Shown here: positions 1 to 64,000 of the stretch, piece by piece
How the letters are laid out: each line of letters opens with the position of its first letter
Numbering within the stretch: position 1 is the first letter of the stretch
DNA from: Methyloligella sp.
Lineage (GTDB): Bacteria > Pseudomonadota > Alphaproteobacteria > Rhizobiales > HXMU1428-3
Reading direction: 5' to 3'
Assembly (NCBI GenBank): GCA_021604645.1
Contig: BQJJ01000001.1
Span: forward strand, 124,001-188,000
DNA: 64,000 nt
The notes under the pieces: model-generated
Databases searched by the model: none
Seen by the model: the letters and a program-made list of their open reading frames with translations, nothing else
Told to the model about the DNA's origin: nothing
Program-made: the position numbers and the translations under genes

Positions 1-1
1 A

Positions 2-253
2 CTTTCTACAGGAGAGAGGCAAAGATTGGCATTTTTACGGGCTATAGCCGATGAACCTCAAGTCCTCTTGCTTGATGAACCAACAAGCGCTCTCGATGAA
101 CTTTCAGCTGGAAAGCTTGAAGAAATGATTGAACAAGTAAAAGCTAATGGCACAATTGTTTTCATAGCCAGTCATCATCCAGAACAAGTCAAAAAATTTG
201 GCCCAAAAGAAATTTTGTTCACTAAGAAAGATGTAGAAGTCAACAATCTTTAG
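2..253 (+). CDS. fetA: ABC transporter ATP-binding protein, C-terminal part (FetA-like)
   Basis: This is the 3' end of a gene that begins before the window; the frame is open from base 2. The visible part starts with the ABC signature LSTGERQR, then the Walker B run VLLLDEPTSALD, and a late switch histidine in ASHHPEQ. It is therefore the C-terminal third of a nucleotide-binding domain that powers transport by ATP hydrolysis at the inner face of the membrane. The next gene, 66 bp downstream, encodes a FetB/YbbM-type permease, so by context this is the partner ATPase FetA (YbbL), known in Escherichia coli for iron export under peroxide stress. The substrate here is inferred from the pairing only. 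Confidence 0.8.
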   Translation, partial: LSTGERQRLAFLRAIADEPQVLLLDEPTSALDELSAGKLEEMIEQVKANGTIVFIASHHPEQVKKFGPKEILFTKKDVEVNNL

Positions 254-319
254 GTCAATGGCCTAAAAATATAAGAACCAAACCTAGAGGCGACCAGGCC
301 GTAGATTAATAGGCAACCA

Positions 320-1120
320 ATGGATTATATCAATTTATCTTTTTTTGATTTAGCACTCGCCTCATCGCTTATTTTAATAAATGGTGGCATTTCCTTCGCG
401 TTAGGTCTGGGGTTAGAGCGAACCCTATTAATCAATACAGTACGCATGACCGTACAACTTATGGCAATTGGTTTTGTCCTGAAATTTATATTTATGCAAA
501 CCAGCCCGGTCTGGACCATAGGGTTGGCACTCATTATGGTCGCTCTTGCCGGTAGAGAAATCTTAAGTCGGCAAACCCATCAACTAAAAGGCATAAATGC
601 CTATGGTTTAGGAGCGTCCACATTGTTTTGTGTCGGCTTCATCTGCACCTTATTTGCAATCTTTCTACTTGTACAACCAGAGCCATGGTATTCACCTCGC
701 TATTTTCTCCCAATATTAGGAATGATTATTGGAAACACCATGACGGGAATTGGTTTGGGAATGGAAACATTAACAACATCCATCAAGAGAGATCTAAAAC
801 TAATAGAAGACCGACTATCTTTAGGAGAACCAAGATTTATAGCTTTAGGAGATCACGTTAAAAGGGCCATGAAGACAGGAATGATGCCAATAATTAACGC
901 CATGGCAGCATCTGGTATAATTTCGCTGCCAGGCATGATGACTGGTCAGATTATATCCGGGGTGGATCCAATTGAGGCAACCAAATATCAATTAATGATT
1001 ATGTTTCTAATTGCAGGTGGAACAGCACTTGGAACCACTGGCGGAGTTGTTGGAATGGTTTATCTTTTAACCGATGAACGTCACAGATTACGGTTAGAAC
1101 GTCTTAAAGAGAAAAGGTAG
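320..1120 (+). CDS. fetB: FetB/YbbM-type ABC transporter permease (UPF0014)
   Basis: A 266-residue, strongly hydrophobic protein with about seven membrane segments, close to the usual length of the FetB family (about 260). The family hallmark GMIIGNTMTGIGLGMETL follows the fourth segment, and a second conserved stretch, ISLPGMMTGQIISG, precedes the last two segments. It forms the inner-membrane channel of a two-component exporter with the ATPase encoded just upstream. In E. coli the pair lowers cytoplasmic iron and protects against oxidative stress. A short AGG-type ribosome-binding site precedes the ATG. It converges with the TetR gene, leaving only 26 bp between stops. Family assignment is secure; the metal specificity is taken from homologues. 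Confidence 0.88.
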   Translation: MDYINLSFFDLALASSLILINGGISFALGLGLERTLLINTVRMTVQLMAIGFVLKFIFMQTSPVWTIGLALIMVALAGREILSRQTHQLKGINAYGLGASTLFCVGFICTLFAIFLLVQPEPWYSPRYFLPILGMIIGNTMTGIGLGMETLTTSIKRDLKLIEDRLSLGEPRFIALGDHVKRAMKTGMMPIINAMAASGIISLPGMMTGQIISGVDPIEATKYQLMIMFLIAGGTALGTTGGVVGMVYLLTDERHRLRLERLKEKR

Positions 1121-1146
1121 AGAAGTCTGAAGTTAATATGCTGAGC

Positions 1147-1788
1147 TTATAGCCTGGCAGGGGCTTCATTTGAAACATAGCCCTTCATGAAGAGGTGAAC
1201 TGATCTTTGAGCAGCTTCTTGAATGGATGTTTCACTTGGAGCATAGTCGATATCAAACAAGGCTCTTAAATGAGTATCTCCTCTGACCAGAGATAAAAAT
1301 TGGCAGGCTGCTTGGTTACTATTGCTAATATCAAGGAGGTTGGCCTTATTTGCTGCTTCCAAATAATTGGAAAGATAATCACAAATTTTAGCATGACCAG
1401 AATAATAAAATTGTTTTGCAACTTCTTGCGCTCGTGATGCCATTGAAAGGCACATTCTAAAATTAGCTAATTTATCTTGTTCTAGAGTGATTTTTAAATA
1501 ATTCTCTCCAATTTGAGAGAGTAATTGTTCCAACTCTTCTATATTTTCAAGAATTACCTGATTATTACTAATCGTTGCATGAACAAGTTGTTCAGACAGG
1601 TCCTCAGAAATGGCGATGAATAATTCTCTCTTACCACCAAAAATCGTGTAAATCGCGGTTTTAGAGACCCGCGCATTTTTAACAATGTCATCCAGACGTG
1701 TTTCATCATAGCCCTTCAAAAGAAATTGCTCAGAAGCGGCTTTCAAAATTCTCTGTCTATTTTCTTCAAAACTTTTATTCAGTGTCAT
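1147..1788 (-). CDS. TetR/AcrR family transcriptional regulator
   Basis: Residues 5-60 form the TetR helix-turn-helix: a first helix (RQRILKAASEQFLLKGY) and the recognition helix region VSKTAIYTIFGGKRELF. The rest is an all-helical ligand or dimer domain with no family-specific motif I can name. I take the ATG at 1788 (213 residues); the frame extends to a TTG at 1830, but the HTH begins normally after the ATG and a TTG start is less likely. TetR proteins usually repress a nearby or divergent promoter and are released by a small ligand. No target gene lies divergently within 600 bp. A 25-bp inverted repeat at 1909-1933 is a plausible own operator. Confidence 0.85.
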   Translation of the reverse strand: MTLNKSFEENRQRILKAASEQFLLKGYDETRLDDIVKNARVSKTAIYTIFGGKRELFIAISEDLSEQLVHATISNNQVILENIEELEQLLSQIGENYLKITLEQDKLANFRMCLSMASRAQEVAKQFYYSGHAKICDYLSNYLEAANKANLLDISNSNQAACQFLSLVRGDTHLRALFDIDYAPSETSIQEAAQRSVHLFMKGYVSNEAPARL

Positions 1789-1908
1789 ATTCCAGTAATT
1801 TCTAGCAGCAATATCGAGAAGACTTAACAATTTCTTAACTGATGATAGATGGCCATAACAACTCAGGCGAAAGAAATCAATAACTTATTTAGTTTTGATC
1901 AAGAAAAA

Positions 1909-1933
1909 GTTGACACTATTTATATTAGTCAAC
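1909..1933. promoter_or_regulatory. Inverted repeat, possible TetR operator
   Basis: GTTGAC and GTCAAC are separated by 13 AT-rich bases, about 120 bp upstream of the tetR ATG. A TTGACA at 1910-1915 lies inside the left arm, so the site could overlap a promoter -35 box. Symmetry and position suit a TetR-type dimer; binding is inferred. Confidence 0.35.
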
Positions 1934-2375
1934 CTATAGGTGTTGAAGAGTTAACCATGACAACCTGCTTCACTAAGTATTTATAAGTAAGAGAGCAAAG
2001 AGCTATTTTATAAGTGTAAATACAAAATCTCATGGCTATTACTTGCAATGAGCAATAGTCGTTTTAAAAATTGTAATTTGCTTTGCCTTTTCAAAATTAC
2101 TCAAAACCATATCTCGATTTTTAAATTCCAACATGATTAACAAATTATAAAATCAAAGCTTAACCCCAAATGAACAAATGTTGAGATTGAAACAGTTTTA
2201 AAATCAATTACTTAAATTGTTTCGGTTTAATACAATAAATGAAATTTGTTTGTAGTTTATTATCCAACTATTTTTACTGTATATTTGAATTATCGTGTCA
2301 AGTTACTGAATAACCACAAAGGTAAAACCTTCATCTGAGGCAAGTATTAGGCAGAAGAAGGTATGTTTAGTGCGT

Positions 2376-2405
2376 ACAAAAACAAAGCGAAAGTGACGTT
2401 TTTGT
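2376..2405 (+). promoter_or_regulatory. Hairpin in the leader of the Sel1-repeat gene
   Basis: ACAAAAAC and GTTTTTGT form an 8-bp stem with a 14-nt loop, ending 20 bp before the Sel1 gene start and just upstream of its AGGGAAAAG ribosome-binding site. It could affect leader folding; it is weak because the stem is mostly A-T. Confidence 0.3.
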
Positions 2406-2425
2406 TCTAATTAGGGAAAAGTAAT

Positions 2426-2692
2426 ATGGCACGATTAGATATGCCGATTAATGCAGAAATGGAATGTGCGACTGAAAGCAATTCTGTTGATGCGCTATTT
2501 GAATTAGGTATTATGTATGCCGCTGGCCGCGAAGTGAGCCCAAATTTGGTAATTGCTCATAAATGGTTCAATTTAGCAGCATTACAAGGCAATAGAGCAG
2601 CTTTGAAATACCGCAAAGAAATTGCAAATGAAATGTCAACGGCTGAAATTTCAGTGGCTCAAAAATTAGCTAGAGAATGGTTGGATAAGTAA
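2426..2692 (+). CDS. Small Sel1-repeat protein
   Basis: An 88-residue protein built around one Sel1-type (TPR-like) helical pair: ALFELGIMYAAGREV followed by NLVIAHKWFNLAALQGN, with the repeat's AHKWFNLAA signature. Such repeats mediate protein contacts. No signal peptide is visible, so it is probably cytoplasmic. The start is supported by AGGGAAAAG 5 bp upstream. It stands alone, with long AT-rich DNA before it. Very short Sel1 proteins of this kind are common in alphaproteobacteria, but I know of no assigned function. Confidence 0.75.
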   Translation: MARLDMPINAEMECATESNSVDALFELGIMYAAGREVSPNLVIAHKWFNLAALQGNRAALKYRKEIANEMSTAEISVAQKLAREWLDK

Positions 2693-2823
2693 GTGACCGT
2701 TTAAAAGGGGCTAAATTCATATGAATATAGCCACTATTATTGGTCAAAGCTTATTTAGGAAACCAATTAGCTTATACCTATCACTGTACTGAAGGTGATA
2801 AAGTTTAAGTCAAACTTGGAAAT

Positions 2824-3567
2824 TTATTTGCCGCATTTTGTAAAAAAGCTAGTGAGGCATTCATAGGTCGTAGACGCTGCATCACCTATGCCTTGCCCAA
2901 CAGACTTAACTGATTTCTTCACGACATTTGAGGTCTTGTTATAGGTTTTTTTGACAGTCTTAGAGGTTTTGTCAAAAGTCTTTTTAACGGTCTTAGTTGT
3001 CTTTTTATAGGTTTTCTGGGTCTCGCCAACCAATGTCGGTTGATCCTTTTTAGGAGGCTCAACGTTGCTTTCTTTTAAGTCTTGCTCTGGTTTCGGAGTA
3101 GCAGGTATCAAAACTTGCTCAACTGAAGCACTATTCTTCAATTGATAAACTTCGCCATTGCAATCTTTAAACGACTTGCGAACAGCCGCACATTGAGCAT
3201 GCCCACCATATTGAGCAATTTCCTGAATACAAGCAAACTGAAGGCCTTTTATATTAACAGTTGGAGATTGGCCAGAAACATCTGGTTGATAAGAGGATTG
3301 CTTAAAAGTGCACTGATAAACTTTCCCGGGATCATTGCAAATAACACAAGCACCGACTTCACCAGGCTGCGCTTCATTAGCATTTGCTTGATGTATAAAT
3401 GCTAAGTTAGAAAGAGCAAAAAATGAAACAACATAAAACCCAATTAAGCCCAGTGTAAAAAGTGTGAAAATCGCACAATTATGGTTCTCACTTTGAACCT
3501 GAGTTGAACTGCTAAGGGTAAGTTTAAAGTGAGAGAAAGAGGATTGAAAACGAAATAGTCTATTCAT
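2824..3567 (-). CDS. Unknown exported cysteine-containing protein with a KT-rich tail
   Basis: I do not recognise this 247-residue protein. A long basic N-region (about 35 residues) precedes a hydrophobic stretch at about 35-58, which could be a signal peptide ending near ANANEA or a membrane anchor. Residues 70-145 carry eight cysteines (ACVICNDPG, YQCTF, FACIQE, AQCAAV, FKDCNG), suggesting a disulphide-bonded periplasmic or surface domain. Residues 180-230 are a degenerate lysine/threonine repeat (KKTYKKT, KKTFDKT, KKTYNKT), basic and probably unstructured, perhaps binding peptidoglycan or nucleic acid. The last residues again contain cysteines. AAGGAA just before the ATG supports the start. 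It is divergent from the DUF2062 gene. Confidence 0.6.
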   Translation of the reverse strand: MNRLFRFQSSFSHFKLTLSSSTQVQSENHNCAIFTLFTLGLIGFYVVSFFALSNLAFIHQANANEAQPGEVGACVICNDPGKVYQCTFKQSSYQPDVSGQSPTVNIKGLQFACIQEIAQYGGHAQCAAVRKSFKDCNGEVYQLKNSASVEQVLIPATPKPEQDLKESNVEPPKKDQPTLVGETQKTYKKTTKTVKKTFDKTSKTVKKTYNKTSNVVKKSVKSVGQGIGDAASTTYECLTSFFTKCGK

Positions 3568-3979
3568 TTTTTTTCCTTAAGTCATATTATTCGGTGCAAG
3601 AATTTATAATTTAAAGTCTTTAAATTTAAGAAGAAATGTAATTTTCGTAGCTTTTAATATATCAAAAAAATTGAAGCCTGAATATGGTCATTTATACCGG
3701 CCTTTAAATTTTGAATAGACCGACTATTTAAAGAGTGAAACTTAAAATAAAAGCTCAGAGCAATTTTAGTTTAAATATCTAGAATCACAATAAATTTTAT
3801 TGTTTTTATTGGAAAAAACTGATTTTGAGCAAAATCATTATATATCTTAAAAAAAACCTTAAGTTGATGCCTGTAGGATATTCAGATAAGAGCATGAAAA
3901 AGAATGAGAGCCTGGAAAATGAAGAGAATTAAAATAACAACGAATACCTTAAGATTTAGCTGAGGAGAATAGATCTTTA
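3568..3979. other. Divergent AT-rich intergenic region
   Basis: 412 bp between the divergent genes at 2824-3567 and 3980-4570. It must hold both promoters, but I could not single out convincing -35/-10 pairs in such AT-rich DNA. No gene or repeat is visible. Confidence 0.5.
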
Positions 3980-4570
3980 ATGTTGTTTAAGCGTCGAGAT
4001 AAACCGTCCATATTAGAATCTACGCGGATATTCCTATGGCCGCGCCGCAGTTGGGCTCGTTCGGTAAATTATGTATTGCTTCGCGTTAATCGGCTAAGTG
4101 GTTCAGCACATGCCATAGCCTTAGGGTGTGCTATCGGTATTTTTGTCTCATACCTGCCCATCATGGGGTTCCATTTTATAGCAGCAGCCACAATCGCATA
4201 TCTCTTGGGCGGCAACATGTTAGCGTCCGCACTTGGAACTTTTTTCGGAAACCCTCTCACATTCCCTTTTATCTGGGCATCAGCCTATAAATTTGGTCAT
4301 TGGATTTTAGGTAATGAAGCAGATGAATTTCGCGTTGGTGATTTATTAGACACATTTTCGAACGGTATCGTTTACGCGATTGATAATACATATGAAATTT
4401 ATTTCAAACCAATGATGGTTGGTGGTATTCCTGCTGGCTTTGTTTTTGGCTTCTTTGGGTATTTCATCATTAGAAAATTAGTTGAGAATTACCAAAATCG
4501 CCGCGTCGAATTATTGGCTGCCCGTGCGCGTGAGGTGATGCAATCAGCTTCTGGCAATCATAGAGCATAA
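3980..4570 (+). CDS. DUF2062 domain membrane protein
   Basis: A 196-residue inner-membrane protein of the DUF2062 family. It has a basic N-terminus, then hydrophobic segments in AIALGCAIGIFVSYLPIMG, FIAAATIAYLLGG, and the family-typical GTFFGNPLTFPFIW, and a last segment near residues 150-168. The C-terminus is charged and cytoplasmic. A GGAG box lies 11 bp before the ATG. The gene sits directly before acpS-lepB-rnc-era-recO, a place it occupies in many alphaproteobacteria. The family's biochemical function is not established; only membrane location can be claimed. Confidence 0.82.
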   Translation: MLFKRRDKPSILESTRIFLWPRRSWARSVNYVLLRVNRLSGSAHAIALGCAIGIFVSYLPIMGFHFIAAATIAYLLGGNMLASALGTFFGNPLTFPFIWASAYKFGHWILGNEADEFRVGDLLDTFSNGIVYAIDNTYEIYFKPMMVGGIPAGFVFGFFGYFIIRKLVENYQNRRVELLAARAREVMQSASGNHRA

Positions 4571-4663
4571 CTGTATACACCTGTTCTAAGGCTATGATTT
4601 AGAACGAATAACGTTTTAAAAACGGGTAAAACAAAGCTATAGGATAATTTTAGGTGATAAGTC

Positions 4664-5065
4664 ATGATTTTGGGAATTGGTAATGATATCATCGATATCA
4701 GACGTATAGAAAACACCATAGAAAAATATGGCGAGAGATTTTTAAACCGGGTCTTTACAGATTTAGAGAGAGAAAAATCCGAGAAAAGACATCTCTCAGC
4801 TGCCTCATACGCCAAACGCTTTGCAGCAAAAGAGGCCTGCTCTAAAGCTTTGGGAACAGGTATAGCCTCCGGTGTCGCATGGAAAGACATGGGAGTTGTA
4901 AATAGCCCGTCTGGAGCCCCGTCTATGGCGCTAACGGGGGGAGCAAAAGTGCAATTGTTAAAGATGGTGCCAGAAAGTCATGATCCTGTCATACACCTCA
5001 CAATAACTGATGATGGGCCAACAGCTCAGGCAATTGTCATTATTTCGGCACAAATCAAAGTTTAA
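4664..5065 (+). CDS. acpS: Holo-[acyl-carrier-protein] synthase
   Basis: AcpS transfers 4'-phosphopantetheine from coenzyme A to the acyl carrier protein serine, activating it for fatty acid synthesis. At 133 residues it matches the family. The Mg-binding aspartate lies in [13 protein letters not shown] (residues 5-16) and the second signature [15 protein letters not shown] at residues 53-67. The gene starts with ATG behind an AGGTGA box and is followed by about 340 bp before lepB, so it may be transcribed with the DUF2062 gene rather than with lepB. Confidence 0.95.
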
Positions 5066-5406
5066 TTTATGTGATAGCCAGACTTTAATTGAGATTAATT
5101 TGAGGCAATTAATCTGGATTGACGAGATTTCGATCTCAATTCTATGACTGTGCTACTTTTGTCTGATTTAAGAGAATTAACTGATATTAACAGAGATTTA
5201 TTTGCAAATTGAACTGCAAATGCGCTATATGGCACCTCTGGTTAGTTGCTAATTGGGGAACTCCTCAGTTTTAAGATAAAGATCTTAGTGACGTTTTATC
5301 ATAAGCAACAATCTCCATTGCGTGCTTGTGAAATGAATAGCCGAATTAAAGTCAGGGTAAAACTTAAGTCTTATAGAGCTAAATGGATGCTTAAAGGAGT
5401 GAATAA
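5066..5406 (+). other. lepB upstream region with small palindromes
   Basis: 341 bp without a gene. It contains the promoter-like site at 5119-5148 and a second small inverted repeat, ATTTGCA (5200-5206) with TGCAAAT (5215-5221). It separates acpS from the lepB-rnc-era group, implying a separate promoter for the latter. Confidence 0.5.
5119..5148 (+). promoter_or_regulatory. Candidate lepB promoter with palindromic spacer
   Basis: TTGACG at 5119-5124 and TATGAC at 5143-5148 are spaced by 18 bp, a sigma-70 type pair about 260 bp upstream of lepB. The spacer contains GAGAT-ttcg-ATCTC, a palindrome overlapping the -35 region that could be an operator. No start site is known; this is by inspection only. 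Confidence 0.35.
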
Positions 5407-6150
5407 ATGAGTGTTGACGTAGAGAAAAGCAATGCCTCTACCGATGAAGGATGGTGGGAGATTTTTAAAATCGTCTTTCATGCCATTCTCCTTGCGATCA
5501 TTGTTCGCATTTTTATCATTCAGCCCTTTAACATCCCATCTGGTTCCATGCAGGGCAACTTGCTTGTAGGCGATTATTTGTTTGTCAGTAAGTTTAGCTA
5601 TGGCTATAGCAAATATACCTTTATGGGAGACTTATTCTCAGGGCGTATTCTCGCCAGCAAGCCTGAGCGCGGTGATGTTGTAGTATTCAAACTGCCAAAA
5701 GATCCAACTCAAGATTATATCAAGCGTGTTATTGGCTTGCCAGGTGACAAAGTCCAGATGATTGGCGGAATCCTTCATATTAATGGAAACCCAATTCCAA
5801 AAAAGAGAGATGGCCAGTTTGTAGAAGACCTAAGGGCAACGCCAGTTGCCAGGTTTAGAGAAACTTTGCCAAACGGTGTGTCTTACCTTTCACTGGATAG
5901 CAACCCTCATAATGGCAGAGCATATACAGATAACACTGATGTTTACACAGTTCCTGAAGGACATTATTTCATGATGGGAGATAATCGGGATAATTCCTCG
6001 GATAGTCGTGACCCAAGTGTAAGCTTTGTCCCATTTGAAAATTTTGTCGGCAAGGCGCAGATGATTTTCTTCTCTAAAGGAGAGGCAACAGACCCAACGA
6101 CAGGGCTTTTTAATATTCGTTGGGCGCGTCTATTCAAAATAGTCCGTTAA
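5407..6150 (+). CDS. lepB: Signal peptidase I
   Basis: LepB cleaves signal peptides from exported proteins at the outer face of the inner membrane. This 247-residue form has one N-terminal membrane segment (about residues 20-40). The nucleophile is Ser47 in IPSGSM and the general base Lys106 in DYIKRVIGLPGD; the later signature MMGDNRDNSSDSR is also present. After Ser47 the sequence reads MQGNLLVGD where most homologues have M-K/E-P-T-L, a mild variation. AAAGGAGTG six bases before the ATG is a strong ribosome-binding site. It heads lepB-rnc-era, with rnc only 15 bp downstream. Confidence 0.95.
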   Translation: MSVDVEKSNASTDEGWWEIFKIVFHAILLAIIVRIFIIQPFNIPSGSMQGNLLVGDYLFVSKFSYGYSKYTFMGDLFSGRILASKPERGDVVVFKLPKDPTQDYIKRVIGLPGDKVQMIGGILHINGNPIPKKRDGQFVEDLRATPVARFRETLPNGVSYLSLDSNPHNGRAYTDNTDVYTVPEGHYFMMGDNRDNSSDSRDPSVSFVPFENFVGKAQMIFFSKGEATDPTTGLFNIRWARLFKIVR

Positions 6151-6165
6151 TGGATTTTTGCATTA

Positions 6166-6990
6166 ATGGATAAGTCAGATAAACCCAAAAAGACGAAAGA
6201 TAGCGGGACGGCCACAAAAGTCACAAATAAGAAAAAGTCTTCAAAGGGGAAAGGTCTTTCAAATAAGAGTGTTGATTTTAAAGCTCTTGAGACAAAGATC
6301 AATTATCAGTTCAAAGAGAAAAGCTTGTTAAGCTCAGCGTTGACACACGCAAGCAGTATTTCTCAAACCAAAAAATCTAAGAAAACAGATCAGTCCACTA
6401 AAGAAAAACAAGATGAAGATAATGAACGTCTTGAATTTTTGGGCGATCGGGTTTTAGGTCTATCAATCTCTGCCGTCTTAATTAAGCTCTATCCAGAAAG
6501 CCCAGAAGGTGATCTAGCGCGCCGTTATAACAACCTGGTGCGAAGGCAAACCTGTACTGAAGTTGCAAAAGATCTGGACCTTGGAAAATATTTAATATTA
6601 AGCGCAGGTGAAGAACGTTCAGGCGGGCGCACTAAATCAACCATTTTAGCGAATGCCATGGAAGCATTATTAGGTGCCATCTTTCTTGATGGCGGGTATG
6701 CTGCAGCCGATGAAATGATAAAGACCTTTTGGCAAGGTAAAATAACTGAAGGTGAGCAAATCGAACTTGATGCCAAAACAGCGCTTCAGGAATGGGCTCA
6801 AGGGCAAGGATTTGATCTGCCGATTTATACTAACCTCAATAGATCAGGGCCAGATCATAGCCCCGTATTTGAAACCAAAGTAACGGTTGAAGGACTTGGT
6901 GAGGGTGTTGGCAAAGGCCCATCAAAAAGAATAGCGGAACAAATGGCCGCAAAGAATTTATTAGAAAAAGAAAAGGTCTGGTCTAAATAG
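6166..6990 (+). CDS. rnc: Ribonuclease III
   Basis: RNase III cuts double-stranded RNA in rRNA precursors and regulatory RNAs. The catalytic signature NERLEFLGDRVL is at residues 86-97 and the second acidic motif, AMEALLGAIFLDGG, near 163-176; a double-stranded RNA-binding domain occupies about the last 75 residues. At 274 residues it is longer than usual (220-240). There is a lysine-rich N-terminal extension of about 35 residues and a charged insertion of about 15 residues (QTKKSKKTDQSTKEKQ) between the THAS helix and the catalytic signature. No strong ribosome-binding site precedes the ATG, so translation may be coupled to lepB. Confidence 0.93.
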   Translation: MDKSDKPKKTKDSGTATKVTNKKKSSKGKGLSNKSVDFKALETKINYQFKEKSLLSSALTHASSISQTKKSKKTDQSTKEKQDEDNERLEFLGDRVLGLSISAVLIKLYPESPEGDLARRYNNLVRRQTCTEVAKDLDLGKYLILSAGEERSGGRTKSTILANAMEALLGAIFLDGGYAAADEMIKTFWQGKITEGEQIELDAKTALQEWAQGQGFDLPIYTNLNRSGPDHSPVFETKVTVEGLGEGVGKGPSKRIAEQMAAKNLLEKEKVWSK

Positions 6991-7056
6991 ACTAGAACTC
7001 GCATAATATTGTTACATGACGATTGAGATCGTTTTAAAAAATAACCATATCGAAAG

Positions 7057-8022
7057 ATGAAATGTATGACCCCGTCAGATGAAGATCCGGCAGAAGTAAC
7101 TGCAATGGATCCAGAACAGAAAACTGATTTTAGCACCAAATGCGGGTTTGTTGCTCTCATTGGTGCGCCGAATGCTGGTAAATCAACTCTGACAAATCGA
7201 TTGGTGGGAACAAAAGTCTCAATCGTCACCAGAAAAGTCCAAACAACAAGGGCACGGATCAGAGGCATTGCAATTTTCGACGAAACGCAAATTGTCTTTG
7301 TGGACACACCTGGGATTTTTGCCCCAAAGAGGCGCTTGGATAGAGCAATGGTCGATGCAGCTTGGGGCGGCGCAGCGGACGCAGATTTAGTGGTGCTTTT
7401 AGTCGATGCTCAAAGAGGCATAACTGAAGATGTTGCAAACATTTTAAAGAAACTAAAAGACACCAAATACACACTGGCATTGGCAATTAATAAAATGGAT
7501 TTGGTCCGCCGTGAAGATTTATTAAAACTCACCAAAGACCTCACTGCCGATGTGAAATTTGATGAAGTTCTTTATATTTCTGCTGAAAAAGGTCAAGGGA
7601 CAGGGGAGTTAGTCGATTATTTAAAAACACGCTTGCCACTAAGCCCGTGGTTATATCCAGAAGACCAATTAACAGATGCCCCCATGCGCCACACAGCTGC
7701 CGAAATCACCAGAGAAAAGCTATTCTTACGTCTACATGATGAGCTGCCCTACGCGACAACAGTTGAAACCATTGACTGGAAAGTTAAAAAAGACAAATCA
7801 GTCCGCGTGGAACAAGTGATTTTCGTTGAGCGAGATAGCCAGAAAAAGATTGTCCTTGGAAAAAATGGAGATGCTGTCAAATCAATCTCTATGTCATCTC
7901 GAAAAGAGCTAAGTGAAATTTTAGGCGTGCCAGTTCACTTGTTTCTCTTTGTAAAAGTAAGAGAGCGCTGGGGCGACGACCCAGCCCGCTTCCGCGAAAT
8001 GGGCTTGGACTATACAAAATAG
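7057..8022 (+). CDS. era: GTPase Era
   Basis: Era is an essential GTPase that binds the 3' end of 16S rRNA during small-subunit assembly. The G1 motif GAPNAGKST, G3 DTPG, and G4 NKMD are all visible, followed by a C-terminal KH domain containing KIVLGKNGDAVK. The 321 residues include about 28 extra N-terminal residues before the G domain. ATG codons at 7057 and 7066 are both possible; neither has a strong ribosome-binding site. The final G of its TAG stop is also the first base of the hairpin repeat at 8022, so the repeat is fused to the gene end. Confidence 0.95.
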   Translation: MKCMTPSDEDPAEVTAMDPEQKTDFSTKCGFVALIGAPNAGKSTLTNRLVGTKVSIVTRKVQTTRARIRGIAIFDETQIVFVDTPGIFAPKRRLDRAMVDAAWGGAADADLVVLLVDAQRGITEDVANILKKLKDTKYTLALAINKMDLVRREDLLKLTKDLTADVKFDEVLYISAEKGQGTGELVDYLKTRLPLSPWLYPEDQLTDAPMRHTAAEITREKLFLRLHDELPYATTVETIDWKVKKDKSVRVEQVIFVERDSQKKIVLGKNGDAVKSISMSSRKELSEILGVPVHLFLFVKVRERWGDDPARFREMGLDYTK

Positions 8023-8179
8023 CGCGGTTGCTAGTGGGCAACCTGAAGCGCCAACACAGAAGCGCGGTTGCCGCGACGGTTGCTGGTGGGCAACCCGAAG
8101 GAGCATTAAAAGGGTAAGCAACCTGAAGTGCAATTAAAGGTCGTGGATTTTGTGATGGTTGCTAGTAAGCAGCTGAGGG
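8022..8179 (+). repeat. Cluster of small hairpin repeats (mini-hairpin family)
   Basis: At least two good copies and two degenerate copies of a small hairpin. The best (8022-8051) has an outer stem GCGC/GCGC and an inner stem GGTTGC/GCAACC around TAGTG, with TGAA before the outer 3' arm. A second lies at about 8062-8103 (GGTTGC 8078-8083, GCAACC 8090-8095) and partial copies near 8112-8137 and 8155-8179. The family recurs near 8315, 21393, 21529, 25151, 59292, 59343 and 59563. Confidence 0.85.
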
Positions 8180-8222
8180 CAAACAAAAAATGGGTGCATA
8201 AGTCTGAATGAAGATTTATCAA

Positions 8223-8377
8223 TACGAAGAAGGAAGTGCTCTACTTCAGAGCACGGACATGACGCCAGAGGCGTCCGGTGCCTAGCACCGCCCCTCGGAG
8301 GCCCAAGCGCTTCAGCACGGTTGCTAGTGGGCAACTGAAGTGCCACTATAAAAAGCGCTTGGAATAGCCGTGAGAGA
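8223..8377 (+). repeat. Multi-stem element, copy 1
   Basis: Conserved 5' end TACGAAGAAGG, then stem A GTGCTCT/AGAGCAC (8236-8254), linker ACAT, stem B GACGCC/GGCGTC (8261-8275), stem C CGGTGC/GCACCG (8276-8290), a short stem in CCTCGGAGG (8293-8301), stem E CCAAGCGCTT/AAGCGCTTGG (8303-8312 with 8353-8362), and conserved 3' end AATAGCCGTGAGAGA. The loop of stem E holds a mini-hairpin repeat (8315-8343). The element ends 5 bp before the recO ATG, so its GAGAGA forms the purine stretch ahead of that start. Confidence 0.85.
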
Positions 8378-8382
8378 TAAAT

Positions 8383-9177
8383 ATGGAATGGAGAGATGAC
8401 GGCATCGTGCTTTCAATTAAAGCACACGGGGAAACCAGCGTCCTGGTCGAACTCTTCACGTCTGAACGGGGCCGTCATCTAGGACTTGTCCGCGGTGGTA
8501 AATCGCGCAAAATTCGCCCTATCTTACAAGTCGGAAATGTCGTCAGTGCAACATGGCGCGCCCGTCTTGATGAGCATCTTGGCAGTGCTGTGGTTGAAAT
8601 GGTTGAACCCGTTGCCTCTAGGCTGTTTGATGATCCATTAGCACTGGCGGGACTTTCATCTTTGTGTAGCCTATTGTCTCTCTTTCCAGAACGCGCCGCC
8701 CATCAAGGGCTCTATAAGGGCGCTAAGTTGGTTCTCTCTCATATGGAAGATGATGAAATCTGGCCAGGGCTTTTGGTGCGGTTCGAAATGGAAGTTTTAT
8801 CTGAACTAGGCTTTCGGTTAGATTTTTCTGAATGCGCCGCCACAGGCGTGAAAGAAGATTTAATCTACGTTTCCCCAAAGTCAGGTAGAGCAGTCTCGCG
8901 CGAAGCAGGTTTGCCATACAGAGACAAACTTCTCGAACTTCCTCCTTTTTTAAGTGGTGAAAGAAAAGAAGACGTGCAAAACCAAGACATTCTAAATGGC
9001 TTTGCATTAACAGGCTTCTTCTTTGAAAGATACGTATTCAAGTCAGACCAACAAACAAGTCTGGCTTTTGCAAATGCCAAAAACAGTAATAAAGGTGCCG
9101 ACCATATCGGCGCACAAAGGTGCGAGGCAGCAAGAAACAATTTCCTAAAACGCTATAAAAAATCAAAAATTAGCTGA
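8383..9177 (+). CDS. recO: DNA repair protein RecO
   Basis: RecO anneals single strands and, with RecR, loads RecA onto SSB-coated gaps. The 264-residue protein has the N-terminal OB fold (residues 1-80, beginning EWRDDGIVLSIKAHGETS) and the helical C-terminal domain. The cysteine zinc motif of many RecO proteins is not evident: I see only one cysteine near its place (SECAATG). The C-terminus is slightly longer and basic. The start directly follows the repeat element ending at 8377. It closes the acpS-lepB-rnc-era-recO order but is cut off from era by 360 bp of repeats. Confidence 0.92.
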   Translation: MEWRDDGIVLSIKAHGETSVLVELFTSERGRHLGLVRGGKSRKIRPILQVGNVVSATWRARLDEHLGSAVVEMVEPVASRLFDDPLALAGLSSLCSLLSLFPERAAHQGLYKGAKLVLSHMEDDEIWPGLLVRFEMEVLSELGFRLDFSECAATGVKEDLIYVSPKSGRAVSREAGLPYRDKLLELPPFLSGERKEDVQNQDILNGFALTGFFFERYVFKSDQQTSLAFANAKNSNKGADHIGAQRCEAARNNFLKRYKKSKIS

Positions 9178-9197
9178 GATAAAGATTGATGCATAAC

Positions 9198-10490
9198 CTA
9201 GTTAGAAACGGCATCTTTGATAAGCCTGCCTAAGTCTCCAAAGGGGCGAATGTTATAGTCGCTGCCATGGCGATAAGGTAATTTCCAATGCCAAAAACTT
9301 GTCCCAGTCAGCCAAGGATCTTTATTGTTCTCTCTAAACTTCAATTGCTCTCTTTTTAAAGAAGCAAGCAGCGCTTTGTAACCATTTGCTTGTTCGACAA
9401 AGTCTAGTAAAGCATCTTTTGATGTACCCCAAGGTGTAGCAGTTGATTTGTTAAATGAAGTGAGACCAAATTCGGTTAAATAAATCGGTCGGTTATGTTG
9501 TATGGAAAATTTCTGAAGTTCGGCTAATTTCTGATCTAATTTCTGCTGAATAATAGCTTGCGAAGGGGCACCTATGTCTTGTGCTTCGCGCACCGAACTA
9601 AGGGGGAAATAAGCATTTATACCAATCTCATCCATATGCCGCCAAAAAGGAAAGCTTAAATATTCTTCCCAATGAGCTGCATAGATCAATAATAACTCAT
9701 GAGAGCCGTTTTTTTGCTGTTTCTTTTTCTTTGTTCGATAAATCAGTTCTTCCCAAAAAGGGCGAGCTGCAATGTTATGGGAGAGGCTTGCTAATTCAGA
9801 ACCTATGAATATATAGGGAGATTTCTGTTGGAGGCTAATGTCTAAAATATCATCGATTAATTTTAGATATTGCTGAAAGAAAGTCTCTAATGTGCGTCCG
9901 AAAAAATTAAGGTTGCCACGCCAGATGCCACCAATCTGATGTGGGTTATCAATTTCAAGAACAGGATAGAGTGACGCTTTAATTCCTCTATCTTGTGCCA
10001 CTTGCATGCCACGAGCTAAAAAAGCAAGGTCTGGCGCTTGGTTGTTATTAAATTGACTTTGCTTTGAAATTGTCCCCATCACAGGGTCAACAAAATAATA
10101 ATTCAAGAGAAAGCAATTGTGTATTTTATGAGCTGATAAATCTTGAAAGACCTCATTCCAAAACTTATCAGGATTTAAACCACCCTGATGCCAAAGCGGA
10201 ATGTGAACACTGATTGCCCCGTCCATTTTAGAAGATGCTATTGCAGAAGAAGACATTTCAGAAAAACTGTCTTGAGGTGCTGAGCGTGCATCGGTTGCGT
10301 GAGCGCAAATAGAAGGTAGGGATGCAAGAGAACCAGTTAAAGCTGTGCGGGACCCAACAAAACTTAAAGCGTCTCCCATTGTTTTTATAAAATCACGGCG
10401 GGTCGGAGCAGCTTTTAAAGCAACAAAATCTTTATCAATAAATGAGGGAGTAGATGTTTGTTCGAGATCAGAAGTCTTGCAATTTGGCAT
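9198..10490 (-). CDS. Tat-exported GH113-like glycoside hydrolase
   Basis: The protein (430 residues from the ATG at 10490; a GTG at 10505 is also possible) has a twin-arginine signal: TRRDFIKT about 30 residues in, then a hydrophobic stretch ending near CAHATDA. The rest resembles a TIM-barrel glycosidase of the GH113/GH5 type. IFIGSEL carries the likely acid/base glutamate, EIGINAYFPLS the strand between, and IYLTEFGL the likely nucleophile glutamate. GH113 enzymes cleave beta-mannan; the substrate here is not determined. I prefer the second start because GGTGAG lies 10 bp before it. It converges with recO and sits 81 bp from the pentapeptide gene on the same strand. Confidence 0.65.
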   Translation of the reverse strand: MPNCKTSDLEQTSTPSFIDKDFVALKAAPTRRDFIKTMGDALSFVGSRTALTGSLASLPSICAHATDARSAPQDSFSEMSSSAIASSKMDGAISVHIPLWHQGGLNPDKFWNEVFQDLSAHKIHNCFLLNYYFVDPVMGTISKQSQFNNNQAPDLAFLARGMQVAQDRGIKASLYPVLEIDNPHQIGGIWRGNLNFFGRTLETFFQQYLKLIDDILDISLQQKSPYIFIGSELASLSHNIAARPFWEELIYRTKKKKQQKNGSHELLLIYAAHWEEYLSFPFWRHMDEIGINAYFPLSSVREAQDIGAPSQAIIQQKLDQKLAELQKFSIQHNRPIYLTEFGLTSFNKSTATPWGTSKDALLDFVEQANGYKALLASLKREQLKFRENNKDPWLTGTSFWHWKLPYRHGSDYNIRPFGDLGRLIKDAVSN

Positions 10491-10571
10491 CTTAAAGTTG
10501 CTCACCTAAAAAAGCATAAAAGAGAGATTGTCTTAAGCTTCAAATCCTAGCACGCCTTGTATGAAAAAAAC

Positions 10572-11420
10572 TTATTTTCTCTCAACACCAACATTTTTTG
10601 CTTTGTCTAAACTGCTACTCTCCCTCCCAATCAATTTTATCAGTGTTGCACTATCCATATCGGCATCGTCAAAATTTGCTTTGCTGATATCAGTTCCCTC
10701 TAAACGGGCCCCATCAAATTGAGCGCCCTTAGCATTCACTCCAACTAATTTAGCATTTTTTAAATAAGCAAATTCAAGAATGGAGCGAGAAAGGTTTGCA
10801 TTGCTGAGGTCAGCATTTTCCAGATTGGCAGAACTCAAATTTCCAGTGATTAATCCCATAGATTGATTGCGCATATCAGCTGAAAGATTGGCTCCGAGCA
10901 ACTTAGAATTTTTCATATTCGCACGGCTCAGATTGGCGGCAATGGTAGCACCCGAAAGGTTGGAGTTTTCCAAATTCACATCAAGCATTTGCGCTTGAAA
11001 AATGCTTGAGCCACTCAGGTCAGAATTAGAGAGATTGGCTTTGAGTAGCCAGGCCTGGTCAAGGCGGGCTCCTTTTAAAATACTATTCGATAAATTGATT
11101 TTATTCATATTAGAAGCGCGAAAATTGACGTTAGAGAAATCAAGGCCGCTTAGGTCAAGTCCGTTTAATGAAAGGTTTGATAAATCCGCAGGGCGATTGT
11201 TAGAAGAGGCATGTTTTAATTTCTCAATGACTTGCTCTCTACTAAGTTCAGACTTTGTCATAGCATCGCTAGATAAGTCTACATGGTCCATCATATTCTG
11301 TGCTGAAACTCTCTCTAACCCGGAAAAACAAAGCAAAATGCTAAGTGACATAACAAAAGCGATCAAAAACTGACGAATGAGGTTAAAAAGATATGAAGAG
11401 TGGTGTTTAATGATATTCAT
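10572..11420 (-). CDS. Exported pentapeptide-repeat protein
   Basis: A 282-residue protein with an N-terminal signal peptide (hydrophobic residues about 15-33, cleavage probably after VSA). Residues about 77-265 are pentapeptide repeats of the A(D/N)LXX type (for example ANLENADLSNANLSRS), which fold as a right-handed square beta helix. Export makes a DNA-mimic role such as gyrase protection unlikely; a structural or binding role in the periplasm is more probable. GAAGGAT lies ahead of the ATG. The GH113-like gene follows on the same strand, so the two may be co-transcribed. Confidence 0.85.
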   Translation of the reverse strand: MNIIKHHSSYLFNLIRQFLIAFVMSLSILLCFSGLERVSAQNMMDHVDLSSDAMTKSELSREQVIEKLKHASSNNRPADLSNLSLNGLDLSGLDFSNVNFRASNMNKINLSNSILKGARLDQAWLLKANLSNSDLSGSSIFQAQMLDVNLENSNLSGATIAANLSRANMKNSKLLGANLSADMRNQSMGLITGNLSSANLENADLSNANLSRSILEFAYLKNAKLVGVNAKGAQFDGARLEGTDISKANFDDADMDSATLIKLIGRESSSLDKAKNVGVERK

Positions 11421-11801
11421 GAATAGTATCCTTCCATAAAGAGGGAGTATTGCAAAGTTGCATTCCAGTTTTTTTGGATTTTGAAAGTTCGTATCACTTT
11501 TTTAGTCCGCCATATTACGTATCTGGTAACCCTTTTTCCACTAACCGGAGGCTTTGTGACCAATCTAACTCAATATTTGAGCAAGAATGAGCAGTGTGGC
11601 ATGTGAATTGCCTATTAAAATAGTTAAAATGGGCAAACGAGTACAAAAAGCTGGCCTTTTAAATCCAGTAATAAAAATAAAACCATTATGCTCAAAAAAT
11701 GATCTGCACCGATGTCAAAAAAACATCAGTTATAAAAGACTGAATAAAAACATGACGAATAAAAAACATGTATGGCATCAGCATAGTTTGGGGAGAATTT
11801 T
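11421..11801 (+). other. Divergent region upstream of hypC
   Basis: 381 bp between the pentapeptide gene (leftward) and hypC (rightward). It contains the sigma-54 type promoter at 11597-11612. Upstream of that I see no clear palindromic activator site. A short open frame from 11587 overlaps hypC out of frame and has no coding features. Confidence 0.5.
11597..11612 (+). promoter_or_regulatory. Sigma-54 type promoter ahead of hypC
   Basis: TGGCATGTGAATTGCC matches the -24/-12 consensus TGGCAC-N5-TTGCA: the GG and GC pairs are separated by exactly 10 bp. Transcription would begin near 11624, about 180 nt before the hypC ATG. Sigma-54 promoters with an NtrC-type activator such as HoxA are known for hydrogenase genes in several proteobacteria. 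Match and position are seen; use is inferred. Confidence 0.6.
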
Positions 11802-12080
11802 ATGTGTCTTGGAATTCCAGGTCAAATCGTAAGTGTGAAAGATGAGATCCGTCATCTAGCCGTTGTTGATGTCTCTGGCATCCAGCGGGATGTCAATGTA
11901 GCTTGTGTCATATCTGATGATCGTCCAATTGAAAAATGTATTGGTGATTGGGTGCTTGTTCATGTTGGTTTTGCCATGAGTCGCATTGACGAAGAAGAAG
12001 CTGTAGAAACTCTCAAAATTCTCGAAAAATTAGGTGAAGTTGAAGAAGAGTTGGAAGCAATGCGAACAACAGGTACTTGA
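11802..12080 (+). CDS. hypC: [NiFe]-hydrogenase maturation chaperone HypC
   Basis: HypC binds HypD and the Fe(CN)2CO unit, then delivers it to the hydrogenase large subunit. The defining N-terminus MCLGIPGQ is present, with the essential Cys2 that is exposed after removal of the initiator methionine; the later motif VLVHVGFAMSRIDEEEA is also typical. At 92 residues it is of normal length. GGGGAG eight bases before the ATG fixes the start. It leads the group hypC - SIS gene - hypD - hypE, all on one strand with gaps of 43-136 bp and strong ribosome-binding sites. Confidence 0.95.
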   Translation: MCLGIPGQIVSVKDEIRHLAVVDVSGIQRDVNVACVISDDRPIEKCIGDWVLVHVGFAMSRIDEEEAVETLKILEKLGEVEEELEAMRTTGT

Positions 12081-12216
12081 TGTCAGAGTGCTTGATATCA
12101 GAGGCACGTGATGCCCTTATGAGTAAATCCATTTAAAATCACATTTGCAAATCTCATAAGCTTTACCAACCCCTAAAAGCCTAAAAGGGCAAAAAATCTC
12201 AAGGGAAGAGGACAAA

Positions 12217-12900
12217 ATGTCTGAAAACAACGAAGAAGCTTTATCAGGTCTCTATCCATTCTTGCATGACAAAAAACAAGACCCGGCCCAAATGAATGAG
12301 GCTCTTTTAAAATCAGTTCAACTCAAGGCAGATGACCATGCCACTGTCCTCAATGATTTTTTTCAAACTCACAGCCAAGATGTCGTTGAAGCCGCTAAAA
12401 CAATAGCCGAAGTTTATCGAGCTGATGGACGCCTTCTAACAATGGGGAATGGCGGTTCAAGCTGTGATGCAGCTCATGTCGCCGTTGAATTTCAGCATCC
12501 AGTCACGGCCGGGCGCCCCGCTCTCACTGCCATTAACCTCACATCAGACATCACTATGATGACAGCTGTTGGAAACGACATTGGCTTCGCTCATGTCTAC
12601 ACAAGGCAGGTGATTTCACAGGGGAGAAAAGGCGATTGCCTAATCGGCCTGTCTACAAGCGGGAATTCAGATAATTTGGTCAACGCATTCGAAAAAGCAC
12701 GTGAGATGGGCATTAAAACCATCGGCTTTGCCGGCATGTCAGGCGGCGCGATGAAAGAGATCGGGCTTGATCATTGTCTGACCATAGATAGTCAGTCCAT
12801 TCATCGTATCCAGGAATGCCATCTGATCATATATCACATCCTATGGGATTTAGTGCACACCTTGTTGGCTGATGACCGAGGCGGACTAAGAGCAGATTAA
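12217..12900 (+). CDS. SIS-domain sugar isomerase, GmhA-like, inside the hyp cluster
   Basis: A 227-residue SIS-domain protein of the sedoheptulose-7-phosphate isomerase (GmhA) type. Substrate-binding motifs GNGGSSCDAAH and GLSTSGNSDNLV are clear. The glutamate in HVAVEFQHP and the histidine in RIQECHLIIYH match the catalytic pair of GmhA. About 40 N-terminal residues precede the domain. By family it would isomerise a ketose phosphate to an aldose phosphate, as in heptose synthesis for lipopolysaccharide. Its place between hypC and hypD, with GGAAGAGG before the ATG and the same promoter, suggests a role linked to hydrogenase maturation or to growth under the same conditions. No heptose genes are nearby. 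Confidence 0.8.
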   Translation: MSENNEEALSGLYPFLHDKKQDPAQMNEALLKSVQLKADDHATVLNDFFQTHSQDVVEAAKTIAEVYRADGRLLTMGNGGSSCDAAHVAVEFQHPVTAGRPALTAINLTSDITMMTAVGNDIGFAHVYTRQVISQGRKGDCLIGLSTSGNSDNLVNAFEKAREMGIKTIGFAGMSGGAMKEIGLDHCLTIDSQSIHRIQECHLIIYHILWDLVHTLLADDRGGLRAD

Positions 12901-12974
12901 GACAAATACTAAGAATAAAAACAAAAATAGTGAGCAAGCTAGTGCTTCAAGATAAGTAAGTTAGGGGAGCCCCA

Positions 12975-14126
12975 ATGAAATATGTAGATGAATTTCGTGA
13001 CCCAGAAATGGCCAAAACCTTATTAAAGGAAATTGAGGCCCTCACATTAGAAATACCCAAAGCGTCAAAACGACCATTGCAGATCATGGAAGTCTGCGGC
13101 GGTCACACGCACTCGATTTTCAAATTCGGTATTGAAACCATGCTGCCAGATTGCATAGAGCTGGTACATGGGCCCGGCTGTCCTGTTTGTGTTCTGCCAA
13201 TGGGGCGCGTTGATGATTGTATCGCCATTGCAGAAACACCTGATATGATTTTCACTACCTTTGGCGATGCCATGCGTGTCCCAGGATCTAAAAAAAGCTT
13301 GCTACAAGCCAAAGCGGAAGGGTGCGACATCCGCATGGTCTATTCCCCGCTGGATGCCCTGGAGCTGGCTAAAAACAATCCAGATAAAGAAGTTAGTTTT
13401 TTTGGTTTAGGGTTTGAGACAACAATGCCATCCACAGCACTCACCATTTTGCAGGCAGAAGCTGATGGCGTTGAAAACTTTTCTCTCTTTTGCAATCACA
13501 TCACCATCATCCCCACCATCAAAGCCATTCTTGATAGTCCAGACCTAAGGTTAGATGGTTTCTTAGGCCCTGGGCATGTGAGCATGGTTATTGGCAATAG
13601 CCCATATAATTTTATTGCCAACCATTATAAGAGACCACTAGTCGTAGCAGGGTTTGAACCATTGGATGTTTTACAATCCATTTGGATGGTCCTCAAGCAA
13701 ATCAAAGAAGGGCGCCACGAAATTGAAAATCAATATAACCGCATCGTCCCGGATGATGGAAACAACGTAGCTTTGCAATCAATAGGCAAAGTTTTTGAAT
13801 TACGTGAATTTTTCGAGTGGCGTGGACTTGGCTCAATCGATCATTCTGGTGTCAAAGTCAGAGAAGAATATGCAAAATATGATTCAGAGAGAAAGTTTGA
13901 TTTGCCATCATTGAAAATTGCTGATCCAAAATCATGCCAGTGCGGTGAAGTTCTAAAAGGCGTTATAAAGCCTTGGGAATGTAAAGTCTTTGGTGAGCTC
14001 TGCACACCAGAAACACCACTCGGGTCTTTAATGGTATCATCTGAAGGGGCATGCGCAGCTTATCATCAATATGGCGGCGCTTTAATGGAAGCCAAGAAAG
14101 CTGAAGCTGAAAAATCCGCATCATAA
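12975..14126 (+). CDS. hypD: [NiFe]-hydrogenase maturation protein HypD
   Basis: HypD carries a [4Fe-4S] cluster and, with HypC, is the scaffold on which cyanide and CO ligands are attached to iron. Conserved motifs are all visible: EVCGGHTHSIFKFG near residue 38, GPGCPVCVLP near residue 64, GLGFETT, and the C-terminal cysteine set in SCQCGEVL, CKVFGELCTP and SSEGACAAY. At 383 residues it is full length. GGGGAG precedes the ATG. It follows the SIS gene by 74 bp and precedes hypE by 43 bp. Confidence 0.96.
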   Translation: MKYVDEFRDPEMAKTLLKEIEALTLEIPKASKRPLQIMEVCGGHTHSIFKFGIETMLPDCIELVHGPGCPVCVLPMGRVDDCIAIAETPDMIFTTFGDAMRVPGSKKSLLQAKAEGCDIRMVYSPLDALELAKNNPDKEVSFFGLGFETTMPSTALTILQAEADGVENFSLFCNHITIIPTIKAILDSPDLRLDGFLGPGHVSMVIGNSPYNFIANHYKRPLVVAGFEPLDVLQSIWMVLKQIKEGRHEIENQYNRIVPDDGNNVALQSIGKVFELREFFEWRGLGSIDHSGVKVREEYAKYDSERKFDLPSLKIADPKSCQCGEVLKGVIKPWECKVFGELCTPETPLGSLMVSSEGACAAYHQYGGALMEAKKAEAEKSAS

Positions 14127-14169
14127 AAGTTTACATGCCACGAATACATGCCAACAAGGAGCATGATCA

Positions 14170-15261
14170 ATGAATGAACTAAAAAACAATAAGAGCGAAA
14201 CATCTGGCGCCACGCCCTTCAGAAGAGGCGGCGAATTAAAAGCAGATAAAATCACAATGGCTCATGGCTCTGGCGGTAAAGCGATGCGCGATCTTATTGA
14301 TGATGTGTTCATTAAAAGTTTTGATAACCCGGCCATGGGAGAGATGGAAGATCAGGCACGCATTGATTTAGCCTCATTACAAGCTGAAGGAGATAGGCTT
14401 GCTTTCACCACAGATAGCTTTGTCGTTGACCCCTTATTTTTCCCCGGCGGTGATATTGGCAAGCTTGCTATTTTTGGAACTGTGAATGATCTGGCTGTCG
14501 GCGGCGCAAAACCTATGTACTTAACTTGTTCAATGATCATTGAAGAAGGCCTGGAAATTGATGTGCTCCGCAAAGTTGCCGACTCCATGCGAGCAGCCGC
14601 TGATTTATCCGGAGTTTCAATCGTAACAGGTGACACAAAGGTGGTTGATAAAGGGGCGTGTGATAAAGTTTTCATCAATACTGCTGGTGTTGGTGTCATT
14701 CCTAAAGGAACAAATATCGGAGCAAAGCAAGTCAGGCCAGGTGATAAGCTCCTTGTAAATGGAGTACTTGGTGATCACGGAGCTGCCATTTTGAACGCCC
14801 GCGGAGATATGGCACTAACAAGTCCAGTGTTGAGTGATTGCAAACCTCTTTATGAATTAATCGAAAAACTACTCGCAGCTGCCCCAGGAACAAGCTCAAT
14901 TAGAGACGCCACTAGAGGTGGGTTGGCCAGTGCAGTAAATGAAATCGCAGATGCAGCAGGTCTTGGCGTTACGCTCATTGAAGATGCAATTCCGTTGCGA
15001 AAAGAAGTGCGTGGATTCTGTGAAATTTTAGGACTTGATCCATTATATCTTGCAAATGAAGGTACTTTGGTCGCTTTTGTCCCTGCCGAACAAGCCGATG
15101 CTGCTTTAGCGGCGATGCAAAGTTTAGATGCAGGAAAAGAGGCAGCGATTATTGGTGAGGCTGTTGAAGGTCATAGCGGAAGGGTAATTATGCAATCTTC
15201 ATTTGGCGGTAAGCGTATAGTTGATATGCTTGTTGGAGATCAATTACCCAGAATTTGCTAA
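14170..15261 (+). CDS. hypE: Hydrogenase maturation carbamoyl dehydratase HypE
   Basis: HypE takes a carbamoyl group from HypF on its C-terminal cysteine and dehydrates it with ATP to thiocyanate, the source of the cyanide ligands. This 363-residue protein begins its core with ITMAHGSGGKAM, has FTTDSFVVDPLFFPGG, the PurM-like glycine motif and RDATRGGLAS, and ends exactly in PRIC, the conserved C-terminus with the acceptor cysteine. It has a short extra N-terminus of about 25 residues. AAGGAG precedes the ATG. It is the last gene of the cluster; hypA, hypB and hypF are not within the following 48 kb nor in the 11 kb before. Confidence 0.96.
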   Translation: MNELKNNKSETSGATPFRRGGELKADKITMAHGSGGKAMRDLIDDVFIKSFDNPAMGEMEDQARIDLASLQAEGDRLAFTTDSFVVDPLFFPGGDIGKLAIFGTVNDLAVGGAKPMYLTCSMIIEEGLEIDVLRKVADSMRAAADLSGVSIVTGDTKVVDKGACDKVFINTAGVGVIPKGTNIGAKQVRPGDKLLVNGVLGDHGAAILNARGDMALTSPVLSDCKPLYELIEKLLAAAPGTSSIRDATRGGLASAVNEIADAAGLGVTLIEDAIPLRKEVRGFCEILGLDPLYLANEGTLVAFVPAEQADAALAAMQSLDAGKEAAIIGEAVEGHSGRVIMQSSFGGKRIVDMLVGDQLPRIC

Positions 15262-16157
15262 GGCCTATTATTCACAGGCAAAAATAAACCAAACTCGCTA
15301 ATTAGCTTTTTACTGCTCTCTTACCCCAAAATTTGCTATGCGATAGTAAGTGTAACTTGTTGGGCATACTAAACCTATGAGAGGAAGAGGGCATTCAAAC
15401 GCATAGTTTTGATTTATTCTCAAAAGTTTATCGAGCTGTACATTCTATTTTATTCAACTAAATACCCTGAAAATGGTCCATCAAAGTTTCTAATACAACA
15501 AATTTGCGCAATATAAGGCTTAGATCTCTCAAGCTTTATAATAAGGCCTTGGAATGTGGCAATCTGTTGGATATAGTGAGGCCGCGCCAGAGTTTTAGAA
15601 AGAGTTTGCGCAATAGTTTTTGATTGGGAGTTTGTGTGAGGGGTTATATGGGCTTAGCTATTCCTATCTTGTTACAACATTAGAGTATCCTTCTAAAAAT
15701 TAGTTTCAGGTAAGAGCCTCTTTCACAAAAAAGAAGAGCTACTTTTATGATCGAGGTCATGGTTCTGATTTCGATTAGATGAAAAAGTTAGGAAATACAA
15801 AAATTGGCCCAATTCTTGAAGTTTGAAAGAGAAAGCTCTTAAATTTCTGAACAAATTCAATTCTCATTGAATGGAATATGCTCCAGAAGAAGAATGAAAC
15901 AAAGATTGACAGGCAAGAGTAATTTGGGGCTCTATTTAGAGCGAAAAAATGTGAGAGATGTGGATTGTGTGCAGGGTACCAAAGACTTTTGTATCTGGAC
16001 CCTATAAGAAGTATCTCTTGAAGTTAAGGTAATGATTAGTCGCAGGCTAAAGAATGACACATTTCAAAGGCTGAACATCAAGAAAAAAGATTGATGTGGT
16101 TTAAAAGACTTAAAATGAGTATTCAAGTCAAAGCGTTAAGGTTGGGAGCTTTTATTT
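15262..16157. other. Long AT-rich region without a recognised gene
   Basis: Nearly 900 bp between hypE and the OmpA-family gene with no open frame of useful length and no recognisable RNA gene, terminator or repeat. It could be a decayed gene or a long leader with a small RNA; nothing in the bases decides this. Confidence 0.5.
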
Positions 16158-18266
16158 ATGCAGCTTAGAGTCAAACTCCGTTGTTGGCTGATGGGCCTTT
16201 TTCCCCTTATACTTTTTGGGCTATTTGTTGGGTTTCTAACAAAAGGAACCATTGAAAGAGATCTGGAAAAACGCTCTGTCGAAGCTTTAAATGCAGCTGG
16301 TATTATGTGGGCCAAACCGGCGTTTAAAGGTTTGGAAGGCACAATTAAAGGTGAAGCACCAACAGAAGAAGCCCGCTTACAAGCAACAAAAATTGTTCGC
16401 GGTGTATGGGGCGTTCGCTCAGTTGCTGATCAACTCTCAATCTCAAAAATCATCTCTCCTTACATGTTGCGTACATTCCACGGCAAAGAAAAGTTGGTTC
16501 TGGAAGGCTATGTGCCCTCTGATAAAATCAGACAATCAGTTATTGGTGTTGCAAAAGCTCAATTTCCAAATGTGAGTTTGGTGGATAAGTTAGAAATTGC
16601 ACGCGGTGCCCCTGATGATACAAAATGGTTTGGTCAGGTAAGCTATGCACTTGGTCAATTAGCAAAAATGAAAAAAGGCCACTTTATCATATCAGATAAA
16701 AAATTGGATATGGAAGGTGCAGCTCTGGACACAGGTGCCTTTAACACTCTGAATGAAACCTTCGCAGGAACACTGCCTTTAAAAATGACTGCTGGGAAAA
16801 TTAATATTGAAGCCCCCTTGGTTGAAAATTATAATTTTTCTTCTAATTTTTCAGCGACAGAACTTGTTATAAGTGGAATCATGCCGAGTGCGGCATCAGT
16901 TGCAAAAGTAGTGACGTCAGCAAAAACATATTTCCCAAATTTAAGCATTAAAAATAATGTTGAGCTAGGTTCTGGTGCTCCCAAAAATTGGAATAAAGCC
17001 GTGCTATTATCATTGGCAGAACTTTCCAAATTAGAGCAAGGGGCTATCTCTCTAAATAAATTAGTCGTGACTATTGAAGGCCTGGCAACAACCAAAGAAC
17101 AAGCTCAGGCAATTCGCAAAACAGTGCGTTCCGCATATCCAACTGGTTATAAAGTAACTGATAATATTAAAGTAAAAGTACCAGACTTACCTTTTGCTGG
17201 TCCATTTGAGTTTCGCACAGATGTGAGTGGGAGCAAGATTACCTTAACAGGTGTTATCTCTAGCGAAACTGAAAGAAATGAAATTCTAAACTTGGTGAAA
17301 ACAGAATTTCCAAATGGTCAGATTGATGATCAGCTAACATTAGCTCGAGGAGCTCCAGACAACTTCTTAACCTCTGTGATTACAGGGTTAAAAATGTTGA
17401 AATCTCTCAATAACGCACTAATGCTTGTTAGTGATAATCAGTTAACTGTCACAGGTGATACGACAGATGAAGCCCTGGCTAATGGACTGGATAAAAAACC
17501 TGAAAATTTGCCTGAAAATTTCACATGGGTAAACGGTGTTAAATTTGATGACAGCTTAAAGAAAGCTGAAGAAGCTAAAAAATCAAAAGAAAAAGCTGAA
17601 GAGGAAGCTAAAAGGCTAAAAGCCAAAGAAGAAGCAGATCGTCTGGCAGCTGAAAAAGCAGCCGAGGAAGCAAAAGCTACGGCTGAGGCAAAAGAAGAAG
17701 CTGAAAGAAAAGCTAAAGAGGCAGCCGAAAAAGCTAAAGCCGAAAAAGAAGCTGAAGAAGCTCGTCTCAAAGCTGAAGCTGAGGCTGCAAAAAACATCAC
17801 AAGTAAAGAAGAACTTGAGAAGCGAAAAAACTGGCTGACCCCAGAGCAAACCAATAAACGTCTCGTAGATATTCATAAAGAAAGCGGCGCGGTAAATGCA
17901 AAAGAATGCCAACTTTTAATGAACTCTCTGGTTCGAGGCAATGCTATACGTTTCAGTGTGAACAGTTCTGTGATCACACCATCTAGTTATGACATTCTCT
18001 CAAAAGTACACACGGTCGCTGATCGTTGCACAAACACTGTAATTCGTGTGGAAGGCCATACAGATAAAGACGGCTCTGACGCTTATAACTTGCAACTGAG
18101 TAAAAGACGCGCTCAATCAGTGGTGAATTATTTGATCAAGTTAGGCATTCCTCGTACTCGTCTAGACACAAAAGGCTTTGGTGAGAAAAAGCCCGTGGCC
18201 TCAAATCGGACGCAAAAAGGCAAAGCCCTTAACCGCCGGATTGAGTTTATCGTATTTGAAAACTAA
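16158..18266 (+). CDS. OmpA-family protein with BON-like repeats
   Basis: A 702-residue envelope protein. One membrane segment (residues about 10-30) anchors it. Residues about 30-450 are several BON-like repeats, recognised by recurring LVLEGYVPSDKIRQSV, LVISGIMPSAASVAKV and ITLTGVISSETERNEI, each followed by a V-D-x-L-x-x-A-R-G-A-P-D type linker. Residues about 470-560 are an Ala/Glu/Lys coiled coil. The last 115 residues are an OmpA peptidoglycan-binding domain (VEGHTDKDGSDAYN, NRRIEF). The design suggests a membrane anchor, a rod across the periplasm, and a wall-binding head. GGGAG precedes the ATG. A 30-residue peptide gene and the HhH protein gene follow on the same strand. Confidence 0.88.
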   Translation: MQLRVKLRCWLMGLFPLILFGLFVGFLTKGTIERDLEKRSVEALNAAGIMWAKPAFKGLEGTIKGEAPTEEARLQATKIVRGVWGVRSVADQLSISKIISPYMLRTFHGKEKLVLEGYVPSDKIRQSVIGVAKAQFPNVSLVDKLEIARGAPDDTKWFGQVSYALGQLAKMKKGHFIISDKKLDMEGAALDTGAFNTLNETFAGTLPLKMTAGKINIEAPLVENYNFSSNFSATELVISGIMPSAASVAKVVTSAKTYFPNLSIKNNVELGSGAPKNWNKAVLLSLAELSKLEQGAISLNKLVVTIEGLATTKEQAQAIRKTVRSAYPTGYKVTDNIKVKVPDLPFAGPFEFRTDVSGSKITLTGVISSETERNEILNLVKTEFPNGQIDDQLTLARGAPDNFLTSVITGLKMLKSLNNALMLVSDNQLTVTGDTTDEALANGLDKKPENLPENFTWVNGVKFDDSLKKAEEAKKSKEKAEEEAKRLKAKEEADRLAAEKAAEEAKATAEAKEEAERKAKEAAEKAKAEKEAEEARLKAEAEAAKNITSKEELEKRKNWLTPEQTNKRLVDIHKESGAVNAKECQLLMNSLVRGNAIRFSVNSSVITPSSYDILSKVHTVADRCTNTVIRVEGHTDKDGSDAYNLQLSKRRAQSVVNYLIKLGIPRTRLDTKGFGEKKPVASNRTQKGKALNRRIEFIVFEN

Positions 18267-18336
18267 GCATTGGTATTATAAATGCCAAAATGACATTCAT
18301 GGTTTTGGGTGACATAGAACTGGAGTGACAGAGAAA

Positions 18337-18429
18337 ATGAGTTATTTGATCGTATCATTGTTGCCATACATGGCCTTCGCACTTGTATTAGGTTTAATTG
18401 TTGGTTGGTTTGGGTTTGAAAAAATTTAA
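18337..18429 (+). CDS. 30-residue single-pass membrane peptide
   Basis: A very short gene of 30 codons, with ATG preceded by GGAGTGACAGAGAAA. Nearly the whole peptide is one hydrophobic helix (ALVLGLIVGWFGFEKI at the end) with a polar start and a charged last tripeptide, fit for a single membrane pass. It lies 70 bp after the OmpA-family gene and about 195 bp before the large membrane-anchored HhH protein, all on one strand, so it may be a small subunit or partner of one of them. The good ribosome-binding site, length and composition argue for a real gene; I recognise no family. Confidence 0.6.
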   Translation: MSYLIVSLLPYMAFALVLGLIVGWFGFEKI

Positions 18430-18546
18430 GCACTATAAATAATATAACTGCTTTAGGCTAAGCACATCTTATATCTGGACATATCAATTAGATTTTAGAT
18501 GTGAGTATATTTAAAAGGGGCGCAATTCTGGATAAGGCCAAGTGAG

Positions 18547-18624
18547 GTGTTGTTCAGACCTTTGTTGGGCCAGATCTTTGTTGGTCAATTCTTTGTAGGG
18601 CCAATTTTTTGTTGGGATAGTTTG
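18547..18624 (+). repeat. Short tandem repeat ahead of the HhH protein gene
   Basis: Four imperfect copies of about 15-16 bp built on TTTGTTGGGCCAATT, from about 18559 to 18620. The frame is open through them from a GTG at 18547 and would add 26 residues rich in FVG/LLG, but I place the gene start at 18625. Confidence 0.55.
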
Positions 18625-21294
18625 ATGGAAGAAATCGTTCTAATTTTATTTGTTCTTGGCCTAATGGTTTTGTTCTTTTTGTTGGGAGCGGCGATTGGTG
18701 GAGTTGCCCGCAGTCTAAAAGCTTATCTTTTCGGCGTTAAAGATCATGAAAAATTTTGTGGCCAAAGAAAAGATACTGCCGTTGAAACTAGCAAAGAAGA
18801 AGGTTTTGATGCCGCAGCTGCCGCTTTAGCTGCTGGCGGAGTGGCATCAGGTGTGGCCCTATCAAATACTGGAGATGAAGCAGACAGCACAGTTCAAGTC
18901 ACTCATGATGAACTAGAAACAGATGCATCAAAAGAATGGACCGAGGAAACAGCTCAAGCAGCTGAACCAATTGATGAAACTGTAGAAGTTGTCAGAGCTG
19001 ATGAAGAAGAAGTCCCTGAGCAAGACGAAAGTGAAGATTTATCTGTAGCTACTCCAAAAGAGGGCGAACATTCACTAGAGACAGAAGAATTATCAGAAGT
19101 TCAAGTGTCTAGAGACGAAACAGCAGAAACAGTTGTGGAAGATAACATCATTGCTCAGGAAGAAGTTAATGAAGAAGATGTTACCCAAGAAGATCATTCA
19201 TCAGAAGACATATCAGATGAGCAAGCCGCATTAGCAGCGTTGGCTGCGTCTCAAGCGGCTACAGAAGATTTGACAGATGAAGAAAGCTCACAAGAAGAGA
19301 CAATTCAAGAAGATAGCACTTCTGCAGAGCAGAGCACTGAGGAAAGCAATGATGAAAGCGGTGTTGACCTCTCTGACGTAGCTGGGGCGGCTGCGGCGGC
19401 TGTTGCAGGTGTCGCGGCAGTAGCAGGCTCAAAAGAAGAAGAAAAAGAAGAACATGGTGCCCCAGTTTGGGATTATACCCAACAAGAAGTTGATTATAGC
19501 GACGTTGTTTTTGCCGTAGATGGTGAGGACGATGATCTTCAGCTTATTCAAGGTATTGACGCTGAGATGGAAGCTGAACTCAAACAAATTGGTCTGCGTC
19601 AATTCGGGCAAATTTCGACATTCACAGGTAAAGAAGTCAACTTTTTAAGGAACAAATTTAATTTTTACAGCACTTTGAATGAGCAAGTTTGGATTGAGCA
19701 AGCAAAAATTCTCTCAACAGGTCAACTAACTGTTTATGCTAAATCTTTATCATCAGAAGCGCCAGTTGAAGAAGCTGTTGTTGAAGAGACAATTTCTCAC
19801 GTAGAAGAAACCGTTGTGGAAGAAACTCAAGCGGAAACGGTGGTTGAAGAAGTCGCAAGTGAAGAAAATGACAATTCTAATCAAAGCGCTGAAGAAGCCG
19901 AAAGTAATGAAGCTTCTTCACTAGCAGGTTTAGCTGCAGCTGGTCTTGCTGGAGCTGCGGTAAAAGAAGCAAGTGAAGCCCTTTCTGATTCAGACCGCGA
20001 GCCAAGAGGTGACCGCGAGCCAAGAGGTGATCGCGAGCCGAGAGGTGACCGCGAACCGAGAGGTGATCGCGAGCCAAGAGGTGACCGCGAGCCGAGAGGT
20101 GACCGCGAACCAAGAGGTGATCGCGAACCAAGAGGTGACCGCGAGCCGAGAGGTGATCGCGAACCAAGAGGTGACCGCGAACCAAGAGGCGATCGTGAGC
20201 CAAGAGGTGACCGCGAACCAAGAGGTGATCGCGAGCCAAGAGGCGATCGTCAACCAAGAGGTGATCGCGAACCTAGAGAGAATAGGCGTTTATTTGGTGA
20301 AAAAGAACGAGCTGAGCGCGATGAGGAATGGCGCAATCGGTATCAAGGTGAGAGAAAGATTAAAACACCAGAACAAACAGAAGATACATCTGAAGAAATC
20401 TTGACGGAAGAAACTGAAACTTCTGAAATCATCGAGACCGAGGTTTCGAGTGCTGAAAGTGGTGTGTCAGCCGCTATTATAGAAGAAACTAGTGTAGAAG
20501 ACGCTCCTGCAGAAGATGTTGCTGAGACTGAAGAGCAAGGATTTACGCGCCCAGTAGATAGTGATGACCTTAGCCAAATCAAGTTTATTTCCACTGGTCT
20601 GGAAAAGAAGTTGAATTTACTAGGTGTTTATAAATTATCGCAAATTGTAAATTGGTCAGATGAAAAGATTTCTGAAATTAGTGAACAATTGGAATTGCGC
20701 AAAGATAAAATTATAGCTGAAGATTGGCGCGGTCTGGCTCAAGAGGCCTTAGACAAACAGCAATCAGAAACAGTCAGCGAAGCTGCAGCCGGTGGTTTGT
20801 TCTCGGCCTCAGCATTAGTCGCGCGGCTTGCAGAGTTGGACAAAATTAAAGATCTGGATGAGCACGAAAAAACAGTCCTCTCTAATAACGGCATCACAGA
20901 ATTATCCCAAATCGCGAATTGGTCAGGTGCTGATGTAAAATGGGCAAGTGATTTGCTAGAGCTTTCATCAACTGAACGCGCGACAAGTTGGGTTGCGACA
21001 GCTTCATCACTAATCTCTGCTGGTGAAATCAATATTCCAGGCGGTGAAGCTAGTGGTGACGCGGATGATCTAAAAAGAATTCGCGGAATTGATGATGAGG
21101 CCGCCGAAGGCCTAAAAGCAATGGGTGTCACCACCTATGCGCAAATTGCTGAATGGCAGCAAGAAGAAATGGATCGTGTGAACGATTTATTAGGCACATC
21201 AGGTAGGGTTGAGCGTCAATATTGGGTCGTACAAGCCAAAGTTCTAAAAGATGGCGGTCACACCGATTTCTCTAAACTCTATGATGAATCTTAG
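18625..21294 (+). CDS. Large membrane-anchored helix-hairpin-helix repeat protein
   Basis: 889 residues from the ATG at 18625; an upstream GTG at 18547 would add a low-complexity stretch. Residues 2-24 form a membrane helix (EEIVLILFVLGLMVLFFLLG). A long acidic region rich in Glu, Ser and Ala follows. Four helix-hairpin-helix modules can be seen: around LQLIQGIDAEMEAELKQIG, IKFISTGLEKKLNLLGVY, VLSNNGITELSQIANWSG and LKRIRGIDDEAAEGLKAMG, each ending in an Ile-Trp-Ser/Gln block and a helix. Between modules 1 and 2 lie 16 hexapeptides based on DREPRG. Such modules resemble those in proteins loosely named L21-like or DUF4332. No enzymatic motif is visible; a scaffold role beside the OmpA protein is inferred. 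Confidence 0.75.
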   Translation: MEEIVLILFVLGLMVLFFLLGAAIGGVARSLKAYLFGVKDHEKFCGQRKDTAVETSKEEGFDAAAAALAAGGVASGVALSNTGDEADSTVQVTHDELETDASKEWTEETAQAAEPIDETVEVVRADEEEVPEQDESEDLSVATPKEGEHSLETEELSEVQVSRDETAETVVEDNIIAQEEVNEEDVTQEDHSSEDISDEQAALAALAASQAATEDLTDEESSQEETIQEDSTSAEQSTEESNDESGVDLSDVAGAAAAAVAGVAAVAGSKEEEKEEHGAPVWDYTQQEVDYSDVVFAVDGEDDDLQLIQGIDAEMEAELKQIGLRQFGQISTFTGKEVNFLRNKFNFYSTLNEQVWIEQAKILSTGQLTVYAKSLSSEAPVEEAVVEETISHVEETVVEETQAETVVEEVASEENDNSNQSAEEAESNEASSLAGLAAAGLAGAAVKEASEALSDSDREPRGDREPRGDREPRGDREPRGDREPRGDREPRGDREPRGDREPRGDREPRGDREPRGDREPRGDREPRGDREPRGDREPRGDRQPRGDREPRENRRLFGEKERAERDEEWRNRYQGERKIKTPEQTEDTSEEILTEETETSEIIETEVSSAESGVSAAIIEETSVEDAPAEDVAETEEQGFTRPVDSDDLSQIKFISTGLEKKLNLLGVYKLSQIVNWSDEKISEISEQLELRKDKIIAEDWRGLAQEALDKQQSETVSEAAAGGLFSASALVARLAELDKIKDLDEHEKTVLSNNGITELSQIANWSGADVKWASDLLELSSTERATSWVATASSLISAGEINIPGGEASGDADDLKRIRGIDDEAAEGLKAMGVTTYAQIAEWQQEEMDRVNDLLGTSGRVERQYWVVQAKVLKDGGHTDFSKLYDES
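19993..20280 (+). repeat. Sixteen in-frame 18-bp repeats (DREPRG)
   Basis: Sixteen contiguous units based on GACCGCGAGCCAAGAGGT, the last degenerate, each encoding Asp-Arg-Glu-Pro-Arg-Gly. Units differ almost only at third codon positions (GAC/GAT, GAG/GAA, CCA/CCG), so the peptide is conserved while the DNA has drifted. One unit has Gln for Glu. Such an array can change length by slippage or recombination. Confidence 0.95.
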
Positions 21295-21336
21295 AAGCTG
21301 AGTATTCTCATATACTAAGCCCGAGATTAGAAACTG

Positions 21337-21372
21337 AAAAAGCCTGCAAAATATCTCCTGCAGGCTTTTTTG
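21337..21372 (+). terminator. Rho-independent terminator after the HhH protein gene
   Basis: GCCTGC (21342-21347) pairs with GCAGGC (21360-21365) across a 12-nt loop, preceded by A5 and followed by T6. It is 45 bp after the stop and should end the OmpA-HhH transcript. Confidence 0.85.
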
Positions 21373-21392
21373 TGTTTGGATATTGAAAAAAC

Positions 21393-21419
21393 GCGGTTGC
21401 TAGTAAGCAACTGAAACGC
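21393..21419 (+). repeat. Mini-hairpin repeat
   Basis: Outer stem GCG/CGC, inner stem GTTGC/GCAAC around TAGTAA, with TGAAA before the outer 3' arm. It lies between the terminator and copy 2 of the multi-stem element. Confidence 0.8.
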
Positions 21420-21430
21420 ACAGTTTACTT

Positions 21431-21584
21431 TACGAAGAAGGAGTGCCGCTACTTCTGCGACAGCAAACATGACGCCATAGGCGTCCGGCGCCTAGCGCCG
21501 TCCCTCGTAGGCTCAAAGCGCTTCACCAGCGCGGCTGCTTGTGGGCAACCTAAAGCGCCACTAAAAAGCAATAGCCGTGAGAGA
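21431..21584 (+). repeat. Multi-stem element, copy 2
   Basis: Starts TACGAAGAAGG and ends ATAGCCGTGAGAGA. Stem A is imperfect (GTGCCGC with GCGACAGC). Stem B is GACGCC/GGCGTC, stem C CGGCGC/GCGCCG, and the short stem reads CCTCGTAGG, with the closing AGG kept. The last stem is broken by a mini-hairpin copy (21529-21558, outer arms GCGC/GCGC). Convergent genes flank it, so it is not placed ahead of a start here. Confidence 0.8.
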
Positions 21585-21595
21585 AAACTAAAACT

Positions 21596-22519
21596 TTACT
21601 CATCTTCATAAAGCTGTTGGTCCTGCAAGTCACAACGCTCTAAGAACAAACGTATGCGTTCTATTGAAAGGTCATCATCTAGCAAGGGCGGGTGCCCTTC
21701 ATTGGCCACTGTGAACATCTGGCAATTCGGGTGTCGATTATACATTTCTTCAAATGTCTCTTTGCTGAGAACTTCAGTGTTCTCACCCCGAATAGCAAGA
21801 ACAGGTACATGACTCAAAGCCATAAATTGCTCCCACATGATAGGAGCCCCCTTCGTTACATCAAGCATCATCAATGCTTTCTGTAATGATGGGTCATAAG
21901 AAGGGGCCGGTTTTCCATCATTTTCATTAAAGTTCTGATAGGCTAGCCGCATCCAGTCTTCTTCAGTTAGGTCAGTAAAGCTGGTGCCATAAAGGTCTTT
22001 AAGCAATTCAGCTGCTTTTCTCCAGCTAGTAGGAAGAGGCAAACGGCCGATAAAAGCATGCAATCGAATGAGACCATTGGTCTCTAACTTCGGTCCAGTA
22101 TCATTTAAAATTACCGGCCCTAGCATTGTGCGGTGTAATGTTGCCAACATCATAGCAATCACACCGCCCCAACCAGAGGCCAGAATTGTTGGTTGGTGAA
22201 TGCGCTTTAAGCTCATGAAATTGACAACGTCTGCCATCTCAATCAACGGTGTGTAATTTTTCCAATTTGGATCAGCTTCTGATTGACCACGCCCACGATA
22301 ATCAAGAGTAAAAATAGGGCGACGACCAAACTTTTCACTTGAGAGTGCTTGCGCTAAAGGTTCAAAGGTACGGCTGTTTTGTGTAATATCACTGAGACAA
22401 ATAAGAGGGCGTTTCGAGCGGTCACCATGATAGTGCCTCCCATAAAGGCGGATGCCATCATACCCGGTAAAATAAATATCTTCCCAGTTTTGATGATAAA
22501 TATTTTCAGCCTGCGCCAT
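21596..22519 (-). CDS. Alpha/beta-hydrolase fold protein lacking the nucleophile serine
   Basis: 307 residues from the ATG at 22519 (a TTG at 22534 is less likely). The alpha/beta-hydrolase fold is clear: the oxyanion-side strand PLICLSDITQNSRTF, then LDYRGRGQS, the elbow region ILASGWGGVIAMML, the acid region VLAIRGENTEVLS, and the histidine in NEGHPPLLDD. In relatives the elbow reads G-x-S-x-G-G with serine as nucleophile; here the aligned residue is glycine (codon GGT, one change from AGT) and the acid position is Glu. The protein may be non-catalytic, or the neighbouring Ser may act. It lies alone, convergent with the HhH protein gene. Confidence 0.75.
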   Translation of the reverse strand: MAQAENIYHQNWEDIYFTGYDGIRLYGRHYHGDRSKRPLICLSDITQNSRTFEPLAQALSSEKFGRRPIFTLDYRGRGQSEADPNWKNYTPLIEMADVVNFMSLKRIHQPTILASGWGGVIAMMLATLHRTMLGPVILNDTGPKLETNGLIRLHAFIGRLPLPTSWRKAAELLKDLYGTSFTDLTEEDWMRLAYQNFNENDGKPAPSYDPSLQKALMMLDVTKGAPIMWEQFMALSHVPVLAIRGENTEVLSKETFEEMYNRHPNCQMFTVANEGHPPLLDDDLSIERIRLFLERCDLQDQQLYEDE

Positions 22520-22758
22520 TAAAATACCCGTCAAAATGAATTAAAAACTTTAAAACATCAAAAAACTTATAATATGTAAAGAGATAAACAGCTTAAAGAC
22601 AAAGTGAACGAAATGAATGTGTCACGCATTTCTAATTTATAAGCTATTTTTCAGTTATAAGATCTTAAAGAAGAGAAGCGCAATCGAACAACTGAGATTA
22701 TGCCCCGATATTTTATAAATTCCCATAAATTATAAGCTTACGGCGAGTAAAACTTCCT

Positions 22759-24924
22759 CTAAAAACGACCTCTGTGTAAATCCTGATATGTTTTGATCTT
22801 ACCTTGCCCATTGGAGAGCCGAGCACGGTAAATTTGAACATTTGCCAGTACTTTTTGAACGTAATTTCGCGTTTCTTTAAAGGGAATGCGCTCAACCCAG
22901 TCAATCGGATCAATATCCTTAGCGCGAGGATCACCAAACTTCCTCACCCACTGGCGAACGCGCCCCGGGCCAGCATTAAAACCAGCAAATGTCATAATAT
23001 AAGACCCACCAAATTCATCATGTCTGTCACCAATATAGGCACTGCCAATTTTCGCGTTATAAGCTGGTTTTTGTGTAAGCCAGGCAACTTGTCTCTTAAT
23101 TTTATATTTGCGCGCTACATGTTTCAACGTATTCGGCATGACTTGTAAAAGCCCGCGCGCTCCAGCATGGCTGCGTATTTTATAATTAAATTCACTTTCC
23201 TGACGAGCAATAGAATAAATGAGTGCTTGTTCTGGAATGGAACGTAATGGCGTAAAGGTCGGCATAAATTGAACAGGGTATGCATAGTGAGTAATCGGTA
23301 CACCTTGTGACAATGCTGTCTTGCCAATGCGCACAGCACTCTGATTAAACCCAAGATCAGCAGCAAGCTTGGCTAGTAAGGTCAACTCTGTTGGTTCAGT
23401 AAATTGATAACGCAAATGAGAAAAGAATATCCGGGCAATTGATTTCTCACCGGCCAAATGAGCAATAACAACCGCCTTTACTTCTTCACGCGCTGTAAAT
23501 CGTTTCGCGATATCGGCGTTAATTTTAGTCAGCTCAGGAATTTTAATCTTCTTCTTTTCATCACCAAGAGCATGCGCCGAAAGCTGACCATAATAGGTGT
23601 TTTGTATCTTTGCACCTTGCTTGTAATTATCATCAGCTTTTTTGGTGTTTTTGAGTCTTTGTTGCGCCCGTCCCATCCAATAAGCAGATTTAGAACGGGT
23701 CCGTGGGCCATCGGCTGCTTGTTTGAAATTCTCGAAATGTTTTTCGGCCAGCTTCGGTTTGTTTAAGAATTGTAAGGCAAGCCAACCACTTAAAAATTCA
23801 GCCTCATTATATTTATTGACCGAAGGTCCTTTGTGACCACTGGCAATTTTATAAGCGACATCATATTTCTTTTCACTGATGGCATGGCGCGTGAGCTTGC
23901 GGCGTTCTACCCACCATTGATCTTTATTAAGGATATCTTTCGCTTTATAATTTGCTGAAATCATTAGCTTTGTGGCATGGTCATATTTTTTACTGCGCCG
24001 TGCTAGTTCTATGCGAGACAAATGAACGCCGGGCCATGCTTTGGTTTTATCAGCTAATTTAGAGAACAACCGTGTTGCATGACGAAATTGCCTTTTGACA
24101 ACAGCAGCCCTAAAGCGAGCAGCAGCTTCCTGTTGTGCACCTAGTTTTTTAGCTGTACGTACAGCGGCATTAGCACGCCCCTTTTTGTGTAAATATAAAA
24201 GGCGGTCAACCCTAATTTTATGATCTTCAGGACGTAGCATAAGTGGGAATTTATCTAAAATAAACTTTTCAAGATAAGCTGGTAAGCGTGGATTATGCCA
24301 TGAAGTTCTAATAAGTTCAGTTGCTTCTTTTTTCTTACCGAGCTTAAAAAGAGCTTCAGCATGAGCACTTTTACCCGCTAGAGATTTTGGTTTGTGTTTT
24401 TGAAAATAAAGGTCTGTCTCTTTTGCGGGCAATGCCCCTTTAAAGAGACGCGCTTCAATTTTACTCACAACCCGTGATCGACTAGGCCAAGAAGGGCGCG
24501 ACTTTATAAAATCAGATAGTTCGGCATAGTCATGAATGATCTTGCGGTTTCTATAGGCATACCATTCGGCTAGTTTTTTTGCCGTTGGATCGCTGATTTT
24601 ATTGATAAGTGTTTCAGCCGTTTCTTTTTTGTTTTTGTAAACGGCCTTCACAGCTTTGTTCAAAAGAGTTTTATCGTCAGCTGTGAGTTGCAAATCATTC
24701 AGCGCAGAAAGTTCATCATTCAATGAAAGTTTTAAAGGGGCTTTAGGTTTGGCTTTTTCTTTAACTGCTTTGTTGCTTGATTTCGCAAGTTTTACACCAC
24801 TGACTTTCTCGTTGGAGGGTTTTTTAACGGGTAAAGGAACCGCGGCTGAGGCGGTTGTTTGAAAGTGAAAAGGTGCATATGTCAGAGTGAAAGCAAGAAG
24901 AAAAATTGAACAAAATCTAAGCAT
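22759..24924 (-). CDS. slt: Soluble lytic murein transglycosylase (GH23)
   Basis: Slt cleaves the glycan strand of peptidoglycan with formation of 1,6-anhydromuropeptides in the periplasm. The 721-residue protein has a signal peptide (residues 1-28, ending near ASA), a lysine-rich linker, a long helical superhelix domain (about 60-540) and the C-terminal SLT domain. There the catalytic glutamate is in ARQESEFN, followed by GARGLLQVMP and FAGFNAGPGRVRQW. AAAGGA seven bases before the ATG supports the start. The dapA gene lies divergently upstream; both serve cell-wall metabolism. Confidence 0.93.
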   Translation of the reverse strand: MLRFCSIFLLAFTLTYAPFHFQTTASAAVPLPVKKPSNEKVSGVKLAKSSNKAVKEKAKPKAPLKLSLNDELSALNDLQLTADDKTLLNKAVKAVYKNKKETAETLINKISDPTAKKLAEWYAYRNRKIIHDYAELSDFIKSRPSWPSRSRVVSKIEARLFKGALPAKETDLYFQKHKPKSLAGKSAHAEALFKLGKKKEATELIRTSWHNPRLPAYLEKFILDKFPLMLRPEDHKIRVDRLLYLHKKGRANAAVRTAKKLGAQQEAAARFRAAVVKRQFRHATRLFSKLADKTKAWPGVHLSRIELARRSKKYDHATKLMISANYKAKDILNKDQWWVERRKLTRHAISEKKYDVAYKIASGHKGPSVNKYNEAEFLSGWLALQFLNKPKLAEKHFENFKQAADGPRTRSKSAYWMGRAQQRLKNTKKADDNYKQGAKIQNTYYGQLSAHALGDEKKKIKIPELTKINADIAKRFTAREEVKAVVIAHLAGEKSIARIFFSHLRYQFTEPTELTLLAKLAADLGFNQSAVRIGKTALSQGVPITHYAYPVQFMPTFTPLRSIPEQALIYSIARQESEFNYKIRSHAGARGLLQVMPNTLKHVARKYKIKRQVAWLTQKPAYNAKIGSAYIGDRHDEFGGSYIMTFAGFNAGPGRVRQWVRKFGDPRAKDIDPIDWVERIPFKETRNYVQKVLANVQIYRARLSNGQGKIKTYQDLHRGRF

Positions 24925-25374
24925 ATGGATCCTTTAATCTCTTAGAGAGAACAGCTCATAAAATAACCAATAGAAGGTCTTGCAAAATCAAGACGATCAA
25001 ATCAATTTTAAAAGCACACTATTTTCGCCGCATTTACATGTGTTTCTGCCTCGCGAATAAGGCCTTTTCATGCAATTATGGTTAAATTCTGTAGTTTGCC
25101 TAATAATTATTCAATTGCATAGCCCCTTAAAAGTTCATGTTTTTTAATAAGCGGATGCTGTGTGGGCATCTGAAGCACAAACAATTTATGCTGTGTTGGC
25201 ATCTGAAGCTAAATAAATTTATGCTTTGTGAGCATCTCAAGCTCAAAAAATGGCAACAATGGTGATTTCTATGGGATCCTGATGGTTAGATGCTTGCTCT
25301 TGGCAGTATCAGTGTCTATGGTTTGAAGCCACCATTCGGGGTGGCCTTAAAATTTTTAAGAAAAGAGAAAAATT
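24925..25374. other. Divergent slt/dapA region
   Basis: 450 bp between slt (leftward) and dapA (rightward). It must contain both promoters. The only clear structure is the group of three mini-hairpin repeats at 25151-25242, about 130 bp before dapA. Confidence 0.5.
25151..25242 (+). repeat. Three degenerate mini-hairpin repeats
   Basis: Three tandem copies with stems GATGC/GCATC (25154-25170), ATGC/GCAT (25188-25202) and ATGC/GCAT (25221-25235), each followed by TGAAGC or TCAAGC and an A-rich tail. The inner stem uses GATGC instead of the GTTGC seen near 8 kb, with the matching change in the other arm. Confidence 0.7.
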
Positions 25375-26265
25375 ATGTTTCGTGGGTCGATTACTGCGCT
25401 CATCACTCCTTTTAGTAACGGAGCTGTAGATGAAGCGTGTTTTCAAGCACTTGTGCAACGCCAAATAGATAATGGCACGCACGGATTGGTGCCAGTTGGC
25501 ACAACTGGCGAAAGCCCAACCCTGTCTCATGAAGAGCACAAACGGGTTGTCGAACTTTGCATCGAAGTAGCACAAGGTAAGAATAGCAAGGGCAAAAAGA
25601 CCTTTGTGATCGCTGGTGCCGGTTCAAATAGTACAATTGAAGCTGTCGACCTAGCAAAACATGCAGAAAAGGCCGGCGCCGAAGCGGTGCTTGTGGTGAC
25701 CCCATATTATAATAAGCCAACGCAAGAAGGCCTCTATCAGCACTATAAAGCCATCAATGATGCGGTGAATATTCCTATATTCATTTATAACATTCCTGGC
25801 CGGTCTGTTGTGGATATGTCTGTTGAGACAATGACAAGGCTTTTTGCCTTGCCAAATATCGTTGGTGTTAAAGACGCAACAGGCAATATTGCCCGCGTGT
25901 CTGAACAACGCGCTTCGATGGGGGAAGACTTCATCCAATTGTCGGGTGAAGATGCTACCGCTCTTGGTTTTAATGCACACGGTGGTGTTGGCTGTATTTC
26001 AGTGACGTCAAATGTCGCACCGCAATTATGCTCTGATTTTCAGGAAGCAACTTTAGCTGGTGATTACACCAAAGCATTGGCACTTCAAGATCGTTTGATG
26101 CCACTACATCAAGCGTTGTTTGTTGAATCAAACCCTGTACCGACAAAATATGCCTTGTCAAAACTTGGTGTTGCTGGCGTTGATGTGCGCATGCCTCTTG
26201 TCCCTATGAGTGAAGCGGCTTGCAAGGTTGTAGATAGCGCTCTTGCCAAATCGGGTCTTGTGTAA
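25375..26265 (+). CDS. dapA: 4-hydroxy-tetrahydrodipicolinate synthase
   Basis: DapA condenses pyruvate with aspartate semialdehyde, the first step of the lysine and diaminopimelate branch, supplying peptidoglycan. The 296-residue TIM-barrel protein has [13 protein letters not shown] near residue 44, the tyrosine region [22 protein letters not shown], and the Schiff-base lysine in [10 protein letters not shown]. Length is typical. AAGAAAAGAG precedes the ATG. It is followed by smpB after 39 bp, a common alphaproteobacterial arrangement. Confidence 0.96.
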
Positions 26266-26304
26266 AGCTGAGGCAAGGTTAGAAAAGAGTTAGACGAGAG
26301 TAAT

Positions 26305-26787
26305 ATGGCTTCGAAGAAGAAAAAATCATCATCAGATCATCGATCGATCGCCGAGAACAGGCGGGCGAGGTTTGACTATGAGATTATTGAAACCTTCGAA
26401 GCCGGTATTATGTTGCATGGCACAGAAGTTAAATCTCTAAGAACCGGCAAAGCAAATATCGCGGATAGTTACGCAAGTAATGAAGGCGGAGAAATCTTTC
26501 TCATTAATGGCTATATCCCAGAATATTTACAGGCAGGGCGGTTTAATCATGAAACTCGCCGGCCTCGTAAACTGCTACTTCACGCACGTGAAATCAAAAA
26601 GCTAATTGGGGCAATGAACAGAGATGGTCTTACAATGGTCCCGCTCAAACTTTATTTTAATGATCGCGGCATCGCGAAGTTACAAATTGCCTTGGCCAAA
26701 GGTAAAAAGCTGCACGATAAACGTCAAACTCAAAAAGACCGCGACTGGAACAGACAAAAAACCAGACTATTACGCGATCGTGGTTAA
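26305..26787 (+). CDS. smpB: SsrA-binding protein SmpB
   Basis: SmpB binds tmRNA and brings it to stalled ribosomes for trans-translation. The 160-residue protein has the signature [34 protein letters not shown], and the basic C-terminal tail [19 protein letters not shown] that fits the decoding channel. Length is normal. It follows dapA closely and is probably co-transcribed with it. The tmRNA gene itself is not in the window. Confidence 0.96.
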
Positions 26788-26981
26788 AGCCATAAAGCCG
26801 AGTTCCCTACACACTCCCCCTTTTGTGATAATTCTCACATAAGCGAAACCAGCAAAAATCTATCTTCATCCTAAGAGAGAAGTCAGGTGGCTTCTCTTAA
26901 TTTAGCACTAAGGTTTGGTCCAATTTTTCTTGAAGATCAATATTCCTTAGAGCTAATTATTCCTTAGGGGGAGAGAGAACA

Positions 26982-28484
26982 ATGGCAATCAATTTAGTAC
27001 TTCCAATCATTTACAATTTTAAATCACAAGACGATATATTTTACGGCACAAGCTTAACGCAATCATTCAATGGTGGCTTAGGTAATGACACCGTCTCATA
27101 TGAAAACTCTAAGTCAGGCATTTTTGCAAATCTTAATGAAGACAATCGATTAGGCTTTGGTTACGGCAAAGGCGGTGATGCTAAGGGTGATTTCTACGTC
27201 AATATTGAAAACATCACAGGCTCAAATTTTAATGACGGATTTGTTGGAAATGACAAAGACAATATTTTCCGGGGTCTAAATGGAGATGATTATTTTCATA
27301 GCAGTAAAGGACTTGATAGTTTCTTCGGCGGTAGCGGAATGGACACAGTTTCTTATGCATCAAATAACCAAGGGATAAGAGTGGAACTATCCATAGGCCA
27401 AGTCCATAAAGGGGCCAGTGATGGTTATGATTATCTAGATAATATCGAAAAAGTATACGGCACAGATTATGAAGATTTTTTCTATGGTGATGACCGAGAT
27501 AATAGCTTCTTTGGAAATGCCGGAAATGATTTCTTTTATGCTGATAGAGGTGCCGATCTCTATGATGGTGGCACTGGCACGGATACAATCAATTATCACA
27601 ATTCGTCTTCTGCAGTGCGGGTCAATCTTGAGACAGGTGAAGGCAGTGGCGGTGATGCAGCTGGTGATCAATATGTTGATTTAGAAAAAGTCATTGGCTC
27701 AAACTATGACGATACTCTCATTGCATCAAATGAAGGGTCTGATCTGCTTGGCAACCGAGGGGAAGATACCCTTATCGGCGGCGATGGCAGGGATAGGCTC
27801 ATGGGTGGAGATGATGATGACACCATTGAAGGAAATGATGATAAAGACATTCTTAGTGGTGGCAGAGGAAATGACTTCCTAGATGGAGGAAATGGAGCTG
27901 ACTTTATTCAAGGAGGTTCAGGGGCAGATGAAATCATAGGTGGCTCTGGCATTGATACCGCCGTTTACGATGATTACTCGTCAAACGGGAATAGAACGAC
28001 GCAAGACGGAATAAATGTACAATTAGATCAAGGCTTTGCCTTTGACTTATTCGGTGACAGAGACACGCTGGCTTTTGTTGAAAATATTAAAGGCTCAATC
28101 GGCAATGATCTAATTATAGGAGATGACAAAAGCAACTCCCTCAATGGTAACGCTGGAAATGACATACTAAATGGTCAAGAGGGAGATGACTACTTAATCG
28201 GTGCATCCGGAGAAGATACATTCGTCTTTAATAATGATGATGGTCGAAATGGTCTTTCTCATGGTCAGGATACCATTGCCGATTTTGAAGTTGGTCTTGA
28301 TCTCATTGATCTGTCTGATACCGAAGTGCGCAATTTTAATGACCTCTTCACTGAAGGAGACCGGTACATGGAGCAGGTCGGGCAAGACACTGTGATTTAT
28401 ACAATGAACGGTGAGGGCGGTGACAGTATCACTCTAGAAAATATTTCTATGGGTGCTCTGTCGGAAGATGATTTTATCTTCTAA
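26982..28484 (+). CDS. RTX-type calcium-binding protein, type I secretion substrate
   Basis: A 500-residue acidic protein without a signal peptide. Residues about 235-325 hold nine-residue RTX repeats (GGRGNDFLDGGNGADFIQGG) that bind calcium after export. On either side runs a longer repeat of about 80-90 residues, seen four times, with a GI/VxVxL start and an N/EKVxGSxxDD core. The C-terminus has TFVFNNDD, then QDTIADFEVGLDLIDLSD, typical of serralysin-type modules, and ends in DDFIF, the acidic-plus-hydrophobic end of type I signals. No catalytic domain is visible, so a surface or matrix role is likely. No ABC exporter gene is in the window. Confidence 0.88.
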   Translation: MAINLVLPIIYNFKSQDDIFYGTSLTQSFNGGLGNDTVSYENSKSGIFANLNEDNRLGFGYGKGGDAKGDFYVNIENITGSNFNDGFVGNDKDNIFRGLNGDDYFHSSKGLDSFFGGSGMDTVSYASNNQGIRVELSIGQVHKGASDGYDYLDNIEKVYGTDYEDFFYGDDRDNSFFGNAGNDFFYADRGADLYDGGTGTDTINYHNSSSAVRVNLETGEGSGGDAAGDQYVDLEKVIGSNYDDTLIASNEGSDLLGNRGEDTLIGGDGRDRLMGGDDDDTIEGNDDKDILSGGRGNDFLDGGNGADFIQGGSGADEIIGGSGIDTAVYDDYSSNGNRTTQDGINVQLDQGFAFDLFGDRDTLAFVENIKGSIGNDLIIGDDKSNSLNGNAGNDILNGQEGDDYLIGASGEDTFVFNNDDGRNGLSHGQDTIADFEVGLDLIDLSDTEVRNFNDLFTEGDRYMEQVGQDTVIYTMNGEGGDSITLENISMGALSEDDFIF

Positions 28485-28503
28485 GAAGCTTCAATAATGA
28501 AAT

Positions 28504-28532
28504 GACTAGCCCCTAGTTTCTGGGGGCTGGTC
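28504..28532. terminator. Stem-loop between convergent RTX and UDG genes
   Basis: GACTAGCCCC pairs with GGGGCTGGTC (one wobble) across about 9 nt, followed on the + strand by TTTAACTT. It lies between two convergent stops and probably serves both, though the U-run is short. Confidence 0.55.
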
Positions 28533-28533
28533 T

Positions 28534-29223
28534 TTAACTTGATAGAAGCTTTTTAGCCGTATCAAAAACATCTTCAAACATTTCAGTGGTGAGCCGGCCG
28601 GTGTTTGTGTTATAGCGAGAGCAATGATAACTATCGAGCATCTTGTGACCGGTTGGCAAGTCATGCAAACCACCATGAGAGAACTTGAAATCTTTTTGCT
28701 TGCCACCAACTGTTGCCACAACACTCTCATGCGCAATGCGGCCTAAAACAATCATAAGTTTTAGTTTGGGAAGTTGATCAATTCTATTCCTCAGAAAGGT
28801 GCGACACGTTTTAATTTCCTCGCCAATCGGTTTGTTCTGCGGCGGAACACAGCGAACCGCATTGGTAATCATGGCCTTCTTTAACTTAAGCCCATCATCA
28901 GGGTTTGCTAAGTATTTCCCTGAAGCAAAGCCATATTTTAGAAGAGTGGCATAAAGCAAATCGCCGGCATAATCACCAGTAAAGGGACGGCCTGTTTGAT
29001 TGGCACCTTTTAACCCAGGCGCTAGTCCCACAATTAAAAGGGAAGCGTTTTCTGTCCCAAAAGAAGGAACGGCTCCGTTAAACATGTGCGGATAGAGGTT
29101 TTGATTCTCATGACGAAATGAGGTGAGGCGCGGGCAAAGAGAACAATCAGCTTTCGGCTCAGCAATGGTTTGATGTGTCAAATTTATAGATCCATGATTT
29201 AAAAATCGCTCAAAAGCAAACAA
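28534..29223 (-). CDS. Family 5 uracil-DNA glycosylase (UDGb)
   Basis: The enzyme removes uracil and related deaminated bases from DNA to start base-excision repair. Motif A, GLAPGLKGANQTGRPFTGD, is the family 5 form (no acidic residue after GLAPG), and motif B is YHCSRYNTNTGRL, where most relatives have H-P-S. Cysteines in DCSLCPRL, RCVPP and TCRTFL match the [4Fe-4S] ligands. The start is uncertain: the frame begins at a TTG (29223) with AAAGG next to it, and there is no ATG before the first cysteine pair; another TTG lies 14 codons in. The NYN-domain gene is 44 bp upstream on the same strand. Confidence 0.85.
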   Translation of the reverse strand: MFAFERFLNHGSINLTHQTIAEPKADCSLCPRLTSFRHENQNLYPHMFNGAVPSFGTENASLLIVGLAPGLKGANQTGRPFTGDYAGDLLYATLLKYGFASGKYLANPDDGLKLKKAMITNAVRCVPPQNKPIGEEIKTCRTFLRNRIDQLPKLKLMIVLGRIAHESVVATVGGKQKDFKFSHGGLHDLPTGHKMLDSYHCSRYNTNTGRLTTEMFEDVFDTAKKLLSS

Positions 29224-29267
29224 CCTTTAAACTAAAAAGTTCTAAGAGCTTAAAGGTCTAGATGAGC

Positions 29268-29870
29268 TTATTCATTATCATAGTTTAAACTCTCATTGAT
29301 ATCTTGCAAGGGGGCTTCCCACTCAGGCTCAATATCAGTCTTCTCTGTGCGACAAATTTGAGATTCTAGTAATGAGAGTTCGATAAATTGATCGGACTGC
29401 CGACGCAACTCATCGGCAATCATAGGAGGTTGTGTCTCTAATGTAGAGACAACGCTCACACGTTTGCCTTTATGTTGAAGAGCTTCAACCAGTGAACGAA
29501 AGTCACCATCGCCAGTAAAGAGAATAATATGGTCTAAATATTCAGCCAATTCCATTGCATCAACAGCAAGCTCAATATCCATATTCCCTTTAACTTTGCG
29601 CCGGCCTGTTCCATCTGCATATTCTTTAATCGGTTTAGTAATAACTGTGTAACCGTTATAGTCGAGCCAATCTACTAGTGGTCGAACGGAAGAATATTCC
29701 TGCTCTTCAGCAATCGCAGTATAGTATAATGCTCTAACAAGCTGACAACGGGAGCGAAACAGATAAAGCAGACGGCTATAGTCAATTTCAAAAGAAAGAG
29801 CTTTAGCGGTTGCATATAAATTTGAGCCATCTACAAAAAGGGCGGTACGTTCTGCTGGATAAAATTTCAT
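29268..29870 (-). CDS. NYN/LabA-like PIN-fold protein
   Basis: A 200-residue protein of the LabA/DUF88 NYN family, nuclease-like PIN-fold proteins thought to act on RNA. The acidic active-site residues are visible in ALFVDGSNLYA (start of strand 1), KGNMDIELAVDAM in the middle and ILFTGDGDFRSLVEAL, the most typical motif. AAGGA precedes the ATG. It is upstream of the uracil-DNA glycosylase gene on the same strand and close to rpoZ and rsh, a setting shared by many alphaproteobacteria. The substrate is unknown. Confidence 0.85.
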   Translation of the reverse strand: MKFYPAERTALFVDGSNLYATAKALSFEIDYSRLLYLFRSRCQLVRALYYTAIAEEQEYSSVRPLVDWLDYNGYTVITKPIKEYADGTGRRKVKGNMDIELAVDAMELAEYLDHIILFTGDGDFRSLVEALQHKGKRVSVVSTLETQPPMIADELRRQSDQFIELSLLESQICRTEKTDIEPEWEAPLQDINESLNYDNE

Positions 29871-29980
29871 TGGCCAGATCCTTGACTGTATAGAATGGCA
29901 GTTATCAGATTAAAATGTGACTTAATCAGGAAAACTAAGCCAATTAGAATTGATTTATCAGATTTGTAAATAAAAAACAT

Positions 29981-30043
29981 TTAATCTTTTGTTTATTATA
30001 AGAGTTTTGTTAATTAATCTTTTGTTTATTGTAAGAGTTTTAT
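29981..30043 (+). repeat. Tandem duplication immediately ahead of folK
   Basis: A 30-nt unit beginning TTAATCTTTTGTTTATT recurs with a 33-nt period (29981-30010 and 30014-30043; two differences). Both units contain TAAGAG, and the second ends 2 bp before the folK ATG, so the ribosome-binding region itself is duplicated. The frame is open through both. Confidence 0.85.
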
Positions 30044-30045
30044 TG

Positions 30046-30618
30046 ATGTCGTATGTAATATTAGCTTTTGGTTCAAATATATGTGGTAAATATGGCGATC
30101 CAATTAGTTCTATAACTTCTGCAATTAAAGAATTGAGAGAATTCGACCTGGAATTCTTAAAAATATCGTCAGTTTATTCCTCAAAAGCTGTTGGTGCCAC
30201 TTATCAACCAGATTTTTATAACTTAGTTTCGATATGTAATTGCACGCATCACCCTAATAAGTTGTTAAAAAGAATAAAACAACTAGAAAGAAGGGCTGGC
30301 CGTTCTGGTGGTTTGTTTTGGGGGCCAAGACCTCTGGATATAGACATCATTGACTATAAATCAAAGATTATGAATTGGCCCGTTAGACATAAAAAAACAA
30401 CAAAAAGAAAGGCTTATGGGACAGAGAAAACATCTTCTTTAACGCTTCCCCATCTCCAAATGCATAAAAGAGTTTTCGTGTTACAACCTTTAAAAGAGAT
30501 AGCACCAGCATGGCACCACCCAATATATGGAAAAAGTGCTGATATACTTATGAAGCAATATTGCTCACCATTAGACGTTAAATCACTAGAAAAGCTTGAT
30601 ATATCGTTAGATCTGTGA
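30046..30618 (+). CDS. folK: 2-amino-4-hydroxy-6-hydroxymethyldihydropteridine pyrophosphokinase
   Basis: HPPK transfers pyrophosphate from ATP to the pterin alcohol in folate synthesis. The protein (190 residues from the ATG at 30046) starts SYVILAFGSNICGK, has SSVYSSKAVG, the signature WGPRPLDIDIIDY and LPHLQMHKRVFVLQPLKEIAP. An upstream start at 29989 would add a hydrophobic stretch encoded by a duplicated leader; I reject it because HPPK begins at this methionine. An insertion of about 20 basic residues (HKKTTKRKAYGTEK) sits before LPHLQMH. The gene is more AT-rich than its neighbours. It is followed by rpoZ after 179 bp. Confidence 0.92.
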   Translation: MSYVILAFGSNICGKYGDPISSITSAIKELREFDLEFLKISSVYSSKAVGATYQPDFYNLVSICNCTHHPNKLLKRIKQLERRAGRSGGLFWGPRPLDIDIIDYKSKIMNWPVRHKKTTKRKAYGTEKTSSLTLPHLQMHKRVFVLQPLKEIAPAWHHPIYGKSADILMKQYCSPLDVKSLEKLDISLDL

Positions 30619-30797
30619 GAAAATAGAATATTATCTTCAAATGAGTTGATTAGTGGTTTGACCAGTTTTGGATTTTCAAAACAGGAAGGGCCATTTTTAG
30701 TTTTCTGAATAAGGTCATTTTATAATGAGCGCAGAATAACTTAGACCATCTTTATTTAAGATAAGAGACACTCATATTAATGAAAAAGGTTTTTTAA

Positions 30798-31205
30798 ATG
30801 GCACGTGTAACGGTTGAAGATTGCGTAGATAAAGTACCAAACAGATTTGATCTGGTATTGTTAGCTGGTCATCGCGCACGGTCAATTTCATCTGGAGCGC
30901 CAATTACGATTGAACGCGACAATGATAAAAATCCAGTTGTCGCTTTAAGAGAGATTGCTTCCGAGACCATCTCACCAGAAGATATGAAGGAAGACCTAAT
31001 TCACTCAATGCAAAAATACGTTGAAGTGGATGAGCCAGAAGCTGAAGCAGCGCCTGTTATTTCAACAGAGACCCGCTCACCAGTTATCATTGGTCAAGAT
31101 GATCAAGGCTTTGATACGAACATCGATACAATGACAGAAGAAGAGCTGCTCCGCGGCCTTGAAAGTCTACCACCAGCTGAAACCGGCGGTTCACGTAATC
31201 GATAA
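30798..31205 (+). CDS. rpoZ: RNA polymerase omega subunit
   Basis: Omega binds beta-prime and aids polymerase assembly and ppGpp response. The 135-residue protein has the family start [20 protein letters not shown], then [12 protein letters not shown] and [10 protein letters not shown]. The C-terminal 60 residues are an acidic tail common in alphaproteobacteria. AAAAAGG precedes the ATG. A terminator lies 20 bp after the stop, so rpoZ and the following rsh are separate transcripts here. Confidence 0.95.
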
Positions 31206-31225
31206 GTTAAAAATTCGAATTAATA

Positions 31226-31258
31226 AAAACCTCCGCATTTATGTGGAGGTTTTTTTTT
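31226..31258 (+). terminator. Rho-independent terminator after rpoZ
   Basis: AAAACCTCC and GGAGGTTTT form a 9-bp stem around GCATTTATGT, followed by a T-run of nine. A strong textbook terminator 20 bp after the stop. Confidence 0.92.
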
Positions 31259-31357
31259 GCTAAAATACTTGTTTATGTATGGCTTAATGCGTCAGCTTTA
31301 CGTACACTAAATATAAGAATATCTTGTAGCTAACTCTTTGGATTAGAACAAAACAAA

Positions 31358-33598
31358 ATGAATGACACTGCTCTTGTCGATCAGGTAAGTACCTACAGCC
31401 CAAATGTAAATAAAGAGCGTCTGGAACTTGCCTTTCAATTTGCAAAGAAATCTCATGGTAGCCAAAAACGCGCTTCCGGAGAGCCGTATATCTCTCACCC
31501 CCTTGAAGTTGCAGAAATTCTAGCTGATTTAAAGCTCGATGAAGACACAGTGATCGCAGCCCTTCTGCATGACACGATTGAAGATACGCCAGCCACAAGA
31601 GAAGAAATCGACAAGCTTTTTGGTGAAGATGTCGGTGCGCTGGTGGAAGGGGTGACCAAACTTGGTAAACTAAACCTCATCACCAAAAAAGCAGAACAAG
31701 CTGAAAACTTTCGCAAACTCTTAATTGCAATTTCTTCCGATGTCCGCGTCCTTCTTATCAAAATGGCTGACCGCCTTCATAATATGAGAACCCTTGAATA
31801 TGTAAAACCATCGACAAGAAAACGCATATCTGAAGAAACCATGGATATCTACGCTCCACTCGCTGGTCGTATGGGGATGCAATGGCTGAGGGACGAGCTT
31901 GAAGAACATAGTTATAGATGGCTAAACGAAGAAGCCTACTTCACCTTGACGCAAAAACTCTCAGAAATGCGCAAGAAAAACAAAGGGCTCATTCAGGAAA
32001 TTGAAGAAGAGTTACGCACAAAATTAAAAGAATCTGGTTACAACGCAGAAGTCTCACACCGAGAAAAACGTCCTTATTCCATTTGGCGAAAAATGGATCA
32101 TAAGCAAATCTCGCTAGAACAATTGTCAGATATTTATGGTTTTAGAGTGATCGTAAAATCAGTTGATGAATGTTACCGCGTCGTCGGCATGGCCCACACA
32201 ACCTGGCGAGCAGTGCCAGGGCGGTTTAAGGATTATATTTCTAATCCAAAGCAAAATGATTATCGCTCAATCCACACATCAATTGTCGGCCCAAGATACC
32301 AACGTGTCGAACTACAGATCCGTACACGTGAAATGCACCGTGTTGCTGAATATGGTATCGCAGCTCATGCCCTTTACAAGGATGATAGCTTAGCGCAAAC
32401 ACCACCTCTGACAAGCCAAAATAAAATGGCATCAAGTTCTGCCTATCAGTGGTTGCGCCGTTTGGTGGACCAGCTGCTAGAAGGGGATAACCCCGAAGAA
32501 TTTTTGGAACACACCCGCTTAGAACTCTTTCATGATCAGGTCTTTTGCTTCACACCTCGCGGTTCTTTGATAGCCTTGCCTAGAGGTGCATGTGCTGTTG
32601 ATTTTGCTTATGCTGTTCACACAGATATCGGAAACAAATGTGTCGGGTCCAAAATTAATGGGCGTAATATGCCGCTGCGGACGATCCTGCGGAATGGTGA
32701 TGAAGTGCAAATTCTTACTTCAGATGCGCAAACACCTCAGCCATCATGGGAACGGTTTGTAATTACGGGAAAAGCGCGGTCTTCAATTCGCCGGGCCACC
32801 AAAGAAACCAGACGAAATCAATATTATGAAATTGGTGAAATGGTTCTGGCGCGTGCATTTCAGCGCATAGAAAAAGTTTTTGAGGTCAGCAAGATTGAAA
32901 GCTCGCTACATCGTTTTCCTCACACCAACGCAAATGATGTGATCGTTGCAGTCGGGCGCGGCGAATTACCTTCAAGTGATGTTCTGAGCGCTGTGTATCC
33001 TGATATCACACAAGAAGTAGTACAACGGCGCCATGCTGCAACTGAAGGCACAAAATTAACACCAGAAGATGGGTGGTTCAATTTTGCCAAAGTTGTCGGG
33101 TTAAAATTTCGCTTAACTCCAAAATCGTCTAAAAATCCGGATCCTTTGCAAAGCCTACCAATCAGAGGGCACCGAGATGGGTTTGCAGTTGATTATACTG
33201 TTGGCCATGCACTGCCCGGAGATAGGATAGTTGGCATCGTTATGCCAGGCGAGGGAATAAACATCTATCCCATTCAATCACCTCTATTAGAAGAGTTTGA
33301 TGATGAACTTGATCGCTGGGTTGATGTCACGTGGGACATTGATGAAAATGATCAAACTCGCTTTATGTCCAGGATTATGGTCTCAGCTGTCAATGAACCA
33401 GGTTGCTTGGCTCAAATCGCACAATTAGTAGGTGACGCCAACGGTAATATTCATAATTTAAAAATGATTGTTAAAGGCGTTGATTACACTGAAATGCAAA
33501 TCGATTTAGAAGTCTGGGATTTAAAGCACTTAACGGAAATCATCGCAGGGTTAAAAGGACTTTCCGTAGTCAGTAAGGTTGATCGGATACTTACTTGA
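31358..33598 (+). CDS. rsh: Bifunctional (p)ppGpp synthetase/hydrolase
   Basis: Rsh makes (p)ppGpp from ATP and GTP/GDP in starvation and degrades it otherwise. The 746-residue protein has the HD hydrolase domain (SHPLEVAEILADLK, ALLHDTIEDT), with its histidine and aspartates intact. The synthetase domain has KRPYSIWRKM, YGFRVIVKS, GRFKDYISNPK and ELQIRTREMH. The RFKD motif is the form typical of bifunctional rather than synthesis-only enzymes. A TGS domain (VFCFTPRGSLIALPRGA) and a C-terminal ACT domain follow. No second RelA is seen, which fits alphaproteobacteria with one Rsh. It follows rpoZ but sits behind a terminator. Confidence 0.95.
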   Translation: MNDTALVDQVSTYSPNVNKERLELAFQFAKKSHGSQKRASGEPYISHPLEVAEILADLKLDEDTVIAALLHDTIEDTPATREEIDKLFGEDVGALVEGVTKLGKLNLITKKAEQAENFRKLLIAISSDVRVLLIKMADRLHNMRTLEYVKPSTRKRISEETMDIYAPLAGRMGMQWLRDELEEHSYRWLNEEAYFTLTQKLSEMRKKNKGLIQEIEEELRTKLKESGYNAEVSHREKRPYSIWRKMDHKQISLEQLSDIYGFRVIVKSVDECYRVVGMAHTTWRAVPGRFKDYISNPKQNDYRSIHTSIVGPRYQRVELQIRTREMHRVAEYGIAAHALYKDDSLAQTPPLTSQNKMASSSAYQWLRRLVDQLLEGDNPEEFLEHTRLELFHDQVFCFTPRGSLIALPRGACAVDFAYAVHTDIGNKCVGSKINGRNMPLRTILRNGDEVQILTSDAQTPQPSWERFVITGKARSSIRRATKETRRNQYYEIGEMVLARAFQRIEKVFEVSKIESSLHRFPHTNANDVIVAVGRGELPSSDVLSAVYPDITQEVVQRRHAATEGTKLTPEDGWFNFAKVVGLKFRLTPKSSKNPDPLQSLPIRGHRDGFAVDYTVGHALPGDRIVGIVMPGEGINIYPIQSPLLEEFDDELDRWVDVTWDIDENDQTRFMSRIMVSAVNEPGCLAQIAQLVGDANGNIHNLKMIVKGVDYTEMQIDLEVWDLKHLTEIIAGLKGLSVVSKVDRILT

Positions 33599-33705
33599 AT
33601 AGTGTTGACGAGTTGATCCAGTCACATGAATTTGATTGTTAGTTTAAGGCGTGAATGAGTAATATTCTTTTATTCGAATGTAACTCATAAAATACGAGCA
33701 GGATA

Positions 33706-34509
33706 ATGATGGAAAATGAAGCGTTTTACCGTTTAAGTGTATTCGCAGGTGTCTTTTTAGTCATGGCGCTTTTGGAATTGCTCATTCCAAAAAGAGGGTT
33801 GACCGGCGCAAAACTGAAACGCTGGATAACCAATGTCTCTTTTGGTGGCATGAATAGCTTTTTCATTCGCCTAATGGCATTGAGTTCTGTTCCCCTAGTA
33901 GCAATGGCCGTTGCTGAAATCGGAGCCGCTCAAAATTTTGGTCTCCTTCGTGTTCTTGATATACCAATTTGGCTCAGTGTTATAATTGCTTTATTCGTTC
34001 TGGATTTTGCAATCTATCTCCAACATTGGGCATCGCATAAATTCTCGTTTCTTTGGCGAATTCACAGAGTGCACCATTCAGATATAGATATTGATGTGAC
34101 AACCGCCATCCGCTTTCATCCAATCGAAATCGCGCTATCAATGATCTATAAATGCGCGTTAGTTTATCTCTTAGGGATAAATAGTTTTGCAGTTTTACTC
34201 TTTGAAATTATTTTAAATGGTTGTGCTATGTTCAATCATTCAAACATTGCTTTGCCAAGCTGGCTAGATCGGATCATTCGTCCAATTTTCGTAACGCCAG
34301 ATATGCACCGTGTCCATCATTCAGTGATCCGTAATGAAACCGATAGCAATTACGGATTTAATCTTGCCATCTGGGACCGCATATTCGGCACTTATATTGA
34401 GCAGCCAAAAGAAGGTCATGACAAAATGGAAATTGGCCTGCCAGATTATTTAAATACAAATAAACCTACGAAATTAGCCTGGAGTTTCCTACTCCCTTTC
34501 AGAAAATAA
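33706..34509 (+). CDS. Sterol desaturase / fatty acid hydroxylase superfamily protein
   Basis: A 267-residue membrane di-iron protein. The three histidine boxes of the superfamily are present: QHWASH, RIHRVHHSD, and MHRVHHSV, with an extra FNHSN between. Four or so hydrophobic segments place it in the inner membrane. Family members hydroxylate or desaturate lipids, carotenoids or sterols using O2; the substrate cannot be told from sequence. It stands alone after rsh, convergent with the solute-binding protein gene. Confidence 0.88.
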   Translation: MMENEAFYRLSVFAGVFLVMALLELLIPKRGLTGAKLKRWITNVSFGGMNSFFIRLMALSSVPLVAMAVAEIGAAQNFGLLRVLDIPIWLSVIIALFVLDFAIYLQHWASHKFSFLWRIHRVHHSDIDIDVTTAIRFHPIEIALSMIYKCALVYLLGINSFAVLLFEIILNGCAMFNHSNIALPSWLDRIIRPIFVTPDMHRVHHSVIRNETDSNYGFNLAIWDRIFGTYIEQPKEGHDKMEIGLPDYLNTNKPTKLAWSFLLPFRK

Positions 34510-34569
34510 GAACAATCTGATCAGTCCAAATAAATGAGAGCTCTGTACAGCAAACTAATTCTTAAAAAT

Positions 34570-34581
34570 GGGGCTAGCCCC
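34570..34581. terminator. GC palindrome between convergent genes
   Basis: GGGGCTAGCCCC lies between the convergent stops at 34509 and 34587. The left side has AAAAAT but neither side has a good T-run, so it is a weak candidate for a shared terminator. Confidence 0.3.
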
Positions 34582-34586
34582 CACCT

Positions 34587-35459
34587 CTAATAAATATTGA
34601 TAGGAAAATACCGCAACATTAGTTCTTCGAATGTGCCGGTTTTTCTAATCCGGTTGATAGCATCATTCATCTCAATGCGAAGTCTCATATCACCTTTGTT
34701 GATAGCAATAGAAAGTCCCTCACCAAAATATTTTGCATCCCAATATGCATCCCCATGAAACTTACAACATTGCTTTGAAAGAGAACCGTTTAGCCAAAAC
34801 ATAATTTGTATGGCATCACCAAAGAGATAATCAACCTCTCCATTTTGCAAAGCATTATTTGCCTGAGACTGGGTGCGGAATTGTTTAATCTTTGCCGACT
34901 TGAAAAAGCGTTTTATATAAGCCTCATGGGCCGTTTTCCCAACAACACCGATTTGTTTTCCAGCCAAACGATTTGGGTTTGGAGCTGGTTGAGGACGAGA
35001 TTTCAAGATGGCAAAACGACCAGGCATCCTCATATAGCTGTTCGTAAAATCCAGGTTTTTAATATTCGCTTTGTTAATGGCAAGTCCTGCGATGATGGCA
35101 TCAAAATCTCCGCCTTTAAAGGCTTGTGAAATATTCTGCCAGGAACGAACTTGTATTTCACAGCGCACAGTCATTTCGCGGCAAATCGCATTGGCCAAAT
35201 CAATGTGAAAACCAGATAGATTGCCCTCTTCATCATAATAATTAAAAGGAGGGTAATCATCAGCTGTGATAAAACGTAAAAAAGTTCTCTCTTTTTGAGC
35301 CGGTGGGTCTGTCGGTTTTTTCTCTTGAGCACTAGTGGGATGAGAAGAAAACAATCCATTCATAAAGAGTGCACAAGTCAGTAACGAACTGACTAATAAA
35401 AATGAAAACATAAATCTAGATTTAAAAAACAACATGAGATTATTCTGCCCCAATTTCAT
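34587..35459 (-). CDS. Periplasmic solute-binding protein, family 3
   Basis: A 290-residue protein with a signal peptide (residues about 12-42) and the family 3 solute-binding fold: TADDYPPFNYYDEEGNLSGF near residue 64, FHIDLANAICREM, FDAIIAGLAINKANI, GKQIGVVGKTAHEAY, and GEVDYLFGDA. Such proteins capture amino acids or similar small molecules for ABC importers or serve as sensors; no permease gene is nearby, so it may work with one elsewhere. Its ATG overlaps the moeB stop by one base (TAATG), so it is translated in coupling with moeB. Confidence 0.88.
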   Translation of the reverse strand: MKLGQNNLMLFFKSRFMFSFLLVSSLLTCALFMNGLFSSHPTSAQEKKPTDPPAQKERTFLRFITADDYPPFNYYDEEGNLSGFHIDLANAICREMTVRCEIQVRSWQNISQAFKGGDFDAIIAGLAINKANIKNLDFTNSYMRMPGRFAILKSRPQPAPNPNRLAGKQIGVVGKTAHEAYIKRFFKSAKIKQFRTQSQANNALQNGEVDYLFGDAIQIMFWLNGSLSKQCCKFHGDAYWDAKYFGEGLSIAINKGDMRLRIEMNDAINRIRKTGTFEELMLRYFPINIY

Positions 35460-36283
35460 TAGTTGGTTTCATTAGTTGATGAATTTAAGTGCGACAAATC
35501 TTTATAAAGAGGTGTCGTTCCGCTTAAAGGGTTATTTGGATCCCACTTGATGTTAACTGATTGAAACTGGCAAGTAAGCGTATCAATCAATAGGAGGCGC
35601 CCCACAAGTCCCTCACCAATACCGGTAATTTCTTTTATGGTTTCTGTTGCTTGCAAAGTACCAACAACACCGGCAATCGCACCCAAAACCCCAATCTCTG
35701 AACAAGAGGCAACAGTACCAGGCGGTGGTGCTTTCGGAAATATGCAACGATAATTCGGGTTTGGCTCACCTTGTTCGTTTTTCTCAGCAGCCCGAAACGT
35801 TGTGACATGCCCATCAAAGGGGCCAATGGCAGCAAAGACAAGAGGCTTCTTCGCAAAAAAGCAGGCATCGTTTACCAAATAACGGGTTTCAAAATTATCA
35901 GACCCATCAGCGACAATGTCATAATCACTAATGATATCAAGTGCGTTATCAGTGGTAAGGCGACAATTATGCTGTTCAACTTTCACATGCGGGTTAATGT
36001 GAGAAATCCGCTCGGCAGCACTTGCTGTTTTTGGCATATGAACATTCTCAGTATCATGGGCAATTTGGCGCTGTAAGTTAGAAAGGCTAACAATATCATC
36101 ATCAATAATGCCAATGGTACCAACACCAGCAGCAGCTAAATAGAGCAATAAAGGAGAACCAAGTCCACCAGCACCAATAACAAGAACACGTGCTTGCTTT
36201 AATTTTTGCTGCCCCTGAATGCCAAGTTCTTTAAGAATTATATGGCGTTTATAGCGCTCAATTTCTTCACTACTAAGTGTCAT
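35459..36283 (-). CDS. moeB: MoeB/ThiF-type sulfur-carrier adenylyltransferase
   Basis: Adenylates the C-terminus of a ubiquitin-like sulfur carrier (MoaD or ThiS) for molybdopterin or thiamine synthesis. The 274-residue protein has the nucleotide loop VLVIGAGGLGSPLLLYLAAAGVG, SLSNLQRQIAH, and DGSDNFETRYLVND. A cysteine lies in ASCSEIGVLGAIAG. One C-X-X-C zinc half is not conserved: instead of paired cysteines I see single ones (YRCIF, LTCQF), so zinc binding may be lost. No rhodanese domain is fused. Which carrier it serves is not fixed by context. Confidence 0.85.
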   Translation of the reverse strand: MTLSSEEIERYKRHIILKELGIQGQQKLKQARVLVIGAGGLGSPLLLYLAAAGVGTIGIIDDDIVSLSNLQRQIAHDTENVHMPKTASAAERISHINPHVKVEQHNCRLTTDNALDIISDYDIVADGSDNFETRYLVNDACFFAKKPLVFAAIGPFDGHVTTFRAAEKNEQGEPNPNYRCIFPKAPPPGTVASCSEIGVLGAIAGVVGTLQATETIKEITGIGEGLVGRLLLIDTLTCQFQSVNIKWDPNNPLSGTTPLYKDLSHLNSSTNETN

Positions 36284-36337
36284 AATCTTAACTTTGTTAT
36301 CAAAAAATACCCATATGCGGAAAGGTCTGATGAGACC

Positions 36338-37363
36338 TTAAATTGTTACATGCCCTTTATCATCACTTTCTGTTTCATTGGGGTCTTCAAATAACAGGGT
36401 CGACATATAGCGCTCAGCAAATGAAGGGGCAAAGGTCACAACGGTTTTACCATCAAGCTGATTTTCTTGAATGTATTTTATTGTGGCCATTAAATTCGCA
36501 CCAGTTGAAATACCACCAGGGATGCCCTCTAGTCGGGCAAGTAAACGAGCCGTAGAAAAGCTCTCTTCATTACTGACAGTCAAAACATCATCAATCAAAG
36601 ATTTATTCACAATTGAAGGTACAAAACCAGCACCAATACCTTGTATTTTATGCGGCCCAGGGTCGCCACCAGAAAGAACGGGGCTATCAGTAGGCTCAAC
36701 TGCTACAATCTTAGTCTTTGGTTTTTTCATTTTCCAAACAGCAGCACAGCCTGTAATCGTACCGCCCGTACCAACACCAGCAACAATGGCGTCAACATTG
36801 CCTTGTGTATCATTCCAAATTTCTTCAGCTGTCGTTGCCATATGTACAGCAGGGTTGGCAGGTGATGAAAATTGAGAAGGCATCACTGAGTCAGGGTTTT
36901 GAGCCATAACTTCAGCCGATTTCTCAAGGGCACCCTTCATGCCTTTTTCAGCCGGTGTCAAAACAAGTTCAGCACCCAAATGGGTTAGCATTTTACGTCT
37001 TTCAATTGACATAGATTCAGGCATAACCAATATGAGCCGCAACCCTCGAGCAGCGGCGATAAATGCAAGACCAATTCCTGTGTTACCACTTGTCGGTTCA
37101 ATCAAAACTGTGTTTTCTCCGATTGTACCTTCTTCCATAAGCGCATCAATCATAGAAAGGCCAATCCGGTCTTTCACACTGGCAAGCGGGTTAAAGAATT
37201 CCAGCTTCATCAAAATATCTGATTTAAGTTCAAAATGTTCTTTAATCTTACTCAAACGCACTAGAGGTGTATGGCCAATCGTTTCTGTTATATCATTGTA
37301 GATACGTCCACGCCCCATTTGAGAGATGGTCAATGGGGGAATAAATGCTTGATTATCGCTCAT
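36338..37363 (-). CDS. cysK: Cysteine synthase A
   Basis: CysK makes cysteine from O-acetylserine and sulfide with pyridoxal phosphate. The signature LEFFNPLASVKDRIG contains the PLP lysine (Lys64 from this start); EPTSGNTGIGLAF binds the substrate; GVGTGGTITG binds the phosphate. I use the ATG at 37363 (341 residues) because AAAGGTT is seven bases before it; an in-frame ATG at 37378 would add five residues. The C-terminus has a short acidic tail. moeB follows on the same strand 54 bp away, a sulfur-metabolism pairing. Confidence 0.93.
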   Translation of the reverse strand: MSDNQAFIPPLTISQMGRGRIYNDITETIGHTPLVRLSKIKEHFELKSDILMKLEFFNPLASVKDRIGLSMIDALMEEGTIGENTVLIEPTSGNTGIGLAFIAAARGLRLILVMPESMSIERRKMLTHLGAELVLTPAEKGMKGALEKSAEVMAQNPDSVMPSQFSSPANPAVHMATTAEEIWNDTQGNVDAIVAGVGTGGTITGCAAVWKMKKPKTKIVAVEPTDSPVLSGGDPGPHKIQGIGAGFVPSIVNKSLIDDVLTVSNEESFSTARLLARLEGIPGGISTGANLMATIKYIQENQLDGKTVVTFAPSFAERYMSTLLFEDPNETESDDKGHVTI

Positions 37364-37591
37364 TTTGAACCTTTGCATAACTTGTTTTATAGATTTAAAT
37401 TTCAGTCTATTGAGAACTACAAGAAGAATAAAGACCTGATTTTACCCAAGACAGGGTTTGCCACAAAATCAATCTCCTTGCCAAAACATGGCTATTAAAT
37501 AGAGTTTATAAATTAGTGGGTAGTATCAGTGTATTAGCCAAAATTCGGCATAGGCTAGTTTGTTGAAAATTATATTGTAAAAGCTTTTTTT

Positions 37592-38053
37592 CTAATTCCC
37601 AGTCGAGCCAAAACCTTTAGCACCACGCTTGGTCAACGAGAGTTGATCAGCTTTTGTAACTTTAACTTGTGTGACAGGTGCGATGACCATTTGTGCGATC
37701 CGGTCACCTCGGTTGATCTCAACAGGTTGTTCTGAGAGATTAATCAAAATAACTTTAATCTCCCCCCGGTAATCACAATCAATCGTCCCAGGGCTATTTA
37801 AAACCGTAACGCCAGATTTAAGTGCCAAACCAGACCGCGGGCGAACTTGAGCTTCAAAATTTTGTGGAAGTTCGATAGCATACCCCGTTGGAATGAGACT
37901 GCGTTGCATGGGGCCTAAAATAACCGGTGTCCCTTCAGGCAGAGCCGCTCTTAGATCCATTCCAGCCGCACCAGATGTTTCATATGAAGGAAGGTCAAGA
38001 CCTTCTCCATGCGGTAAAGGTGAAAGTAGGATTTCAACTTGTGTTTCTGTCAT
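37592..38053 (-). CDS. dut: dUTP diphosphatase
   Basis: Dut hydrolyses dUTP to dUMP and keeps uracil out of DNA. The 153-residue trimeric dUTPase has motif 1 [13 protein letters not shown], motif 2 [11 protein letters not shown], motif 3 [13 protein letters not shown], motif 4 [12 protein letters not shown] and the C-terminal motif 5 [10 protein letters not shown]. It lies 21 bp after coaBC on the same strand, the coaBC-dut order common in proteobacteria. With the family 5 glycosylase at 28.5 kb, the window has two functions against uracil in DNA. Confidence 0.96.
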
Positions 38054-38074
38054 CTGCCACTCGTTTTCTTTGTT

Positions 38075-39274
38075 TTATTTAAGTGTCTCAGCTGCTTTGA
38101 GCAATACATGTTGTGCAGCCTCACTTTTAGTCACTTTCTCAAAACTCTCAACACTATCTTTGGTAATAATATGAATAGACGTTTCATCATTACCAAAAAC
38201 ATTCCCTTCAGTACTCACATCATTCGCGACAATCCAATCACAGCCCTTTTTCTTTAGCTTTTTCTTTGCATGCTCAATCACTGTCTCTGTCTCTGCTGCA
38301 AAACCAATGAGAAGGTGAGGGCGGTTATCTTTTAAATCAGAAAGTGTAGCTAAAATATCAGGGTTCTCTGCTAAGTCTAAAACCGGCAATCCATCTTTTG
38401 ATTTTTTCATCTTCTGCCCGGCTGATTTTTTAACCCGCCAATCCGCAACAGCCGCCGCGCAAATGGCTATGTCAGCTGGTAAATTCGCCAAAGTGGCATC
38501 CCGCATTTCACGTGCCGTTTCAATTCCAATATAACGAACCCCTGCAGGAGGTGATAATTTGGTGGGGCCAGAGACCAATGTCACATCAGCACCAAGTGAT
38601 GCAGCCATTTCGGCCAATGCATAACCTTGCTTCCCGCTTGATCGGTTCGCTATATAACGAACAGGGTCAATCGGTTCATGGGTCGGGCCAGCGGTTATAA
38701 GAACAGACTTGCCTGAAAGAGGGCCTTTTTTAACATGGAGTACTGCTTGAATGGCTTGAACAATCTGATCTGGTTCACTAAGGCGGCCAGGCCCTGTTTC
38801 GCCGCACGCCATATCGCCATCATCAGGCCCAACAAATAAAACACCATCTTGGCGTAAAGTCGCAATGTTGCGCTGAGTCGCCGGGTGGTCCCACATGCGC
38901 ACATTCATCGCAGGTGCTACCAACACATCCTTGTCGGTAGCAAGCAATAATGTACTGGCCAAATCATTGGCCAATCCGTTTGCCATCTTGGCCATCAGAT
39001 CAGCAGTCGCTGGTGCCACCACAACAAAATCAGCTTGGCGGGAAAGTTGGATATGTCCTATCTCGGTCTCGTTTTTTAAATCAAACAAGTCTGTGTGAAC
39101 TTGTGTCTCTGCCAAAGTCGCAAGCGAAAGCGGTGTCACAAACTCAGCCCCAGCCTTTGTAAGCACAGGCGTGACTGAAATGTTATGTTCTTTTAAACGG
39201 CGGATTAACTCCAAACATTTATAAGCAGCAATCCCGCCACCAATAATCAAAAGAATAGATTTCTTATCCGTCAT
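38075..39274 (-). CDS. coaBC: Bifunctional phosphopantothenoylcysteine synthetase/decarboxylase
   Basis: CoaBC joins cysteine to 4'-phosphopantothenate and decarboxylates the product on the way to coenzyme A. I start at the ATG at 39274 (399 residues, normal length); an upstream ATG at 39328 adds residues not typical of the family. The CoaC flavoprotein half has GGGIAAYKCLELIRRLK, the substrate histidine region, APAMNVRMWDHPAT and ACGETGPGRL with the catalytic cysteine. The CoaB half starts ITAGPTHEPIDPVRYIANRS, with LIGFAAETE and KGCDWIVANDV. dut follows after 21 bp. Confidence 0.95.
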   Translation of the reverse strand: MTDKKSILLIIGGGIAAYKCLELIRRLKEHNISVTPVLTKAGAEFVTPLSLATLAETQVHTDLFDLKNETEIGHIQLSRQADFVVVAPATADLMAKMANGLANDLASTLLLATDKDVLVAPAMNVRMWDHPATQRNIATLRQDGVLFVGPDDGDMACGETGPGRLSEPDQIVQAIQAVLHVKKGPLSGKSVLITAGPTHEPIDPVRYIANRSSGKQGYALAEMAASLGADVTLVSGPTKLSPPAGVRYIGIETAREMRDATLANLPADIAICAAAVADWRVKKSAGQKMKKSKDGLPVLDLAENPDILATLSDLKDNRPHLLIGFAAETETVIEHAKKKLKKKGCDWIVANDVSTEGNVFGNDETSIHIITKDSVESFEKVTKSEAAQHVLLKAAETLK

Positions 39275-39366
39275 ACAATTATTTCTCACAAAAAGTACTA
39301 AGTGATGTTTATATAAGTTTTCACTCACTCAATTTCAATCTAACAAAATAAAGCTAGCCCTTGTTG

Positions 39367-39390
39367 AGTTTTTATGAATTCATAAAAACT
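39367..39390. promoter_or_regulatory. Perfect 24-bp palindrome upstream of coaBC
   Basis: AGTTTTTATGAA (39367-39378) is followed directly by its exact complement (39379-39390). It lies about 93 bp before the coaBC ATG and between coaBC and ubiB. A perfect 12-bp half-site with no spacer suits a dimeric repressor. The A/T flanks could also act as a weak two-way terminator after ubiB. Confidence 0.5.
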
Positions 39391-39406
39391 GCTTCTCAAA
39401 CCTCAT

Positions 39407-39520
39407 TCCGAAGAAGGGAGTGCTCTGCTTCAGAGCACGGACATGACGCCATAGGCGTCCGGCGTTAACGCCGCCCCGTCGGAGGGCCTGCCGCTTATTG
39501 CGGCAGAATAGCCCGTGAGA
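39407..39520 (+). repeat. Multi-stem element, copy 3 (no nested insert)
   Basis: The most compact copy. 5' end TCCGAAGAAGG; stem A GTGCTCT/AGAGCAC (39420-39438); ACAT; stem B GACGCC/GGCGTC (39445-39459); stem C CGGCGT/ACGCCG (39460-39473); short stem region CCCCGTCGGAGG; stem E CTGCCGC/GCGGCAG (39488-39506); 3' end AATAGCCCGTGAGA. Stem E has an entirely different sequence from copies 1 and 4 but pairs perfectly. Genes on both sides run leftward, opposite to the element. Confidence 0.85.
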
Positions 39521-39530
39521 CAAAATTAAG

Positions 39531-41129
39531 CTAAAACAATTGTTTAAAGGCAATCGCAGAGAGGCTAAGTGCAATGAGCCAAAGTGCTATTTGGTTTGAA
39601 AGGCTCCTTTGCTGCTTTCCCTCAACCAGTTGAGTGAGGCGCTCTTCATCCATGTCTTGAACTTTACCAGCAAGACGAGACAGACCACTCATGTTTTTCT
39701 CTAAAACGGTTAAGTGGCTAGGTATTTCATCCATGAACTGATCAAGCGCTTGCAATCCGGCCGCCATCTTTTTCATCTTTGCAACAGGTCCAAGTTGATC
39801 TTGAAGCCATTCTTTAACCACCGGCTCAGAGGCTTTCCATAAATTGAGCTCAGGGTTGAGAGAGCGAGCTACACCTTCAGCGATGACCATGTTTTTTTGC
39901 AACAAAATAAGTTCTGGCCGAGCCGCCATGTCATAAACAGCAGTGTACTCAAGCAATTGTCCAAGGAAGCGCGCCATAGAAATCTCAAAGGCGGCTTTAT
40001 CAGCAATCGGTTCCCCAATCGCGCGTAATCCTTGCGCAAATTCTTGAACGGAATGATGATCAGGAACATAGCCAGCGTCAACATGCGCCTGCGCGGCATC
40101 CAGATAATCTCCGGTAACAAAGCCATGTAAAATGCGCGCTAAAAACTTTTGCTCTTTAGGCTTCATCCGGCCCATAATGCCGCAATCAATCGCAACTAAA
40201 TTGCCAGCCTTATCGACAAACAAATTCCCTGGGTGCATGTCCGCATGAAAGAACCCATCTCTCATCGCGTGGCGCAAAAATGATTGCAGCACATGCGTGC
40301 CAAGGTCCGTTAGGTTGTGCCCTTGTTGCTCTAGAGCTTTAATATTCGAAATCGGCGTGCCATCAATCCACTCGGTGGTAAGGACGCGTCCTGTCGTGTG
40401 AGACCAATGAACGTCGGGTGTTCTAAATTTTTCATCATTAGCAGTGTTCTCACTCAGCTCACTAATAGCCGACGCCTCAAGCCGAAGGTCAAGCTCAATG
40501 GTCACAGAGCGATCAAGCGTTTTTACGACCTCAACAGGCCGCATACGCCGCGCCGCTTTAGAAAAAGTTTCAACTAAATTGGCTGCAAAACGAAAACTGT
40601 CCTGATCCTGGAAAAAACGTTTCTCAATGCCAGGGCGTAAGACTTTCACGGCAACGTCTTTTTCAATCCCCTTATCAAGGATTACAGCTTTATGGACCTG
40701 AGCAATTGAAGCCGCCGCAATAGGTGGACCAAATTCAATAAATAGCTCATCGATGGAGGCACCCAGTTGCTTTTCAATCTCAGCTATTGCTTCATCTTGC
40801 GGAAAGGGTGGCAAACGATCTTGTAAAGTAGAGAGGTCTCTAGCCAGCTCCGGGCCGATAATATCGCTGCGGGTTGCTAGAAATTGCCCAAGCTTTATGT
40901 AAGTGGGGCCGAGTTTAGTAAGTGCCGTCACCAAACGTTCTGATGGAGACTGATAACCAAATGGCGCCCGGAAAATCATGCCCAGAAGAGAAAAAGGCAA
41001 AAGCAAAAATCGCAGCAATTTCACAGGCAAAGGGGTAGGGATATGCTTGGGAAATAATGTGACCCCATAATAGGTGAGGGTAATGCCAGCTTTTATAAGT
41101 CGGTATGTATTGCTAAGTGGGTTGGCCAT
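39531..41129 (-). CDS. ubiB: Ubiquinone biosynthesis kinase-like protein UbiB
   Basis: UbiB is an atypical kinase/ATPase needed for ubiquinone synthesis at the membrane. The 532-residue protein has the family KxGQ motif in TYIKLGQFLATRSD, then AAASIAQVHKA, GFFHADMHPGNLFV and the metal site AIDCGIMGRM. The C-terminal 20 residues form a membrane helix (QIALWLIALSLSAIAF). It lies 59 bp after ubiE on the same strand, and the two are likely one transcript. Confidence 0.95.
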   Translation of the reverse strand: MANPLSNTYRLIKAGITLTYYGVTLFPKHIPTPLPVKLLRFLLLPFSLLGMIFRAPFGYQSPSERLVTALTKLGPTYIKLGQFLATRSDIIGPELARDLSTLQDRLPPFPQDEAIAEIEKQLGASIDELFIEFGPPIAAASIAQVHKAVILDKGIEKDVAVKVLRPGIEKRFFQDQDSFRFAANLVETFSKAARRMRPVEVVKTLDRSVTIELDLRLEASAISELSENTANDEKFRTPDVHWSHTTGRVLTTEWIDGTPISNIKALEQQGHNLTDLGTHVLQSFLRHAMRDGFFHADMHPGNLFVDKAGNLVAIDCGIMGRMKPKEQKFLARILHGFVTGDYLDAAQAHVDAGYVPDHHSVQEFAQGLRAIGEPIADKAAFEISMARFLGQLLEYTAVYDMAARPELILLQKNMVIAEGVARSLNPELNLWKASEPVVKEWLQDQLGPVAKMKKMAAGLQALDQFMDEIPSHLTVLEKNMSGLSRLAGKVQDMDEERLTQLVEGKQQRSLSNQIALWLIALSLSAIAFKQLF

Positions 41130-41188
41130 AAATCTATAACAATTATCTATTGGTTGAGACGGTTAAAGAGTAAAAAAGAGAAGGACGT

Positions 41189-41941
41189 TTAAGTGCGCCA
41201 CCCAGAATGTAGTGCCGCAATCCCACCAGTGAGATTGCGGTATGAGGCGCGAGAGAACCCAGCCTCAGAAATCATGGATTTAAAGACCTCTTGTTTGGGG
41301 AATTTACGAATACTCTCAACCAAATATTGATAAGGCTCGCCATCGCCCATCACCATCTCACCCATTTTCGGGATCACATGAAACGAAAACTTCTCATAGA
41401 TCTCATCAAGCACTGGCATAGTCACCTCAGAAAACTCAAGGCAAATAAACCGCCCACCAGGTTTTAAAACCCGGTAAGCTTCTTTAAGAGCTAAATCAAT
41501 ACGAGGCACATTACGTATGCCAAAAGCTATTGTGTAACTATCAAATGTCTTATCTTCAAAAGGAAGGCTCTCTGCATTGCCCTCAATAAATTCGATTTTT
41601 GAAGCCGTGCCATTATCCTGAGCTCGCTCACGTCCAACTTCCAGCATCTCACGTGAAATATCTAAGATGGTACCTTTCGCTTCGGAACTAGCTTTTTCCA
41701 AAATGCGAAAGGTAATGTCACCAGTACCACCAGCAACGTCCAGGTGGTTTAAAGGGCCAACTGAGCGCGGAGCCAACATAGTGATAAGTTCGTTTTTCCA
41801 AACCCTGTGCATCCCGCCCGACATAAGATCATTCATCAGGTCATAATCTTTCGCAACGCGAGAAAATACATGATTAACCCGGCCTTGTTTTTCGCCTGGG
41901 TTAACGGTTTGAAAGCCATATGAACTTGTGTTGTCTGTCAT
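41189..41941 (-). CDS. ubiE: Ubiquinone/menaquinone C-methyltransferase UbiE
   Basis: UbiE uses S-adenosylmethionine for the C-methylation step of ubiquinone (and menaquinone) synthesis. The 250-residue enzyme has [19 protein letters not shown] near the start, the SAM-binding [15 protein letters not shown], and the signature [25 protein letters not shown]. The conserved C-terminal [10 protein letters not shown] is present. Only GAG lies before the ATG. It is followed by ubiB and faces mutM across 203 bp. Confidence 0.96.
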
Positions 41942-42144
41942 CTCGATCTATCTGTTCGTTTTTAATTGCAAAACTCTGCCTGCACCATAACTGATCCGGA
42001 CTATGATTGCCAGATAACAAGAATTATTTGAGGGGATATAGGACCCTCATTTTGCTCAAATTCTGTAGACTTGGTAAAGAAATCTATGGAAAGAGAGCGA
42101 ATATAAGGGCAACGTGCTCTAAATCCGTTTTTTGAGGAGCAAAA

Positions 42145-43038
42145 ATGCCAGAATTACCAGAAGTCGAAACAGTAATGAGAGGCCTATCCCCCCATATGAC
42201 AGGGGCAAAATTGGTAAAAATCGAGCAAAATAGAGAAAATTTGCGCTTTCCATTCCCAAAAGACTTCGTCAAGCGGTTAACCGATGTAAAAGTTGAGTAT
42301 TTATCAAGGCGGGCTAAATATGTTCTTGTTCACCTTTCTTCAAAAGACATTCTTATGATGCATCTCGGCATGAGTGGCAAGTTTACAGTAAATGGAGATG
42401 TGAGTTTGGGAGAAAACAACGTTAATCCCAAACATGATCATATTGTCTTTCATCTCTCTAATGGTGATGTCATTCGCTATAATGACCCACGCCGCTTCGG
42501 CTATATGGATTTAGTCGAAGAGGTGGATTTACAAAACCATAAATCCTTTATTGATCTGGGCCCGGAGCCTTTGGGAAATGAGTTCAGTGAAGTCACCCTG
42601 GCTGAAAAGGCTGTTATCAAAGATAAAAACGGCAAAGTAAAACAGGCGAAAAAAACACCAATAAAAACCTTTCTCCTTGATCAGCGTGTTGTTGCAGGCC
42701 TAGGTAATATTTATGTGCTCGAAGCTTTATACAAAGTGAAAATAAACCCAAAACAACCTGTATCAATTCTGGTTACGAAAGCAGGTAAACCAACCAAAAA
42801 GGCGACAGAGCTCACAAAAGCCATTCGCCAAGTTTTGCAAGATGCTATTAAAGCTGGCGGTTCAACTTTGAAAGATTACGCAAAAGCAGATGGCTCCTTG
42901 GGATATTTCCAACATTCATTCCAAGTTTATGGCAGAGAAGGTGAGGCGTGTCTGGCAAAAGGTTGCAAAGGCACAATAGAGCGTATTGTTCAATCTGGTC
43001 GCTCGTCATTCTTCTGTCCAAACTGTCAAAAAATTTAA
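42145..43038 (+). CDS. mutM: Formamidopyrimidine-DNA glycosylase
   Basis: MutM (Fpg) removes 8-oxoguanine and ring-opened purines and nicks the DNA. The N-terminus is PELPEVETVMRGL after the methionine, with the catalytic Pro and Glu; MMHLGMSGKF carries the conserved lysine. The helix-two-turn-helix region is RVVAGLGNIYVLEALYK, and the C-terminal zinc finger uses cysteines in EACLAKGC and FFCPNCQK, with six residues more between the first pair than usual spacing would need. A charged insertion (KDKNGKVKQAKKT) raises the length to 297. It is divergent from ubiE. Confidence 0.95.
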   Translation: MPELPEVETVMRGLSPHMTGAKLVKIEQNRENLRFPFPKDFVKRLTDVKVEYLSRRAKYVLVHLSSKDILMMHLGMSGKFTVNGDVSLGENNVNPKHDHIVFHLSNGDVIRYNDPRRFGYMDLVEEVDLQNHKSFIDLGPEPLGNEFSEVTLAEKAVIKDKNGKVKQAKKTPIKTFLLDQRVVAGLGNIYVLEALYKVKINPKQPVSILVTKAGKPTKKATELTKAIRQVLQDAIKAGGSTLKDYAKADGSLGYFQHSFQVYGREGEACLAKGCKGTIERIVQSGRSSFFCPNCQKI

Positions 43039-43058
43039 GAAAAAACAGAGCCATTTTT

Positions 43059-43101
43059 AAAACAAAAGCCCCCGGCAATTTCTTGCCAGGGGCATTGTTT
43101 T
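43059..43101. terminator. Bidirectional terminator between mutM and the mosaic protein gene
   Basis: GCCCCCGGCAA (43068-43078) pairs with TTGCCAGGGGC (43083-43093) with one mismatch and a 4-nt loop. It is flanked by AAAACAAAA on the left and ATTGTTTT on the right. It can end both the rightward mutM and the leftward mosaic-protein transcripts. Confidence 0.75.
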
Positions 43102-43119
43102 GAGTGTCAAAATTAGAGT

Positions 43120-46100
43120 TTAAAAGAATTGGCTATTTGGCTTTTTCTTCAACTGTAATTTTGGTTGCGGTTTAAAGACCTTCGGTTTCGGTTTAAACTG
43201 CGGCTTGATCTTTACTGGTTTCTTATAAATAGGCTTCTTAGGCTTATAAATAATCACCTTTTTCTGACAGCTCGCACCACCTTTGCCAATCGGCTTTCTC
43301 GTCATGCCTTTCGCGCAACCGCAATACCAACCCTTGCCACGTTTGTACAATTTACCATTGTAACAAGGTGGTTTTGGAGTGGAGACCTGGCGTTTCACAC
43401 AAGAAGCACCACCTTTACCAATTGGTTTCCGGTTGTAACCTTTCGGGCAACTGCAATACCATCCCTTACCACGCTTAGACAATCTGCCATTATAGCAAGG
43501 TGGTTTTGGCGTAGCCTTAGGTGGTTTAGAGCAATAAGCACCACCATTGCTATAGGCCTTGCGGTTATAGCCTTTCGGGCAGCTGCAATACCAACCCTTG
43601 CCTCTTTTAACAAGACGACCATTGATACAGTCTGGCTTAGGAGTGCTGACTTGTGGTTTGATACAAGCTGCACCACCATTTTTACCAATTGGTCTACGGC
43701 TCCAGCCTTTCGGGCAAACACAGCGGTAAGCTTTGCCAGCTTTCACCAACTTGCCTGAGTGGCAAGGAGGAATAGACGTGACCTTCGGTGAGCAAACACC
43801 TTTCTTGTTGCGAGAGAAACCAGCTTTACAAACACAACGACCATTTTTGTCTTTATATTCGTTACGGCCAGGTTTACAGCCCTGCGGTATTTTCTGACAA
43901 ATACCGTAGTTGTTTTTAGCAAAGCCAGATTTACAGACGCATTGTCCTTGTGAATTGCGGAACTCATTTGGACCGAGTTTGCAAATTTTAGGAAGCTTCA
44001 CGCAATAACCATTTTTGCTACGTGAGAAACCGGGCTTACAAACACAACGACCATACTTGTCTTTGAATTCATTTCGGCCAGGCTTACAGCTCTGTGGTTT
44101 AACACAGATGCCACGTTTGTTACGTGTGTAACCAAGCTTACAGACACATTGACCTTGTGAATTGCGGAACTCGTTTGGACCGAGCTTACAAATCGGAGGC
44201 AATTTCACGCAATACCCGCGTTGAGTACGTGTGAAGCCAGCCTTACAAACACAGCGGCCATATTGGTCTTTAATCTCATTGCGACCAGGCTTACATGTAT
44301 CCGGTTTGCGGCAGATGCCATCTGAGCCACGGCGGTAGCCTCGAAGGCAGACACATTGGCCCTTGCGGTTTTTATACTCGCCTTGTCCAGGTGTACAACC
44401 ACGAGATGGTGGTACACAAAGTTTTGGACCTTTGCGAACAAATCCAGGGCGGCATATGCAACGGTTATCACTTGTCCGCATTTCACCTTTGCCAACTTTA
44501 CAAAGTTGGACAGGAGGTATTTCCGGATAAACAGGTGGAATAAGCACATCACCAACACAGCGACGACCATTCCATTTTGTACCAGATGGGCAGACACAAA
44601 CACCATTGTCGTTCATCACAAGGGGTGCACGGCATTGGTCTTCTTTAGGTGGATCAAGCGTGAAGGTATGACACCCAACAATTTCACCATTACCTTTGTT
44701 ACCATTCGTTCCTGGAGCAGCTTTCGCGCCGCCATTACCAAGTGCAGCGTCAGTAACCATGGCGCAATTGCGCAGAGTTCCATCAACTTTTACACTCTCT
44801 TCAAACAAGAGACTGATTTTATGCGTCTGACTTTCGCCAGCAGCTAAGTTCAATGTGCCTTGGCAAACAAACGGTACTGCCGTTGGTTGCACATCACATG
44901 GTAGAGGCGGTGAGATTGATTGAATAGCAACAGTCAACCCACTACCAGCAAGACCAAGCGCATCTGCAACCTGAACTGAACCGTTAAAATCAGAAGTGCC
45001 AGTATTTTTGATGGTCACATCAAACACACAAGCCTCACCCTTAATACATTGAGCAGGACCTGTTTTCTCAACGCGGATATCAACCCCGCCTTCAACACAT
45101 TTCTTGCCAATGATCGAGCGGTCTTCCTCAGTGCCTTTAGGTTCATAATGACCCGTCGCACAGTTTCTATAACGCTCACGTCCCTTTCCAGATAGTCTGA
45201 TTTTCGCATCAAAATATCTCGTTGTTCCAGGAGTGAGGTGCTTACCATCAATCGCACAAACCAAATCAGGAACCGGCTCACCCTCACAAGCCCATTCAGG
45301 CCCATCAGGTGTTACGTCTTCTGAGGTGAGCGGTGCATTTGTGCCAACGATACGAGCAACATCATAGATGCGGATCATACCCGTTGGTGTACCAGCACCA
45401 TTATTGCGAACCATAATGCGGCAAGAAATCTTACCACCAAGTACTCCAGGCTTACATTGCTTATCAATTGAAAGGTCTGGTTTCTTGTCATCTGCTGGGC
45501 CATCTCCGTCAGGAAGCTCACCAGTGGCACAATCTTTATCTTTGCCTGGCTCCGCTTCATTAAGTTTGGCGCAATTTTCAATCTCTTTGTTGTTAAGTTG
45601 ATCTGGATTGTTGAATTTACCAGTGACCTTCAATATCACCTGTCCATTAGCTGGGATATTAGTTGGCGGGTGAGTGCAATCAAAGTTCTGACCATCCACT
45701 GTGGCACAATTCCATGGCGGAATTGGGTTGAAGGTGACATTGTCAGGTTTTTTGCTAAAGCTGTCTTTGACATTAAGCGGACCGTTATAGTCACCGTCAC
45801 CAAAATTATGGATGACGATTTCATATATCAACCAGCAGGCGCCCACACCATTCGGGCCACCAAGACACTGGGTGCCCGTGTAAGATTTCTTGATCTCAAG
45901 TTCAGGCTCTTTCTCATCATTTTCATCAGGACAACCAGGGCTGCCTTTGATGCAAATTTCTGCACAATCTTTATCATTGGAAAGGTCGCCGAACGGATCA
46001 ACACCCATTTTTCCATAATTCAATTTTGCGCAGTTTTTGATTTTGTCACTCGGCCAAGCATTACCAGGTGTAAAGCCTAATTTCAGGTCTTTAAATTCAC

Positions 46101-47544
46101 CAGGGTTCAGCGTGATGTTGGGGTGCTTACAAATATACATGGCAAGACCAAGATTATAAGCGCAAGACCAAGCAGGGTTCGGGCCACTCGTAATGGCGGC
46201 GCGATGAGGAATTTGCCACTCATAAAGAGCAAGCTTACCAGTATATTTTTTATCTCCCACATTCTTAACGCGGATGCGGAATTTACAATCACCAGAAGTC
46301 TTATCACATTCAGAAACAAGCGCTTTTTTAGTCACTTCCAAATCAGGCTCTTTTTCATCATCACAAGGAATGTCCTCAGGGATATCAATGATGATCTCTT
46401 CCGTACAACAAGTTGCCAAACCATCAAAGTCAGCAGGGCCAACTTGTTTCACATTGTTTGTAAGAAGGTGAACGGTCATGCCTTTTGTGGCACCAACTAA
46501 ATCCCATTCAAGAACACCACCACCAGGAGGTACCACTTGGAAAGCAGGGTTCACGACAACACCAGGTGTGAGCGATGTAAGTTCAATGGTTGTGCCAGCA
46601 AGCTCAGGGCCAACAGGCATCTTGTAAGTCAGGTTGCCAATAGGGCCACCTTCACACTCAACTTCACCTTTTTCTAGCTTGATACAGGGGCCATCACCTG
46701 GGTCACCACCGCCATCATCAGGCTTGTCACAGTCAGTCAGATCGATGGTGAATTTAGTTTTCTTTCCATCTTTCCAGTTGGCTGGGTCGGGTAATGAAGG
46801 GTCATGGCTTTTTGCATTGGTGATACCAAAATCAGTCGTTACCTTTAGCTTGGCTTGGTTAGCCTTCACTTTAGGTACCGGGAATTCAGCTTCATCGATT
46901 TTAGCAATCGCCGTAATCGTCCAGGAACGATCATCATTGCTGCCATCTCCATCCTTCTTGTCAGCGGAAAATTTAATCCCTGCTGTCATGAATTTATCAT
47001 TAGGGTTGGTGACAGTTGAAAATGCAAATGGGGTCGCGCCTAGAATATCGCCTTTAATTGAGGCTGATACCCAGGATAACCCTTTTGGAAGTTTGTCAGT
47101 TACTTTTTGCGAAGCATGCGTGAATTCTTTTACATGAAACGCATTTGGGTCATCCCAAAATCCAGGCGTGCCTTGCACATGTAATTTAATTTTAAACCGC
47201 ACATGCTTACAGCCCAGTTGCTCAGCTGTCTTTGTAAAAGAAAGCTTCGTTTCTGGTTGTGGTGGTTGACCACCTGGTTGGACTTTATCGTTTGGCCCTT
47301 TCGGGACAGGAGGGCCGCCAGGCAGTTTCTTCTGCAGCCATTGGCTGGGTTTCTGAGCGGGCGATTTGGCCGCCACAGGTAGTATAGCGCTAAGGGAAAG
47401 GCTGAGACCTAGCCCTAGAGCACTGACCCACTTTAACGTAGATCGTATGTTTTTTTGAGGTAACATGTCTTTCTCCCAAGCCTTAGAAGAGGCCTTTTTA
47501 GGTTTATCTCTATATTTGTCGTCAAAGGGTCTAAAAAAGTTCAT
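43120..47544 (-). CDS. Giant exported cysteine-rich mosaic protein
   Basis: 1474 residues, start fixed by AAAGGAGG before the ATG. A long charged N-region precedes a signal peptide (hydrophobic 36-58, cleavage near VAA). Residues 287-394 are a cysteine domain shared with the C-terminus of the next protein. Four CARDB/DUF11-like beta-sandwich units follow (about 399-545, 546-685, 687-818, 819-965), each starting like EPDLEVTKK with a Lys-Asn-x-Gly core and own cysteines. From 971 run twelve four-cysteine modules of 30-45 residues: eight of the EB-like form CKPGRNEFKD..GRCVCK, then four of the form CYNGRLSKRGKGWYCSC. The end is a Lys/Pro-rich tail. Built like an adhesin or surface layer protein; function unknown. 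Confidence 0.75.
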   Translation of the reverse strand: MNFFRPFDDKYRDKPKKASSKAWEKDMLPQKNIRSTLKWVSALGLGLSLSLSAILPVAAKSPAQKPSQWLQKKLPGGPPVPKGPNDKVQPGGQPPQPETKLSFTKTAEQLGCKHVRFKIKLHVQGTPGFWDDPNAFHVKEFTHASQKVTDKLPKGLSWVSASIKGDILGATPFAFSTVTNPNDKFMTAGIKFSADKKDGDGSNDDRSWTITAIAKIDEAEFPVPKVKANQAKLKVTTDFGITNAKSHDPSLPDPANWKDGKKTKFTIDLTDCDKPDDGGGDPGDGPCIKLEKGEVECEGGPIGNLTYKMPVGPELAGTTIELTSLTPGVVVNPAFQVVPPGGGVLEWDLVGATKGMTVHLLTNNVKQVGPADFDGLATCCTEEIIIDIPEDIPCDDEKEPDLEVTKKALVSECDKTSGDCKFRIRVKNVGDKKYTGKLALYEWQIPHRAAITSGPNPAWSCAYNLGLAMYICKHPNITLNPGEFKDLKLGFTPGNAWPSDKIKNCAKLNYGKMGVDPFGDLSNDKDCAEICIKGSPGCPDENDEKEPELEIKKSYTGTQCLGGPNGVGACWLIYEIVIHNFGDGDYNGPLNVKDSFSKKPDNVTFNPIPPWNCATVDGQNFDCTHPPTNIPANGQVILKVTGKFNNPDQLNNKEIENCAKLNEAEPGKDKDCATGELPDGDGPADDKKPDLSIDKQCKPGVLGGKISCRIMVRNNGAGTPTGMIRIYDVARIVGTNAPLTSEDVTPDGPEWACEGEPVPDLVCAIDGKHLTPGTTRYFDAKIRLSGKGRERYRNCATGHYEPKGTEEDRSIIGKKCVEGGVDIRVEKTGPAQCIKGEACVFDVTIKNTGTSDFNGSVQVADALGLAGSGLTVAIQSISPPLPCDVQPTAVPFVCQGTLNLAAGESQTHKISLLFEESVKVDGTLRNCAMVTDAALGNGGAKAAPGTNGNKGNGEIVGCHTFTLDPPKEDQCRAPLVMNDNGVCVCPSGTKWNGRRCVGDVLIPPVYPEIPPVQLCKVGKGEMRTSDNRCICRPGFVRKGPKLCVPPSRGCTPGQGEYKNRKGQCVCLRGYRRGSDGICRKPDTCKPGRNEIKDQYGRCVCKAGFTRTQRGYCVKLPPICKLGPNEFRNSQGQCVCKLGYTRNKRGICVKPQSCKPGRNEFKDKYGRCVCKPGFSRSKNGYCVKLPKICKLGPNEFRNSQGQCVCKSGFAKNNYGICQKIPQGCKPGRNEYKDKNGRCVCKAGFSRNKKGVCSPKVTSIPPCHSGKLVKAGKAYRCVCPKGWSRRPIGKNGGAACIKPQVSTPKPDCINGRLVKRGKGWYCSCPKGYNRKAYSNGGAYCSKPPKATPKPPCYNGRLSKRGKGWYCSCPKGYNRKPIGKGGASCVKRQVSTPKPPCYNGKLYKRGKGWYCGCAKGMTRKPIGKGGASCQKKVIIYKPKKPIYKKPVKIKPQFKPKPKVFKPQPKLQLKKKPNSQFF

Positions 47545-47555
47545 TTCAGCCTCCT

Positions 47556-49640
47556 TTACGGTGCACAGCTAAACGCAGGGGCCTTCAGAGGGAGTACAGC
47601 TTTACAGCATGGAAACTCTCCGCCAGCATCAGCGTCAGCTTTGTTGTAGAGACAAACACCAAGGTCATAATTCTCATTAGGAAGCACACCTAATACATCA
47701 AGCGTGTAAGGAGAAAGGGGACCAGGGATGGTCTGCATTTTGGGCGTAACATCAATTCCAGGCGTGAAAGACTTCGCTTTCATGCTATTGGCACCAATGC
47801 CAGCCGTTTCTTTTAGGTAAAGATCAATTTGTAATTCACCTGCAAAGCTACAGAAATAATCAATTGCTTTAACAGTCACACAGCGGCCTTTTCCACCTGG
47901 CGGTATATCGTCACCAGGGTAATCTTCAGGCTCAGGTAAATCCCAAGGGTAAGGGTAATAGTCATTATAACCCACTTGGCCTTCACAAGGACGGTAAACT
48001 TCGGTATCCCCCACATAGCCTTTCACTTCAGGGTCATCAAAAAGGCCATCAAAATCGAGGAAATAACTCGCCCAAGGGGGAGTGTTCTCAGGTCTTGTGA
48101 GAGATTTATCAGTGAGTTGCACACCATGAACGTTAAATGGTCCACCGCTTGCTAACTGATCTTTCAAATCTTCATTGTAGCGAAGATTATCGCCAGTTTT
48201 CACCAAGGTTGCATCACAAGAGCCAAAATTCATTGTCCCATCCGGGTTATAGCCATATTGCAGGTCAATGCCGCCCAAGGCTAATTTATGTGTCGGTTCA
48301 AACCCAACCGCATAATTGGCTGGCGTTTCAACCCAGCGGCTCGGTGTTGCCGGGTCATCCGGAGTTTCTGGATGATAACGTAGCACGTCAGACTGTTTAG
48401 ATTTTGCAAAGCTTGCATAATCATATGGATTTTGCAGTTCACCACGCTGTGAAAGGAACATATGCCCCTTATTATCAAAGGCAATGTCTGTCACAGGATG
48501 AGCATTCTCACTTGAGACATCAAGTTCCCAGTTGGCAGCACCAAAACTACCATCAGGATTAATCCCAACCGACATGATCATATGCCCGTCAGCGGCGTAA
48601 TAATAAAGCCGTTTGCCACGCACTTGCAGGCCGTAAACCAACCGCTCTTGCGCTGCAAAGCCCCATGTAGAGGGGGTATCAGCTTTAAATGAACCACTAG
48701 TAATATCCATCCGGTTTGAAGCATCATGCGCCTTAGGGGCCTGGCCTTTAGCTGTCCGGCCTGTGGTACCATGATCATAGGTTCCAAGGTCTTGGCCTTG
48801 CATGTCAAAACGGTGGATCATCCCTGTATCAAGGTCTGTTACAAAGAGTTGTTTTGTTCTCTTGTCAAAAGCAATGTTGCCAAGACCGGGGCCAGAATTA
48901 TCTTCTCCGTTTAAACTAACATTCGCAAAGAGGGACACCTCGCCAGTTAATCCATCAACCTTCCAGATCGCTCCCGGCGTACCACCATTTTTGGTGCCAA
49001 ACTGGCCATCCATAAATTCAGCGTCCGCCTGTCCTTGCTTCAAACGTTCCTTTCGCCCGTCTCCATCACTGTCAGGCCCAACAATTTGAAGGCCGTGTAA
49101 AACGGAAGAGGTCACATAAAGGTTCGGAACTTTAGGTAAGCCTTCACCTCTGTCGCCATCATCATAGGCAAGCCCAAAAACTTGGCCGATTTTGTCAGCC
49201 TTCACTTCAAAAGGAGCGGGTAAATTTACCAATTGCCCTTGCGCTGGGCCACCCATATTTTGCGCTTTGAAGATGCGAAGACTTGCCCCTTCAGGGTCGA
49301 TAAAGGTCTCATCCAGGGGATCAACACCAGGAGGAAGCCCTGCATCAGGGAATTTAAGCCCAGAAAAACCAGTGATGGCTATATCACCTTTATTAATAAT
49401 CTGCTCTGCTGATTGGGCAAAAGCAGGTGACATTGAGCCGCTTAAAAGCGGAAAAACAAGCGCCATTGCCAGAGCAATAGGGCTTGTTGTTTGCTTTAAT
49501 TTTGTTTGTTTAACCGAGGGTGGCGGGCTCTCTTTCAAAGGAGTGCTACCAGGTGACCTATAAGAGGAAAGTGGCATACGACAAGAAAAGAGGCCTAGAT
49601 CGGTCATTTTATTATGACCTAATTTACGAAAGGTGCTCAT
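47556..49640 (-). CDS. Exported propeller-like protein with the same C-terminal cysteine domain
   Basis: 694 residues, ATG preceded by GGAG. A long N-region (about 50 residues) precedes a signal peptide ending near AFA. Residues about 130-460 look like a beta-propeller: repeated strands such as GQVFGLAYDD, LGNIAFDKRTKQLFVTDLDTG, RLYYYAADGHMIM and VTDIAFDNKGHMFLSQ. Acidic loops (PDSDGDGRKE) may bind calcium. Residues 587-694 match residues 287-394 of the mosaic protein encoded 11 bp downstream, including the paired CC and the S-x-T-P-G-I-D-V-x-P line. The two are certainly one transcript and probably partners. No catalytic motif is evident. Confidence 0.7.
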   Translation of the reverse strand: MSTFRKLGHNKMTDLGLFSCRMPLSSYRSPGSTPLKESPPPSVKQTKLKQTTSPIALAMALVFPLLSGSMSPAFAQSAEQIINKGDIAITGFSGLKFPDAGLPPGVDPLDETFIDPEGASLRIFKAQNMGGPAQGQLVNLPAPFEVKADKIGQVFGLAYDDGDRGEGLPKVPNLYVTSSVLHGLQIVGPDSDGDGRKERLKQGQADAEFMDGQFGTKNGGTPGAIWKVDGLTGEVSLFANVSLNGEDNSGPGLGNIAFDKRTKQLFVTDLDTGMIHRFDMQGQDLGTYDHGTTGRTAKGQAPKAHDASNRMDITSGSFKADTPSTWGFAAQERLVYGLQVRGKRLYYYAADGHMIMSVGINPDGSFGAANWELDVSSENAHPVTDIAFDNKGHMFLSQRGELQNPYDYASFAKSKQSDVLRYHPETPDDPATPSRWVETPANYAVGFEPTHKLALGGIDLQYGYNPDGTMNFGSCDATLVKTGDNLRYNEDLKDQLASGGPFNVHGVQLTDKSLTRPENTPPWASYFLDFDGLFDDPEVKGYVGDTEVYRPCEGQVGYNDYYPYPWDLPEPEDYPGDDIPPGGKGRCVTVKAIDYFCSFAGELQIDLYLKETAGIGANSMKAKSFTPGIDVTPKMQTIPGPLSPYTLDVLGVLPNENYDLGVCLYNKADADAGGEFPCCKAVLPLKAPAFSCAP

Positions 49641-49828
49641 TATAATGCTCCATAGCTTGTTCTAGGTTTCTGTGCCTCATTGGTCGTAGTAAAGTGCCAT
49701 CAGGTTCACAAAGAATTGAAATTTTTATAGATTATGCCTTTTTTTATGAGTAATTTTAAGTAAATTCAGCTTTTGATGAACAACTGATGAACCAAATGCC
49801 TCATTGAAACGACGTATAGTCAGGTAAA
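49641..49828. promoter_or_regulatory. Shared divergent control region with direct repeat
   Basis: 188 bp between the exported-protein pair (leftward) and the sigma operon (rightward). TGATGAAC occurs twice with an 11-bp period (49774-49781 and 49785-49792), one helical turn. The second copy, with GAACC and a CGTATA at 49813-49818, gives a rough ECF-type -35/-10 arrangement, though spacing is not ideal. A self-regulated promoter is likely by analogy with other ECF operons. Confidence 0.4.
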
Positions 49829-50410
49829 GTGGATGATATGAACGAACAAAATAGTAAAGATAGAGACGTTGATTTAATGAAGCGTCTTAAAAATGGCGAT
49901 CAAAGCGCCATGCAAGTGCTATATGCCCGTCATTATCAGAGAATTTACCGTTTTATTTTACGTCAAATTAAAGATGAGACCATGGCTGAAGATATTGTAA
50001 ATGAAGTGTTTCTGGATTGCTGGCGCTCTGCTGGCAAATTTGAAGGTCGCTCTTCTGTCACAACTTGGCTAACTGCCATTAGCTATAATAAGTCCATTTC
50101 TTACTTGCGTAAAAGACGAGAAGCTCAAATGGGCGACGGCCAGGCGGAAGCCATGGTCGACGATGCGGATAGTCCGCAAATTGAGCTAATGAAGGGTGAT
50201 AAAGGAGATCAACTTCGTTATGCAATTTCTAAATTAAGCGAAACACACGCAGCCGTGATTGATCTTGCTTACTATCATGAAATGAGCATAAATGAGATTG
50301 CTGAAGTCCTAGATGTCCCTGCCAACACAATTAAAACCCGCCTGTTTCACGCGCGCAAAAACCTACATGAAATCTTGTGCGATGCAGGCGTGGATAGAGG
50401 ATGGCCGTAA
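49829..50410 (+). CDS. ECF sigma factor
   Basis: A 193-residue sigma-70 family factor of the ECF type, with region 2 (YQRIYRFILRQIKDETMAEDIVNEVFLDCWR) and region 4 (LSETHAAVIDLAYYHEMS, then the helix-turn-helix INEIAEVLDVPANTIKTRL) and no region 3. It directs RNA polymerase to special promoters when released from its anti-sigma factor. The next gene starts within its last codons (10-bp overlap), so sigma and anti-sigma are translated together. The likely targets are its own operon and the divergent exported-protein genes. Confidence 0.92.
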   Translation: MDDMNEQNSKDRDVDLMKRLKNGDQSAMQVLYARHYQRIYRFILRQIKDETMAEDIVNEVFLDCWRSAGKFEGRSSVTTWLTAISYNKSISYLRKRREAQMGDGQAEAMVDDADSPQIELMKGDKGDQLRYAISKLSETHAAVIDLAYYHEMSINEIAEVLDVPANTIKTRLFHARKNLHEILCDAGVDRGWP

Positions 50411-51105
50411 AAATGACAGACCAATATTCAACAGATAAATATTCTCACGAAGATCTCGTAAGTCTATTGCCTTTCTACCTTTCAGGAAAAATTGAAAGGC
50501 AAGATAGAGACGCCGTAATTCAGTGGCTTAATAATGACCCGGACGCGTCTTTTATTCTTGAAAAAGTAGAAGCTGAGCGCATGGCGACAATCACAGCAAA
50601 TGAAACTCTGCAAGCACCAGCAGATGGCTTGAAACGTTTGATGCAAGATGTGGCAAGCACGCCGCAAGAAAAATCTTTCAAAAACAGCAGCACTAGTGTG
50701 TTGTCTTGGTTAAAAGAGAAAATTCTGGCCCCTCTTTCAGCAGCACCTGCTGAGTTGGCCTGGGGCGCATGCGCCATAATGATGGTGATTAGCCTTAGTC
50801 AATCAGCCTTGCTTTATCAAGGTGCAGGCCAATCTCAATCAACAGAGTATAATCTGGCAAGCGGTGAAAAATATACAATCCTTTCAACAGCAATCGTCAA
50901 ATTTGCCGATAACGCCCAAATGGAAAAAGTAGCTGAATATCTCGATGACACTGGCACGATCATCATAGATGGACCAACGGCTAGTGGTTTGTTCGTCCTA
51001 GGGTTTATTGAGCGAGATGATCTGCCAGTTCTGAAAGACAGACAAAAGCAATTTAAAGAAAATTCAAATCTAATCTCTCAGTTCATTCTGAAGACAAACA
51101 AGTAA
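50401..51105 (+). CDS. Membrane anti-sigma factor, cysteine-free
   Basis: 234 residues overlapping the sigma gene by 10 bp. Residues about 10-60 form a short helical region (SHEDLVSLLPFYLSGKIERQDRDAVIQWL) of the kind that holds ECF factors, but without the zinc-binding His-x3-Cys-x2-Cys motif. A single membrane segment lies at about 118-138 (LAWGACAIMMVISLSQSAL), and the last 90 residues form a periplasmic domain. AGAGG precedes the ATG; a second ATG four codons in is possible. The position and design make it the anti-sigma factor; release by proteolysis is the usual way, and a protease gene follows. Confidence 0.82.
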   Translation: MAVKMTDQYSTDKYSHEDLVSLLPFYLSGKIERQDRDAVIQWLNNDPDASFILEKVEAERMATITANETLQAPADGLKRLMQDVASTPQEKSFKNSSTSVLSWLKEKILAPLSAAPAELAWGACAIMMVISLSQSALLYQGAGQSQSTEYNLASGEKYTILSTAIVKFADNAQMEKVAEYLDDTGTIIIDGPTASGLFVLGFIERDDLPVLKDRQKQFKENSNLISQFILKTNK

Positions 51106-51189
51106 ATAGTCTAAGTTGAAATGGGCGCTAGGTTATCATTAGATCTTTAAGAATAAGGCTTTTAAGAATTTTTAAGAAGGGCAAACAAA

Positions 51190-52617
51190 GTGTTAGCTAA
51201 AACTTCAAAAATATACCTGCTGCAAGCTTGTCTGTTGTGTGTCACCATATTTCTAATGCCTATCCAATTTATTTCTGCAGCAAGCTGTACGGGAAATGAA
51301 GGGGCAGCCATTAATGAACTACCAGCTGAATTATCAGAGCTAATCACCAGCCAAAATGATGGTAATAACTCTAATAGTGAAGGGGCCTGTAAAGCGCCAG
51401 AAACAAAGCCAGTAAAAGAAGCAACCTCAAAAACACCAGATGTTGCCCCAATCAACAACAAACCCAAAAACTTTAAAGGCCCAATACAGGCCATTCATGG
51501 CGCACATGTTCCTGATGAAGTGTTGGTTACGATCAACGCTGATGGCGGAATTGTCGCGCGTTTGGCAAGTGAATATGGGCTAACTGTCAGGTCACAAAAA
51601 ACACTCTCACTCCTTGGAAGTGTTCTTGTCAAATTCGGCATCCCCGATGGCCGACCGGTTGCCGTTGTTCGCGCTCAGCTATTAGCAGAGCAAGATGTTT
51701 TGGGCGCTGAGCCAAATCATATCTATGAGCTTAATGGAGATGCTAACAAAGCGGTGATAAAACGCTTTTCTCAAACCGCAGCAGAAATAAACAAAGCACA
51801 TAAACTCGCTTCTGGTCGAGCTGTAAAAATAGCTGTAATTGATAGCGGTGTGGATGAAGATCACCCGGCATTACTCGGCGCAATCAGAGGAAAATTTGAC
51901 GCCCTCGATAAAGCACCCGTAAACGAAACAGCCCATGGCACAGCGGTTGCCCTTCTTATTGGTGGTGGTGATGATAGCTTTAAAGGGGCTGCTCCAGAAG
52001 CCGAGCTTTATGTTGCCAGAGCCTTTGATACAACAAAAGAAGGCGCGCACCTCAATTCAGCTGAAGCCATTATCTCAAGTCTCGATTGGGCCTTTCAACA
52101 AAATGTCGACATCATCAATATGAGTTTTGCCGGCCCTGAAAACAGATACATTAGGGACAGTATCACCAATCTTTTAAGTTTGGATGTCGTGCTGGTAGCA
52201 GCTGCTGGTAATAATGGAAAAAAGGCACCTTTCGCTTTTCCAGCGGCCCAACCAGGCGTATTTGCCGTCACAGCTACAGACGCCAAGAACCGGATATATC
52301 CTAAAGCCAACAGAGGACCTTATGTATATATTGCTGCTCCCGGCGTTGATGTGTTGGTGGCAAATGGCAGCGGCGACATACAGCTTAGAAGCGGTACTTC
52401 TTATGGAGCAGCCATCTTCAGTGGCATCTGCGCATTAGCGTTAGAGAGTAAACGGACGGGAAAAAGTGCTGAAAAGAGTAATAAACGGATCAAACTAAAA
52501 GAATTCCGCAAAGCCATTGAACTAAGCTCAAAAGATTTAGGCGCCCCAGGGCGCGACCCTGTTTTTGGAAACGGCTTGATTAGAGCTGAGGCCCTAGTGC
52601 GACAGGCACTAAAGTAA
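51190..52617 (+). CDS. Exported subtilisin-like serine protease (S8)
   Basis: 475 residues with a signal peptide (1-31). A Ser/Asn-rich linker is followed by a prodomain-like region (about 107-185, PDEVLVTINADGG..VLVKFGIPDGR). The catalytic triad is complete: Asp218 in AVIDSGVDEDHP, His249 in TAHGTAVALLIGG, Ser404 in SGTSYGAA, with oxyanion Asn341 in AAGNNG. It is the third gene of the sigma/anti-sigma/protease operon and could cleave the anti-sigma periplasmic domain or mature the large exported proteins; both are inferences. The stop lies inside a tandem 25-bp repeat. Confidence 0.9.
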   Translation: MLAKTSKIYLLQACLLCVTIFLMPIQFISAASCTGNEGAAINELPAELSELITSQNDGNNSNSEGACKAPETKPVKEATSKTPDVAPINNKPKNFKGPIQAIHGAHVPDEVLVTINADGGIVARLASEYGLTVRSQKTLSLLGSVLVKFGIPDGRPVAVVRAQLLAEQDVLGAEPNHIYELNGDANKAVIKRFSQTAAEINKAHKLASGRAVKIAVIDSGVDEDHPALLGAIRGKFDALDKAPVNETAHGTAVALLIGGGDDSFKGAAPEAELYVARAFDTTKEGAHLNSAEAIISSLDWAFQQNVDIINMSFAGPENRYIRDSITNLLSLDVVLVAAAGNNGKKAPFAFPAAQPGVFAVTATDAKNRIYPKANRGPYVYIAAPGVDVLVANGSGDIQLRSGTSYGAAIFSGICALALESKRTGKSAEKSNKRIKLKEFRKAIELSSKDLGAPGRDPVFGNGLIRAEALVRQALK

Positions 52618-52646
52618 GAAAGTGCGACAGGCACTTATGTAAGAAA
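52597..52646 (+). repeat. Tandem 25-bp repeat across the protease stop codon
   Basis: Two copies of GTGCGACAGGCACTNANGTAAGAA, each with hairpin AGTGC/GCACT around GACAG; the first contains the TAA stop. A third, related hairpin GCGC-TACTG-GCGC follows at about 52647-52659. Possibly a duplicated gene end or a third small-hairpin family. Confidence 0.8.
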
Positions 52647-52778
52647 GCGCTACTGGCGCAGACACAAAATTCCAGTGTATCCATACGCATTCTAATTTGC
52701 TTTTTAGCCCGTTCTCTGTTTCCTTAAATAAGGTAAAAATCTTGAATATGGGCCTCCCACACTGGAACAGACACTCAA

Positions 52779-54302
52779 ATGGAGCAGACAAACAAAACCA
52801 CAAAAACTTATGACCTGCTCATCATTGGTGGCGGGGTCAATGGCACTGGCATTGCCCGTGATGCAACGCTGCGTGGATTAAAGGTCTGTCTTTGCGAACA
52901 AGGGGACCTGGCTTCAGCAACATCTTCGGCCAGCACTAAATTAATACATGGTGGCTTGCGTTACCTTGAATTCGGTGATTTCAAACTGGTTCGTTCGGCT
53001 CTATTAGAGCGCAAATTATTAATGAATTTACTGCCAGGCTTCATCAAACCCCTCCGCTTCGTCCTCCCCTTTAAAAAAGGCATGCGCCCCCTTTGGCTTT
53101 TAAGGTTAGGCTTGTGGGTCTATGATCACCTCGGCCCATTAGGTGATCTACTTCCAACGGCAAAGAGATCATTTCAAAACAATGAATTTAGCCCTGTCTT
53201 GAAAGATCATTTTATAGAAGGGCTAGAATATTCGGACGGCTGGGTCGATGATGCAAGGCTTGTTATTTTTAACGCCTTAGAAGCCGCTCAAATAGGAGCT
53301 GATATTAGGCCAAATTGTAAAGTCACGTCAGCAAAAAGAGAAGACGGTCATTGGCTCATCGCTCTCTCAAATGGGGACAGCATAAAAGCAAAAGCGTTGG
53401 TGAACGCAACCGGCCCTTTTGTAAATCAATTCATCAAAGAAGCAGAAAATTCAGAACCGCTTCGCTCAGTCAGGCTTGTTCGGGGCAGTCACATCGTAGT
53501 GCCAAAGCTCTATGATTTAGAGCAGGCTTTTATATTGCAGCAAGATGATGGACGCATCATTTTCACCATTCCTTATGAGAAATTTTTCACTCTTGTCGGC
53601 ACAACCGAAGCAAGCCATGTCTCTTCATTAAAAAAAGTAGAAGCAAGCGAAGAAGAAATTACCTACCTGCTAAACGCAGTTAATAGAGATTTCAGAAAAC
53701 ATCTTAAACGCTCAGATGTCGGTTGGACGTTCTCCGGTGTAAGACCGCTTTTTGAAAATTCTGCAAAAGAAAAAAAGGCCGCACATAAGGTGAGCCGCGA
53801 CTATGAGCTAGCCGTTGATAAAGCCGCCGACCTACCAGTCATTCATGTATATGGCGGAAAAATCACGACCTTTAGAAAATTAGCCGTTGATACAGTCGAC
53901 CTTTTAAAACCATTTTTTACTGGTCTGGGTAGTAGTCGCACAAAAGAAGTGCCATACGCAGCGTTTGACCCGGTTGGTCATGAGGAGTGGCTAAAAGAGT
54001 TTCATGAACAATATGTATTATTACCTCTCTCGTTAAGAAACCGTTGGCTAAATTCTTATGGCCGGCGCAGTGATTGGTTCTTAAAAGGTGTGAAGTCAAA
54101 AAAAGATTTGGGCAAAGAATTTGGCGCTGGGTTGTTTGAGCGAGAAGTCAGATATTTAATGACACACGAATGGGTAACAACGTCAGAAGATGTCTTGTGG
54201 CGGCGCACCAAACTCGGCTTACATATGACAAGCACGCAAAGGGAAGGTTTGCAGAGTTGGATGCAGGAACAACAAGAGCGCTCCGATCTATACCAATTAT
54301 GA
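52779..54302 (+). CDS. glpD: Aerobic glycerol-3-phosphate dehydrogenase
   Basis: GlpD oxidises glycerol-3-phosphate to dihydroxyacetone phosphate and passes electrons to ubiquinone at the membrane. The 507-residue flavoprotein has the FAD fold DLLIIGGGVNGTGIARDA (residues 12-29), the family line ATSSASTKLIHGGLRYLE, VRGSHIVVPKLYD, and VHVYGGKITTFRKLA near the C-terminal part. No clear ribosome-binding site precedes the ATG. glpK follows after 48 bp, so the pair handles glycerol. No glpF or glpR is visible in the window. Confidence 0.95.
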   Translation: MEQTNKTTKTYDLLIIGGGVNGTGIARDATLRGLKVCLCEQGDLASATSSASTKLIHGGLRYLEFGDFKLVRSALLERKLLMNLLPGFIKPLRFVLPFKKGMRPLWLLRLGLWVYDHLGPLGDLLPTAKRSFQNNEFSPVLKDHFIEGLEYSDGWVDDARLVIFNALEAAQIGADIRPNCKVTSAKREDGHWLIALSNGDSIKAKALVNATGPFVNQFIKEAENSEPLRSVRLVRGSHIVVPKLYDLEQAFILQQDDGRIIFTIPYEKFFTLVGTTEASHVSSLKKVEASEEEITYLLNAVNRDFRKHLKRSDVGWTFSGVRPLFENSAKEKKAAHKVSRDYELAVDKAADLPVIHVYGGKITTFRKLAVDTVDLLKPFFTGLGSSRTKEVPYAAFDPVGHEEWLKEFHEQYVLLPLSLRNRWLNSYGRRSDWFLKGVKSKKDLGKEFGAGLFEREVRYLMTHEWVTTSEDVLWRRTKLGLHMTSTQREGLQSWMQEQQERSDLYQL

Positions 54303-54350
54303 ATTTATTTAGCGCCAAAATCATAATGGATTTTAAAAAGGAAGAGAGAC

Positions 54351-55847
54351 GTGAAAAACTATATCCTCAGCCTTGACCAAGGCACCACGTCAAGCAGAGC
54401 TCTCATTTTTGATGAAAATCAGGATATTGTTGGTTTAGGTCAGTTTCCTTTCAAGCAAATTTATCCCCAATCTGGATGGGTTGAACATGACCCAATTGAA
54501 ATTTGGCAAACCACTCTCAAAGCCGCCAAAGCTGCCATTAAAAGCGCAAAAATAACCCCGGGCGAAATAGCAGGCCTTGGTATTACCAATCAAAGAGAAA
54601 CAACAGTCCTTTGGGAAAAAGCAACAGGAACACCCGTTAGCAATGCAATTGTTTGGCAAGACAGGCGAACAAGTGATTTCTGTAGCAAGCTAAAAGTTGC
54701 AGGAAAAGAAGCGTTGGTGAGAGAAAAAACAGGTCTCTTACTCGACCCATATTTCAGCGCAACAAAGCTAAAATGGTTATTAGATCATACAAAGTCAGAA
54801 GCAGAACCAGAGGGAAAATCGCTTCGAAAAAGAGCAGCAAACAGTGAGCTTTGTTTCGGCACGATAGATAGTTGGCTCCTCTGGAATTTAACGGGCGGCA
54901 ACGAACATAAGACAGACGCCACAAATGCCTCAAGAACAATGCTTTACAACATTGTGACTGGGAAATGGGATGAAGACTTACTGGATCTATTTGATATCCC
55001 ACCAGAGCTTTTGCCAGAAGTGATGAATACAGTTGATGAGTTCGGCAAAACATCATCAGAGTTATTTGGAGCTGCAATCCCCATTAAAGCAATGGCTGGG
55101 GATCAGCACTCAGCACTGATCGGTCAGGCTTGTTTTAGAAAAGGAGACATTAAGTCAACCTACGGCACTGGTTGTTTTGCCCTCCAAAATATTGGAGAGC
55201 AAATTTCTGATGTAAAACCTGGTTTGCTAACCACGATTGCCTATCAAATCAAAGGAAAACCAACTTATGCAATTGAAGGGTCTGTTTTCATCGCAGGCGC
55301 TGGGGTTCAATGGCTGAGAGACGAGGTTAATCTAATAGAGGAAGCTGCAGAGTGTGATGAGTTGGCAGAAAACTCAAACCAAGAAGACCCAGTGTGTTTG
55401 GTCCCAGCTTTTACAGGTCTAGGGGCTCCTTATTGGCAAGCAGATGTAAGAGGTGCCTTGTTAAACCTGACAAGAGGGACAGGAAAAGCAGAAATCACTC
55501 GTGCAACCTTAGAGTCCGTTGGCTTTCAAACACGAGATTTGTTTAATGCAATGAACAATTCACTTCCCCAAACTTTAAGAGTAGATGGCGGACTGACAAA
55601 CTCAAACTGGACCATGCAATTTTTAGCAAATATCTTAAATTGCAATGTAGAGGTGAGTAAAACTTCAGAAGCCACAGCCCTAGGTGTTGCCTACCTTGCA
55701 GGCGCTAAATGTGGCCTTTATGGGAATTTTGAGGAGTTTTCTAAGCAATGGAAATATTCGAAAAAATACCAATCAACAGAGGGTGATAGCTGGAGAAAAG
55801 AAAAATATCAAATCTGGCAAAAGGCAATAGATACCTTAATTCATTGA
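54351..55847 (+). CDS. glpK: Glycerol kinase
   Basis: GlpK phosphorylates glycerol with ATP. The 498-residue FGGY kinase starts at a GTG behind AAGGAAGAG and reads LSLDQGTTSSRALIFDENQ, GITNQRETTVLWEK, WQDRRT, STYGTGCFALQNIG, and the FGGY region VDGGLTNSNWTMQF. Length is typical. It forms an operon with glpD. About 460 bp with a strong terminator follow before the convergent grpE. Confidence 0.95.
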   Translation: MKNYILSLDQGTTSSRALIFDENQDIVGLGQFPFKQIYPQSGWVEHDPIEIWQTTLKAAKAAIKSAKITPGEIAGLGITNQRETTVLWEKATGTPVSNAIVWQDRRTSDFCSKLKVAGKEALVREKTGLLLDPYFSATKLKWLLDHTKSEAEPEGKSLRKRAANSELCFGTIDSWLLWNLTGGNEHKTDATNASRTMLYNIVTGKWDEDLLDLFDIPPELLPEVMNTVDEFGKTSSELFGAAIPIKAMAGDQHSALIGQACFRKGDIKSTYGTGCFALQNIGEQISDVKPGLLTTIAYQIKGKPTYAIEGSVFIAGAGVQWLRDEVNLIEEAAECDELAENSNQEDPVCLVPAFTGLGAPYWQADVRGALLNLTRGTGKAEITRATLESVGFQTRDLFNAMNNSLPQTLRVDGGLTNSNWTMQFLANILNCNVEVSKTSEATALGVAYLAGAKCGLYGNFEEFSKQWKYSKKYQSTEGDSWRKEKYQIWQKAIDTLIH

Positions 55848-56304
55848 TCACCATAGATTATGTGAGACGTGTCTTAAAGCGCGAGACGGAAGTGTTTATA
55901 AAACCTTTAAAAAGTATGAAAGCCAAGTCTACGGATTATTAACCGAATCAGCTCAAATTATAAATAATCTTTCGGGCATTCACATTAGTATATTTTGACT
56001 CTTAAAACTGGTTAGAGCATTTCATTGTAGTTTTACAAAAAACAATGCTCTAGAGCTTCACCACTGTTTGGTTAAGTGTTGAACCGATCTTTAATTTTAA
56101 GTAATGCGTTCCCCCACTATGTTTTGGTATCGCATAGCATATATTGAATTGGTCACGCGTACATAAACTGTATTTGTAACGCGTAAAAGTGTTTTCTGCG
56201 TACCTGTTTTTGCGTAAAAAGCCTCCTTAATTTTTTTAAGGAGGCTTTTTAATTTCAAAATTACAAAATGTAGTTAAAAAACTCAGCTAGCAAAAAGCGA
56301 TGTC
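55848..56304. other. Intergenic region between convergent glpK and grpE
   Basis: 457 bp with no gene. A terminator stands at 56216-56252. Two ACGCG-containing stretches near 56155-56185 flank an AT-rich block, possibly forming a weak hairpin. Nothing else is seen. Confidence 0.5.
56216..56252. terminator. Bidirectional terminator before grpE end
   Basis: GCCTCCTTAA (56221-56230) pairs perfectly with TTAAGGAGGC (56236-56245) around a T5 loop, with A5 before and T5 after. Suits termination of both glpK and grpE transcripts. Confidence 0.9.
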
Positions 56305-57078
56305 TTAAACAGACTTATCGACTTTCTCTTCACTGGCTTTCTTATCACCATCTGATTTTGAGGTTTTCTCAGCGCTGTCTTCAGTCTTGGATGCCTTCTT
56401 TGGCTTTTCACCACCCTTAGCAACCCCAACCATAGCCGGCCGCAACACTCTTTTATCAATAGTAAATCCTGGAGCTACCACTTCTAAAATAGTACCTGCG
56501 GTAATCTCTGGATTTGGAATTTCAAATAGAGCTTGATGAGAATTCGGATCAAAGATCTCCCCTTTAGGGTCAATTCTTTTAATGCCATGACGTTCTAGTA
56601 CATTCGTTAACTCACGGCCTGTCATCTCAACGCCTTCAACAAGAGCCTTAAGAGCAGGGTCTTCATCCACAGCCCCTTCAGGAACAGCTGAAAGAGTGCG
56701 TGTTAAATTGTCATCGAGCGTTACAATGTCTTTTGCAAAATTTGTAATAGCAAATTTTGCCATATCTTGCTTTTCGCGCTCAGTTCGGCGGCGCAAATTT
56801 TCCATATCTGCAGCCTGGCGAAGCAGTTTATCTTTTAGTTCTGCAACTTCTGTTTCAAGAACTTCAACTGGATCAGGTTCAGAAGCTGCAGCAATATCTT
56901 CTAAATGGGCATCTGTATCAGACGTTTCAGTTTCCATTTTTTCTTCGCTTTGGTTGTTAGAGGACGCTTTAACACTTGATTTAGGCGCTGAAGTCTCAGT
57001 GTCACCAGCACCATCTACAGCATCATCCATAGGGGCTTCTTGTTTTTTTGTTTCTTTAGGGTCTGGTGTTTCGCTCAT
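56305..57078 (-). CDS. grpE: GrpE nucleotide exchange factor
   Basis: GrpE releases ADP from DnaK in the heat-shock chaperone cycle. I start at the ATG at 57078 (257 residues) rather than a TTG at 57099. Residues 1-80 are an acidic, disordered N-region; a coiled coil follows (VEVLETEVAELKDKLLRQAADMENLRRRTEREK) and the beta domain with FDPNSHQALFEIPNPE and GFTIDKRVLRPAMVGVAK. The C-terminus has a charged tail of about 35 residues. hrcA lies 236 bp upstream on the same strand. Confidence 0.94.
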   Translation of the reverse strand: MSETPDPKETKKQEAPMDDAVDGAGDTETSAPKSSVKASSNNQSEEKMETETSDTDAHLEDIAAASEPDPVEVLETEVAELKDKLLRQAADMENLRRRTEREKQDMAKFAITNFAKDIVTLDDNLTRTLSAVPEGAVDEDPALKALVEGVEMTGRELTNVLERHGIKRIDPKGEIFDPNSHQALFEIPNPEITAGTILEVVAPGFTIDKRVLRPAMVGVAKGGEKPKKASKTEDSAEKTSKSDGDKKASEEKVDKSV

Positions 57079-57314
57079 AAGTTTTACGTTTTGCCTCAAC
57101 AGTTTAAGTCACTAATTCTAAAGCCAAAATACTGAGACACAGACAGAGGTCACGTCACAATTTTCTTGGCTTGTCGTTGAATAATCAAGTTTCGAGATGG
57201 ATATTGGCCGTTTAGCTAAAAAAATCAAGTCATTTACCACTTAAAAAGTGATTTCCTGGGTAAAAATAAAGATGAAATAATCCAAGCATCACGTCTTCAT
57301 TAAAATAATGTTCA

Positions 57315-58382
57315 TTACGAGCTTATCAACCGGCTCATTAATTTCGCCGTGTAGTCTACCATCGGGATTATTCGGGCATAATTGAGGCGTGTTGGGCCAA
57401 TAATCCCCATAACACCAACGATGTTGCGCTCACTATCCTTAAAAGGAGCTGCCACAATAGAAGAGCCTGAAAGCGAGAAGAGCTTATTTTCAGAACCAAT
57501 AAAGATGCGAACTCCATTCGCCTCTTCAGAAGCACTTAACAATTTAACAAGTTCATTTTTCGTCTCTAAATCATCAAATAATTTACGAACGCGCTCTAAT
57601 TCTTCCGCAGCATTAATATCTTCAATGAGTTTAGAGCGGCCTCTGACAATAAGGCTTTTCTTACCATTGTCTTCACCAGACCAGAGCGCCACACCAGATT
57701 GAATGAGTTTGGTTGTTAAACTATCGAGTTCAGCTGATTGGGTGCGTAGTTCCTCTTCGATAAAGAGTTTAGCCTCATCAATTGTTCGCCCTTGTAAGCG
57801 AGTGCTCAGATAGTTAGACGCTTCTACCAAAGCTGATTGTGGTAAATCTTTCGGAATATCAATAATTCGGTTTTCAATATTATTTTCTTCACCAACTAGA
57901 ACTACAAGAGCTTTGCCTGCTTCAAGACGAACAAATTCAATTTGTTTGAGCTTGCTGATTTGTTTTTCAGTAAGAACAATTCCCGCACACTGAGAAAGCC
58001 CAGATAAAAGCTCGCCAGCTTCGGTGAGCATATCTTCAACAGGCTTATTCTGCACATCGGTAGATATTTGTTGTTCGATTGAATGGCGTTCTTCTTTTGA
58101 TAAATCACCAACTTGCAATAACCCATCAACAAACATACGAAGCCCAACCTCAGTAGGAAGTCGCCCGGCTGATGTATGAGGCTGTACAATAAGCCCTGCT
58201 TCTTCTAAGTCAGACATAACATTGCGAACTGAGGCCGGTGAGAGCGTCATTGGCAAATGACGACTAATATTGCGCGAGCCAACAGGCTCACCGGTTTCAA
58301 GAAAACTTTCAACGATCGTTCGAAATATCTCAAGCGACCTATTGTTTAGATCCAGAGGATTATGAGGAGGTTGGTTGGCCAT
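57315..58382 (-). CDS. hrcA: Heat-inducible transcription repressor HrcA
   Basis: HrcA represses chaperone genes by binding CIRCE operators. The 355-residue protein has the winged-helix region [47 protein letters not shown] and [21 protein letters not shown], and the C-terminal [21 protein letters not shown]. No CIRCE element (TTAGCACTC-N9-GAGTGCTAA) is visible near it or grpE, so its targets, probably groESL, are elsewhere. It is divergent from rph. Confidence 0.95.
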
Positions 58383-58578
58383 ATATCTTTCAAGTTTTCA
58401 TGAGGTTTTACGTAAATTAATAAGAGGGCGATGCTTCGTCAACACAAGACTGCTGCATTAACAAAAGCTGGGCCTAAAGCCCATGATAACAAAAAGCTCA
58501 AAAGTGTCTTGTGCTAAATGGCAGCCTGCCATAGGTTATGGGCTTAAATCAGGAATTATAGGGGCTAAAGAGGTAAAA

Positions 58579-59292
58579 ATGCGTCCAAGTAAACGTCAAA
58601 ACGATGAAATGCGCCGTGTATCAATAGAACGCGCGGTTTCCCTTCACGCTGAAGGGTCCTGCATGATTAAATTTGGAAATACGCATGTTTTATGCACAGC
58701 GTCTCTAGAAGAGCGTATTCCCCCTTGGTTAAAAGGCAAAGGCCAAGGCTGGGTAACAGCAGAATACGGCATGCTGCCACGTTCAACGTCAGACAGAATG
58801 CGCCGGGAAGCAAGTGCCGGCAAACAATCTGGCCGCACACAAGAAATCCAGCGCCTCATCGGTAGATCCCTTAGAGCTGTAGTCGATATGAAAGAATTGG
58901 GAGAGCGTCAAATTTCAGTTGATTGTGATGTAATCCAAGCTGATGGTGGCACAAGAACAGCTTCAATTACAGGGGCATGGGTGGCCCTTTATGATTGCAT
59001 TGAATGGATGCGCGCAAGAGACATGGTCACGGGTGATGTTTTAACGGGGCAAGTTGCAGCTATTTCATGCGGCATTTATAAAGGCCAGGAAGTTCTTGAT
59101 CTTGATTACCCGGAAGATAGTGACGCAGAAGCAGATGCAAACTTTGTCATGACAGACAAGCAAGGCATTGTCGAAATTCAAGGCACAGCAGAAGCTGACC
59201 CATTTTCAGAAGAGCAGTTCACCGAACTGATGCGCTTAGCCAAAAAAGGCATCGGCGAGTTAGCCAATTTGCAAAAATTAACTGTGAGCTAG
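58579..59292 (+). CDS. rph: Ribonuclease PH
   Basis: RNase PH trims tRNA 3' ends by phosphorolysis. From the ATG at 58579 (AGAGGT before it) it is 237 residues, the family length, beginning [18 protein letters not shown]; an upstream ATG at 58483 would add 32 atypical residues. Motifs: [33 protein letters not shown], and [18 protein letters not shown], with [19 protein letters not shown]. The last G of its TAG stop is also the first base of a mini-hairpin repeat, exactly as at the end of era. Confidence 0.95.
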
Positions 59293-59398
59293 CACGGATG
59301 CGTAGTGGGCATCTGAAGTGCAGTTAAGAAAGCACGGATGCTGGACCGGTTGTTAGTGGGCAATCTGAAGGTCCATTAAGAGTGGGCAACTAAAGCGC
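59292..59398 (+). repeat. Mini-hairpin repeats, one nested inside another
   Basis: Copy 59292-59321 has outer stem GCAC/GTGC and inner stem GATGC/GCATC. A second copy (59332-59342 plus 59382-59398) is split by a third (59343-59374) with outer stem GGACC/GGTCC and inner GGTTG/CAATC. The arms differ from the era copy at several places, each with the matching change opposite. Confidence 0.8.
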
Positions 59399-59414
59399 AA
59401 CTAAAAACCTGCTA

Positions 59415-59562
59415 TACGAAGAAGGAACCCAGCCTTTTTTGTCCTTCAGTTGCCCACCAGCAACCGGACTAAGGCTGAGGGACATGGCAGCAGAGCTGCC
59501 CGGCGCAAGCGCCGCCCCTCGGAGGCCCAAGCGCCATAAGCGCTTGGAATAGCCGTGAGAGA
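59415..59562 (+). repeat. Multi-stem element, copy 4, with a reversed nested repeat
   Basis: 5' end TACGAAGAAGG, 3' end AATAGCCGTGAGAGA. Stem A is CCCAGCCTT with AAGGCTGAGGG (59428-59436, 59471-59481; two-base bulge); stem B GGCAGC/GCTGCC (59486-59500); stem C CGGCGC/GCGCCG (59501-59514); short stem CCTCGGAGG; stem E CCAAGCGC/GCGCTTGG (59527-59547). The loop of stem A holds a mini-hairpin in reverse orientation (59441-59469, arms GTCC/GGAC). Stems A and B differ fully from copies 1-3 yet pair. Confidence 0.85.
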
Positions 59563-59596
59563 TGCAACGGTTGCTGGTGAGCAACCTGAAGGAGCA
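59563..59596 (+). repeat. Mini-hairpin repeat supplying the rdgB ribosome-binding site
   Basis: Inner stem GGTTGC/GCAACC (59569-59574, 59581-59586) around TGGTGA, then TGAAGGAGCACT. The GGAG at 59591-59594 is nine bases before the rdgB GTG, so the repeat provides the ribosome-binding site. Confidence 0.75.
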
Positions 59597-59603
59597 CTAA
59601 AAA

Positions 59604-60224
59604 GTGAAATTAGAATCAGGGCAAAAACTCGTCGTAGCAAGTCATAACAAAGGCAAAGTACGTGAGATCAATGAGCTGATAAACCCTTATGGTTTAAACG
59701 CAGTCTCTGCAGGTGAACTTGAGTTGCCCGAGCCAATAGAAGATGGGAAAAGCTTTGCGGCTAACGCGATTATTAAAGCTGAAGCAGCTGCAAATGCAGC
59801 TGGTATACCAGCTTTGGCAGATGATTCAGGCCTTGAAGTTCACGGGCTTGATGGCGCTCCGGGTATTTTCTCCGCGCGTTGGGGCGGTGAGCAGGGTGAT
59901 TTTAATTTGGCAATGAACCGTGTTCATGATGAGTTGGAGGCCAAAGGCCTCACTGATACAGAACAGCGCACTGCAAATTTCACGTGTGCGTTAGCTCTGG
60001 CATTTCCGCAAACACCAGAAAAAATAGAGCCTCTTGTTTTTGAAGGTAAAGTTTTTGGCTCGCTTGTCTGGCCCCTTAGAGGTGAATATGGCTTTGGCTA
60101 TGACCCTATGTTTGTGGCCACAGGTGAGACACTCACTTTTGGGGAAATGGATCAAACGCGCAAACATCAAATGTCTCATAGAGCAAATGCCTTTGCATTA
60201 TTTAAAAAGGCTTGCCTTAGCTAA
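59604..60224 (+). CDS. rdgB: XTP/dITP pyrophosphatase (HAM1/RdgB)
   Basis: RdgB removes non-canonical purine triphosphates such as dITP and XTP before they enter DNA. The 206-residue protein starts at GTG; its core reads [34 protein letters not shown], and [26 protein letters not shown], and near the end GYDPMFV and [12 protein letters not shown]. It belongs to the rph-rdgB-hemW order common in alphaproteobacteria, but 310 bp of repeats separate it from rph. Confidence 0.95.
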
Positions 60225-60268
60225 CCGGGCTAACCGGAACAAACGTTTCCTGTTTAAGGCATTATAAC

Positions 60269-61516
60269 ATGACACAATTACAAGAGAAGCAAGAGACAAT
60301 AAGCCCTGTCATTTACAACCCAATTCGTGGGTTTGGGGTCTATGTTCACTGGCCATTTTGCGCTGCCAAATGCCCTTATTGTGATTTTAATTCACACGTT
60401 GCAAAACAGACAATAGACGAGCTCCGTTTTTTAAAAGCCTATAAATCTGAAATATCTCATTGGGCGAACCAAATTCGTCAAAAGGGTCGTTTAAAAAAAA
60501 TTTCCTCGATTTTTTTCGGGGGTGGCACACCATCCCTTATGAGCCCATCCCTTGTTGAAGGCATATTAAAAGAGCTCGAAGCTACCTTTGGCTTTGCTGA
60601 AAACATAGAAATTAGTCTGGAAGCCAATCCCCAAAGTGTCGATGCGTTAAAGTTTAAAGATTTAAAAAGCGTAGGCGTTAATCGTCTCTCAATTGGTGTG
60701 CAGTCATTCAACGACCAGGATCTGAAAACACTCGGGCGATTGCATGATGTAAAGCAAGCAAAACAAGCAATTGAAATCGCTCAAAATCATTTCGATCGTT
60801 TCTCATTCGATCTTATTTACGGCCGCCCAAAACAAACACTGGCTGATTGGGAGACAGAGCTAGAAGATGCAATCTCTCATGGGACAACCCATCTCTCTTT
60901 GTATCAGCTGACTATCGAGCCAAACACACCATATAAAAAATTATATGATGCTGGCAAACTCATCATGCCAAGTGAAGAGCTTGCAGTGGATTTCTATGAG
61001 CTAACTCAGGAGCTTTGTGAGAGTAAGGGACTTCATCAATATGAAGTGTCAAACCATGCTGTAAAAGGAGAAGAAGCTCGTCATAATCTTCTCTATTGGC
61101 AATATGGAGAATTCTTAGGTCTTGGCGCCGGTGCACACGGTAGAGTGGTCATCGGAGATAAAAGGTTCGCAACAAGCACGGTAAAAATTCCAAGTAAATG
61201 GCTAGAGGCCGTGGAGTTAAAAGGACACGGTGCTATAGAGCAAGAAGAAGTCTCAAAAGAAACGCAGGCCATCGAGATTGTTCTGATGGGTATGAGATTG
61301 AAAACAGGTATCTCACTAATCGATCTTGTTGAACGAACCGGTCATCAAATTGAAATAGCCACAATTGAAAAATTACAAAAAGATGAACTTTTAAAGTCAA
61401 GTCAAAGAGGTGACAACGCGCTTCAACTCGTGCCAACTGCCAAGGGCACGCAGCTCCTAAATTACATGGCCGGTCAGCTCGTAGAAGGATTGATTGAAGT
61501 ATCTGAAGTAAACTAA
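60269..61516 (+). CDS. hemW: HemW-like radical SAM protein
   Basis: HemW is a heme-binding radical SAM protein related to coproporphyrinogen dehydrogenase HemN, thought to deliver heme to respiratory enzymes. The 415-residue protein has the cluster motif in FCAAKCPYCDFNSH (Cys-x3-Cys-x2-Cys), the GGGTPSLMSP motif, RLSIGVQSFND, LSLYQLTIEPNTP and YEVSNHAV, and lacks the extra N-terminal part of true HemN. It is 44 bp after rdgB. Confidence 0.93.
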   Translation: MTQLQEKQETISPVIYNPIRGFGVYVHWPFCAAKCPYCDFNSHVAKQTIDELRFLKAYKSEISHWANQIRQKGRLKKISSIFFGGGTPSLMSPSLVEGILKELEATFGFAENIEISLEANPQSVDALKFKDLKSVGVNRLSIGVQSFNDQDLKTLGRLHDVKQAKQAIEIAQNHFDRFSFDLIYGRPKQTLADWETELEDAISHGTTHLSLYQLTIEPNTPYKKLYDAGKLIMPSEELAVDFYELTQELCESKGLHQYEVSNHAVKGEEARHNLLYWQYGEFLGLGAGAHGRVVIGDKRFATSTVKIPSKWLEAVELKGHGAIEQEEVSKETQAIEIVLMGMRLKTGISLIDLVERTGHQIEIATIEKLQKDELLKSSQRGDNALQLVPTAKGTQLLNYMAGQLVEGLIEVSEVN

Positions 61517-61530
61517 TAGAAACGTTGCAG

Positions 61531-61600
61531 TACGAATTATCTGGTTCCAGCACCACCCTTCGGAGGTCTGCTGTTTCTGCTGTAGAAAAGCCGTGAGAGA
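61531..61600 (+). repeat. Multi-stem element, copy 5, degenerate
   Basis: Only TACGAA of the 5' end, then CAGCACCACCCTTCGGAGG and the 3' end AAGCCGTGAGAGAG remain; stems A and B are lost. The short stem here has a TTCG loop (CCTTCGGAGG). It appears to be an internal deletion of the element, again between convergent genes. Confidence 0.65.
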
Positions 61601-61624
61601 GAAAAGCTAAATAGCGTCTAGATC

Positions 61625-62845
61625 CTAAAACGCAGCGCCACCAAATGTCTTAGGTGAAGGTTGAATGATTTTATTGCTAAATTTCTGAACTTGCAAAATA
61701 GCAAAACGGCGTTCTGATAAACCATTTTGGTTCAAACGAAAGAGACCATCAACGCCCGCAAAACCACCTGGTTGTGTAAGGTTAGCAACTGAAAAACGCT
61801 GCCCCTTCGGCTGGTTAGCAAGAGATACAGCCAAGCTCACAGCATCATAAGAAAGAGTGGTAATGCGTGTGGGTATAATGCCGTATGTTTGAGTATAGCG
61901 TTGCTTAAACTGGTTCCAACCTCTGGGCTCTGCAGCCGGGAACCAACCACCAACAAGTGGTTTTTGAGTGCCCACAGAGGCAAAGTCCCAACGAGATGAT
62001 CCTAAAATCTGAACTGCTTTTGCGTCAATCTCATAATAGGGAATAAGTGTTGCTAGTTGGGGCAAATATTGTTGGCCTGCTGGCATGAACAACGTATCCG
62101 CCTGTCTGTTTTTTAATTGTTCAGCAAAAGGTTTCGCTGCCTTCACCAAGCCCGTAGGGTCTTTTGGGTAAGTGGCAAGCGCTACCACTTCACCACCATG
62201 TGAAGCGACAGCATTTCTAAATGCAATCTCTGCAACTTTGCCATATTGATCTTGCGGTAAATAAGCTGAAAAGCGGCGCTTTCCTTGGCTCACAGCATAA
62301 GAAACAATGCTGCTCACATCATGGCCGGCAAGAAAACTAAGAAGATAAACCCCATTGCCCGCAACAGATTCATCTGATGAAAACGCAATCATCGGAACAT
62401 TGGATTGTTGAACAATCGGTGTGGCTGCCCGAACAGAAGCCGCAAATAAAGGCCCCAGAACAATCTCAGCACCTTCAGAAATAGCAGCTGACGCAGCTTG
62501 GCGAGCGCCGCCTGGAGTACCTTTTGTATCTTTCGTTATCAACTCAATATTAGGGTTATCTGCTTCAAAAAGCGCAAGTTCACCAGCCTGTTTAATTTGT
62601 TTGGCAATTTGCGCTGAGCGCCCCTCAGCAGTGAGGGGAAGTAATAGCGCAATTCTAACTTTCTCATCACCAGGTTGTGCGGCTGGCGTATTAAGGGCTG
62701 TGTCAGTCAGGCTTCCGCCACCTGTAGAACAGGCGTTGAGTGTAAAAACAACAGCGCATAAAGCAAAAAGAGAAGTGAATGCAGAAAAGGAGATTTTTTT
62801 TCTAAAAACAGAAAATAAATTTAAATTTAGAAAAGAAAATTTCAC
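61625..62845 (-). CDS. LpoA/LppC-like lipoprotein (penicillin-binding protein activator)
   Basis: 406 residues from a GTG preceded by GAGGTG. The signal peptide ends in the lipobox LNAC with the lipid-anchored cysteine about residue 39. The mature part is a periplasmic-binding-like fold: KVRIALLLPLTAEGRSAQIAKQIKQ, EGAEIVLGPLFAASVRAATPIV, VPMIAFSSDES. It matches the C-terminal half of LpoA, which stimulates the peptidoglycan polymerase PBP1a; the N-terminal TPR half of LpoA is absent. Divergent from rsmI, as in many proteobacteria. Confidence 0.85.
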   Translation of the reverse strand: MKFSFLNLNLFSVFRKKISFSAFTSLFALCAVVFTLNACSTGGGSLTDTALNTPAAQPGDEKVRIALLLPLTAEGRSAQIAKQIKQAGELALFEADNPNIELITKDTKGTPGGARQAASAAISEGAEIVLGPLFAASVRAATPIVQQSNVPMIAFSSDESVAGNGVYLLSFLAGHDVSSIVSYAVSQGKRRFSAYLPQDQYGKVAEIAFRNAVASHGGEVVALATYPKDPTGLVKAAKPFAEQLKNRQADTLFMPAGQQYLPQLATLIPYYEIDAKAVQILGSSRWDFASVGTQKPLVGGWFPAAEPRGWNQFKQRYTQTYGIIPTRITTLSYDAVSLAVSLANQPKGQRFSVANLTQPGGFAGVDGLFRLNQNGLSERRFAILQVQKFSNKIIQPSPKTFGGAAF

Positions 62846-63248
62846 CGTATCACCTCAGATATAAAACAAGATAAAGTTCTAGAATATATGTCAAAGAGCA
62901 ATTTCATCCAAAATAAAAAAATGTATGATATTAGGTCTCTAAAAGCTCTCACATGACAGGAATAAATATAGACTATGACCCTTTAATGGTAGTAACACTA
63001 TTTCTGTCATGTTTCATTACATCACAATAATGAGCCCACAAGACAGATTCGTCAAAAAATCTATGGAATTTTGGTGATGAAAGTTAATTTATCCACTTCT
63101 TATTCGGTATTCTAAAAAAGAACTTGAAGTGAAATGTTGAAAAAAACACATAAAATATTGAATATATATGTGTTTTTTCAAAAACGATTGGTTCTAAAAT
63201 AGATATCGCAAACAAAAATATAAGTAAATCAGGGCATTCCATTAGAAT
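62846..63248. other. Divergent lipoprotein/rsmI region
   Basis: 403 bp with no gene. It contains the long inverted repeat at 62951-63012 and must hold both promoters. The right part (63020-63240) is AT-rich without other visible structure. Confidence 0.5.
62951..63012. promoter_or_regulatory. 14-bp inverted repeat in the divergent region
   Basis: ACATGACAGGAATA (62951-62964) and TATTTCTGTCATGT (62999-63012) pair at 13 of 14 positions around a 34-bp interval. The spacing allows two operator half-sites facing each other or a large stem in the leader RNA of the lipoprotein gene. Confidence 0.45.
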
Positions 63249-64000
63249 ATGAACCAAGAAGACGATAAAAAAGAAATCTCACTAGCAGAGGCTCATAAAG
63301 TGAGTGAACAAAAAGCCAGACCAGTGGCGCGCGTTTCTGATGTAATGGAAGATCTTTTAAACCAGCCTTTGCTTCCGGCACTTTACCTGGTCGCAACACC
63401 CATAGGTCATTTAGCCGATATTAGTCTGAGAGCATTAGCCATTCTTGCTAAAGCTGATTTTGTAGCAGCAGAAGATACGCGGCACTCAAGAAAACTCCTG
63501 CAAAATTATGGAATTTCATCTGAAATGATCAGCTATCATGATCATAATGGTGATCAAATGCGGCCAAAGGTCATAAAGATGATCAAAGAAGGACGCTCTG
63601 TGGCCTTAATATCCGATGCCGGCACTCCATTAATCTCAGACCCTGGATATAAATTAGCAAAAGTAGTGCGGGATGCTGGCCTTAGAGTAGAGGTTGCTCC
63701 AGGCGCTAGCTCTGTTATGGCAGGGCTTTGCCTATCCGGTATGCCAACCGATACCTTTCTATTTGAAGGGTTTCTTCCTGCCAAACAAGTAGCCAGAAGC
63801 AAACGTTTGGAAACGCTGAAAACCATTCAAGGGAGTTTGGTATTTTTCGAAACCGCCAAGAGAATTGAGGCCGTTGTAAAAGATGCCCTCGCAACCTTAG
63901 GGGATAGAGATGCCAGTGTTTTACGTGAGCTAACCAAAGTCCATGAAGAGGTCATCGAAGGCAAATTAAGTGAGTTAAAATCTCAAATCGAGGAAAGGGA
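63249..64000 (+). CDS. rsmI: 16S rRNA (cytidine-2'-O)-methyltransferase, N-terminal part
   Basis: The frame is open from the ATG at 63249 to the window edge (250 codons and two bases), so the C-terminus is missing. RsmI methylates the ribose of C1402 in 16S rRNA with S-adenosylmethionine. The signature PALYLVATPIGHLADISLRAL (in parts) begins at about residue 43, followed by AAEDTRHSRKLLQNYGI, ALISDAGTPLISDPGYKL and VAPGASSVMAGLCLSGMPTD. About 40 N-terminal residues form an unusual charged extension. The start lacks a clear ribosome-binding site and a later start is possible. Confidence 0.92.
   Translation, partial: MNQEDDKKEISLAEAHKVSEQKARPVARVSDVMEDLLNQPLLPALYLVATPIGHLADISLRALAILAKADFVAAEDTRHSRKLLQNYGISSEMISYHDHNGDQMRPKVIKMIKEGRSVALISDAGTPLISDPGYKLAKVVRDAGLRVEVAPGASSVMAGLCLSGMPTDTFLFEGFLPAKQVARSKRLETLKTIQGSLVFFETAKRIEAVVKDALATLGDRDASVLRELTKVHEEVIEGKLSELKSQIEER

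Follow-up and report, generated by a model that had tools for sequence, protein, structure and literature searches.

Repeats and genes in the window

The window, a stretch of 64,000 nucleotides (G000:C1:124001-188000), is part of the 3.57 Mb genome of an uncultured alphaproteobacterium (G000) and carries two kinds of hairpin repeat, a mini-hairpin of ~37 nt (ME) and a larger element of ~125 nt (BE). All repeats below are on the plus strand unless stated otherwise. The first copy of the larger element (8219-8380; BE profile match at G000C1 132219-132380) lies between era (7057-8022) and recO (8383-9177), both genes being named from reading their open reading frames. Its stem E is formed, by sequence and fold, from a 5' arm at 8303-8312 (CCAAGCGCTT) and a 3' arm at 8353-8362 (AAGCGCTTGG), and an ME (~8313-8352) fills the loop, as the first-pass annotation of the window had described. 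Upstream of this BE are an ME (8022-8057), a composite (8061-8131; G000C1 132075) in which a second ME (~8072-8111) splits a host ME in its loop and which is absent from that annotation, and a degenerate ME (8150-8185). BE copy 2 (21428-21587) has an ME directly upstream (21391-21419) and another (~21527-21567) at stem E; the latter was correctly read as breaking the stem, since it sits just beyond the loop and displaces the 3' arm. Three 33-nt ME units form a tandem array at 25153-25253. BE copy 3 (39403-39526) is indeed without an insert. The densest cluster starts with an ME at 59294-59329, an extra tandem copy relative to genome G002, followed by the composite at 59331-59398, where, as already recognized, one ME is split by another: the host (59331-59342 and 59381-59398) is interrupted in its loop by the ME at 59343-59380. 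BE copy 4 (59412-59562) holds the reversed ME reported for its stem A loop (59441-59471, minus strand) and is immediately followed by an ME (59563-59602), where G002 has four tandem copies. A degenerate BE 3' half is found at 61543-61603 (G000C1 185543-185603). The window also contains an 18-nt unit repeated in tandem ~23 times (19939-20350) within a long open reading frame (18547-21294), and repeats of 132 and 207 nt (43261-44344) in a large minus-strand open reading frame (43120-47544) that are probably protein repeats.

The ME folds into an outer helix of 4 bp (GCGC/GCGC, GTGC/GCAC, GGACC/GGTCC and others) and an inner helix of 5-6 bp (GGTTGC/GCAACC or GGATGC/GCATC), its loop reads TAGTGG, TGAA bulges out of the 3' side, and the A-rich tail is CANTAAAA. 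Among 26 diverse copies, 95.7% of pairing cells are paired and 39 cells carry double changes, against a shuffled mean of 11.5, a value that none of 500 shuffles equalled; this compensatory covariation is strong and preserves both helices. The BE consists of five hairpins in series, in the order CGAAGAAGG, hairpin A, GACATG, hairpin B, hairpin C, the short palindrome CCTCGGAGG (hairpin D), hairpin E and then AATAGCCGTGAGAGA. The linkers are conserved and the stems variable, the hairpins keeping their pairing despite changed sequence. A third repeat of ~50 nt (AAGATCAGCC...GCTGATCGCAA), which has a hairpin of its own, occupies loop C in ~26 BEs, for example at G000:C1:245263-245432; at G002 C3:232229-231945 it seems to hold a degenerate ME in its own loop.

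The sequence examined comprises ~2.3 Mb of stretches, and a profile search of 1.6 Mb of G000 and G002 yielded 137 BE matches. Around one tandem BE pair (L046, G000:C1 ~224400-225900) the two genomes are ~99.8% identical, against a contig average of ~90%, and this stretch may reflect a recent exchange. The genus was represented by eight genomes, one per species, whose RecO identity to G000 is 94% for G002, 86% for G003, 81% for G006, 69% for G007 and 59-64% for the others; the closest named relative is the Hyphomicrobiales MAG OFTM213 (L009; RecO 87% identical). ME is present in all eight. Among the matches listed there are 166-182 in each of G000, G002, G003 and G006, 146 in G007, 43-45 in G004 and G005 and 4 in G001, while the ~55 copies in 400 kb of G000 contig 1 extrapolate to several hundred per genome. 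In a search of 199 genomes of the order, ME is nearly restricted to the genus, the exceptions being three matches in G059, two of which are a tandem pair, and one weak match in G045. Elements with the BE 3' core, in turn, occur in 8 further genomes from other families of the order (elements inspected in G255, G018, G065, G159, G016 and G101), and the BE thus belongs to a wider lineage. In G255 the BE-like elements occur as inverted pairs, unlike the one-strand pattern of the window's genus, with eight of them in 20 kb (L178, 6750-11640). Plasmid, phage and viral collections gave no match to the repeats, the BE among them in the plasmid collection, and a search of the Rfam family models was equally negative, so that a known structured-RNA family was rejected.

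Insertion positions within the repeats

To examine nesting, 394 ME copies were deleted in silico one at a time, and the joined flanks were checked for a host ME. Five genomes provide 39 non-tandem cases, which represent ~36 distinct composites. All 39 junctions fall in the host loop (model positions 7-14) and none in the tail, the bulge or the outer arms, and removal of the insert restores the host without loss or duplication. With 8 of 33 positions allowed, the probability of such confinement by chance is ~1e-24, and it is still 6e-10 if only 15 events are independent. No nested ME is antisense to its host, and the ~36 loci differ in both host and insert sequence. By context the 394 copies divide into 155 in tandem, 133 solitary, 77 in a BE and 29 that a stricter pattern recognizes as nested. 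The arrangement noticed in the window is confirmed and is much broader than first reported: the hairpin repeats form a genuine system, present in many copies, nesting within itself and turning over from species to species.

Inserts in the BE follow a related pattern. Stem C holds 40 of the 83 inserts of at least 20 nt, stem E 30, stem A 9 and hairpin D 3, with one elsewhere, so that 79 of the 83 map to stems A, C or E, in the loop or close to it; they do not count as independent events, since composites are passed on by descent and exchanged between copies. One BE copy of G002 has an ME in loop B. Loop A accepts ME in both orientations, and at the other BE positions the ME inserts are forward. 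The suggestion that insertion leaves the host stem able to fold does not always hold: at stem E the commoner form (~18 of 30) resembles that of copy 2, lying a few nucleotides beyond the loop with the 3' arm displaced; these arm-displacing inserts look like partly one composite BE lineage. A folding test of BE insert sites that allowed for boundary slop gave an equally high control and was discarded.

Outside the repeats the preference fades. Hairpins of at least 7 bp flank 12% of solitary ME sites and 6.7% of controls, and the excess consists partly of nested cases missed by the pattern. The idea that solitary sites are themselves hairpin loops was accordingly rejected, flanking hairpins not being enriched, and the small excess implies that the loop preference holds within repeats and not for all insertions. 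The preference for hairpin loops proposed at first thus survives for other hairpin repeats and not for solitary sites. This absence of hairpin preference at solitary sites would be expected if ME inserted anywhere and hairpin-breaking insertions were lost since intact hairpins matter. Such a selective filter also agrees with the pairing that BE hairpins maintain as their sequence changes and with the avoidance of divergent promoters. However, stem E often holds inserts that break its arm, and these are tolerated; strong selection on each one of hundreds of degenerate MEs is implausible, and still the nested ones are without exception in the loop; selection is a distinctly unlikely explanation.

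Empty sites and strand polarity

The small repeat had been supposed to move, and comparison of orthologous regions bears this out as movement or turnover: related genomes present empty sites for copies 1, 2 and 4 and for the composite at 59332, rather than the same composites throughout. In G003, whose sequence here is the same as that of L009, stem E of copy 1 is closed by the short loop AAGCGCCTTAAGCGCTTGG between matching flanks. For copy 2, G002 has the BE with an empty stem E, while G006 and G007 are without any repeat. The BE of copy 3 is missing at the orthologous place in G002, and a 15-bp direct repeat that flanks it may have arisen by target duplication or been left behind by a deletion. 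The reversed ME of copy 4 is common to G000, G002 and G003; loop A is empty in G006, but that copy has its own ME at hairpin D, and the complex is wholly absent from G001 and G007, which have 41-49 nt and no repeat there. At 59332, an uninterrupted ME in G006 corresponds to the composite in G000 and G002. These empty sites indicate that the elements move or turn over, and the order of the genomes by RecO identity makes insertion the simpler reading, with turnover inferred by comparing one genome per species and no insertion event itself observed.

In each of these cases exchange between copies could be contributing. Between orthologous BEs, whole hairpins are often different and the remaining sequence is nearly the same (the A374735 pair, copy 1 against G003, copy 2 against G002). 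Such differences suit an explanation without any transposition, in which ectopic recombination or template switching, by gene conversion or polymerase switching at stalled hairpins, copies loop inserts from existing composites. The resemblance among arm-displacing inserts at stem E and the frequent presence of the same third repeat in loop C point the same way. Recombination does not create the first composites, though; host and insert sequences of the nested MEs differ at ~36 loci, the ends of the ME unit are consistent, and whole loci go from nothing to ME or BE. This explanation is judged unlikely, although together with the selective filter it is the chief competitor of the transposition model.

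Both repeats have a pronounced polarity. The C-rich strand (the one whose third-position GC skew is lower) carries 135 of the 137 BE copies (55:1 in G000, 80:1 in G002) and 294 of the 311 ME copies (101:7 and 193:10, respectively). The bias holds across contigs of both assembly orientations in these two genomes, and the strand samples taken in G004, G006 and G007 are largely consistent with it. The claim that the small repeat inserts in both orientations is thus right at least for loop A, but orientation is not free, with ~94-95% of ME and 99% of BE on one strand. The genes flanking the repeats are on both strands, and gene orientation or transcription was rejected as the cause for this reason; a one-strand bias whatever the gene orientation points to a mechanism tied to the replication strand. 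BE also shuns divergent gene pairs (5 of 141, against 242 of 1022). Leading strands are usually G-rich and, if this applies here, the lagging-strand template would carry the complement of the written sequence. Fork direction was deduced from GC skew only, the one-strand bias itself being very strong; a KOPS-like motif agrees with it in a strongly skewed contig (0:20) and is opposite in a weakly skewed one (14:3).

Candidate movers and comparison with known systems

The enzymes usually associated with such repeats are not common to the genomes. A Y1 transposase (PF01797) is found in one of the eight, G000, and is absent even from G002, which is 99% complete and rich in ME. The two Y1 genes of G000 (L035, G000:C1; 11451-12125 and 15011-15676) are separated by ~3.5 kb, lie directly downstream of a very large CdiA/haemagglutinin-like gene and are flanked by their own unrelated, inverted AATTACGGTGACAG repeats. 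As the sole two Y1 genes carry different flanking repeats, a RAYT/Y1 enzyme was rejected as the mover of ME. TnpB (PF07282) is found in none of the eight genomes; IS110 has one copy each in G000 and G002 and none in the other six; and reverse transcriptase (RVT_1) is absent from six, including G000 and G002, and present only in G004 and G006. Reverse transcriptase, TnpB and IS110 were all discarded as not common to the genomes, and the lack of RVT_1 in the ME-rich G000 and G002 speaks against a group II intron or retron derivative.

The preferred reading, to which we give an even chance, is that ME resembles REP and MITE repeats, is non-autonomous, and is carried in single-stranded form by a trans-acting activity into the loops of repeats. 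Under this model, ME would spread by precise insertion of a ~37-nt unit, with no obvious target-site duplication. At the replication fork, host hairpins would be extruded where the DNA is single-stranded, and the activity may join ME DNA into the exposed loop. Later slippage could produce the 37-nt tandem arrays, and recombination between dispersed BEs could swap hairpins and carry inserts along. Joining of single-stranded DNA at the fork would account for the loop positions, the polarity and the missing target duplications. We infer the single-stranded intermediate, the coupling to replication and the enzyme in trans from these patterns. The more specific form of the model, in which mobile DNA hairpins target the single-stranded loops of fork-exposed hairpins through a mover not homologous to Y1, reverse transcriptase, TnpB or IS110, with nested hairpins as the result, is put forward only tentatively.

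Intergenic repeats are common in bacteria. In the present case ~36 independent composites give a clear rule (insertion in the loop, in the same orientation), in a setting where the polarity suggests that one step is single-stranded and where the customary enzymes are missing. How such mosaics arise thereby becomes directly testable: the loop rule predicts the next landing site, and comparison of strains should expose the missing enzyme. In the Hyphomicrobiales, the rhizobial intergenic mosaic elements (RIME), to which the first-pass annotation likened the repeats, and the Sinorhizobium mosaic repeats are likewise multi-palindrome intergenic repeats, the likeness being one of general description; RIME is not known to nest within its own loops.

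The REP, BIME and REPIN sequences with their RAYT partners are similar in several respects. ME is an intergenic imperfect palindrome within the 20-65 nt of REP sequences and exceeds 100 copies; like them it avoids divergent promoters and forms clusters, tandem arrays and composites with larger mosaics. In contrast, ME nests in hairpin loops, its array units run the same way rather than alternating, and its strand polarity is nearly uniform over hundreds of kb. A GTAG or CGTC tag was looked for at the foot of the ME hairpin and not found, the 5' flanks being mostly (T/C)AGC and variable, and most of the genomes have no RAYT partner. A classical REP/RAYT system whose Y1 transposase has been lost, or lies outside the assemblies, in most genomes would account for the length and abundance of ME, for its position between genes and for its avoidance of divergent pairs, and published Y1 systems do use single-stranded DNA at the lagging-strand template, reading a tetranucleotide beside the hairpin (PMC6006769). 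It is nevertheless improbable, given the missing tag, the absence of Y1 from seven of the eight genomes, the ME-rich G002 among them, and the separate repeats of the Y1 genes in G000.

The IS200/IS605 family, with its Y1 HUH transposases, shares with ME the hairpin units and, if fork direction follows GC skew here, the strand polarity expected of lagging-strand targeting, and the nested ME cases are, as in that family, without target duplication, BE copy 3 being ambiguous; unlike it, the genomes share no Y1 transposase or TnpB, and no fixed target tetranucleotide is seen beside ME. Since polarity and clean ends resemble Y1 systems but the gene and the tag are missing, ME is described as behaving like a repeat transposed through single strands and is assigned neither to REP nor to IS200/IS605. 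Mobile DNA that enters palindromic repeats is also represented by ISPpu9, ISPpu10, ISPa11 and ISRm19/22, which target REP sequences (PMC1525189); these are autonomous elements of kilobase size, whereas the ME insert is a gene-less hairpin of 37 nt.

Follow-up and report, generated by a model that had tools for sequence, protein, structure and literature searches.

A five-hairpin intergenic repeat of Hyphomicrobiales with strong stem covariation and near-uniform orientation along the chromosome, probably a DNA element

The element at positions 59415 to 59562 of the window (the whole 64,000-nt stretch analysed, i.e., bases 124001-188000 of contig C1 of the 3.57 Mb genome G000, which comprises 27 contigs) is one copy of a previously undescribed repeat of about 115 nt that folds into five hairpins in a row, hereafter termed alpha. 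We consider it likely, with some reservation, that alpha is a REP/BIME-like DNA repeat, intergenic, non-autonomous and high in copy number, that is moved or recombined while single-stranded. Judged from its sequence, alpha is probably not an RNA gene. The DNA reading is preferred because the orientation of alpha follows the chromosome strand and not the genes, because gaps between divergent genes are avoided and because wobble pairs are rare.

Alpha copies in the window

The first-pass annotation had placed five copies in the window, each on the + strand. Every one of them is matched by a covariance model (R1) that was derived from 28 clean alpha copies, all from outside the window, with scores between 35.7 and 120 bits:

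8223..8377, + strand: alpha copy 1, R1 120 bits, with a gamma module nested in the loop of hairpin E
21431..21584, + strand: alpha copy 2, R1 80.6 bits, between convergent ORFs, with a gamma module in loop E
39407..39522, + strand: alpha copy 3, R1 88.1 bits, of a subfamily with an AGGG / GCCC terminal helix and AATAGCCCGTGAG
59415..59562, + strand: alpha copy 4, R1 112.2 bits, the element under study
61478..61600, + strand: alpha copy 5, R1 35.7 bits, a degenerate relic in which D, E and the 3' end are kept

The ORFs flanking copy 1 are presumably era and recO, and those flanking copy 4 are taken by us to be rph and rdgB. The site of copy 1 is also occupied in the congeneric genome G002, with 2% divergence. 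The annotation had ascribed both a 5' and a 3' motif to each copy, which is accurate except for copy 3, whose motifs are the variants TCCGAAGAAGG and AATAGCCCGTGAGAC, and for copy 5, which has no 5' half. As G002 carries a full alpha at this last site, copy 5 is a decayed copy. Over the whole window, 4 matches to the 5' motif (chance expectation 0.54) and 7 to the 3' motif (1.35) were obtained.

Copy number and distribution

The count of five proved too low by more than 10-fold. With at most one mismatch, the 3' motif AATAGCCGTGAGAGA occurs 149 times in the genome, as opposed to 0 times for a reversed-pattern control, and 87-169 times in several congeneric species; over the species of the genus, near-exact 3' ends range from 1 to about 170. 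The covariance-model search that the annotation had proposed yielded 93 alpha copies in 1.0 Mb of this genome, 25 of them in the 457-kb contig C1. As the 1.0 Mb was partly picked for copy richness, the number per genome, about 200, was extrapolated from C1.

Among 397 genomes sampled within the order, which record titles name as Hyphomicrobiales, 43 contain R1 matches; 7 genomes in other orders of the class are matched more weakly. Matches of a pattern scan fall, again by record titles, in Hyphomicrobiales, Hyphomicrobiaceae, Rhodomicrobium and a few other alphaproteobacterial MAGs. The annotation could not assign the element to any known family, and the comparison with Rfam agrees with this: no alpha match lies above a curated gathering score, and only chance-level hits, unrepeated between copies, were obtained. 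One of these, Atu_C8, reached 13.2 bits in a single copy and did not recur in others; another, MIR8670, was an inverted pair misread as a long hairpin. No relevant open paper was found to contain the 3' motif. Phages and viral contigs contained nothing, and no credible plasmid match was obtained, so that a phage or plasmid vehicle was discarded. A peptide-coding reading was also rejected, the ATG that follows stem A not being kept outside the genus.

In genome G255 (locus G255:C2:494001-513000, positions 7756-12636), alpha copies lie as inverted pairs between genes that we take to be rtcR, a gene for a TROVE/Ro60-like protein, and rtcB.

Architecture and covariation

Alpha consists of hairpins A-B-C-D-E in this order, followed by a conserved unpaired GTGAGMGA end; in this genus a GAAGAAGG end precedes them. 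In copy 4 the parts are the following:

59428..59481, + strand: hairpin A, CCCAGCCTT (59428-59436) paired with AAGGCTG-A-GGG (59471-59481)
59486..59500, + strand: hairpin B, GGCAGC / GCTGCC, covarying
59501..59514, + strand: hairpin C, CGGCGC / GCGCCG, covarying; its loop houses the beta module in many other copies
59516..59522, + strand: hairpin D, x C [CTC] G y, with x-y covarying as C-G, A-T or G-C
59524..59554, + strand: terminal helix, GGC (59524-59526), bulge AATA (59548-59551) and GCC (59552-59554)
within the terminal helix, + strand: hairpin E, CCAAGCGC (59527-59534) / GCGCTTGG (59540-59547), covarying
59555..59562, + strand: conserved unpaired 3' end, GTGAGAGA

The loop of hairpin A holds an inverted gamma module (about 59440-59471), and all seven pairs of helix A are altered on both sides. 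For hairpin D, the x-y types among 119 distinct copies are CG in 81, AT in 17, GC in 8, TA in 2 and TG in 6, with a mismatch in 5. The helix extends below hairpin E past the AATA bulge, where the G-run in AGG(G)(G)C pairs with the C-run in AGCC(C)(C)GTGAG. These two runs agree in length in 163 of the 179 distinct copies compared, and 25 of the 163 are not of the 2-2 type; the terminal helix of copy 3 in the window belongs to the GGG/CCC type. The GTGAGMGA-like 3' end is conserved across families of the order.

The stem changes quoted in the annotation are correct, and the covariation holds far beyond the window. In an alignment (A2) scored over helices A, B, C and E, 94.2% of the cells are paired, with 168 two-sided changes and 12 one-sided ones; none of 500 shuffles was as good, and sliding the partners lowers the paired cells to 30-44%. 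A second alignment (A3, 70 members, nearly all from other families) has 91.7% of its cells paired and 445 double changes, again with 0 of 500 shuffles as good; as its members were aligned to the model, slides and shuffles weigh more here than the percentage. The claim of a selected structure is thus strongly supported. The stems had been described correctly, whereas the nested modules, hairpin D and the bulged terminal helix had been overlooked.

This covariation, together with the conservation of the long 3' motif and of the bulge at family-level distances, is what would be expected of a functional structured RNA family (an sRNA, a 3' UTR element or a ribozyme) that has multiplied and whose pairing is kept because each RNA works. 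We nevertheless hold such a family to be improbable. G-U pairs are few, and A-C mismatches are nearly as many (49 G-T and 32 A-C among 1796 cells), a near balance that fits DNA hairpins decaying after insertion. Rfam offers no match, and the spread in near-exact 3' ends between congeneric species also argues against it. DNA-parameter folding of one clean copy returns the covarying structure (z -4.9) and with RNA parameters the minimum comes out rearranged; across 92 copies, the difference between both parameter sets is small.

Orientation along the chromosome

The orientation of alpha is nearly uniform in contigs of up to 1.16 Mb. In G000, the R1 matches (+:-) amount to 25:0 in C1, 10:0 in C2, 0:7 in C3, 2:24 in C4, 1:6 in C5 and 9:0 in C6, and overall 89 of 93 copies follow the chromosome strand; in G002, all 26 copies along the 380 kb of C3 have the same orientation. 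The direction is independent of the genes: alpha is found in either sense between co-directional genes and often between convergent ones. No copy lay between divergent genes among the classified cases, even though such gaps account for one fourth of all intergenic sequence. The location of copies near gene 3' ends is what a working RNA could account for, but their being oriented by the chromosome and not by transcripts speaks against it.

GC skew proved inconsistent in C1 as a marker of replication direction, and therefore rplB and 16S were used instead. Both genes in G000, and rplB in G002, lie on the strand opposite to alpha, an arrangement suggesting that alpha corresponds in sense to the nascent lagging strand; the picture in G004 is equivocal. 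As to base composition, GC skew in G000 is close to zero in C1 and pronounced in C2 and C4, and the alpha strand is A-rich throughout C1-C6 (T-A skew about -0.05 to -0.14).

Three further repeats share the polarity of alpha in G000, namely the beta (19:0) and gamma (64:3 and 26:1) modules and RIME-like repeats (14:0), and it is surprising that four distinct repeats all point the same way. Elsewhere in the order, other families carry alpha in head-to-head pairs and in tandem arrays, and inverted pairs are common there; hence, the polarity is a trait of this genus and not of the alpha family as a whole.

Near-uniform orientation over such lengths could also reflect a directional element of chromosome architecture, comparable with KOPS, Chi or gyrase-binding BIMEs and selected in one replichore direction. 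We regard this as quite improbable: very few near-exact copies are present in some congeneric relatives, there is no locus-wise conservation, and a polarity common to four repeat families points to a shared origin rather than to a shared function.

Divergence, hairpin exchange and mobility

G000 and G002 are about 9% divergent (91% identical). Orthologous alpha copies diverge about as much as their flanks, and their stems change no more slowly than unpaired bases, contrary to what is expected if each copy were a working RNA. Copy 4 is the exception, with 0.7% divergence from its G002 ortholog and 10.8% in the near flanks. Where orthologous copies differ, whole hairpins have often been exchanged for other matched hairpins. 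In a tandem pair of contig C6 (locus L047, 7236-7488), both units share an identical sequence from hairpin B onward and differ in their A stems.

Some alpha copies are present in only one of both genomes, at sites that are filled in one and empty in the other, as expected of a mobile element. Copy 3 lies within a 177-nt indel at window position 39358 whose site is empty in G002; the stretch is bordered by an imperfect 15-nt repeat, ACAAAATAAAGCTAG / ACAAAATTAAGCTAA. Tandem units of 129 nt have also been gained or lost. In this two-way comparison each difference may be either an insertion or a deletion, and ectopic recombination alone could explain a part of these gains and losses. A clean target duplication was not seen at any site; most sites are too rearranged for their junctions to be read. 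Between the two options left by the first-pass annotation, a structured mobile repeat or an RNA family, the former fits these data and a working RNA does not.

Nested modules

The beta module (about 52 nt, GATCAGCC...GCTGATC) lies inside hairpin C in 19 of 21 cases and has been gained or lost at one orthologous site; possibly it is no mobile unit of its own but a long allele of hairpin C. The gamma module (about 38 nt) is a two-part stem around GGTTGC...GCAACC and lies mostly in loop E. Two of its units are associated with window copies as follows:

8314..8352, + strand: gamma module in loop E of copy 1, repeat family D4, with outer and inner stems
59564..59602, + strand: gamma module directly 3' of copy 4, repeat family D4; its tandem units differ between G000 and G002

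The module is direct in the E loop of copy 1 and inverted in the stem A loop of copy 4. Gamma modules occur singly or in tandem arrays, their outer stem covaries and their number differs between sister species. All 57 nested inserts of at least 20 nt lie within hairpin loops, a placement that alignment to the covariance model may favour. Window gammas also lie at 8021-8111, 21386-21566, 25155-25253, 59298-59381 and 59564-59602. A gamma pseudoknot was considered and discarded (13 of 56, with 12.2 by shuffling).

Search for a mobilizing activity

The bulged hairpin with its conserved unpaired end, the replication polarity, the lack of a clear target duplication and the head-to-head pairs seen in other families would suit a derivative of an IS200/IS605-type (Y1) element or of a REP/RAYT system whose transposase has mostly been lost. 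Y1 genes are, however, not associated with alpha: they occur in 10 of 43 alpha-positive and in 57 of 354 alpha-negative genomes (p 0.28; 397 genomes), and are absent from G001-G007, G000 being the only genome of the genus in which they were seen. The two Y1-type genes of G000 C1 (locus L011, 11000-16000) are flanked by AATTACGGTGACAGT repeats unrelated to alpha, and no alpha match lies beside any Y1 gene examined, so that no resident autonomous IS with ends of the alpha type was found there. A Y1 or RAYT protein was accordingly rejected as the mobilizer. Moreover, IS608-type elements take the lagging-template sense, and alpha, opposite to rplB in G000 and G002, apparently does not. Descent from such a system therefore seems improbable to us as well.

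A reverse transcriptase was rejected as the mover, since the search of both G000 and G002 revealed none. A long autonomous form carrying an ORF between two alpha ends was likewise discarded: among 19 stretches without a near-exact 3' end there was no form with an internal gene, nearly all of them being alpha copies with the variant end AATAGCCCGTGAG.

Proposed mode of spread

For the DNA repeat of the REP/BIME kind that we favour, we propose that the hairpins act as single-stranded DNA while the region is replicated. A trans-acting factor would recognize the GTGAG end together with the bulged terminal hairpin, a combination that recalls the ends recognized by single-strand transposases, and would copy or paste alpha into single-stranded DNA at one side of the fork; insertion on that side would result in polarity. 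Recombination between copies in the conserved linkers would reassort intact hairpins, and pairing would thereby survive although no single copy is strongly constrained. A broader proposal is that alpha, beta, gamma and the RIME-like repeats have all been inserted one way with respect to replication, preferentially in hairpin loops, by an unrecognized replication-coupled single-strand activity that is neither a Y1 transposase nor a reverse transcriptase; we put this forward tentatively and consider it rather doubtful.

Relation to known repeats

REPs of the GTAG and CGTC super-families consist of a single hairpin of 20-40 bp with an unpaired GTAG or CGTC tag, and the alphaproteobacterial CGTC REPs have no dedicated transposase (PMC3733652). 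Alpha shares with REP, BIME and REPIN elements (PMC3733652, PMC3116915) its nature as a high-copy intergenic palindrome with an unpaired tag at one end, its occurrence singly, in tandem clusters and as head-to-head dimers (here 93 copies in 1.0 Mb, with pairs and arrays in relatives), the avoidance of promoters and, as is often the case, the lack of a dedicated transposase. It differs in its five hairpins over about 115 nt, its bulged terminal helix, its near-perfect replichore polarity in this genus, its nested modules and the cassette-like swapping of its stems. As its ends are GAAGAAGG and GTGAGMGA and neither the defining tag nor the size is found, alpha falls outside the GTAG and CGTC super-families; the co-occurrence that links REPINs to RAYTs is not seen either.

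With the ends of IS200/IS605 elements and of the non-autonomous elements derived from them, alpha has in common subterminal hairpins with an unpaired bulge and a replication polarity; it differs in showing no Y1 linkage and in a polarity that is apparently of the opposite sense. HEARO / omega RNA elements are, like alpha, high-copy and structured, with GTGA near the 3' end. HEARO gave no Rfam match to alpha at any reported threshold, and a non-systematic look at the ORFs adjoining alpha copies revealed no HNH ORF. RIME (Osteras 1995, cited in PMC2873474) is likewise a mosaic intergenic palindrome of about 100 nt from Rhizobiales/Hyphomicrobiales.

Alpha is an undescribed order-wide repeat with a covariation signal that is among the clearest for an element of probably non-RNA nature, which cautions against taking covariation by itself as proof of a functional RNA. 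That four repeat families of one genus have a common strand polarity provides a testable case for replication-linked spread without a recognized transposase, which for alphaproteobacterial REP elements would address a long-standing transposase gap. The model R1 could annotate hundreds of intergenic regions in Hyphomicrobiales.

Other repeats

Contigs C1 and C4 of G000 contain repeats of about 100 nt (AAAGTGG..CCGGTTTT / AGAGCATT..AATGCTC) that we take to be RIME-like. They coexist with alpha and run in the same direction, but differ visibly from it in sequence and hairpin order; they are polymorphic between species, have gamma modules nested in them and apparently lie in TA-type sites, which is not so for alpha. 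At position 157119 of the comparison between G000 C4 and G002 C1, a MITE-like insertion of 265 nt, bounded by long inverted repeats at its termini (TAAGCTCAGGACC...GGTCCTGAGCTTA), is present in G002 only. In the window, tandem repeats lie inside long ORFs at 19939-20350 (18 bp) and at 43261-44344 (132 and 207 bp).
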